From IMG/VR virus record IMGVR_UViG_3300010885_065123, positions 1 to 46,010 of that record: 46,010 nt of DNA. One strand, written 5' to 3'. Both the position numbers and the translations under genes were made by a program. Every line of letters starts with the position of its first letter. Positions within the stretch are counted from its first letter, which is position 1. The notes under the pieces are model-generated. The model ran no database searches and had not been told where the DNA came from. It saw nothing but the letters and a program-made list of their open reading frames with translations. Below, in pieces: positions 1-46,010 of the stretch. The stretch is from a virus.

Positions 1-1913
1 AGCCTGTTGCGGAATTCCGGAGTAAAGAACCTATTGATGGCCTGAGTATCTTCGTCCCTGTTATCGCTCTTGGTGAAACCTATCAGTTCTTTTTCCATCT
101 CAGCTGCGCCGAGATTGCTGGTGAATATCACGATAGCATTGCGTGCGCTAGCGCTCTTGCCTTGGCTGCTGGTGACCATGCCGTGATCCATCATGGCCAG
201 GAAAATGTTATAGACATCCGGATGTGCCTTTTCGATCTCGTCAAACAACAGCACACAGTGCGGATGAGTCTCCAGCTCGTTGATCAGCATGCCGCCGCCT
301 GCACCACCATCACCGTAACCAACGTAGCCCGGAGGTGATCCGATGAACTTGCTCACTGTGTGACGTTCTTGGAACTCACTCATGTCAAAACGCACGAAGT
401 GTACGCCCAGGCTCTTGGCCAACTGCTTGGCAACTTCTGTCTTGCCAACACCGCTGGGACCTGAGAACAGGAAGCTGCCCACGGTCTTGTCGCTTTCGCG
501 CAGCCCGCTCCGGCTCATGTATATGGCATTGACCACACCGTCGATGGCATCAGTCTGTCCAAATATCCTTGACCTCAGATCTGTGTCTAATAGCTCTAGC
601 TTATCGGCTTCCTTGCTCTTCACAGTGGTCACTGGCACCTTGGCAACCCTGCTGACTTCAGCTTCGACCATCTCCTTGGTGATCACTGTAGCACGCTCTG
701 TTTCTGGTTTGATGCGTTGCCATGCTGCAGCACTGTCTATGATATCAATGGCTTTATCTGGCAAGCATTTGTCATGTATGTGTCGCGATGTCAGATCAAC
801 AGCCGCATCCAAGGCTGCTGTTTCAAACTGCATTCCATAATATTCTTCGTAGTGCTTGGCAATGCCCTGCAGTATGCGCTTGCTGTCTTCAATGCTGGGT
901 TCAAAGATGTCCAGTTTTTGGAACCGCCTTACTAGGGCACGATCCTTTTCAAAATGCTTGCGATATTCTTCGTTGGTAGTGCTGCCTATGCAGCAAATTT
1001 CACCACGGCTAAGTGCAGGTTTCAGCATGTTGGCTGCATCAATGCTACCTCCGCCGCCGCCATTACCAGCACCCATGATCATGTGTATCTCGTCGATAAA
1101 CATGATGGTGTTAGGCAGTGCTGAGAATGCTGAGATTATCTGCTTCATCCTCTCTTCAAAATCACCCCTGAATTTGGTGCCTGCTACCAGAGTAGCAACG
1201 TCCAAATTCCAGATCACTTTGTCTAGCAGTATGTCAGGTACGTCGCCTTCCGTGATGCGGCGAGCCAGACCTTCAACTATCACTGTCTTGCCCACGCCCG
1301 GATCGCCTGTCATGATCACGTTGTGTTTGTTGCGCCGTGCTATGATCTGTGTGATCTGCTCAACTTCTTTTTCTCGACCTATCAGAGGATCTATCTTGCC
1401 ATCCTGTGCCTTGTCGTTTAGATTGATGCAGTACTGTTGCAGCACCTCTAGAGCCTGAGACTCGTCCATGCCGTTGGTAGTATCACTGTCGCCCTTGCTT
1501 AGGTACTCCAGTATCTTTTCTTTTGGTGGGGCATATTGCTCGATGAACCAGCTGGCTGGGCTATCTGGTATGTGATACAGCGCTAGGAATATGTCAGCTG
1601 GGCCAAGTTCCCTCCTACCGCTGAACATGCTCTGGGTCTTGGCTTTCTTGATCACGTTGCTGAGCAGAGTGGTGTGGCGAGGTTGGAAGCTGCCCTGTTT
1701 CACTATCACATGGTTGCTGTCAGTGTTTAGCCAATCGCTGGTATGAGAGATGAGGCTTTCCAGATCACCGCCTGCTTTGGTGATCATCTTCTGTATGCCT
1801 TCCATCTCCAGCAGCCCAGCCAGTAGATGCTCCAGGGTAACCAACTCGTGATTGAGATTGGCAGCCAATTGATATGAGCGCTGCATCGATTGCTCTATGG
1901 ACCCCATGGTCAT
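1..1913 (-). CDS. clpA: ClpA/ClpB-type AAA+ protein unfoldase, 3' end cut by window edge
   Basis: Two-ring AAA+ unfoldase that would unfold proteins and feed them to a ClpP peptidase. I translated this strand directly: 637 residues are visible and the C-terminal small domain lies off the left edge. A Clp_N-like repeat domain (about 1-60, with LVTLEHLLAGLL) comes first. The first ATPase module has Walker A GDPGVGKT at 203-210 and Walker B FIDEIH (D274/E275). The second has Walker A GPSGVGKT at 485-492, a GYVGY pore loop, Walker B LLFDEIE (D558) and the FTPEFRNR segment. No ClpB-type long middle domain separates the modules, and an IGF tripeptide sits at plus positions 75-83, where ClpA and ClpX carry the ClpP-docking loop, so ClpA-like is preferred over ClpB. 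The ATG at 1913 overlaps the deformylase stop (ATGA); a second ATG at 1907 is possible. No ClpP gene is in the window, so a host ClpP partner is inferred. Confidence 0.93.
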   Translation of the reverse strand, partial: MTMGSIEQSMQRSYQLAANLNHELVTLEHLLAGLLEMEGIQKMITKAGGDLESLISHTSDWLNTDSNHVIVKQGSFQPRHTTLLSNVIKKAKTQSMFSGRRELGPADIFLALYHIPDSPASWFIEQYAPPKEKILEYLSKGDSDTTNGMDESQALEVLQQYCINLNDKAQDGKIDPLIGREKEVEQITQIIARRNKHNVIMTGDPGVGKTVIVEGLARRITEGDVPDILLDKVIWNLDVATLVAGTKFRGDFEERMKQIISAFSALPNTIMFIDEIHMIMGAGNGGGGGSIDAANMLKPALSRGEICCIGSTTNEEYRKHFEKDRALVRRFQKLDIFEPSIEDSKRILQGIAKHYEEYYGMQFETAALDAAVDLTSRHIHDKCLPDKAIDIIDSAAAWQRIKPETERATVITKEMVEAEVSRVAKVPVTTVKSKEADKLELLDTDLRSRIFGQTDAIDGVVNAIYMSRSGLRESDKTVGSFLFSGPSGVGKTEVAKQLAKSLGVHFVRFDMSEFQERHTVSKFIGSPPGYVGYGDGGAGGGMLINELETHPHCVLLFDEIEKAHPDVYNIFLAMMDHGMVTSSQGKSASARNAIVIFTSNLGAAEMEKELIGFTKSDNRDEDTQAINRFFTPEFRNR

Positions 1914-2422
1914 GCTGCCACTCCTCGCTGCTGTTTCCTCTTGATCTTTTCCAGTTTTTTCTTGGCCATCATCAGCTTGACTGGACCAACCCTGTCATCG
2001 ATCATGATGCCCTGCAAGTGATCAAACTCGTGCAGGAAGATCCTGCTCCATCCTTCGCCCATATCAGTTACCTGCTGATTGCCGTCAGCATCTCTGAACA
2101 TGACCTTGATGTTCTTGCTGCGTCGTATGTTGAAACTTAGGCCCGGCAAGCTGAGACAACCTTCTATCTGCGTGTCCTGTTCATCGCCGGCACTCAACAC
2201 CACTGGATTGATGAACACATGCTTGTTGCCATCAACATTGACCACGAACAAGCTGATGCTGTGACCCAGCTGAGGCGCTGCGATACCCACTCCGCCGCTG
2301 GCAGCCAGAGTATCGAACATGTCCGCTATGAGACCTGCCAAACCTGGGATTTCTCCGGGTTCGATCAGCTTGGCCTGCTGCCTCAATACCGGATCAGGTC
2401 TCGTCACTATTGGCAATATCAT
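1910..2422 (-). CDS. def: Peptide deformylase
   Basis: Metalloenzyme that removes the N-formyl group from nascent proteins. All three family motifs are present in the 170-residue product: GVGIAAPQ (44-51), EGCLS (87-91, metal ligand Cys89) and HEFDH (131-135, metal ligands His131 and His135, catalytic Glu132). Length matches bacterial enzymes, and it keeps a lysine-rich C-terminal tail that many phage deformylases lack. Both ends overlap neighbours by four bases (ATGA): its ATG overlaps the DnaJ stop and its stop overlaps the ClpA start, so the three genes are probably translated together. Deformylases are known from marine phages, where they are thought to process proteins made fast during infection. 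All catalytic residues are intact, so activity is expected. Confidence 0.96.
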   Translation of the reverse strand: MILPIVTRPDPVLRQQAKLIEPGEIPGLAGLIADMFDTLAASGGVGIAAPQLGHSISLFVVNVDGNKHVFINPVVLSAGDEQDTQIEGCLSLPGLSFNIRRSKNIKVMFRDADGNQQVTDMGEGWSRIFLHEFDHLQGIMIDDRVGPVKLMMAKKKLEKIKRKQQRGVAA

Positions 2423-3318
2423 GGTCGATCTCCGCTGCGTTGTTTCTGTATTTCTCGTAGTAGATCTTGCTGTTGTGGTGATAGATTGTTTGGAACTTCT
2501 ATCTCTATATGGATGAACAAGTCTCCACGTTGACGAGCATTGTTATGAACCTGCATGCCGTGTCCCTGCACTCGCAGTGTGGCATTAGATTGCGTGCCAG
2601 CAGGTATGTTCACGTTCAACATGGCGCCGTCAATGCTCTTCAATTCATGCTGCAGTCCCAGCATGATAGATATGGCATCAACCTTGACGTTTGTGTGCAG
2701 ATGCGGACCGTTCCTGTTAAACGTGGCATGCTCATTTATGATCACTGTAACATAGAGATCGCCCGGTGGTTGGTTTGGTATGCTGCGATCACCGTGACCT
2801 TGGAAGCGCAACTTAGCACCGTGATCCACACCAGCTGGTATGCTCACGTTAACATTGGTATGCTGCCCGTTCACTTCGAACGCGATAGGCATGGTACGAC
2901 CAGTGAACGCATCCTCGAGGCTGATGTTGAGATTGAATTGGTAATCTCTGTTGCGCTGTATGTGCTGCCGTCCAAATCCCTGTCCAAAGAATTGGTTTAT
3001 TATATCATCGAAGTGCTGACCGCCACCAAAATTAAAGTGGAAATCTGCACCAGGGAATCCGCCGCCAAAGTTCTGTGCGAATGGGTTACCGCCTGGTCCG
3101 CCCTGTCCAAACTTGCGCTGTTGATCATAGGCAGCTCGCTTCTGAGGATCGCTCAGTGTGTCGTTGGCTTCATTGATCTGTTTGAACAACGCCTCTGATC
3201 CCGGATTTCCTTTGTTGAGATCGGGATGATGTTTTTTTGCTAAGCGCCTGTATGCAGACTTGATCTCGTCCTGCGACGCTGATTCTGATAGTTCGAGTGT
3301 CTTGTAATAATCTTCCAT
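2419..3318 (-). CDS. dnaJ: DnaJ/CbpA-type J-domain co-chaperone
   Basis: Class B Hsp40 co-chaperone expected to stimulate a DnaK ATPase and deliver substrates. The N-terminal J domain (1-65) has the essential HPD triad at 31-33. A Gly/Phe-rich linker (about 71-118) follows, then two beta-rich substrate-binding domains, each with an IPAG signature. No CxxCxGxG zinc fingers are present, so it resembles CbpA rather than DnaJ proper. The reading frame stays open upstream to 3411, but the residues before MEDYYKTLEL do not look like a J protein and overlap the promoter region of the divergent gene, so I start at the ATG at 3318 (299 residues). No strong Shine-Dalgarno site is visible. It is first in the DnaJ-deformylase-ClpA operon. 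No phage DnaK is in the window, so it may act on host DnaK. Confidence 0.93.
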   Translation of the reverse strand: MEDYYKTLELSESASQDEIKSAYRRLAKKHHPDLNKGNPGSEALFKQINEANDTLSDPQKRAAYDQQRKFGQGGPGGNPFAQNFGGGFPGADFHFNFGGGQHFDDIINQFFGQGFGRQHIQRNRDYQFNLNISLEDAFTGRTMPIAFEVNGQHTNVNVSIPAGVDHGAKLRFQGHGDRSIPNQPPGDLYVTVIINEHATFNRNGPHLHTNVKVDAISIMLGLQHELKSIDGAMLNVNIPAGTQSNATLRVQGHGMQVHNNARQRGDLFIHIEIEVPNNLSPQQQDLLREIQKQRSGDRP

Positions 3319-3368
3319 GTGCAAGTGTAACCTAGATCGTGACTCTGTGTCAATGCTGTTTTGGTGAC

Positions 3369-3376
3369 TATAAATA
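3369..3376 (+). promoter_or_regulatory. T4-type late promoter (TATAAATA)
   Basis: Exact match to the T4 late -10 box TATAAATA. It lies 42 bases before the TTG start at 3411, leaving room for a leader with the AAGGGG ribosome site. It may also drive the sugar cassette downstream, since only short gaps separate those genes. Confidence 0.7.
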
Positions 3377-3410
3377 AGCATTATCATTGGCATTTTCAAG
3401 GGGAACGGCA

Positions 3411-4100
3411 TTGGATCAGCAAAAACAGGCTACTATCGCCAAGGTTGTAGCAGACTATCTTGCCAAGACCAAGCCGGTCATGTTGTTGGTGCATGTGATA
3501 TACATTGCTGTGATCAGCACTATCTTCAGTGCGGCATATGTGATCAGTTTCCATTTCACTTCATTGGTAAGCATCTATGAGGAAGCGCACAGCATACAAA
3601 GCTTTGGAATGAACCTAAAGGTCAGCGTGGAAAATGACAATGCCATATACGCTAACCTCAATCGAATACTGTCGCAGTCTGGCGGAATCAGGGCCTATGT
3701 GTACCGATATCACAACGGTTTGGCAGCTATCAATGGTGTGCCATTCTTCTTCCAGACCATGACGCATGAAGTGATAGCACCCGGCACTCCGAGGATCATG
3801 ACCTTTGAACAGCGCATACCGGCCAGCATACACATAGCCATCAACAACGCATTCATCAACAATGCCTGTGCAATCATCAGGGACACCGACAGGGACAGGG
3901 AAAACCAAGATTACTATTTCTGGTTGAGCAGAGGTGCCAAGCATCTCATACGCTGCCCAATCTACATGACCAACGGTGATCTCTTTGGGTTCGTTGGAGT
4001 TGATTTCACATCCAGCATGATAGATGAATCCACAGCTGAAAAAAACATCAAGGAATCAGCAGGCGAGATAGCCAAACTATTTGCCACCAAAAAACTCTGA
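3411..4100 (+). CDS. Membrane-anchored protein with GAF-like domain
   Basis: Function unknown. The 229-residue product has a short charged N-terminus, one strongly hydrophobic segment (about 23-50) and a soluble domain with a YRYHNG segment and an alternating strand/helix pattern that resembles GAF sensor folds. The YxxHNG element is one I associate with phage GAF-like proteins; this is recollection, not a search. The frame opens at a TTG at 3387, but the TTG at 3411 has AAGGGG eight bases upstream and fits the TATAAATA promoter better, so I start there. No ATG is available near the N-terminus. It is divergent from the DnaJ operon. It could be an inner-membrane sensor or a lysis/lysis-inhibition accessory protein; neither is shown. 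Confidence 0.72.
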   Translation: MDQQKQATIAKVVADYLAKTKPVMLLVHVIYIAVISTIFSAAYVISFHFTSLVSIYEEAHSIQSFGMNLKVSVENDNAIYANLNRILSQSGGIRAYVYRYHNGLAAINGVPFFFQTMTHEVIAPGTPRIMTFEQRIPASIHIAINNAFINNACAIIRDTDRDRENQDYYFWLSRGAKHLIRCPIYMTNGDLFGFVGVDFTSSMIDESTAEKNIKESAGEIAKLFATKKL

Positions 4101-4152
4101 AATATTTAGGATTACAGCGGTTCTGGTCCTTAAATAGGTTAGAGGTGCGCAG

Positions 4153-4485
4153 ATGAAACTGTTTGATATCGATCAATATATAGGTGGATGGTTCGTTGGC
4201 GATTTCGAACCCAGCATATGGCGCACCACAGCCTACGAGGTAGGCTACAAGTATCACGAAGCTGGAGAACCGTGGCCCACACACTATCACGAGCACATGG
4301 ATGAGCTGACCTTTCTATTGGAAGGTACAGTGATCATACAGGGACAAACTCTGACAGGTCCTGTAATTTTCGAACTGAACCGCCATGAGATTGCTGATCC
4401 TACTTTCGTGACAGCCTGCAAGATGTTCGTGATCAAATCGCCCAGCGTGCCAGGTGACAAGGTAGAGATCGAGGGCCAACCATGA
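4153..4485 (+). CDS. Cupin-like small protein
   Basis: Single-domain beta-barrel protein of 110 residues. The stretch around THYHEHMDELTFLLEGTV matches cupin motif 1 (HxH, an acidic residue, then G), giving a likely metal site from His and Glu side chains. The later FELNRHEIADP segment could supply the second half of the site. AGAGGTG just before the ATG is a good ribosome site. It overlaps the nucleotidyltransferase start by four bases (ATGA), which ties it to sugar-nucleotide chemistry; cupins in such clusters are often sugar epimerases or isomerases, but this one is shorter than an RmlC epimerase and may only bind a small molecule. A weak TTAAATAG motif at 4130-4137 lies just upstream. Confidence 0.75.
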   Translation: MKLFDIDQYIGGWFVGDFEPSIWRTTAYEVGYKYHEAGEPWPTHYHEHMDELTFLLEGTVIIQGQTLTGPVIFELNRHEIADPTFVTACKMFVIKSPSVPGDKVEIEGQP

Positions 4486-5585
4486 CAAACATATTGATCC
4501 CTATGGCAGGGCTTGGCAGCAGATTCAAAAAGACTCACGGTGCTTGCCCAAAACCTCTGATAGAGGTGGATGGATTAACCCTGATAGAACACAGCATCAA
4601 GAGCTTTGACGTTGATGGTAAGTTCATATTCGTTACCCGTAGGTTTGACGATCCCGCTGACAATGCGAGGCTGAGCCAGCTGCTGCAGTCATTGAGGCCA
4701 GACAGCATTGAGATATGCCTCGATACCATCACCGCAGGTGCCAGCCAAACCTGCTTGGCAGCCAGAGAATACATCAACAACGAGCAACCATTGGTCATAT
4801 ACAACTGTGATCAGATCATACGGTGGAATCCGCAGGACTTCCTTGCCTATGTAAACAGGCATCAATGCGATGGTGCAGTGGTGCTCTACAATAGCAGTGA
4901 TCCCAAGAACAGCTTTGCTGAGATCGTAGACGGTACCATAACCAAACTGGTAGAAAAGCAGGCCGTGAGCAATCACGCGCTGATTGGATTCCATTATTGG
5001 AAGCAGGGCAGTGATTTCGTGCGCAGTGCAGATAGCTTGATAGAGACTTTTCGTGTCAGTGGAAGGCCAGAGTGCTATGTCAGCGAGACCTATAATTTCT
5101 TGATAGATCAAGGCGCTTGCATCAAGCCCTACCACGTCACGGACAACATGTATATTCCTCTGGGCACACCAGAAGATGTGAACCGTTACATCGGCAAGGT
5201 CAAGGAGTTCTATACCAAGAAACCCAAGACCATATTCTGTGACATAGATGGCAGCATCTTGAAGCATGCGCATGTGGCCAGCGACGTGATCACCGGCACG
5301 CCTGTGCTGCTAGGAGGTGTGGCTGCTAAGTTTAACCAATGGGACAGCCAAGGTCACAGGATCATACTGGTCACTGCACGCAAGGAAAGCATGCGTGACA
5401 TAACCGTGCGCCACTTGCAGGAACTGGGATTGGTCTGGGATCAGCTGATCATGGGCGTGGGTGGCGGTGCACGCTATCTCATCAATGATAAACTGATAGA
5501 CACTGACGCAGATAGAGCAGTGGCAGTCAATGTGCTCACAGACGGTGGATTTGATAAGATCGACTGGAACGAGATTGATCTGTAA
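4482..5585 (+). CDS. Sugar nucleotidyltransferase fused to HAD-type phosphatase
   Basis: Bifunctional 367-residue protein. Residues 1-245 form an NTP-transferase domain: GLGSRF (10-15) is the nucleotide loop, KPL (24-26) the conserved Lys-Pro, and NCD (108-110) a likely metal/nucleotide site. Residues 248-367 form a HAD domain: DIDGS (254-258) carries the nucleophile Asp254 and acid/base Asp256, VTAR (297-300) is motif II, and IND (334-336) resembles the acidic motif IV. The likely role is activating a sugar or polyol phosphate with CTP or another NTP and hydrolysing a related phosphate. Similar fusions occur in bacterial capsule and surface-glycan clusters. The start overlaps the cupin stop (ATGA). 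Substrate is not evident from the sequence. Confidence 0.87.
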   Translation: MTNILIPMAGLGSRFKKTHGACPKPLIEVDGLTLIEHSIKSFDVDGKFIFVTRRFDDPADNARLSQLLQSLRPDSIEICLDTITAGASQTCLAAREYINNEQPLVIYNCDQIIRWNPQDFLAYVNRHQCDGAVVLYNSSDPKNSFAEIVDGTITKLVEKQAVSNHALIGFHYWKQGSDFVRSADSLIETFRVSGRPECYVSETYNFLIDQGACIKPYHVTDNMYIPLGTPEDVNRYIGKVKEFYTKKPKTIFCDIDGSILKHAHVASDVITGTPVLLGGVAAKFNQWDSQGHRIILVTARKESMRDITVRHLQELGLVWDQLIMGVGGGARYLINDKLIDTDADRAVAVNVLTDGGFDKIDWNEIDL

Positions 5586-5600
5586 CGGCGGTGATTGGGT

Positions 5601-6290
5601 ATGCGAGTTGCTCTTTGTTTCAGTGGACACACACGTTTCCTAACACAAACTCACAAATACTGGAAGTCAGTGGTCCTGGACCGATACTCTCCAGATGTGT
5701 TCGTGCATACTTGGTTGGATCCCAGCGATCTAGATAGATCAAGGAACGACGCACAGACCCTGCAGGATCTCTATGCGCCAACAGTGCTGGCCATGGAACT
5801 GCCTCGTAGTTTTCAAGGGGCTGATGATATCTACAAGGAACGTCTGTGGCCCTATAGGATCACGGTACAGGGGCAGCTTTCTCAGTTCACTGGCATAAAG
5901 ATGGCACAAGCGCTGCGCCGCAACTACGAAACTGCTCAGGGATTTAGATATGATATATCCATGAGAGCTAGATTTGATTGGTATTTAGAGAGATTGGATC
6001 TTGAAGTGAACGATAGCATCAACGTGCCTGATGTGCCAACCCTATACAATCATAGATTCACCTATCGAGGACAATCACATGTGGGCATCTGTGATCAATT
6101 CGCGTTTGGCAGATCAGAGCTGATGGATGTCTATGCAGGTATAGTTGATAACATACCAAATCTCTATCATGACTGCGGTGTGGATTTTTGCGGTGAACTT
6201 TTCACCAAAGGGCATCTCCTAGATAAGGGGATAGATGTCAAGCAGCATCTAATGGGTAACGGCATAGTGAGGACGACGGGGCTGATATGA
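5601..6290 (+). CDS. Glycosyltransferase-like protein
   Basis: Product of 229 residues beginning MRVALCFSGHTR, with DVFVHTW and an R-x-R-x-D element (RARFDWYLERLD). I associate this pattern with glycosyltransferase-like proteins in phages and bacterial glycan clusters, but I cannot place it in a named family with certainty. Near the C-terminus it keeps an acidic/aromatic patch (DQFAFGRSELMDVY) reminiscent of the acceptor side of such enzymes. The frame opens at a TTG at 5595, but the ATG at 5601 starts the conserved segment directly and is preferred. Its stop overlaps the GDPD-like start (ATGA). Its place between a nucleotidyltransferase and GT2 enzymes supports a glycan role. Confidence 0.68.
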   Translation: MRVALCFSGHTRFLTQTHKYWKSVVLDRYSPDVFVHTWLDPSDLDRSRNDAQTLQDLYAPTVLAMELPRSFQGADDIYKERLWPYRITVQGQLSQFTGIKMAQALRRNYETAQGFRYDISMRARFDWYLERLDLEVNDSINVPDVPTLYNHRFTYRGQSHVGICDQFAFGRSELMDVYAGIVDNIPNLYHDCGVDFCGELFTKGHLLDKGIDVKQHLMGNGIVRTTGLI

Positions 6291-6757
6291 TCATAATTGC
6301 GCACAGAGGTTTGTTGGATGGACCAGACGACAGACAGGACAATCATCCAGATAGCATATACGACTGCCTGGCACTGGGATTCCATGTTGAAATTGATCTA
6401 TGGCGCATAGATCGCACATGGATGCTGGGCCACGACGGTCCTAGATACATCATCACCGAGGATTTCATCAAGCAGGACTATCTATGGATACATGCCAAGA
6501 ATCCAGAGGCGGCTGCAGAACTTTCGGTGCTGCATCAGAGTCATCCAAATCTAAACTTCTTTTGGCATCAGCACGATGATAGAGTGCTGACCAGCCGAGG
6601 ATTTTGGTGGACTGAACCCGGTCATCACCTGTTGCACAACAGCATCGCAGTGTTACCAGAGATGATATTGGGTGCCGATAATCTCAGTGAATGTGCCAAG
6701 TGGACTGCTGCGGGCGTGTGCAGCGATTATGGTAATCTGTTGAGGAATCTGCTGTGA
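6287..6757 (+). CDS. Short glycerophosphodiester phosphodiesterase-like protein
   Basis: TIM-barrel phosphodiesterase-like protein of 156 residues. The GDPD signature is present: His6-Arg7 in AHRG, then VEIDLW with Glu35 and Asp37 (metal ligands), then LGHDG with His49 (catalytic acid/base). The usual ENT after the first histidine is replaced by NHPDS. It is much shorter than typical GDPD enzymes (about 240-300 residues), so part of the barrel is reduced or it belongs to a short branch. The catalytic set looks intact. In this cassette it might act on a glycerophosphate-type substituent on a surface polymer rather than on lipid head groups; that is inference. The start overlaps the preceding stop (ATGA), and the stop overlaps the next gene (GTGA). 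Confidence 0.8.
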   Translation: MIIIAHRGLLDGPDDRQDNHPDSIYDCLALGFHVEIDLWRIDRTWMLGHDGPRYIITEDFIKQDYLWIHAKNPEAAAELSVLHQSHPNLNFFWHQHDDRVLTSRGFWWTEPGHHLLHNSIAVLPEMILGADNLSECAKWTAAGVCSDYGNLLRNLL

Positions 6758-7809
6758 AGATAGCAGTCTATGCCTTGGCAATGAATGATGCAGAATCTGT
6801 TGATAGATGGATACGCAACACCAGGGATGCTGATTATTTGGTGGTAGCTGATCTTGGCAGCACCGATGGAACTGTACAAGCTCTACGAGCAAACAGTGTG
6901 ATAGCAGACCCTATAGGACCTGCTGGTACGCGATTTGATACGGCCAGGAATGCAGCCATGGACAGGATTCCTTTGGATGCAGATGTGTGCGTGAGCATGG
7001 ATATGCATGCACAGATGAGCAGTGAATGGCGAGCAGAGATAGAGAGCTGCTGGTCAGCTGGTGCCACACGCATGCGTTACACATATATGACTCATCGCAG
7101 CGATGGCAGGGCTGAAAGACAGCACAGATCGGATCACATACATGCCAGATTGGGCTACAGCTGGGTTGGTCCCGCATGTGAGACCTTGGTTGCCACGGGC
7201 GAGGAAACCGTGATAGCAGCGAGAGGATTGACCATGCTTGGCCTAGCACCTACTGTCAAATATGGGCTAGAACATCTGCCATTGCTGCAGCTGGGACATC
7301 GGGAAGATCCCAGCAGTGCTGATATGCTGTTTTGTCTGGCCAGAGAATATGCACAGAACAATCTGCGCGAAGAAGCAGTTGAACATTTCAAGAAGTATCT
7401 GGATCTGGCATCTGCTACGTGGCCAGATCAACGCAGCGAGGCAATGATATGGTTGAGCAGGCTCATGCCACACGACAGGCTGAGATGGCTGAGATCTAGC
7501 ATAGCAGAAGCGCCTCTGCGCCGAGAGGCTTGGATACAGCTAGCTGATTATTTCTATGAAAAGAATGAATGGGCTAATCTCTATGCTGCCGCACTCGATG
7601 GGTGTAACAGTGCTCGCAATAGCAGCAATCAATTTGATGGCCCGGCTGGGTCAGATGCCAAGCTCTGGGATCTAGCAGGACTTGGGGCATGGAACATCGG
7701 TTTAAAGCCTGAGAGCCTTGATCTTTTTGCTGAGGCTCATCGATTAGAACCAGATAACCACCGTATAACTAACAACTACAACACAGTCAAAGCTGTGGTT
7801 AAAGGATGA
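6754..7809 (+). CDS. GT2 glycosyltransferase paralogue A, altered active site
   Basis: First of three tandem paralogues (351 residues). The GT-A fold N-terminus begins MKIAVYALAMN and has the nucleotide-sugar segment LGSTDGT (34-40). The metal-binding DxD seen in its two neighbours at 83-85 reads D-M-H here, and the downstream P-V/T-H-E element reads P-A-C-E. Both changes hit expected catalytic positions, so this copy may be inactive, metal-independent or have a different donor. The C-terminal half holds helix pairs (EDPSSADMLFCLAREYAQNN, then EEAVEHFKKYLDL) like TPR repeats, a layout also found in peptide glycosyltransferases such as SunS. The start is GTG, overlapping the GDPD-like stop. 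Confidence 0.83.
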   Translation: MKIAVYALAMNDAESVDRWIRNTRDADYLVVADLGSTDGTVQALRANSVIADPIGPAGTRFDTARNAAMDRIPLDADVCVSMDMHAQMSSEWRAEIESCWSAGATRMRYTYMTHRSDGRAERQHRSDHIHARLGYSWVGPACETLVATGEETVIAARGLTMLGLAPTVKYGLEHLPLLQLGHREDPSSADMLFCLAREYAQNNLREEAVEHFKKYLDLASATWPDQRSEAMIWLSRLMPHDRLRWLRSSIAEAPLRREAWIQLADYFYEKNEWANLYAAALDGCNSARNSSNQFDGPAGSDAKLWDLAGLGAWNIGLKPESLDLFAEAHRLEPDNHRITNNYNTVKAVVKG

Positions 7810-7816
7810 TAGCCTC

Positions 7817-8890
7817 ATGAAAATTGCAGTTTACACCATAGCCCTAAATGAGATACGGCACTGTGAGCGCTGGGCTCAGAGCGTAGCAGATGCTGATTAT
7901 CGGGTTGTTCTGGATACAGGTAGCACTGATGGTACCGTTGAGAAACTCAGAGAACTTGGTGTAACAGTGTTCGAGGAGAAGTTTGATCCATGGCGATTTG
8001 ATCATGCACGCAATGCTGCTTTAGCTTGCGTACCAATCGATGCTGATATCTGCATCAGCCAGGACATGGATGAGTTCCTCGCTGATGGTTGGCGACCCAA
8101 GATGGAAGCAGCTTGGCGCGTAGGCGAGACCACCAGATTGGCCTACACATATGTGTTTGATTACAGGGACGGTGGTCCCAATGATGGTTATCGCATGGAC
8201 AAGGTACATGCTAGGATAGGCTATCAATGGAAGCGGCCTGTGCATGAGACCGTGTTCAGCACAGTTGGATTCGAAAACATAGCCGAAGATCTCTCCATCA
8301 TACTTAACCAGATACAGGATCGCAGCAAGGGCACCCGCGGCAATTATCTGCCCCTGATGGCAATGGCCACAGCTGAAGATCCGAGCGATAGCCAGCTCAG
8401 CTTTTGGTATGGTCGAGAGCTGATGTATGCCAACAAGCATGCAGAGGCTGTGGCTGAACTAAATCGTTATCTGGATCTCGAGACCAGCAAGTGGCCCATA
8501 GAGCGTTCAGAAGCCATGATATACATCAGCCGCATGGTTGACAATCGCAAGCTAGAATACATCCAGCGTGCCTTGATATGCAGCCCAGAACGTCGCCAGG
8601 TGTGGCTGGAGCTGGCTCGTTATTATTACAATAACCAAGACTGGCATGGGCTGTTATGGGCAGCTGGCTCTGGTATAGAAAAGAGCCGCAGGGACAATAG
8701 CTATCTGGACAGCGCTGATGCCTGGGGCAATCAGCTATTGGATTTTGGTAGCATAGCAGCTGCAAACTTAAATTGGTATGATAGAGCAGCAGACTGGTGC
8801 CAACAGGCGATAAACATGCAGCCTACAGACGAACGATTACTCAGCAATCTGCAGTGGATGCAGGGCAAGATCAAGGAACGGAACAGATGA
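7817..8890 (+). CDS. GT2 glycosyltransferase paralogue B with TPR-like tail
   Basis: Second tandem paralogue (357 residues). It starts MKIAVYTIALNE and carries TGSTDGT (34-40), a complete DMD metal motif (83-85, within QDMDEFL) and a P-V-H-E element (His143-Glu144) expected to help catalysis. The C-terminal half has repeated amphipathic helix pairs, for example FWYGRELMYANKHAEAVAEL and VWLELARYYYNNQDW, typical of TPR or related solenoids that hold an acceptor. AGGA lies about nine bases before the ATG. Its stop overlaps the start of paralogue C (ATGA). Donor sugar and acceptor are unknown; the acceptor could be a host glycan or a protein. Confidence 0.87.
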   Translation: MKIAVYTIALNEIRHCERWAQSVADADYRVVLDTGSTDGTVEKLRELGVTVFEEKFDPWRFDHARNAALACVPIDADICISQDMDEFLADGWRPKMEAAWRVGETTRLAYTYVFDYRDGGPNDGYRMDKVHARIGYQWKRPVHETVFSTVGFENIAEDLSIILNQIQDRSKGTRGNYLPLMAMATAEDPSDSQLSFWYGRELMYANKHAEAVAELNRYLDLETSKWPIERSEAMIYISRMVDNRKLEYIQRALICSPERRQVWLELARYYYNNQDWHGLLWAAGSGIEKSRRDNSYLDSADAWGNQLLDFGSIAAANLNWYDRAADWCQQAINMQPTDERLLSNLQWMQGKIKERNR

Positions 8891-9960
8891 AGATCGCAAT
8901 TTATGGACCAACCAAGAACCAAGTACACCATGTTGATGCTTGGTATGAGAGCTGCAAGGACGCTGATATTATCTGCGTCGCAGACACTGGCAGCACTGAC
9001 GGTACCAAGGAACGCATGCTGGCGCTTGGAGTGAAAGTAACAGACGTGCGCATCATGCCTTGGCGTTTTGATGATGCATTCAACACGGCCATGTATCTGG
9101 TACCTGATGACATAGACGTTTGCATACGACTAGACACCGATGAACGCCTAGTAGAAGGATGGCGTGCAGCACTAGAGGCCGCATGGACAGCTGAAACCAC
9201 ACGCTTGCGATATCCCTATATATGGAATTGGAACGACGACGGTACCCCTGGCAGGCAGTGGTATGGTGATCGCATACATGCACGCAAAGGCTATCGTTGG
9301 ATGGGTGCCACGCACGAAGGACTGTGCTCGAGGTTACCAGAAATACAGACATTTACCGACAATGTTAAGATACATCATTTCCCCGACATCAAGAGCAAGA
9401 GCGGAGATCTCGCACTGCTAGAAGAAAGCGTCAAGGAATGGCCACAAGATTCGAGGATACGTGCATATCTTGCCAGAGAATACATGTATCAGCGCCAGTT
9501 TGACAAGGCTGCCGAAACCTACAAGGAATTCCTGGGCATGAGCTACGACACTGTTGAACGCTGCCAGGCCATGACATCGTTGGCCCAGGCTGAGCCTGAC
9601 AACAAGATTTTTTGGTTGAAGCAAGCAGCCTATGAAGTACCAACTCACAGGGAACCTTTGGTTAATCTAGCACAGCACTATTATGAGACTAGCAACTGGA
9701 AACAGTGTTATGATTATGCCAAGAAAGCGTTGAAGATAACCAAACATCCCATGGATTATACCTGCACGCCAGAAGCCTGGGGCTGGCAACCTCATGACTT
9801 GCTAAGCATTGCTGCCTGGAATCTCAAGCTGTACAAGGAAAGTGCTGAACAGGCCAAGCTGGCCTGCGACGCTGCACCAAATGATAACAGGCTACAGAAC
9901 AATCTTAAATTGATCACTGACTTCATGGCCAAAAATCTAAGCCAGGACACTGACCAATAA
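8887..9960 (+). CDS. GT2 glycosyltransferase paralogue C with TPR-like tail
   Basis: Third tandem paralogue (357 residues). It starts MKIAIYGPTKNQ, with TGSTDGT (34-40), DTD (83-85, within LDTDERL) and A-T-H-E (His143-Glu144), so the catalytic set is complete. The helical tail includes RAYLAREYMYQRQFDKAAET and LVNLAQHYYETSNW. The frame stays open back to 8797, but that extension lies inside paralogue B; the ATG at 8887 overlaps the stop of B (ATGA) and aligns exactly with the N-termini of A and B. It ends the coupled sugar cassette; a late-promoter-like motif overlaps its stop codon. Confidence 0.87.
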   Translation: MKIAIYGPTKNQVHHVDAWYESCKDADIICVADTGSTDGTKERMLALGVKVTDVRIMPWRFDDAFNTAMYLVPDDIDVCIRLDTDERLVEGWRAALEAAWTAETTRLRYPYIWNWNDDGTPGRQWYGDRIHARKGYRWMGATHEGLCSRLPEIQTFTDNVKIHHFPDIKSKSGDLALLEESVKEWPQDSRIRAYLAREYMYQRQFDKAAETYKEFLGMSYDTVERCQAMTSLAQAEPDNKIFWLKQAAYEVPTHREPLVNLAQHYYETSNWKQCYDYAKKALKITKHPMDYTCTPEAWGWQPHDLLSIAAWNLKLYKESAEQAKLACDAAPNDNRLQNNLKLITDFMAKNLSQDTDQ

Positions 9961-9967
9961 ATAATAG

Positions 9968-10174
9968 ATGCGACTGGTAGATCTCTTCGAAGATGCAGCA
10001 CTGTCTATCTCTATCACGGAAGCAGGTGTAGGTAAGATAGTCCAGGGTGTGAACACCACACCTGATGTGGGTGTTGATGAGATACCACGGCAGGCTGCCA
10101 AGTTCAAGATCAAGGTTGATCGCAACGGTTATCCGCCTGTTGCACGCAGCGACGGCAAAATTCCAAAAATCTAG
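9968..10174 (+). CDS. Small protein, MRLxDLFE N-terminus
   Basis: Product of 68 residues, function unknown. It begins MRLVDLFEDAAL, an amphipathic start that I recall from several T4-like marine phage proteins, and the rest is basic and low in structure (DGKIPKI at the end). It starts seven bases after the stop of paralogue C. A motif matching the late -10 box (ATAAATAA, 9957-9964) lies directly in front, which would place the transcription start almost on the ATG, so either the message is leaderless or the gene is read from upstream. No clear Shine-Dalgarno site. It ends just before a hairpin that serves the opposite strand. Confidence 0.55.
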   Translation: MRLVDLFEDAALSISITEAGVGKIVQGVNTTPDVGVDEIPRQAAKFKIKVDRNGYPPVARSDGKIPKI

Positions 10175-10175
10175 C

Positions 10176-10205
10176 CAAGAAAAGAGATGGGACTGGCCCA
10201 CCTCT
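10176..10205 (-). terminator. Rho-independent terminator for the minus-strand genes
   Basis: A stem AGAGGTGGG/CCCATCTCT (one G-T wobble, five-base loop) is followed on the minus strand by TTTTC. The arms are at 10183-10191 and 10197-10205 with the T-run at 10179-10182. In the plus direction no T-run follows, so it acts for genes transcribed leftward that end at 10217. Confidence 0.65.
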
Positions 10206-10216
10206 GTAAAGTGATA

Positions 10217-10411
10217 TCAGATACGGCTGCGACGGCTTGCTGCTCTAGCATCTTCCTCGGTAGCTTCAACTGCGATCGGAACCCAGCGCTGCGGGATAGG
10301 TAGTCCGCTCTTGCGATAATAATCCAAGTCTGCCTCAGGATCATCGACCTGCGTCCACACTACCCATTTACCGTCTAGCGCACGTTGCTTGATATCGTGT
10401 TTCTTTTCCAT
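10217..10411 (-). CDS. Small hypothetical protein
   Basis: Product of 64 residues, charged at both ends (MEKKHDIKQR at the start, SRRSRI at the end), with a compact centre GKWVVWTQVDD and a helix-forming VEATEEDARAAS. No signal or membrane segment. I do not recognise a family. It is last in the minus-strand group and is followed by a good terminator eleven bases downstream. The coding case rests on ATG start, position and plausible composition; a purine-rich stretch upstream (GAGAAATTAGAG) could serve as ribosome site. Confidence 0.6.
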   Translation of the reverse strand: MEKKHDIKQRALDGKWVVWTQVDDPEADLDYYRKSGLPIPQRWVPIAVEATEEDARAASRRSRI

Positions 10412-10443
10412 CTCTAATTTCTCTTGAGCTTGGTTAACATTAT

Positions 10444-10461
10444 GCTGAGATCATTCTCAGC
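10444..10461. other. Short hairpin between minus-strand genes
   Basis: Perfect seven-base stem GCTGAGA / TCTCAGC around a TCAT loop, in the 86-base gap between the phosphoribosyltransferase stop and the small ORF. No T-run follows on the minus strand, so it is at best a weak terminator or an RNA-processing/3'-protecting hairpin. Confidence 0.4.
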
Positions 10462-10497
10462 TCTCTAGTTTAGCAGCAATCGCAGCTGCTGCCAAAT

Positions 10498-11040
10498 TCA
10501 TTGTGAGGATGCTGTGGTCCACCAATTCTCGTAGGGAAACTCGATCCAAACGTCCTGCTCTGCCTTGTTGATCTCCATGGCTGCATAATCGACCTTGGTG
10601 GGGCTAGCCAGATTGTTTACCAATACAGCAAACCGCACATTATTGTGCCAAACGTGATCCCAGTTAGGGCTGTCTGGCAAGCAGGTGCTGCGCCAATCAG
10701 ATTTGATCCAATCCAGCGTGGCACCTGTGTCGTTGATGTCATCAACTATTAGGATGCGCTTGGGCGGATTGCCTTCTGTAGGAAACTTCTCGTCGTAACC
10801 AAAAGCTTCTTCAGCCATCCACCAGTTGCTTTCGTTGTCCGCGCCGTGATCTCTCAAACTGACCTTAAGCGTGTGACAAGGCACGTCAAACCAATGACTT
10901 AGCAACACAGCTGGCAACAGCCCGCCTCGAGTAAGACCAACCACATAATCTGGTTTCCAATTGGATTTGATCATCTGCTGAATGATGCTAATGACCTGCA
11001 TCTGCACGTCTGAGTAGCTGAGATAGCGTTTTTGTATCAT
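10498..11040 (-). CDS. Type I phosphoribosyltransferase (purine/xanthine-guanine-like)
   Basis: PRPP-dependent enzyme of the type I fold, 180 residues. The PRPP-binding loop ILIVDDINDTGATL (96-109) is textbook, and VVGLTRGGLLPA (33-44) matches the pyrophosphate loop. It probably salvages a purine base to its nucleotide, supporting phage DNA synthesis; hypoxanthine, guanine or xanthine as substrate cannot be separated here. The open frame reaches back to a TTG at 11091 inside the upstream gene, but the ATG at 11040 has AGGGA six bases upstream and begins MIQKRYLSYSDV like related enzymes, so I chose it; an ATG at 11046 and the TTG remain possible. A tryptophan-rich tail (EFPYENWW) is unusual. 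Confidence 0.87.
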   Translation of the reverse strand: MIQKRYLSYSDVQMQVISIIQQMIKSNWKPDYVVGLTRGGLLPAVLLSHWFDVPCHTLKVSLRDHGADNESNWWMAEEAFGYDEKFPTEGNPPKRILIVDDINDTGATLDWIKSDWRSTCLPDSPNWDHVWHNNVRFAVLVNNLASPTKVDYAAMEINKAEQDVWIEFPYENWWTTASSQ

Positions 11041-11080
11041 TGGCATGTCCCTGTTATCATGCCAGTATAGCAGCTTTTGC

Positions 11081-11926
11081 TTAGGCGTCAACCGCTAATA
11101 TCAGATGGTTATCGCCATCGGTTATGGTAACATGTGCGTCTGCGCAGTCCACCCAGTAGCCAGTACCCAGCATCTTTTGTAGAGCAATGCTTTCGCGCAG
11201 CACTGGGCTGCCGATGTCTAGGCCAAAGACCGGCATGCGAGCATGTACTCCGCTCTTGTAACTGGTAATCTTGTAAACACGCTGCTGACCTCGATCGGTT
11301 ATGCGCAACCATTCGCCTCGCACTTCAACATTTTCTACTAGGCTGTTAGTAAAGAACTTGCCTATGCTTTCAGCTGTGGCTGCTGGCTGGACTGCCGGTT
11401 TGGCAGCTTTTTGATCTTGCGGAGAAGGTTGAGCAGACGGTTTTGGTGCGGGTTCCTGTATCTCAGCTGGTTTAACCTCGTCTGTGTCCGGCTCGTCTTC
11501 GATCTCAACCTTGCGAGGATCAAGATTTACGTATTCTCTGAGATTATCGAGGTTCAGATCATAGACGCCGTCTTTGCCGCTGCCGTAGGGTTTGAAACTC
11601 CATTTCTCAGTATTACAGAGATTGTTCAGCTGCTTAGTCATCGATACCAAGCGTTTAGGAAACTCGTCGTTCCTTCCCATCTCCACAAAAACCAAGTAAT
11701 AACCATCGTCTGTGGGAGCAGGGCTAACTTCTGTATCAAGAGGACGTATGCTGCTTTTCTCGATGAATTGGCTGAGATCGCGTGCTGGGTCCTGATCCTT
11801 GACATAGAAGCCAACCACTATCACGCGTCTGTCATCGATCTTGCTCTCATATTCGTCTATGCTGACCATAGGCACGACCAAGTGCTCCAGTGCATGCCTT
11901 GTTAGACCTTCGACTAGCTTGCTCAT
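11081..11926 (-). CDS. Unassigned protein with Pro/Ala-rich linker
   Basis: Product of 281 residues. An N-terminal domain (1-150) with alternating strands and helices is joined by an acidic, Pro/Ala/Lys/Gln-rich linker (about 140-185) to a small C-terminal beta-rich domain (about 190-281, with EWLRITDRGQQRVYKITSY). No catalytic motif is seen. Its start overlaps the stop of the next gene upstream (ATGA), and the pair sits between PhoH and the phosphoribosyltransferase. The architecture suggests a two-domain scaffold or DNA/protein-binding factor, but function is unknown. A plus-strand open frame over the linker (11411-11905) is its shadow. Confidence 0.75.
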   Translation of the reverse strand: MSKLVEGLTRHALEHLVVPMVSIDEYESKIDDRRVIVVGFYVKDQDPARDLSQFIEKSSIRPLDTEVSPAPTDDGYYLVFVEMGRNDEFPKRLVSMTKQLNNLCNTEKWSFKPYGSGKDGVYDLNLDNLREYVNLDPRKVEIEDEPDTDEVKPAEIQEPAPKPSAQPSPQDQKAAKPAVQPAATAESIGKFFTNSLVENVEVRGEWLRITDRGQQRVYKITSYKSGVHARMPVFGLDIGSPVLRESIALQKMLGTGYWVDCADAHVTITDGDNHLILAVDA

Positions 11927-12435
11927 GTTGGCTTTACTGCCTTCTCAGCGTCAATGCCTTCAGCTTCTGCATCATCAACTGTATCCGTATCAACTTCTTC
12001 TTCGTACTGATCCAGCACTTCTGTATCGATGTTGCGAACGAACTTGCGAGGTATCAGCAGATCTATCAACCAAATCTTGCGCTTTTTCATCTTGGGTTTC
12101 TTGGTACCAGGTTGATAGTCAGCTTCGCTCTTGACCTTCACTGAATACAGCTCTTCGGCTATTCGATAATTGATCTTTGTCCCATGCATCAACAGCCTGA
12201 GCCCACCTTCTGGGTCTGGCATCTTCTCATAAGGATACTTCAAGGTAACTTTGATCCAGTAGGGTTGCGTCCAAGGACCACTGACTACTTCGCCCTGTAT
12301 CCAGTTCTTGTACACATACATGTCGTTGCTGTCGAGATAGTTCTCGACGTCGATCAGTATGTCGACGAGATCTTCTGAATCCGTAATGCGTCGGATCGTG
12401 TCATCTGTGGTCTTGCTGTCATGTTGGTGCGGCAT
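11923..12435 (-). CDS. Unassigned phage protein with acidic tail
   Basis: Product of 170 residues. The centre has a compact pattern, MYVYKNWIQGEVVSGPW followed by WIKVTLKYPYEKMPDPEGG and LLMHGTKINY, which I recall from proteins in T4-like marine phages, though I cannot name a function. A lysine-rich patch (KKPKMKKRK) leads into a strongly acidic tail. The ATG lies inside one arm of a perfect inverted repeat, with no Shine-Dalgarno site, so its translation may depend on RNA structure. The stop overlaps the next gene (ATGA). PhoH is 33 bases upstream on the same strand. Confidence 0.75.
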   Translation of the reverse strand: MPHQHDSKTTDDTIRRITDSEDLVDILIDVENYLDSNDMYVYKNWIQGEVVSGPWTQPYWIKVTLKYPYEKMPDPEGGLRLLMHGTKINYRIAEELYSVKVKSEADYQPGTKKPKMKKRKIWLIDLLIPRKFVRNIDTEVLDQYEEEVDTDTVDDAEAEGIDAEKAVKPT

Positions 12436-12457
12436 GGAAATATTTATCCATGCCGCA
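12428..12457. repeat. Perfect 11-bp inverted repeat with late-promoter-like loop
   Basis: Arms TGCGGCATGGA (12428-12438) and TCCATGCCGCA (12447-12457) are exact reverse complements around the loop AATATTTA. Read on the minus strand the loop region gives ATAAATAT, like the late -10 box, and the second arm contains the ATG (12435-12433) of the downstream gene. Confidence 0.85.
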
Positions 12458-12468
12458 GCAGTGAGTGT

Positions 12469-13236
12469 TTATTCTTCGCCGTACATGCGCAATATGTCTG
12501 TGATCACAGGATGGCGTTCCACGCTGTCCTTGTCAAAGTGGCAGACTGCTATGCTTGGAGTGCCGTCAAAGCGAGCGATAAAGTCAGTTAAGCCGTTATC
12601 CTTGCCACGATCACTCTGGCGTACGTCGCCGGTTATGATCATCTTGGTGCCCTCGCCTATGCGGGTCAGAGCGCTGAGCATGCTGTTGCGTGTGGTGTTC
12701 TGAGCTTCGTCCAATATCACTATGGCGTTCTTGAAGGTACGCCCACGCAGATAGGCCACCGGTACTAATTCAATGGTACCTTCCTCTATCATTTGGGCAA
12801 TCTCTTTCATGCCAAAATGTTCTTCGAACACGTCTAACACTGGTTTGGTCCAAGGGGCCATCTTTTTGAGTATGTCACCCGGTAGAAACCCAATGTCCTT
12901 GTCATCAACAGCAATATTAGGTCGTGTGATCACTACCTTGCTCACTGCACGTGACTGCAGCTGCTGTATGGCAAACAAAGTTGCCAGATAGGTCTTGCCT
13001 GAGCCAGCATAGCCTAATGCGAATACCATGTTGATTGCGGGATCTTCCAGTGCTTCTATGTAAGCTTCCTGGGCTAGGTTCTTGGGTAGCAGCCTGATCC
13101 GCTGCCTTGGTTGAGTACTTCGATGGAACTGTTCTATTCTTACTACATTTCCGTGTTGTGTGTGTTGTGTGCCTCTGCCGTAGTCCTGTTCAGCGTATGA
13201 TGCTCGCGTTGCCGAGCGCCTTGCACGTTTAGCCAA
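12469..13236 (-). CDS. phoH: PhoH-family ATPase
   Basis: P-loop ATPase of the PhoH family, common in marine phages; its role in infection is unsettled, with links to phosphate stress and RNA metabolism. Walker A GYAGSGKT is at 75-82, the Walker B DEAQN at 176-180 and GDVRQSD at 203-209, all as in the family. The frame opens at a GTG at 13278, but that would place the late promoter (13265-13272) inside the gene. The TTG at 13236 has a perfect AGGGAGG six bases upstream and lies 36 bases from the promoter, so I start there (255 residues). The N-terminal 45 residues are basic and look disordered. Confidence 0.93.
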   Translation of the reverse strand: MAKRARRSATRASYAEQDYGRGTQHTQHGNVVRIEQFHRSTQPRQRIRLLPKNLAQEAYIEALEDPAINMVFALGYAGSGKTYLATLFAIQQLQSRAVSKVVITRPNIAVDDKDIGFLPGDILKKMAPWTKPVLDVFEEHFGMKEIAQMIEEGTIELVPVAYLRGRTFKNAIVILDEAQNTTRNSMLSALTRIGEGTKMIITGDVRQSDRGKDNGLTDFIARFDGTPSIAVCHFDKDSVERHPVITDILRMYGEE

Positions 13237-13264
13237 ATGATGCCTCCCTGGGTTTTGACTAGCA

Positions 13265-13272
13265 ATATTTAT
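13265..13272 (-). promoter_or_regulatory. Late promoter for phoH
   Basis: ATAAATAT on the minus strand, preceded by CC. It lies 36 bases before the TTG start of phoH with the AGGGAGG ribosome site between. It is divergent from the plus-strand late promoter at 13320. Confidence 0.6.
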
Positions 13273-13319
13273 GGACACCAGACTGTATCAAGCTGCATAT
13301 GGGTCCCTAATGCTAGCCG

Positions 13320-13327
13320 CTAAATAC
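13320..13327 (+). promoter_or_regulatory. Late promoter for the fibre cluster (CTAAATAC)
   Basis: CTAAATAC resembles the T4 late box TATAAATAC and lies 33 bases before the ATG at 13354. It faces away from the phoH promoter about 50 bases to the left. Confidence 0.55.
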
Positions 13328-13344
13328 ACGCAGATTTCGGATGA

Positions 13345-17565
<4,221 letters not shown>

Positions 17566-17576
17566 GGAAGAGATAA

Positions 17577-18011
17577 ATGGCCGGTATTCCATTAAACACA
17601 TTCAAGACCTATAGGACGATAGTACGCTATCTTGATCCGGGGCTAGCAACACCGCCGGTACCCTACAGCAATCAAAGTCCTTACTATGTCTATCAGGCCC
17701 CACCTGGTACTACAGGCATCGTGCTGTACATGCAGATAGCCAACACTGATCCCACTGCAACCTACACAGCCAGTGCTTGGCATTATAGGTTGGTTACCAC
17801 AACTGTGCCTGCTCCCACTGTCACTCCGACGTGGACTAACATAGTCAAGAATGTGTCCTGTCCTACCAATGATAGCAGGATCATGCTGGGAGGAAAACTG
17901 GTTCTAGAAACAGGCGACTATCTATTCGTCAGCGGTAACGACATAACGGCTACATCAACCTCTGGATATCTCCAGCTAATTGCCAGCATACTCGAATCTG
18001 CTAACCAGTGA
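17577..18011 (+). CDS. Small virion structural protein
   Basis: Product of 144 residues beginning MAGIPLNTFKTYRTIV, with YVYQAPPGTTGIVLYMQIAN and a C-terminal LETGDYLFVSGNDITAT. This beta-sandwich-like pattern resembles small structural proteins that accompany fibre genes in T4-like marine phages; the family name is not known to me. AGGAAGAG precedes the ATG, eleven bases after the stop of the previous gene, so the two are probably cotranscribed. Likely a connector or decoration protein of tail or fibre, by position only. Confidence 0.7.
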   Translation: MAGIPLNTFKTYRTIVRYLDPGLATPPVPYSNQSPYYVYQAPPGTTGIVLYMQIANTDPTATYTASAWHYRLVTTTVPAPTVTPTWTNIVKNVSCPTNDSRIMLGGKLVLETGDYLFVSGNDITATSTSGYLQLIASILESANQ

Positions 18012-18026
18012 TGGTATTGCTACAAC

Positions 18027-24360
<6,334 letters not shown>

Positions 24361-24368
24361 GTCTCTGC

Positions 24369-24376
24369 TAAATATC
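24369..24376 (+). promoter_or_regulatory. Late promoter (TAAATATC)
   Basis: CTAAATATC lies about 46 bases before the GTG at 24415, with AAAGGGA as ribosome site between. It fits the late-promoter set of this window. Confidence 0.55.
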
Positions 24377-24414
24377 ACACATATTCACGGCATTAGTGGG
24401 GAAAGGGAACCTTA

Positions 24415-27400
24415 GTGACCGCTCGCAATCAAGACTTCGTGGTCAAGAATGGACTGCAGGTCACTAGCAATCTCGTAGTTGGCGCATACACTGGCACCAG
24501 CCTGGCCCAGAGTGCCAATGGCGCTATCATAAGCGGCAACGTTGGTATCGGGACCAGCATAATCGCTCCAGGTAGCCAGCTCAGCGTGGTCGGTGGTAAC
24601 CTCGATGTCAGCACCAACGGCTACGGTTACGTGTTCCCTGATGGCAGCTTCCAAACCACTGCGGCCAAGAACACTCCGCCAGGTGGCGCCAATCACACCG
24701 TGCAGTACAATCTCAACAATGCGTTTGCTGGCAACAGCCAGTTCGTGTTTGACGATGCTAACATTGCGTTGGGCATCGGCACTGCAGCTGCCAGAGCTAG
24801 GCTGGATGTGGTTGGCAATCTATGGATCAGCAACACTGCCAGCACTACCAGCGGAATCTATTTCCCTGATGGCACATTCCAGACCACAGCTGTCACTCCT
24901 ACTCCCAGCTACGGTCCACAGTACACCATACAGTTTGCTGGTGCTGCCAACGCTTTCAGCGGCGACAGCGCCAATCTCTTTTGGTCAGCCAGCAACAGCA
25001 CCTTACAGACCAACAACATCGTCGTTACCAGCGGCACAGCTGCCACTTATCAAGGCACTGGTGCGCTGCAGGTGCAGGGCGGCGCCAGCATCAGTGGCAA
25101 CCTATTCCTCGGTGGCAACTTCACGGTCAGCGGCAATCTCAACATTGCCAACGTGGGTGGCATCCAGGACCTCACGGTCAACAGCCTAACCAGCAACACC
25201 TTCATACGAGCGGCTGGCACCGTTTATGGTCAGTCGCTGCAGAGCAATGCCAGCATAACTGCAGCCACTTATGTAAATGCAAACCAGTTCATTGCCAACG
25301 CCAACGTTGGTATAGGCACTGCCACGGTACAGTATCCACTGGATCTATACGGTAACTTGCACATTGGCAACACTGCAACTACCAGCGGCATAGTGTTCCC
25401 AGACAACACCTTCCAGAACACAGCAGCTACTAGCACACCAAGCTTTGGCGACCCTGGTACCATACAGTTCGCAGGTGCAGGCAACACCTTCAGCGGCAAC
25501 ACTGCTGCGCTGTTCTGGGATGATGCTGGCACGCTGCTGACCATAGATTCCAGTGGATTTGGCTCTTATGCTAGGACCAATATATACGGCGGTGCGATAG
25601 GCCTGCAGAGCGATAGCCTGGCAGAGTTCGATGCAGTAACCTATAACAACAGCCATCCTTCGAGATTAAAGTTCCTAGCTGCGAGCGGTAGCCAAGCGGC
25701 GCCTGCTGATCAGGGCCTTGGTGCTTCGGTGGGTGACTTCAATTGGACCACGTGGAATTCAGGTTATGGTATGTTCCTCAATCCACAGGCGCAGATCTCG
25801 GCTGTGGTATCACAGCTCAGCCTCAATGATTTTGTAGATGGCAATTACCTCGACATAGTGTTTGGAACCGGACCAGGTTTCATAACCCCCACGGAACGCA
25901 TGCGACTTGATCGCAACGGCAACGTGGGCATAGGCACCAGCACACCGCTTTACACCTTGGATGTGTACGGTAACCTACACATTGGTAACACTGCTACCAT
26001 CAGTGGTATCGTGTTCAGCGACGGTACTTTCCAACACACAGCTGCTGCTAGCACACCTAGCTTTGGGGTACCTGGTACCATACAGTTCGCGGGCGCAGGC
26101 AACACATTTGCAGGCGATACCAGCAACTTATATTATGACACCGCCACCAACACCCTAGAAGTCAATGGTGGCAAGATCAACCTACACAATAGCACGTCTA
26201 ACCTAATTGATTTTGGTGTCAACGGAGTTGATTATCCATTTAACAGCGCACTAGGCGATAAGATCTATCTCTACAATGATAATGCGGGCGGTATCTACAG
26301 CATCGGCATCGATCCGTCGCCCAGCATGTATTTCAACATACCTTACACATCTGGATACACATGGTATGGCGGCGGCTGTGTGTCGGCTACGCTGAATGGG
26401 TTTGGTGATTTCTACGCGCAGAACAGCGTGACATCATACAGCATCTCCGCTACGAATCAGCTGGGCATAGGCACCAGCACACCGTTTGCCTGGGGCACAC
26501 AGAGCCTCGGTGTGTTTGGTAATCAGCTGATCAGCGGCAACATTTACATAACCAACACCCTGAGCACTACCAGCGGTTTAGTGTTCCCTGATGGCAGCTT
26601 CCAAAACACTGCGCCTGTGCAGGTCAATACATCTAGTTACGGACCAATAGGCACCATACAGTTTGCGGGAAATGCCAACACCTTCAGCGGAAACAGCAGC
26701 GCATTCTTCTGGGACAACGGCAATGTGCGCCTTGGCATAGGTACCGACCTACCAAGCCAGACCCTGACATTGCTAGGCAATCTGCTAGCCTACGGCAACA
26801 CTCATGTGCTGTTTGGCCGACTGGGCATAGGAACCAGCAACATCAAGTTTGGCGATAATCTCACAGTTGTGGGTGGTAACATCAACATAGCCAGCTTTGG
26901 AACCGGCCTGTATTTCCCCGATGGCAGCTTCCAGCAGAGTTCTGCAGGCAGTTCGGCAGCTGGACCAAACAAGAGCGTGCAGTTCAATGACGGTGGCCTG
27001 TTCGCAGGTGTCAGCACCTTCCAGTTTGACAAGACCAATTTTAGGCTGGGCATAGGTACCAGCAACCTAACCAACAGCTTGATGGTGTACAGCGCTACCC
27101 CTGCGCTGTTCAACACCACCAATGGCAGTGATCAGCAGATCATAGTGGGTAACAGCACCACAGACGGTGCTGTGCTCGGATTCAATAGTGGAGCGACCAC
27201 TGCATATGGTTACATGAACTATGCCGGTGGACCAACCAACATAGTGGTGACCAAGACTGGTACAGGCATAGGTGGCATCACCATACCACAGAACACACTG
27301 GACGTTGGTGGTGGTACGGCCATCGGTTACGCCTATGCAGGTGTGCAAACTGCTCCAACTGACAGCTTGATAGTGAGCGGCAAGGTAGGTATCGGCACCT

Positions 27401-30400
27401 ACACGCCTGGCAGCGCATTGGATGTATACACTAATGCTAGCGTGCGTGGTCAGTTCAGCGTAGCCAACAACGCAGCTCTGGCCGCTGTGGTGGTGAACAC
27501 CAGCATAACCACAGCGTCGTTCAATGCCACAGGGGCTGCCCAGGTCAACAGCTTGATATCCAACACCACCATACAGGGCATAGGCACTGCGACTCTCAAC
27601 GAGATAATAGCCAACAACAACATCACCACCAACACCTTCAATGCTCGCGGTGCCGCAGAAGTCAACGATTTGGTCAGCAACACCAACATCACCAGTGACA
27701 CAGTAAACACCAAGACCCTGGCACGTGTCAATGCACTGATCAGCAACAACAACATCTACGGCGCAACTATCAACATAGGGGGGTTAGCACAGCTCAACAG
27801 CTTGGTCTCTAACACCACCATACAGAGCATAGGTACAGCTACTGTAAACCAGCTGATCAGCAACAACAATGTCTATGGCGCTAGCCTAAACATCGCAGGC
27901 GTTGCACAGGTCAACAGCTTGGTCAGCAACAACAACATAACCGGCGCCACTATCAACAGCACTGGAGCTGCAGTGGTCAGCAGCTTGACCAGCAATACCA
28001 CCATACAGAGCGCTGGTACTGCCACCGTCAATGCACTGATTGCCAACAACAACGTGTTTGGTGCTACACTGCAGAGCAGTGGACAGGCAACTGTCAGCAG
28101 CTTGGTCAGCAACAACAACATAACCACGGCTACACTGAACAGCACAGGTGCAGCGCTGGTCAACAGCTTGGTAAGCAACAACAACATATTTGGTGCCACT
28201 CTCAACACATCAGGACTTGCTCAGGTCAGCAATTTCATTGCTAACACAAACATAACCAGCGCAACCTTGATAACATCTGGTAATGCCCTAGTTGGTAATC
28301 TAACCAGCAATGGCACCATAACCACCAGCGGTACCGGCGGTAACATCCTTGGTGTCAACACCATATTTGCCACTAGCCTTCAGGGTAGCGGCCAGACCAT
28401 TGTCAACAGCCTGATAGCCAATGCCAACATCTATGGTGCCAACGTAAACATAGCAGGAGTTGCTTATGTCAACAGCCTGATCGGCAACAATAATGTGTTT
28501 GGTGCAACGCTGCAGAGCAGCGGACAGGCCACCGTGAACAGCTTGGTGGTGAACACCAGCATAACCACAGGCACGCTTGGCATCACCGGAACGCTCTCAG
28601 CTGGCAACGTCTACAGCAATGGTTTCACCCAGACCGCTGGACTGACCACTACCAATCAGTTGATATCCAACGCCAACATCTACGGCGCCAATCTTAACAT
28701 AGCCGGCCTGGCCCAGGTCAACAGCTTGGTCAGCAACACCACGGCACAGATTGGTGGCACGGCTACTGTGAATGCTCTGGAAAGCAACAACAACATATTT
28801 GGAGCTACCCTGAACACCAGTGGTTTGGCTCAGCTGAATTCTCTGATCAGCAATACTACTGCGCAGGTTGGTGGCACTGCCACCGTGAATGCACTGATCA
28901 GCAACAACAACATATTCGGCGCTACGCTCAACACCAGCGGATTGGCGCAGCTTAACAGCATCGTCAGTAACAACAATACTACCAGTGGTACCTTAAACAT
29001 CACAGGCCAGGCACTGGTAAGCAGCCTGGTAAGCAACAACAACATCACTGGTGCTACTATCAACAGCATTGGTGCTGCTGTGGTCAGCAGCTTGACATCT
29101 AACACGACCATACAGAGCGCTGGTTTGACCACGGTAAATCAGCTGATCAGCAATGCAAACATCTACGGTGCCAACCTCAACATCAGTGGCACAGCATGGG
29201 CTAGCAACGTCTATAGCAACGGATTCACGCAGACTGCTGGTCTGACCACTACCAATTCATTGATCAGCAACGCCAACATCTATGGCGCTAACATCAATAT
29301 CGCAGGTCCAGCACAGCTTAACAACATAGTGTCAAACACCAGCACTACAACTGCCACTCTTAACACTACTGGTCTTGCCACGGTAAATCAGCTGATCAGC
29401 AATGCCAACATCTACGGTGCCAATCTCAACATAGCTGGTGTTGCGCAAGTGAATGGCCTGTTCGTTAATGCAGTGATCAGTACCCAGACCATTACCAGCA
29501 CCGGTGCGGCTATATTCGGCAGCATCAACAGCAATGGTATCATACAGAGCGCTGGAACCACCACTGTCAACGCACTGATCAGCAACACCAACATCTATGG
29601 CGCTACCATGAACATAAATGGTAGCGCTTTGGTTGGTAGCTTGACCAGCAACAGCACCATACAGAGCGCTGGTAACGCGATATTCAACAACTTCACTGCC
29701 AACACGCGCAGCTACATCACTAGCGGTGGTTATGATGTCACTGGCGACAGCAAGATCACAGGTAACCTCACCATAACTGGTAACTTGACATTTGCGGGCA
29801 ACTCGTTTGTGATCAACACGCAGGCATTGACCATCGTTGACCCGGTGATTGAACTTGGTATCGGCACTGGTGGAACACCGCTAGTTGTTGATGATGGATA
29901 TGATCGCGGCGTATTGATGGATTATTTCCACAATCCGGCCTATCCAGGAGAGACCGCAGGGTTCAACCATGCGTTCATGGGTTACAACAACAGCACTGGT
30001 CGATTGATCTATGTGACCAACGTGGCACCTGGCAACATCAACGTCAACAACGACATTGAAAACTATCCAGGTATCATCTACGGCGGAGCTACATTTGGTA
30101 ATATCTGGCTTAGCAATGCCAACGCAGTAAGCACCACCACTACTTCCGGCGGTGTAGTAGTCATCGGCGGCGCAGGTGTGGGCGGTAACATCAACGTTGG
30201 CGGTCAAGTCAGCAACTTCCTCGGCAACATCAACGTGTTCGGCAGCAATGCTGCTAGCAGCGCAACCACTGGTGCGCTCACGGTCACAGGCGGCGCAGGG
30301 ATACTGGGCAGCCTCTACGTGGGCGGTAACATCAATGCCAACAACAGCGCTCAGTTCAGCTTTGTAGTAGCCAGCAATGCTGTCACAGCCAGCAGCTTCC

Positions 30401-33400
30401 TCAGCAACGGTGCTATACAAGCAGCCGGAGCCTTGACCGTTGCCAGCGTGAACAGCAATGGCACCATAGTTGGTGCTAACATCGATTCAAACGGCTTCGT
30501 GCAAGCAGCTGGAACCATAACCGCTGCGGCAATTAATTCAAATGGCGTAATTGTTGGCTCAAATATCTACAGCAACGGTTTTGTGCAAGCAGCTGGTACG
30601 GTAACTGCTGCAGCTGTCAACAGCAATGGCGCTATAGTAGGATCCAGCATCACCAGCAATGGCACTGTGCAGGGCGCAGGTACAGCCACATTCAACAACA
30701 TCTACAGCAACGGATTCGTTCAAGCAGCCGGTACAGCTACGGTCAACGCATTGGTCAGCAATGTGTATGGCCTCTTCGGACAGAATGTAACCATCAACAG
30801 CACCAATACCAGCACTTCAAGCACCACAGGTGCCTTGGTAGTAGCAGGTGGGCAGGGACTTGGCGGCAACCTGCGTGTGGCAGCTGCTACCACCAGCCTG
30901 TTTGGCGGTAACCTTGGCATAGGTACGACATCAAGCCTGGGTGCTACAGCCAACGTGATGAGCGTGTATGGCACAGCAAACCATTACGGCAACATCAAGA
31001 TAGCCAACACTGCAGCAGGCGGCAGCGGTATCTACTTCCCTGATGGCACGTTCCTGGGCACAGCTGCTGGCGCTATCGGCGGTGTCAACGAGAGCGTGCA
31101 GTTCAACGATAACGGTGCGTTTGGTGGTACCAGCACGTTCCTGTTCGACAAGACCAACACTCGCCTGGGCATAGGTACTACCACGGCAGGATTGACCAAC
31201 AGCTTGATGGTTTTTGGTGCAACTCCCGCGCTGTTCAACACCACCAATGGCAGTGATCAGCAGATACAGGTGGGTAACACCACTTCAGATGGTGCTACCC
31301 TGGGCTTCAATGGCGGTGCCACAGCCTATGGTTATCTCAAGTATACCGGCGCTGCCAGCAGCATGATCAGCTTCAACAAGACTGGTGTGGGCATCAAGGG
31401 TGTGACCATCCCGCAGAATCCGCTGGAAGTGAATGGTACTACCATAATAGGTTCTAACTGGGCCGGTAACAACAGTTTCATCAATCCGCCCAGCGATGGA
31501 TTGGCAGTACAGGGTAGCGTTGGTGTTGGTACGTTTACACCGCTAAGCACGTTGGATGTCAGGGGTGTTGGATCATTTACCACTGCTGTAAGCACTGGTG
31601 GCACAGCATCAGTGAGTGCATTGATCGCCAACAATAACGTGTTTGGTGCTACGCTCAACACCAGCGGATTGGCGCAGCTTAACAGCTTGATATCTAATAA
31701 CAATATTACCACAGCCACCATGAATTCCACAGGTGCAGCCGTGGTCAGCAGCCTGACCAGCAACACCACGATCCAGAGCGCTGGCACAGCCACTGTCAAT
31801 GCGTTGATCGGTAATAACAACGTGTTCGGTGCTACGGTGCAGAGCAGCGGACAAGCCACGCTCAACAGCATCGTCAGTAACAACAACACCACTACCAGCA
31901 CGCTGAACACTACCGGACTTGCTATAGTTAACCAGCTGATCAGCAATGCCAACATCTACGGCGCTAATCTGAACATAGCCGGCCTGGCCCAGGTCAACAG
32001 CTTGGTCGTCAATGCTGGCATATCAACTGCTAACCTAAACATTAGCGGTAATATCTACGCAGGCAACATCTACAGCAATGGCTTTGTACAGGCAGCGGGC
32101 ACTGTCACTGTAAACGCACTGATCAGCAACAACAATGTGTTTGGTACTACGCTACAGAGCAGCGGACAGGCCACTCTAAACAGCATAGTTGCCAACAACA
32201 ACATCACAACTGCTACGCTGAACTCAACAGGTGCTGCTGTGGTCAGCAGCCTGACCAGCAATACCACCATACATAGCGCAGGCACTGCCACTGTGAATGC
32301 GCTGATCAGCAACAACAACATATTCGGTGCTACGCTCAACACCAGCGGATTAGCGCAGCTTAACAGCTTGATTGCCAACAATAATATTACCACAGCTACT
32401 CTCAATACAACTGGATTGGCGCTGGTTAACAGCTTGATAGCCAACGCCAACATACAGGGTGCCAATCTCAACATCACTGGCACTGCATTCGCAGGTAACT
32501 TCTACAGCAATGGCTTCATACAAGCCGCAGGTACCGTCACTGTAAACGCACTGATCAGCAACAACAATGTGTTTGGTGCTACCCTAAACACCAGCGGATT
32601 GGCGCAGCTTAACAGCTTGATTGCTAATACCAACATCACCACAGCCACCATTAATAGCACTGGACTGGCACAGCTCAACAGCTTGATCGTCAATGCAAAC
32701 ATAGAAAGTGCCAATCTCAACGTAACCGGCACTGCCTATGCAGGCAACTTCTACAGCAACGGATTCGTTCAGGCAGTTGGCACGGTAACTGCGGCTGCTG
32801 TAAACAGCAATGGCACCATAGTTGGAGCCAACATCTATTCAAATGGCTTCGTGCAGGCAGCTGGTACCGTAACTGCTGCAGCTGTCAACAGCAATGGCGT
32901 CATCGTCGGTTCTAACATCTACAGCAATGGATTCGTGCAGGCAGCTGGCACAGTAACTGCTGCAGCCGTAAATTCCAACGGTGCAATCGTGGGCAGCAGC
33001 TTGACCAGCAACGGCACCATACAGAGCGCTGGCACCGCTACATTCAATGCCATCTACAGCAACAGCTTCGTGCAGGGCGGAGCGTTTACAGCTGCGTCGT
33101 TGAACAGCAATGGTACCATAGTTGGCAGCAGCCTAACCAGCAACAGTACCATACAGAGTGCAGGTACAGCCACGCTCAATAACATCTATTCAAATGGATT
33201 CGTGCAGGCAGCTGGCACAGTTACTGCTGCAGCCATCAACTCAAATGGTGTCATTGTCGGTGCTAACATCTACAGCAATGGATTCGTGCAGGCAGCTGGC
33301 ACTGTTACAGCTGCTGCAATAAACAGCAATGGCACAATAGTTGGTAGTAGCCTAACCAGTAACACCACTATACAGGGTGCTGGTACTGCAACTGTTAATG

Positions 33401-35907
33401 CACTGATCAGCAATGTCTATGGCCTGTTTGGTCAGAACGTGACCATTAATAGCACCAATACTAGCACATCAACTGCTAACGGTGCCCTAGTGGTTGCAGG
33501 CGGCGCCGGCATAGGCGGTAACCTCTATGTTGGTGGTAATATAACCACAAGTGGTACCAGTGGTAACATCAGCGGTGTCTACACGCTGTTTGCAGCCAAG
33601 ATAGGTGTTGGAACCACCACATCGGTGGGCATGGCTAATGCATTCACGGTTTATGGCACAGAAAACCTATACGGTAACCTAGTGCTGCAGAACACTGCTG
33701 GCAGCACCACAGCAGGCATCTACTTCGCCGACGGATCATACTTGGTAACAGCAGGCGGCGGTGGCAGCTACAGCAACACCAACGTGGCTAGCTATCTCAG
33801 TGGGCCGGTACAGATTGGAAATTTATACATAATCAATAGCACTGCTAGCACCAGCAGTGTAACCGGTGCACTGATAACCAACGGCGGTGTGGGCATAGGC
33901 GGCAACCTAAACATAACCAGCGCTACAACCAGCACATTTGGTGGCAACATCGGCATAGGAACAGCCAGCAGCCTTGGTGCTACCAGCAACGTGATGACCG
34001 TGTATGGTGCCACTAACCAATACGGAAATGTCGTGCTGCGCGGCACTGGTACCAGCAGTAATGTGGGCATATTCTTCCCTGACGGTACCTATCAGTACAC
34101 AGCCAGCATGGGCGGTGGTGGTAGTGGCACCCCAGGTGGTTCAAACACCAACATACAGTTCAACAACAGTGGCACGCTTGGTGGCAGCAACGGATTTGTG
34201 TTCTTTGGCAACACCACTCAGGTTGGTATAGGCACCAGCCGTCCTAACTACACGCTGGATGTGTACGGTAACATACACATCGGCAACAATGCTACTGGTG
34301 GCAGCAATGGCATAGTGTTTGCTGATGGTACCATACAGACCACTGCAGCAAACGCAGCTGTGCAGACATTCAGCTTCACTGCCACGGCTGGCCAGACCAC
34401 ATTCAGCGTTTTCCCTTACACACCTGGTCCTCAGGGTGTGAACCTCACCCAGGTGTTTGTGAACGGTGTGTATCAGCGCACCAGCACCTATGCATGGACA
34501 GGCACCAACATAGTATTGACCACAGGTGCAGTGCAGTATGCTCGAGTAGAGATACGCATAACCATCCCGGCTACCACATTGGTACAGGCAGGAAGCCAGA
34601 TCGCAGGCAGTAACGTGTTCAACGTGCAGACTGCGGGTGTCACGGTATGGAACACAGGATTCAGTTACACCGTGGGTTACCTTGACGTTTATCTCAACGG
34701 TATCAAGCTGACACTGGGACAGGATTACACAGCAGGCACAGGCACGTCAGTTGCATTCACAGCCAGCCCACCAGTGGGCAGCATAGTGCAGATGACAGGT
34801 TGGAACACCAACGGTGTGCAGCAGATCCAGGGCAACAACGTGTTCAACGTGCAGACCAGTGGGGTGACGACATGGAACACTGGCTTCACATACACAGTTG
34901 GTTATCTAGATGTTTACGTGAACGGTGTCAAGCTGGCCAGCGGTTATGATTACGTGGCTACAACTGGAACCAGCGTGCAGTTTACCACTGCTCCTCTGAA
35001 GAACAGCTTGGTCACGTTCGAAGGTTGGACGCAGGGCAGCACACTGGGACAGATGGCCACGCAGCGCAAGGCATTCTACGTTGCCAGCGCAGGGCAGACT
35101 ACATTTGCCAGCCAGGGACCATATGTACCGCCATACGTAGACGTGTATGTGAACGGCATCAAGCTGGTATACAACACTGACTACACGGCCACAGACGGAT
35201 CAACAGTGGTTCTCAACAGTGGATTGGTCGCTGGATCAAACGTTGAAGTGATCAGCAGCATGACCTTTGCCATAGGCGATGTGGTACGCAGGACTGGTGA
35301 CATATTCACAGGCAACGTGGGCATAGGCACCAGCGCAGCCAGCAATGCGTTCGTGGTGGTTGGCACCAGCCAATACTACGGACCAAGCTACTTCTATGGC
35401 AACATAAACAGCACCAGTAGCATCGCAACTGCTGGCAGTTTGACCCTGGGCGGCAACATTGCTGTAGCAGGCACTGCTGCACTGAGCGGGAATCTAGCGA
35501 TAGGTGGTACGCTGACCTTCGCTGACGGCAGCGTGCAGAATACCGCCAGCGTGAACCAACTGCAGGTACTGAACGATATCAGCACAGCATTTGATGGTCA
35601 GACCACAACTTTCAATCTATCCATAGGCAGCAGCAACATAAATATCGCTACTCCACAGCAGCTGCTGATCTCTGTGGGCGGAGCGGTGCTGGCACCGTTC
35701 ATCACTAACCCAGACTACATAGACTTGAGCGAGGTAACACTATTCACACGCGGCTACAAACTCAACAGTGGGCGTATCATAACATTTGCCAACGCACCTC
35801 GCTGGCAGCAGGATTTCAGTGGCAGGATCCTGAGCAATACCGCACCGGTCAACAACACGGTGACATATCCATTCAAACCTCTGAACATAGCACTGGCAGA
35901 CGGATGA
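24415..35907 (+). CDS. Giant repeat-built tail fibre or structural protein
   Basis: Single open frame of 3830 residues starting with GTG behind AAAGGGA. Residues 1-900 hold fibre modules of the GIGTSTPxxxLDVYGNLHIGN / FPDGTFQ / TIQFAGAGNTFSG type. Residues about 1020-1780 and 2395-2785 are solenoid-like repeats of about 21 residues (SLISNNNIFGATLNTSGLAQ and variants). Related QAAGTVTAAAVNSNG repeats lie around 1995-2120 and 2785-3005. A module near 850-1010 is repeated near 2225-2385. The C-terminal 500 residues contain VTVWNTGFSYTVGYLDVYLNG-like and VYVNGIKL units, then a final QLLISVGGAVLAP domain. No S74 domain is present. It is asparagine-, serine- and threonine-rich and likely forms a long beta-solenoid fibre. 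No stop or frameshift interrupts it. Confidence 0.87.
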   Translation: MTARNQDFVVKNGLQVTSNLVVGAYTGTSLAQSANGAIISGNVGIGTSIIAPGSQLSVVGGNLDVSTNGYGYVFPDGSFQTTAAKNTPPGGANHTVQYNLNNAFAGNSQFVFDDANIALGIGTAAARARLDVVGNLWISNTASTTSGIYFPDGTFQTTAVTPTPSYGPQYTIQFAGAANAFSGDSANLFWSASNSTLQTNNIVVTSGTAATYQGTGALQVQGGASISGNLFLGGNFTVSGNLNIANVGGIQDLTVNSLTSNTFIRAAGTVYGQSLQSNASITAATYVNANQFIANANVGIGTATVQYPLDLYGNLHIGNTATTSGIVFPDNTFQNTAATSTPSFGDPGTIQFAGAGNTFSGNTAALFWDDAGTLLTIDSSGFGSYARTNIYGGAIGLQSDSLAEFDAVTYNNSHPSRLKFLAASGSQAAPADQGLGASVGDFNWTTWNSGYGMFLNPQAQISAVVSQLSLNDFVDGNYLDIVFGTGPGFITPTERMRLDRNGNVGIGTSTPLYTLDVYGNLHIGNTATISGIVFSDGTFQHTAAASTPSFGVPGTIQFAGAGNTFAGDTSNLYYDTATNTLEVNGGKINLHNSTSNLIDFGVNGVDYPFNSALGDKIYLYNDNAGGIYSIGIDPSPSMYFNIPYTSGYTWYGGGCVSATLNGFGDFYAQNSVTSYSISATNQLGIGTSTPFAWGTQSLGVFGNQLISGNIYITNTLSTTSGLVFPDGSFQNTAPVQVNTSSYGPIGTIQFAGNANTFSGNSSAFFWDNGNVRLGIGTDLPSQTLTLLGNLLAYGNTHVLFGRLGIGTSNIKFGDNLTVVGGNINIASFGTGLYFPDGSFQQSSAGSSAAGPNKSVQFNDGGLFAGVSTFQFDKTNFRLGIGTSNLTNSLMVYSATPALFNTTNGSDQQIIVGNSTTDGAVLGFNSGATTAYGYMNYAGGPTNIVVTKTGTGIGGITIPQNTLDVGGGTAIGYAYAGVQTAPTDSLIVSGKVGIGTYTPGSALDVYTNASVRGQFSVANNAALAAVVVNTSITTASFNATGAAQVNSLISNTTIQGIGTATLNEIIANNNITTNTFNARGAAEVNDLVSNTNITSDTVNTKTLARVNALISNNNIYGATINIGGLAQLNSLVSNTTIQSIGTATVNQLISNNNVYGASLNIAGVAQVNSLVSNNNITGATINSTGAAVVSSLTSNTTIQSAGTATVNALIANNNVFGATLQSSGQATVSSLVSNNNITTATLNSTGAALVNSLVSNNNIFGATLNTSGLAQVSNFIANTNITSATLITSGNALVGNLTSNGTITTSGTGGNILGVNTIFATSLQGSGQTIVNSLIANANIYGANVNIAGVAYVNSLIGNNNVFGATLQSSGQATVNSLVVNTSITTGTLGITGTLSAGNVYSNGFTQTAGLTTTNQLISNANIYGANLNIAGLAQVNSLVSNTTAQIGGTATVNALESNNNIFGATLNTSGLAQLNSLISNTTAQVGGTATVNALISNNNIFGATLNTSGLAQLNSIVSNNNTTSGTLNITGQALVSSLVSNNNITGATINSIGAAVVSSLTSNTTIQSAGLTTVNQLISNANIYGANLNISGTAWASNVYSNGFTQTAGLTTTNSLISNANIYGANINIAGPAQLNNIVSNTSTTTATLNTTGLATVNQLISNANIYGANLNIAGVAQVNGLFVNAVISTQTITSTGAAIFGSINSNGIIQSAGTTTVNALISNTNIYGATMNINGSALVGSLTSNSTIQSAGNAIFNNFTANTRSYITSGGYDVTGDSKITGNLTITGNLTFAGNSFVINTQALTIVDPVIELGIGTGGTPLVVDDGYDRGVLMDYFHNPAYPGETAGFNHAFMGYNNSTGRLIYVTNVAPGNINVNNDIENYPGIIYGGATFGNIWLSNANAVSTTTTSGGVVVIGGAGVGGNINVGGQVSNFLGNINVFGSNAASSATTGALTVTGGAGILGSLYVGGNINANNSAQFSFVVASNAVTASSFLSNGAIQAAGALTVASVNSNGTIVGANIDSNGFVQAAGTITAAAINSNGVIVGSNIYSNGFVQAAGTVTAAAVNSNGAIVGSSITSNGTVQGAGTATFNNIYSNGFVQAAGTATVNALVSNVYGLFGQNVTINSTNTSTSSTTGALVVAGGQGLGGNLRVAAATTSLFGGNLGIGTTSSLGATANVMSVYGTANHYGNIKIANTAAGGSGIYFPDGTFLGTAAGAIGGVNESVQFNDNGAFGGTSTFLFDKTNTRLGIGTTTAGLTNSLMVFGATPALFNTTNGSDQQIQVGNTTSDGATLGFNGGATAYGYLKYTGAASSMISFNKTGVGIKGVTIPQNPLEVNGTTIIGSNWAGNNSFINPPSDGLAVQGSVGVGTFTPLSTLDVRGVGSFTTAVSTGGTASVSALIANNNVFGATLNTSGLAQLNSLISNNNITTATMNSTGAAVVSSLTSNTTIQSAGTATVNALIGNNNVFGATVQSSGQATLNSIVSNNNTTTSTLNTTGLAIVNQLISNANIYGANLNIAGLAQVNSLVVNAGISTANLNISGNIYAGNIYSNGFVQAAGTVTVNALISNNNVFGTTLQSSGQATLNSIVANNNITTATLNSTGAAVVSSLTSNTTIHSAGTATVNALISNNNIFGATLNTSGLAQLNSLIANNNITTATLNTTGLALVNSLIANANIQGANLNITGTAFAGNFYSNGFIQAAGTVTVNALISNNNVFGATLNTSGLAQLNSLIANTNITTATINSTGLAQLNSLIVNANIESANLNVTGTAYAGNFYSNGFVQAVGTVTAAAVNSNGTIVGANIYSNGFVQAAGTVTAAAVNSNGVIVGSNIYSNGFVQAAGTVTAAAVNSNGAIVGSSLTSNGTIQSAGTATFNAIYSNSFVQGGAFTAASLNSNGTIVGSSLTSNSTIQSAGTATLNNIYSNGFVQAAGTVTAAAINSNGVIVGANIYSNGFVQAAGTVTAAAINSNGTIVGSSLTSNTTIQGAGTATVNALISNVYGLFGQNVTINSTNTSTSTANGALVVAGGAGIGGNLYVGGNITTSGTSGNISGVYTLFAAKIGVGTTTSVGMANAFTVYGTENLYGNLVLQNTAGSTTAGIYFADGSYLVTAGGGGSYSNTNVASYLSGPVQIGNLYIINSTASTSSVTGALITNGGVGIGGNLNITSATTSTFGGNIGIGTASSLGATSNVMTVYGATNQYGNVVLRGTGTSSNVGIFFPDGTYQYTASMGGGGSGTPGGSNTNIQFNNSGTLGGSNGFVFFGNTTQVGIGTSRPNYTLDVYGNIHIGNNATGGSNGIVFADGTIQTTAANAAVQTFSFTATAGQTTFSVFPYTPGPQGVNLTQVFVNGVYQRTSTYAWTGTNIVLTTGAVQYARVEIRITIPATTLVQAGSQIAGSNVFNVQTAGVTVWNTGFSYTVGYLDVYLNGIKLTLGQDYTAGTGTSVAFTASPPVGSIVQMTGWNTNGVQQIQGNNVFNVQTSGVTTWNTGFTYTVGYLDVYVNGVKLASGYDYVATTGTSVQFTTAPLKNSLVTFEGWTQGSTLGQMATQRKAFYVASAGQTTFASQGPYVPPYVDVYVNGIKLVYNTDYTATDGSTVVLNSGLVAGSNVEVISSMTFAIGDVVRRTGDIFTGNVGIGTSAASNAFVVVGTSQYYGPSYFYGNINSTSSIATAGSLTLGGNIAVAGTAALSGNLAIGGTLTFADGSVQNTASVNQLQVLNDISTAFDGQTTTFNLSIGSSNINIATPQQLLISVGGAVLAPFITNPDYIDLSEVTLFTRGYKLNSGRIITFANAPRWQQDFSGRILSNTAPVNNTVTYPFKPLNIALADG
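26965..27440 (+). repeat. Shared fibre module, copy 1
   Basis: Codes for a VQFND..FDKTNxRLGIGTS, ALFNTTNGSDQQI, GITIPQNTLDV, VSGKVGIGTYTP series. A 38-base run at 27103 is identical to copy 2, 4125 bases away. Confidence 0.8.
27480..29740 (+). repeat. NSLISNNN solenoid block 1
   Basis: Tandem units of about 63 bases coding for patterns such as AQVNSLVSNNNITGATINSTG. Many share long exact DNA runs, for example the ACGCTCAACACCAGCGGATT run near 28924, found again at 31651 and in near-identical form at 32334. Confidence 0.82.
30400..30770 (+). repeat. QAAGTVTAAAVNSNG repeat block 1
   Basis: Units of 25-27 residues alternating TVTAAAVNSNGAIVGS with IYSNGFVQAAG. It is the short counterpart of the block at 32760. 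Confidence 0.78.
31087..31560 (+). repeat. Shared fibre module, copy 2
   Basis: Same order of motifs as copy 1: VQFNDNG, FLFDKTNTRLGIGT, ALFNTTNGSDQQI, GVTIPQNPLEV, VQGSVGVGTFTP. It sits 4125 bases after copy 1 and is again followed by NSLISNNN units. Confidence 0.8.
31600..32760 (+). repeat. NSLISNNN solenoid block 2
   Basis: Second block of about 63-base units with near-identical DNA to block 1, including the LNTSGLAQLNSL codons at about 31655, 32338 and 32590. Confidence 0.82.
32760..33400 (+). repeat. QAAGTVTAAAVNSNG repeat block 2
   Basis: Longer version of block 1, with repeated IYSNGFVQAAGTVTAAA units and closing at the NALISNVYGLFGQNVTINST element that also closes block 1. Confidence 0.78.
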
Positions 35908-35929
35908 CAAATATCAACAGGAGCAGGCA

Positions 35930-38900
35930 ATGCGTCGCGTAACACCACAGGTATACTACACTTTCACACCGGCCAGCAAGCTGGTCAGCGTACCTGGATA
36001 CATAGCACAGCAGCGCCTGTTGCTGATCACGGACGTGACCAACAACACTGTGATCTACAATTTCAGCGATCCAAACCTGCTTGCTACCTTTGCCTATGAT
36101 ACCACCACCAGTCCAGGCAGCGTTATAACCAACATCACCGTGAGCTACAACACCACCGGCAGCGGCTTCAAGAGCACTGACCAGCTGCAGATACTGGTGG
36201 ATGAGCAAGCTGATTACGTTACGCCGTTTGAAACACAGCTGGATCCAGTGGGCAAGAGCAGGGTATCTGAACCGCAGGCGCTGATCGACACTGACTTTGA
36301 ATATGGTCTGCAGCCTACCAAGTGGGAAACCATCGCTCTCACCAACAACAAGCCCAGCTTCTACATCAACTATCAGAATCCTCTGCCAATCAACGATATC
36401 AACGCTACCAACGGCAGCACCACATTCACTGTAAACGTGGGCTTCACTGCTGGATCGGGCACCATAGCCACCAGTGGTAACGCTGTCACTGGTACCAGCA
36501 CGCTGTTCACGCAGCAGCTACAGGTTGGTTACTATCTGTTCAACAGCAGCTTGGCTCCCATTGGATCAGTAGCGGTCATCAACAACGACCTCAGCTTGAC
36601 ATTGGTAGCAAATGCGCTCAACGCAGGCGGCGGTGCAGCGTTCAACTACATGAACCAAGCGCTGCCCTACACTGGACAGCCCGTATACATAGCAGATACC
36701 AATTTTGCTGGAGCCAATGGCAGCTTCGTCGTAGAAAACACCAACCAAACCGGCGGTAACGGTCTGGTGATGAGCAGCAGATATGCGTTCACTGGCACCA
36801 CAGGCAGCATCTACAATCCCAGCGCAACCACTGTGTTTCCTGGCGCGCTCTACACAGGTGCTGCCTATGCGCTGAATGCCAGCGTGAGCAACATAACATT
36901 CAGTGGCACCACTGCAACTTTCAGCATGGCACAGCCACACGGACTGCAGGTAGGCAACGGCGTGTTGGTCAGCAACAGCAACGTCAGCACCTTCAATGGC
37001 AGCTGGACGGTCACTGGCTATACCAGTGATACCAGCTTCCAGGTAGCACTGAACGCCACACCTGCCAGCGGATCAAACGTGGCCAACGTGATACCTCGTT
37101 CAGACCTAGTGGTGGCCCACAGGGCTTTTGACGGCGGTGTGTTCTTCACCACAGGCAATCCCGTGGCACACAACGTGGCCGTGATACGCCAGACACGACG
37201 CTATTTCCGCTATCAATCAGGCAAGGGCATACAGGTCAGCACAGGTACCATAGTCAAACCGGCCATACCAACTGACACCATCACAGCCAACACCACTGCA
37301 CCTGGTGCGCTGATAACCATCAAGACCAAGACACCACACTATCTCAGCAGCGGTGCCAACGTTTACGTTTCAAACACGGCTATCAGCACTGGTGTCAACG
37401 GCATAACATCTGGTTATGCAGGCAACTACCTGGTCCAACAGACACCTGATGCCTATACGGTAAACGTGTATGCCACGCAGACTCTGGGCAGCACTACCTG
37501 CGCAGGCATACCTCAGATAGGTCCAAACGCATGGTACGGCAGCAAGGTGCGCATGGGCCTGTTTGAACAGCAGAACGGCATCTACTGGGAATTTGATGGC
37601 CAGACACTGTATGCTGTGCGCCGCAGCGCCACGCAGCAGATAACAGGCTACGTGAGCGTCACTCAGGGATCTAGCACGGTGACCAGCGTGGCCACAGGCG
37701 GTGACGGTCAGAACACCAGCTTCAGCACTCAGCTGGTACCATTTGATTACATAGTGATACGCGGACAGACCTATAGAGTGCTGCAGATCAACAGCAACAC
37801 CAGCCTGACCATCACACCGCCCTATCGTGGCGCCAGCATCAACCAGTGCCAGATCAGCAAGGTACAAGATACGCGCATACCACAGAGCCAGTTCAACATC
37901 GACAGGTTAGATGGTACAGGTCCCAGCGGCTACACCATTGATCTCACCAAGATACAGATGTGGTACGTTGACTACAGCTGGTATGGTGCAGGCTTCGTGC
38001 GCTGGGGTGTGCGTACCGTTGACGGCACAATCTACTATGCGCACAAGCTGCAGCACAACAACATACAGTACCTATCATACATGCGCTCAGGTAACCTGCC
38101 AGGCCACTATGAAGTCAACAACGAAGTACCTGAGACGCAGCTGACCAGCACGTTTGCTGCCAGCGCAACCACGCTGAACGTGGCCAACACTGCCAGCTTC
38201 CCCAGCCAAGGAATACTGCTGATCAAGAGCAGCACTCCTGAATATGTCAGCTATGACAACGTGACAGCTACGACCTTTAACGTTACAGTGCGTGGTCAAT
38301 CAGCGGGCAGCTTGGCATCAGTAACCACGGTAAGCGGAAATGCCAACGTGACCACCAGCACCAGCATCAGCACAGTGCAGGCGGGCATGTATATCACAGG
38401 AACCGGCATACCTGGCAATACCTACATCGTCAAGGCTACCAACGGTAGTCCAAACACGCTGACACTGAACCAAGCGCCTACTGCCAGCGGTTCCATCACA
38501 CTCAGCACCTATGCCATGGCCAATGCCAACCAGACGCATACCTATTCAAGCACCAGTCCCATAGGCGTTCAGCAGCACGCTCCATTCTTCACGCCCATGA
38601 TATCACACTGGGGAACATCTGTGATCATGGACGGTAGGTTTGACAACGATAAATCCTACGTGTTCATCGCGGGTATGACATCTACGCTATCGGTTGGTCA
38701 GAACCAGCGTACAGCACTGCTGAGCATACGCATAGGACCAAGCGTGCAGGGCGGTGTCACGGGCACCCTGGGTAGACAAGAGATCGTGAACCACATGCAG
38801 CTGGTACCAGCTGCAGTTGACTTGGCCAGCAATGGATTGTTCCTCATGCAGCTGGTGCTGAACGGTACAGTGATAGCACCAACTACCAGCACGTTCCAAA

Positions 38901-39205
38901 GCGTGGGCGGTTCTAGCCTGGCACAGGTGGCATACCATCCGATAGGAACCACGATCATAGGCGGTGAACCTGTGTTCGCGTTCTTCGCATCCACTGCAGG
39001 TGGTACTACATACGCAGTCACACAGCAGGATCTCAGCGCGGTTCGCGATCTTGGTAACAGCATACTGGGCGGTGGCCAGAACAACACTGCTGGTCAGCAG
39101 GTGTATCCAGACGGACCAGACGTGCTGACCATCGTTTGCCAAAACATCGACAGTGGTTCCAAGAGCATCCAAGCTCGACTGAGCTGGACAGAAGCCCAGG
39201 CTTGA
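35930..39205 (+). CDS. Large virion structural protein
   Basis: Product of 1091 residues beginning MRRVTPQVYYTFTPASKLV. The early segment with SRVSEPQALIDTDFEYGLQ and PTKWETIAL is one I recall from large structural proteins of T4-like marine phages. Several beta-rich repeats follow, such as TTFTVNVGFTAGSGTIATSG and ATFSMAQPHGLQVGNGV. Later parts carry IDLTKIQMWYVDYSWYGAGF and GVRTVDGTIYYAHK, and the C-terminus ends QNIDSGSKSIQARLSWTEAQA. No enzyme motif is evident. AGGAG lies about eight bases before the ATG, 22 bases after the previous stop. It is likely a baseplate- or fibre-associated component. Its stop meets the stop of a minus-strand gene with no gap. Confidence 0.8.
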   Translation: MRRVTPQVYYTFTPASKLVSVPGYIAQQRLLLITDVTNNTVIYNFSDPNLLATFAYDTTTSPGSVITNITVSYNTTGSGFKSTDQLQILVDEQADYVTPFETQLDPVGKSRVSEPQALIDTDFEYGLQPTKWETIALTNNKPSFYINYQNPLPINDINATNGSTTFTVNVGFTAGSGTIATSGNAVTGTSTLFTQQLQVGYYLFNSSLAPIGSVAVINNDLSLTLVANALNAGGGAAFNYMNQALPYTGQPVYIADTNFAGANGSFVVENTNQTGGNGLVMSSRYAFTGTTGSIYNPSATTVFPGALYTGAAYALNASVSNITFSGTTATFSMAQPHGLQVGNGVLVSNSNVSTFNGSWTVTGYTSDTSFQVALNATPASGSNVANVIPRSDLVVAHRAFDGGVFFTTGNPVAHNVAVIRQTRRYFRYQSGKGIQVSTGTIVKPAIPTDTITANTTAPGALITIKTKTPHYLSSGANVYVSNTAISTGVNGITSGYAGNYLVQQTPDAYTVNVYATQTLGSTTCAGIPQIGPNAWYGSKVRMGLFEQQNGIYWEFDGQTLYAVRRSATQQITGYVSVTQGSSTVTSVATGGDGQNTSFSTQLVPFDYIVIRGQTYRVLQINSNTSLTITPPYRGASINQCQISKVQDTRIPQSQFNIDRLDGTGPSGYTIDLTKIQMWYVDYSWYGAGFVRWGVRTVDGTIYYAHKLQHNNIQYLSYMRSGNLPGHYEVNNEVPETQLTSTFAASATTLNVANTASFPSQGILLIKSSTPEYVSYDNVTATTFNVTVRGQSAGSLASVTTVSGNANVTTSTSISTVQAGMYITGTGIPGNTYIVKATNGSPNTLTLNQAPTASGSITLSTYAMANANQTHTYSSTSPIGVQQHAPFFTPMISHWGTSVIMDGRFDNDKSYVFIAGMTSTLSVGQNQRTALLSIRIGPSVQGGVTGTLGRQEIVNHMQLVPAAVDLASNGLFLMQLVLNGTVIAPTTSTFQSVGGSSLAQVAYHPIGTTIIGGEPVFAFFASTAGGTTYAVTQQDLSAVRDLGNSILGGGQNNTAGQQVYPDGPDVLTIVCQNIDSGSKSIQARLSWTEAQA

Positions 39206-39658
39206 TCAGGGCTTGACGGAGACGTCTCCGTCTCGCTGCACTTCCATCTCGGTCTCAGACGGGGCCCAGCGATAGCTCTCATCTGCATCGTCTGGCCTGC
39301 GTTCGGGATGCAGCGCAGCTGCTATCATCGCCACAATCTCTGCGCTGTCTGATATCCAGGTCAGCCCGGGTTCCTGCCAGGGCTGCTCGCCTAGATCCGC
39401 ACAGGCCAAGATGTATCCAGCATGGCATTCTGGGCTCATCCAACGCCAGGCACCCTGCGCAGTCTCGACAGTAAGCTGCTTGACTGCGCCTGTGGCACAG
39501 TGGAACACTGCTCCCACGGGGAAATGTTCATTGCCGTCATGCAGACCCCAGCTTTCAAACAGCACTTCTCTGCAGTCCTTGCCCAGGAAGTCCCAGAGCC
39601 AATCCCTGCCTTCAACCATCCTATAGTCAGCTGCTGCCATGATGTCGTGTATGTGCAT
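39206..39658 (-). CDS. Unassigned minus-strand gene inside the fibre cluster
   Basis: Product of 150 residues, rich in Trp, Glu and Asp, unlike the Ser/Thr/Asn-rich fibres around it: it begins MHIHDIMAAADYRM and has EGRDWLWDFLGKDC and EVLFESWGLHDGNEHFPVG. No family is recognised. The frame is open back to 40039, but everything upstream lies antisense to the next fibre gene and reads as shadow; the ATG at 39658 has GGAGG seven bases upstream. Its base composition looks more GC-rich than the neighbours. It ends head-to-head with the structural gene at 39205. Possible roles are a late-acquired accessory gene or a fibre assembly factor; neither is shown. Confidence 0.72.
   Translation of the reverse strand: MHIHDIMAAADYRMVEGRDWLWDFLGKDCREVLFESWGLHDGNEHFPVGAVFHCATGAVKQLTVETAQGAWRWMSPECHAGYILACADLGEQPWQEPGLTWISDSAEIVAMIAAALHPERRPDDADESYRWAPSETEMEVQRDGDVSVKP
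39215..39232. repeat. 18-bp perfect palindrome at a convergent gene junction
   Basis: GACGGAGACGTCTCCGTC equals its own reverse complement over all 18 bases. It lies in the last codons of the minus-strand gene, ten bases past the stop of the plus-strand gene. No T-run follows on either side. Confidence 0.85.
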
Positions 39659-39713
39659 GTGCGATCCTCCAAGCACAGTATACATTAGGCATCGCATGCT
39701 GCCAAGACCACGG

Positions 39714-39721
39714 ATAAATAT
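39714..39721 (+). promoter_or_regulatory. Late promoter (ATAAATAT)
   Basis: ATAAATATCCGG is identical to the promoter at 18027. Here it lies within the near-palindrome CGGATAAATATCCG. It is 36 bases before the TTG at 39750 with TAGGAG between. Confidence 0.65.
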
Positions 39722-39749
39722 CCGGTAACATTTCCTAGGAGCCTGACCG

Positions 39750-42700
39750 TTGGTAGATTTCGTCCCGTTTCCTGGCATGGCCAGCACGGACAATAACACA
39801 CAATATCCTGCTAATGAAGTCATGGTCACTGGCAACAGTGGCACTGTCACTGCCAGCGGCAGCATGGTAATATTGGCCAGCACCACTGGCAACGTGGGCA
39901 TAGGCACGACTGCCCCCGCTGCAGGACTGGACGTGAACGTGGCTGCCATATTCAGGCAGCCAGTGACCGTGCTGGGCAATCTCACCATAAACAACGTGAC
40001 CGTGGCAGGCACTGCTGTGGTCAACGCACTGATCAGCAACGTCTATGGTGTGTTTGGCCAGAACGTGACTGTGAACAGCACCAATGCCAGTACAAGCACA
40101 GGTACAGGCGCCCTTGTAGTATCCGGCGGCGTTGGAATCGGGGGCAACATTAACGTTGGTGGCCAACAGAATAATTACACTGGTAATTTATTGGTCAACA
40201 GCCAAGGAAGTGCCAACATCATAGGTTCTAATCCAACGGTTCCGTTGATGATCGGAACCTTGCCTAAGGCCAGCAGTCCCATAGGCACCCCATCTCAGGG
40301 TACCATGCTGATAGTTTCAAACGATGCTGCTAACCAACTGCAAGGTTGGATGCAGCTGGTAGGTGATCCCACTGATATCAATCGACGACTGACCTTCCAG
40401 GCCATAGAACAAGGAATATCGTCTAGAGGCATAACGCTGCAGGAAAACGGCGGCAACGTTGGTATCGGTACCAGCGACACTGTCACACAGTCAAACGGCA
40501 GCGTTGGTAGGATACTGAAGATCAGCAGTCCACTTAACACTTTCATAGTCTCAGAAACCACAGCTAGCCTGTCAGCAAACTTAGGCGGCGGGATAGAAGC
40601 TAGAAATCCAAACCGCGCTATACCGCGCTATCTCAACATTGCTTGGTCAACCAGTCCAGACAATGGCGGATATATTGCTATTAAACCTGCTCCACCAGGT
40701 GGCGCTGTGGTCAGTAGCACTGTGGGTCTAGGTATTAACAGCAACAGTAATGTACTGATAGGCACCACCGGCGGGGTGAACGGTATAGTTAATGCTTACA
40801 TATCGACTGCTACGGTAGTAATCAACAGCGCCAAGGGCGGTGGCATCCAGTATTTCAACAACAACAACGGTGGTGGCAATGTCAGTGCGCTCAGTGGCGG
40901 CGGATTAGCTTGGAGCACTTTCACGGGTGCTATTGGCAGCGAAGTCACTACTGAAGCCATGCGCCTAGACACACTTGGCAACCTCATAGTGAGGACTGCC
41001 ACTGGCATAGGTACCAGCAGCGCAGCTGGCATGAGCACCACCAACGTGAGCAGCAATCTCTACGTCTGGGGTAACGTGATCGTGGCCAACACTGCGCTGA
41101 CCAGCAGCGGTATCTACTTCCCCAACGGCAGCTATCTGACCACTGGCACCTATGGTCCAACCAACACCATACAGGTTGCCGGCGGTGGCAACTCGCTGCT
41201 GGGCGACAGCACAAACTTCGTCTGGGATCTGGCCAACAGGCGACTGGGCATAGGAACCAGCACTCCCAGCTATCAGCTCAGCGTGTATGGCACTGATTAT
41301 GTGCTGTTCAACACGCGACCTGGTTCAGCAACACGCCAAGAGATCACGGTAGGCAACGTGGTATCATTTGGTGCAGTGCTGGGCTATGATCCCAGCCTAG
41401 CACAGAGCATAGGCTATCTGCGCAGAGGCGACAGCGCAGCTACCACTCCTGCGGTGGCATGGAGCTATGTGAGCAGCAACTATCGCGTGGGCATCAATGG
41501 CATCACAATACCACAGAACGCGCTGGACGTGAACGGCACACTGGCCGTGGGCAACAACTTCGCCGGTGTGGTCACGGGGCCAGCCAACGGCATGATAGTG
41601 CAGGGCAAGGTTGGTATAGGCACTGGCACACCAACTAGCAGCGGCAACAGCCTGGAGACGCTGTTTGCAGCCACAGGCGGGGGCACGCAGTGGAGCAGCG
41701 GTGGTGCTTCTCCTGGCGGTGGTAACGTGCAGGCTATATCAGGTGGCGGACTGGTGTTCAGCAGCTACACGGGTGCAGTTGGCGCCGAAACCTACACAAC
41801 AGGCCTGCGTATAACCAGCACTGGCAACGTTATCATAGGTCCGGCTACGGCCACTGGAACGGGCGGCAGCATCACGGCTCAGGGCGGATTCATACCAAGC
41901 ACAAGTGCATGGACGGCGGCCAGCTTCGCAGGCATAGGCAGCTATGGCGGTGCGCTCAGCCTGATCGACTCGGGCACAGCTGGGTTCGCGCTTTATACCA
42001 CAGGCACAGGAACGCAGCTTAACTTCGCACAGGGTCTGGCTTCAGCTGGCACAGCCATACAGATGCAGCTGCTCAGCGGTGGTAACCTACTGCTAGGCAC
42101 GACCACTAACACAGCTATCGGCACGGGTGTGGTGGTAGTAAACAGTGCCAAAGGTGGCGGAGCTGTTTTTGTCAACAACAATAGTGGTGGTGGTAACATC
42201 AGTGCTCTTAGTGGGGGCGGATTAGCAGTTGGAACATTCACACAGGCCATAGGCAGTGAAGTACCATCCGAGCGCATGCGCATCAACAGCACTGGTTTCG
42301 TTGGTATAGGAACCAACATAGTGACCAGCAATGCTGTGGTAGAGGCTCAGACCTTCACCAGCAATGGTAGCGTGATCTGGGCCAAGAACTATCTAGGTCC
42401 ACTGACCAGTCCAACAGAAGCCGCTGACTGGCCTTGGCCTGTGATATCAGCCACAGCATATGGTAACTATTACCTGCAGACCATGATGAACTTCAACCTG
42501 CCTGGCGATGGTCCATACCAGACTGGTGACAACGCTTGGAGCATACGTCTAAATGGTGTTACCAGCAGTGGCTGGGACAACAACAGCGTGACCACACCCA
42601 GCGCAGTATCCAGCAGTGCTGTTGGACTACAGATTCTGGGTCCCGGCAACATGCGCATAGGTACTGTGAACGCACAGAACGTGTTCATACGTACCAATAA

Positions 42701-43613
42701 CGTGGATCGCATGAGCGTTGACGGCAACGGCAACGTGGGTATAGGCACCAGCGGTCTCAACTACTTTGGAAAGATAGCTGCCTTCACGTCTGACGCCACG
42801 GATCTGCAGTTCCTGCAGCGCATAGGTTCAGGCACGTTCAGGGTTAGATCTCCTTCAGCTGGTCTGGTGCTGGCGGGTTCTCCTTATGGTGATGCAGTTG
42901 GGTTCGAGACCAGCGCTACTGAGCGCATGCGCATCGCTAGCGGCGGTGCGGTTGGCATAGGCACTACTTTACAGCTTGGAAATTCAACACTTAACGTTGA
43001 TCAAGGTGTGGTTGCCAGGACCACCCCTTCTTCAGGGGTCACTCCATATCTGCAGGTTTACAATGGTAATGCTGGCACAGATCTCAAGACATGGAGGATT
43101 GGCGGTGGTGCAGCTGGACAGCTAACCATTGAACAGGTCAATGACGCATACTCCGCGGCTAACGCTATCGTTACAGTGACTAAGCCTGGCACCAATGCCA
43201 CGGGCAACTTGGCCGTTACAGGCAACATAACTGCCTCACTTGAAATAACCGCATACTTCAGTGACCTGCGACTCAAGGACAACATCAAGATCATCACCAA
43301 TGCCATGGACAAGGTCATGGCCATCAATGGTGTGTACTACAATCCAAACCAGCTGGCAGAAGATCTGGTTGGCGAGAGTCGGACCACAGACAAAGTTGGT
43401 CTTATCGCACAGGAAGTGGAGGCTATCATGCCTCAGGTCATAAGATCTGCACCCTTTGACATAGGCACAGATGGCCACAGCGTGAGCGGCGCTAACTACA
43501 TGACCATACAGTACGACAAGCTGGTGCCGCTGCTGGTCCAAGCCATCAAGGAGCAGCAGGCCCAGATTGAATCGCTGGAAGCAAGAATAACCACGTTGGA
43601 GCAGCACCAATGA
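39750..43613 (+). CDS. Tail fibre with S74 chaperone domain
   Basis: Fibre protein of 1287 residues, TTG start with TAGGAG eight bases upstream. It is built from the same modules as the giant protein: FGQNVTVNSTNAST near 105, RRLGIGTSTPSYQLSVYG near 505 and GITIPQNALDV near 590. Repeated VVVNSAKGGGxxFxNNNxGGGN segments with SALSGGGLA occur near 355 and 795. The S74 domain starts around 1165; FSDLRLKDN holds the Ser-Asp pair, then GLIAQEVEAIMPQVI, and a coiled coil (EQQAQIESLEARITTLEQ) ends it. The stop overlaps the next start (ATGA). Likely a host-contacting side or tail fibre that trimerises and self-cleaves. Confidence 0.88.
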   Translation: MVDFVPFPGMASTDNNTQYPANEVMVTGNSGTVTASGSMVILASTTGNVGIGTTAPAAGLDVNVAAIFRQPVTVLGNLTINNVTVAGTAVVNALISNVYGVFGQNVTVNSTNASTSTGTGALVVSGGVGIGGNINVGGQQNNYTGNLLVNSQGSANIIGSNPTVPLMIGTLPKASSPIGTPSQGTMLIVSNDAANQLQGWMQLVGDPTDINRRLTFQAIEQGISSRGITLQENGGNVGIGTSDTVTQSNGSVGRILKISSPLNTFIVSETTASLSANLGGGIEARNPNRAIPRYLNIAWSTSPDNGGYIAIKPAPPGGAVVSSTVGLGINSNSNVLIGTTGGVNGIVNAYISTATVVINSAKGGGIQYFNNNNGGGNVSALSGGGLAWSTFTGAIGSEVTTEAMRLDTLGNLIVRTATGIGTSSAAGMSTTNVSSNLYVWGNVIVANTALTSSGIYFPNGSYLTTGTYGPTNTIQVAGGGNSLLGDSTNFVWDLANRRLGIGTSTPSYQLSVYGTDYVLFNTRPGSATRQEITVGNVVSFGAVLGYDPSLAQSIGYLRRGDSAATTPAVAWSYVSSNYRVGINGITIPQNALDVNGTLAVGNNFAGVVTGPANGMIVQGKVGIGTGTPTSSGNSLETLFAATGGGTQWSSGGASPGGGNVQAISGGGLVFSSYTGAVGAETYTTGLRITSTGNVIIGPATATGTGGSITAQGGFIPSTSAWTAASFAGIGSYGGALSLIDSGTAGFALYTTGTGTQLNFAQGLASAGTAIQMQLLSGGNLLLGTTTNTAIGTGVVVVNSAKGGGAVFVNNNSGGGNISALSGGGLAVGTFTQAIGSEVPSERMRINSTGFVGIGTNIVTSNAVVEAQTFTSNGSVIWAKNYLGPLTSPTEAADWPWPVISATAYGNYYLQTMMNFNLPGDGPYQTGDNAWSIRLNGVTSSGWDNNSVTTPSAVSSSAVGLQILGPGNMRIGTVNAQNVFIRTNNVDRMSVDGNGNVGIGTSGLNYFGKIAAFTSDATDLQFLQRIGSGTFRVRSPSAGLVLAGSPYGDAVGFETSATERMRIASGGAVGIGTTLQLGNSTLNVDQGVVARTTPSSGVTPYLQVYNGNAGTDLKTWRIGGGAAGQLTIEQVNDAYSAANAIVTVTKPGTNATGNLAVTGNITASLEITAYFSDLRLKDNIKIITNAMDKVMAINGVYYNPNQLAEDLVGESRTTDKVGLIAQEVEAIMPQVIRSAPFDIGTDGHSVSGANYMTIQYDKLVPLLVQAIKEQQAQIESLEARITTLEQHQ
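41165..41640 (+). repeat. Shared fibre module, copy 3
   Basis: Diverged third copy of the module at 26965 and 31087: IQVAGGGNSLLGDS, RRLGIGTSTPSYQLSVYG, VLFNTRPGSATRQEITVGN, GITIPQNALDV, VQGKVGIGTGTP. Same order, lower DNA identity. Confidence 0.7.
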
Positions 43614-44002
43614 CCACCAACCAGACGCTATGGTTAGACGCAGACGGCCTCAGGGTTGGCGGCACGCAGCTGGTAGCTACAAATGGTTCTGTTGGCATGG
43701 GCACAAGCAGCACCTATGGTGCACTGACCGTGGCCGGCACAGCCACGCAGGCCGCAGCAGTGTTCTTGGGCAACGTGGGCATAGGCAGCGCAGTGCCACA
43801 GTATGCGCTGGACATCACGGGCAACCTCAACAGCACCAATTACAGCAGCAGCCCAGGCGGTGCCGTGCAGACCTTTGGTCAGAGCGTGAACGCACCCTAT
43901 ACCATACCCAGTGGCAAGAACGCACTCAGCGTGGGCAACCTTACCATAGCCACAGGTGCTAACGTGACCGTACAGCCAGGATCCAGATGGGTGATAGTGT
44001 GA
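43610..44002 (+). CDS. Small fibre-associated protein
   Basis: Product of 130 residues. It starts MTTNQTLWLDADGLRVGGTQ, contains a GNVGIGSAVPQYALDITGNL fibre motif and ends in a beta-rich NVTVQPGSRWVIV. It starts inside the stop of the S74 fibre (ATGA), so the two are translationally coupled. The shared GNVGIG/LDITGN motif shows relation to the fibre shafts, so it may cap or connect a fibre. No further function can be assigned. Confidence 0.72.
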   Translation: MTTNQTLWLDADGLRVGGTQLVATNGSVGMGTSSTYGALTVAGTATQAAAVFLGNVGIGSAVPQYALDITGNLNSTNYSSSPGGAVQTFGQSVNAPYTIPSGKNALSVGNLTIATGANVTVQPGSRWVIV

Positions 44003-44014
44003 TGGAGATTAAGC

Positions 44015-44635
44015 ATGGCCGTTAACCTTCAGGCAGTGCCAGGTACAGGATTGGTGATCACGCCTGACAACTCGGGTAACATGACCTTCAGCACTGGTCT
44101 TGGCACAGGCAACGTGATCACTCTGCCAATAGGCACGGGTACCTTTGCAGTACAGGGAGTGAGCACGAATATCGTACAGAGTACGTCTCAGCCAACAACT
44201 TCTGGTTCGGCATTCTTGTTCACTGGCATACCTTCATATGCTAAGCGTGTTACTATTATCTTTAACGGCGTGGGACAAACAGGCACAGTAAACGGTTTGG
44301 TTCAGATTGGCTCTGGTTCGATTGCGTCATCTGGATATGTCAGCGCAGCGCTTTCAACGCAGAGTGCAGCGTCAGGTTCGGCTAGTAGCACCAGTACAGC
44401 AGGGTTTATCATCTGGGATGCATATAATTCTTTTCCGTTTTCTGGGCAGGTGGTGTTATTGAACATATCTGGTACAACTTGGATAGCCAGCGGTTACTTG
44501 GTGAATACAGGTGGATCTAGAGGTGCAATGAGCTCAGGATCAGTGACACTGTCTGGTACATTAGATCGCGTTAACATAACCGGTGTCACAGCTCCGACTT
44601 TCAATGCTGGTGCTATCAACGTAATTTACGAATGA
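44015..44635 (+). CDS. Probable fibre tip or accessory protein
   Basis: Product of 206 residues. The N-terminal 50 residues (GTGLVITPDNSGNMTFSTG) match fibre-shaft style, while the remainder looks like a jelly-roll beta-sandwich (AFLFTGIPSYAKRVTIIFNG, SGQVVLLNISGTTWIASGYL, NINVIYE-like ending). Such an arrangement fits a short receptor-binding tip attached to a shaft. GGAG lies seven bases before the ATG, twelve bases after the previous stop. No family is named. Confidence 0.7.
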   Translation: MAVNLQAVPGTGLVITPDNSGNMTFSTGLGTGNVITLPIGTGTFAVQGVSTNIVQSTSQPTTSGSAFLFTGIPSYAKRVTIIFNGVGQTGTVNGLVQIGSGSIASSGYVSAALSTQSAASGSASSTSTAGFIIWDAYNSFPFSGQVVLLNISGTTWIASGYLVNTGGSRGAMSSGSVTLSGTLDRVNITGVTAPTFNAGAINVIYE

Positions 44636-44645
44636 GATCAAAACA

Positions 44646-45776
44646 ATGACCACCATAATAGACGGACAGGCAGGCATTACCTTCAACGACGCAAGCGTGC
44701 AGGGCACAGCTGGCTACACAGGTTTCCGCAATCGCATCATCAACGGTGACATGAGGATCGATCAGCGCAATGCTGGCGCAAGCGTGACCCCAACTAGCAC
44801 AGGTGTTAGGAACTATATTACTGATAGATGGGGCATATACATTAGCCAAGCCAGCAAGCTATCTGCTCAGCAGAATGCCGGATCAGTCACACCGCCCTCT
44901 GGTTACACCAATTATCTTGGCATGACATCGCTCAGTGCCTATTCACCGGTAAGCAGTGATCTCATATTGCTACAGCAACCCATAGAGGGATACAACATCA
45001 GCGACCTAGCCTGGGGTACCGGTTTGGCCAAGACTGTGACCATCAGCTTCTGGGCCTACAGCAACCTCCCAGGCAATTATAGCGGCGCCATAGTGAATAA
45101 CGCTGCTTCGAGGAGCTATCCATTCCTATACACTATCTCTGCTGCTAACACTTGGCAGTATTTCACTGTTGTGATACCCGGCGACACAGGCGGTGCTGGC
45201 GCTTGGCTTACCACCAACGGTGTGGGATTATATGTGAACTTCAATCTGGGCACTGGCTCAACCTATCAGGGCACTGCAGGTGCCTGGACTAGCGGTTCGT
45301 ACTGGTCAGCAGTTGGTGCTGTAAACACAGTGGCTACTTCTGGTGCTACTTTATACATCACCGGTTTCCAGTTCGAAGTTGGCGGCGTAGCTACGCCATT
45401 TGAACGTAGGAATTTTGGGGTGGAGTTTGGTATGTGCCAGAGATATTATTTCCAGATAGGCGGAGTTTCCGCTCAGCCTCTGCCAACCGGACAAGCATCA
45501 TCTGGTACACAGGCATATATCCCTATACTCTTCCCTGTCACGCTAAGAACAGCACCATCTGGTAGCAATTTTTCAGTGTCTGCTAATTCTGATTGGTACA
45601 TGGTCAACGCTGCGGTAAACACATCACTAGCATGGACTGCCAGCACAATAACCAATGCTGATGTACAGACTGCACTGCTTCAGATAACTGTGGCATCTGG
45701 ATTGGTAGCAGGCAATGCATCATTTGCACAGGCTGCTAACACATCGGCACGCATCAAATTTTCAGCGGAGCTATAA
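44646..45776 (+). CDS. Receptor-binding tip protein, copy 1
   Basis: Product of 376 residues. After a short leader (MTTIIDGQAGITF) comes GFRNRIINGDMRIDQRNAG, a signature I know from many phage tail and receptor-binding proteins, then a jelly-roll carbohydrate-binding-like domain (KTVTISFWAYSNLPGNYSG) and the element ITGFQFEVGGVATPFERR followed by CQRYYF. The family is thought to bind glycans at the end of fibres. The last 100 residues form a separate beta domain. It is ten bases after the preceding gene and three bases before a paralogue. Confidence 0.83.
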   Translation: MTTIIDGQAGITFNDASVQGTAGYTGFRNRIINGDMRIDQRNAGASVTPTSTGVRNYITDRWGIYISQASKLSAQQNAGSVTPPSGYTNYLGMTSLSAYSPVSSDLILLQQPIEGYNISDLAWGTGLAKTVTISFWAYSNLPGNYSGAIVNNAASRSYPFLYTISAANTWQYFTVVIPGDTGGAGAWLTTNGVGLYVNFNLGTGSTYQGTAGAWTSGSYWSAVGAVNTVATSGATLYITGFQFEVGGVATPFERRNFGVEFGMCQRYYFQIGGVSAQPLPTGQASSGTQAYIPILFPVTLRTAPSGSNFSVSANSDWYMVNAAVNTSLAWTASTITNADVQTALLQITVASGLVAGNASFAQAANTSARIKFSAEL

Positions 45777-45779
45777 ACC

Positions 45780-46010
45780 ATGAGCATTATCATCGACGGC
45801 AACAGCGGCATCAGCACCGCAGGTGGCACGCCCATAGTGAACACAACAACCAATCCAACCTCACTGGGTACGGTGACCAGCATCACCAGCATAGGCAACG
45901 TGAGCGTAACTGGCGTAGGTTATGGTCATGCCTTTGCTGATGGCAGCCTGCAGACCACCGTTGGCTACACAGGTTTCCGCAACCGTATCATCAATGGCGA
46001 CATGAGGATA
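45780..46010 (+). CDS. Receptor-binding tip protein, copy 2, cut by right edge
   Basis: The first 77 residues are visible: MSIIIDGNSGI, a 45-residue spacer with GHAFADGSLQTT, then GYTGFRNRIINGDMRI, nearly identical in protein and DNA to copy 1 (44718 on). The rest is outside the window. It starts three bases after the previous stop, as part of the same operon. It is probably a tandem duplicate or alternative receptor-binding protein. Confidence 0.8.
   Translation, partial: MSIIIDGNSGISTAGGTPIVNTTTNPTSLGTVTSITSIGNVSVTGVGYGHAFADGSLQTTVGYTGFRNRIINGDMRI

Follow-up and report, generated by a model that had tools for sequence, protein, structure and literature searches.

Three open reading frames called on the minus strand at the left end of the window (the whole stretch analyzed, a complete IMG/VR virus record of 46,010 bases) correspond to dnaJ, def, and clpA (Table 1). 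The start of dnaJ was taken at the sequence MEDYYK; the reading frame could open at position 3411. The promoter of this cassette likely lies in the intergenic region between dnaJ and its divergent neighbor, as judged from position.

Table 1. Features of the dnaJ-def-clpA locus in the window
Feature	Position	Strand	Description
clpA	3..1913	-	Predicted Hsp100 class-I unfoldase, 637 aa, ends at the record end
IGF tripeptide	75..83	-	ClpP-docking loop of ClpA, located by alignment of ClpAs; inside the window
Walker A, D2	438-461	-	clpA motif
Walker A, D1	1284-1307	-	clpA motif
ATGA overlap	1910..1913	-	4 bases, def stop/clpA start, from sequence
def	1910..2422	-	Predicted peptide deformylase, 170 aa, active site complete
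HEFDH	2018-2032	-	Deformylase active-site motif
EGCLS	2150-2164	-	Deformylase active-site motif
GVGIAAPQ	2270-2293	-	Deformylase active-site motif
ATGA overlap	2419..2422	-	4 bases, dnaJ stop/def start, from sequence
dnaJ	2419..3318	-	Predicted class-B (CbpA-like) J-domain co-chaperone, 299 aa, first cassette gene
Intergenic region	3319..3410	.	Between divergent dnaJ and holin-like gene; putative cassette promoter, by position
Holin-like gene	3411..4100	+	Predicted holin-T-like protein, divergent neighbor; alternative start 3387

The original prediction described the three genes as joined by two ATGA overlaps, with all catalytic motifs intact, and both points hold: the HPD motif, the deformylase motifs, and the Walker A motifs, pore loops, and arginine fingers of ClpA are all present. 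It also took the overlaps as a strong sign of shared function. Such 4-base junctions occur in at least 8 of the 23 co-directional neighboring gene pairs in the window, including dnaJ/def and def/clpA (a script found seven, dnaJ/def among them, and def/clpA at the record edge was added). They are thus ordinary in this phage, and we rejected them as evidence for shared function; what supports coupling is that the gene order is conserved.

The DnaJ protein matched the Pfam families DnaJ (3.5e-25) and DnaJ_C (4.8e-38), and had a full-length PDB match to DnaJ 2 (3.5e-40). Its HPD motif (3220-3228) is invariant in 15 aligned relatives. No CxxCxG zinc motifs were found in the window DnaJ, and the absence of all four rules out a canonical class A protein. 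With an HPD motif and a C-terminal substrate-binding domain but no zinc finger, it is predicted to be a class B J-domain protein. The def product matched Pep_deformylase (2.4e-40) and PDB entry 1lme (2e-29), and it contains all three deformylase motifs (GxGxAAxQ, EGCLS, and HExDH), as expected of a peptide deformylase (PDF).

The ClpA protein matched AAA_2 (1.8e-50) and AAA_lid_9, as well as the amino-terminal domain Clp_N (1.8e-5; 25.2 bits, above the cut-off of 20.7), and aligned with phrog_4871 at 2.7e-210. Both Walker A motifs (GDPGVGKT and GPSGVGKT), both pore loops, and the arginine fingers are kept. The Walker A motifs are 282 residues apart, compared with 280 in Acinetobacter ClpA (this D1-D2 spacing was checked in six of 64 aligned ClpAs), which leaves no room for an M-domain of the ClpB/ClpC type. 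The ClpP loop, [IVL]G[FM], is kept in all 64 distinct aligned ClpAs. A ClpB-like disaggregase was therefore rejected, since the M-domain is absent and the ClpP loop is present, and the sequence assigns the unfoldase to ClpA (Hsp100 class I). E. coli ClpA (PDB 1ksf) is a full-length match and likewise has two AAA+ rings, a ClpP loop, and no M-domain; it differs in its loop (IGL rather than IGF), and the N-domain match is weak. Because the window is a complete record, clpA is cut by the record end alone. The sister contig L019, which overlaps positions 1-2210 of the window at 97.1% nucleotide identity, carries clpA through to a full 761 aa with no break, and the completed protein matches E. coli ClpA at 6e-197. 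The concern that ClpA might be truncated beyond the window edge is thereby dismissed. All three genes are under purifying selection, with dN/dS of approximately 0.06-0.14 in the unsaturated comparisons; several others were saturated at synonymous sites.

The original prediction suggested searching phage genomes for a conserved gene order, and considered that the order might be found only here. We found the same-direction block in the Sinorhizobium phage Phosso and, as dnaJ-[def]-clpA, across IMG/VR. A ClpA-seeded scan of IMG/VR gave 79 loci, four of them cut by contig ends; in 74 of the 75 testable loci, dnaJ immediately precedes clpA, and L083 is the one that truly lacks it. The def gene sits between the two in 34 of the 79. 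The trio had been thought unusual in phages, yet among the best 80 viral loci found with a DnaJ seed, clpA comes next in 78 and the full dnaJ-def-clpA order is present in 58. With a PDF seed, clpA adjoins in 30 of 80 loci; the DnaJ and PDF seeds are independent of ClpA, yet were built from cassette members. Scans for close relatives with PDF alone or DnaJ alone came to one locus each. DnaJ was near Clp in 1 of 80 cellular loci, a rough control composed mostly of ClpC/ClpB-type loci from Bacilli. Records labeled Acinetobacter "phage" MD-2021a are bacterial chromosome and served as the cellular reference, in which the neighbor of clpA is clpS (clpS-clpA) rather than dnaJ and def. Iteration caused a PhoH profile to drift onto ClpA; PhoH labels coinciding with ClpA were disregarded.

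On the ClpA tree, the dnaJ-clpA pair occurs in several deep clades. Distances between ClpAs correlate with those of DnaJ (Mantel r 0.86) and PDF (0.94), values matched in 0 of 2,000 permutations. Conservation across deep phage clades, compared with a DnaJ close by in just 1 of 80 Clp loci from cells, indicates that the order exceeds chance, and we rejected the idea that the cassette is confined to the window contig, given its occurrence in Phosso, Atu_ph07, and many IMG/VR loci. The linkage is looser in some lineages: the huge phages LR756500 and LR756508 have dnaJ with no clpA nearby, and Rak2-type phages have clpA without an adjoining dnaJ.

The deformylase gene is the variable member. All nine deformylases found in 26 related records sit in the dnaJ-clpA slot. 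Roughly half of the cassettes lack def, so it is dispensable, and its distribution on the ClpA tree requires at least six changes. A single origin of the cassette PDFs is disfavored (AU p 0.018), tentatively, in a quick tree with long branches and 173 columns. Non-monophyly in this short alignment hints at repeated entry or exit of def.

Named phages show both the constancy of the cassette and its limits. In Phosso (PV764938.1, 469 kb), genes 193-195 encode a DnaJ-like protein, a deformylase, and a Clp ATPase in the same order and on the same strand as in the window; the ClpAs are ~48% identical, and Phosso also encodes ClpP, ClpS, and Hsp20. Phosso differs in having a gap between dnaJ and def, two small genes upstream of the cassette, and thymidylate synthase and DHFR genes after clpA. 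In the Agrobacterium phage Atu_ph07 (NC_042013.1), dnaJ is directly upstream of clpA (gp293-gp292); unlike in the window, no deformylase was found in this record. ClpX, ClpP, and ClpS of Atu_ph07 are described in the available text of PMC6102473, which does not present dnaJ-clpA as a unit. Rak2-like phages (e.g., PBECO4) carry a ClpA of the same family near structural genes, but it is ~38% identical to that of the window, has the loop IGM, and has no dnaJ or def beside it; a Rak2-like genome encodes a ClpP and yields a weak ClpS match. In moraphages, ClpA belongs to the core orthologous groups and DnaJ and DnaK occur in some members, according to the accessible part of PMC12619734, where a deformylase is not mentioned and gene order is not described.

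The surroundings of the cassette are conserved as well. A gene for a virion protein of the phrog_13657/14467 type lies downstream of clpA in 57 of 61 loci. In L019, it starts ~600 bases after clpA, a position beyond the window edge. Atu_ph07 has clpA, the phrog_13657 protein, and a tail fiber gene in succession, whereas in Phosso the two intervening genes place the virion-type gene slightly further off. Collagen-like tail-fiber genes come after the virion-type gene in the window's clade, Phosso, and Atu_ph07. The conserved domain of the virion-type protein is predicted to be all-beta, like viral structural and collagen-repeat proteins; matches to solved structures are weak. On the other side, the window's clade has the divergent gene, which is conserved beside dnaJ in the relatives L006-L010, L012, L020, L021, and L026. 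Its product is predicted to have an N-terminal membrane helix and a GAF-like domain; this predicted fold resembles that of T4 holin T (6pxe/6psk, ~3e-5) as well as many GAF domains. In another clade, genes for a GH19 endolysin and a holin with three transmembrane segments lie upstream of the cassette. Because lysis genes flank the cassette at one end and tail genes at the other, late expression is proposed.

We then considered the partners that DnaJ and ClpA would need. Searches of related records detected ClpP in 13 of 26, ClpS in 12 of 26, DnaK in 4 of 26, and Hsp20 in 10 of 21, and these counts are lower bounds because many of the records are fragments. Alignments of the ClpP proteins cover the regions around the catalytic serine, histidine, and aspartate; those of the ClpS proteins cover the NDD and histidine positions, with the N-degron pocket signature kept. 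The closest large relative (G003, 518 kb) encodes ClpP, ClpS, and DnaK, as well as a terminase. None of the four partners was found in the 62-kb sister contig, as expected if partner genes lie far off in the genome. The visible sequence of the window's phage comprises 46 kb plus the sister's 62 kb, and its ClpP, ClpS, and DnaK are presumed from relatives; within the window itself, the partner search covered Hsp20. The original prediction proposed that the cassette adapts host DnaK and ClpP to phage needs. This picture is incomplete: with partners in relatives, and all three in the 518-kb genome, a partner encoded by the phage is no less likely than the host's. No GrpE was found, so the nucleotide-exchange factor would have to come from the host.

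The block recurs beside tail-fiber genes in many distantly related giant phages, so the cassette probably serves as dedicated phage equipment for producing viral proteins and keeping them in check. Starting from what is observed (intact genes, purifying selection, conserved order, the ClpP loop, partner genes in relatives, and the neighbors), we propose with moderate confidence that it is a vertically inherited proteostasis cassette of jumbo phages, used late and mainly for folding and clearing giant collagen-like fibers and other late proteins; its co-transcription, timing, partners, and clients are what we infer. DnaJ would hand clients to an Hsp70, either a phage DnaK or that of the host, and PDF would deformylate phage nascent chains when synthesis exceeds the pace of the host enzyme. 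ClpA would unfold or extract misfolded or mis-assembled chains and pass them through its IGF loop to ClpP, phage-encoded as in relatives or the host's. The site between lysis and virion/tail-fiber genes suggests late expression. Fiber-like proteins in the window reach 3,830 residues, and one of 2,100 residues combines collagen repeats with an S74 chaperone domain; judged by position and by what is known of the families, such proteins are plausible clients. The idea that the trio helps to fold giant fibers, raised in the original prediction, gains support because the cassette adjoins virion and tail-fiber genes in most clades, although the mechanism stays conditional and structural neighbors do not prove virion clients.

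An unlikely alternative is host takeover or counter-defense, in which phage ClpA, with ClpS and ClpP, would redirect proteolysis to host or antiphage proteins while phage DnaJ would compete for the DnaK of the host or serve as a decoy to a DnaJ-sensing defense. The ClpS adaptors and ClpP of related phages could retarget proteolysis in this way. The NLR-like defense bNACHT25 requires DnaJ, and a J-protein of phage RB43 binds DnaK (both as cited in the accessible part of PMC12619734). However, the cassette borders lysis and tail genes rather than an early region, and it is conserved in diverse phages under purifying selection, with no rapid turnover. The setting favors a late role in virion biogenesis and quality control over host takeover, because the virion-type gene is conserved after clpA and lysis genes lie upstream.

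General stress buffering would require no special clients: more chaperone, deformylase, and unfoldase capacity would let the host outlive the long infection by a giant genome. This explanation, put forward for Atu_ph07 in the available text of PMC6102473, accords with the broad proteostasis set of relatives, including Hsp20, cyclophilin, and DnaK, but leaves the conserved link to a virion-protein gene unexplained, and we consider it rather improbable. N-terminal degron control, with PDF and ClpA(S)P acting on the same chains and deformylation status or N-degrons choosing ClpAP targets, would account for the placement of def between dnaJ and clpA and is compatible with the N-degron pocket of phage ClpS; it has been suggested that formyl-Met signals degradation (in the text available of PMC4745127). 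Against degron control stand the absence of def from roughly half of the cassettes and the lack of an L/F-transferase in all related records searched, and we consider it highly improbable. A complete phage N-end-rule pathway was rejected on the lack of the L/F-transferase.

Single components were known from jumbo phages: earlier work described ClpA, ClpX, ClpP, ClpS, and DnaJ separately (PMC7824862, PMC6102473), and a deformylase in huge phages (PMC7162821). In the main texts of the open-access literature searched, we came across no account of the dnaJ-[def]-clpA cassette, of its link to virion genes, or of a clpX-hsp20-clpS-dnaK cluster. Chaperone and Clp genes of jumbo phages have so far been listed singly, mostly as sporadic accessories. 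A conserved cassette beside virion genes, together with ClpP, ClpS, ClpX, Hsp20, and DnaK elsewhere in relatives, makes a system of them that can be tested: does a virus supply the protein quality control with which its giant particles are built? Since both Phosso and Atu_ph07 are in culture, experiments on this question are already feasible.

A wider and more doubtful proposal is that a large group of jumbo phages has a proteostasis network that is almost complete in itself and spread over two or three conserved loci (dnaJ-[def]-clpA; clpX-hsp20-clpS-[dnaK]; clpP), which might provide dedicated ClpAP/ClpXP and DnaK/J quality control for virion assembly, largely bypassing that of the host and borrowing only GrpE and ribosomes. 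The second of these loci is a conserved cluster in relatives. In the 518-kb genome, clpX, hsp20, clpS, a cyclophilin gene, and dnaK lie on one strand within ~7 kb, with clpP elsewhere, and gene sets overlapping this cluster are present in G004, G013, G014, G018, and G023.

Relatives of the phage from which the window derives carry, whole or in part, a second conserved set of clustered phage genes for proteostasis, clpX-hsp20-clpS-[cyclophilin]-dnaK. In two of these relatives, a gene of the heme-oxygenase family directly adjoins clpS of the clpS-hsp20-dnaK cluster. Records CAKLQF02 and CAKLQH02 in the phage collection (Acinetobacter phage MD-2021a) carry argC, ilvA and clpS-clpA and are evidently bacterial chromosome; their phage label is a contamination trap when phage genes are counted.

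The small gene at the clpA end in L019, the sister contig, is a possible fourth member of the dnaJ-def-clpA cassette. It had no PHROG match, and genes of similar size also occur in L008, L012, L020 and L021, other relatives. On the opposite side, the conserved gene divergent from dnaJ has a product whose predicted fold resembles T4 holin T; it is a candidate for an unannotated holin family of jumbo phages.

The fibre-like proteins of the window comprise 1403, 2100, 3830, 1091 and 1287 aa; in the 2100-aa protein, an S74 chaperone domain accompanies collagen repeats. Further 4-base overlaps join genes of the cluster that includes the nucleotidyltransferase/HAD-like protein; this cluster perhaps serves sugar decoration of the fibres.

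Locations of the features in the window and in relatives (L-numbers)
Feature	Location	Strand	Remark
Conserved divergent gene	window 3411-4100	+	predicted membrane helix and GAF-like domain
Nucleotidyltransferase/HAD-like protein and several glycosyltransferase- or TPR-like proteins	window 4482-9960	+	gene cluster
Very large fibre-like proteins	window 13354-45776	+	series
Small gene, 112 aa	L019:2580-2918	+	4-base overlap with clpA end
Second proteostasis cluster or parts	L117:6770-13467		
Second proteostasis cluster or parts	L118:6436-15468		
Second proteostasis cluster or parts	L119:8252-10996		
Second proteostasis cluster or parts	L120:7941-10673		
Second proteostasis cluster or parts	L126:3413-7552		
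Heme-oxygenase family gene	L119:7719-8255	-	Pfam match
Heme-oxygenase family gene	L120:7395-7931	-	sequence start similar to L119 gene
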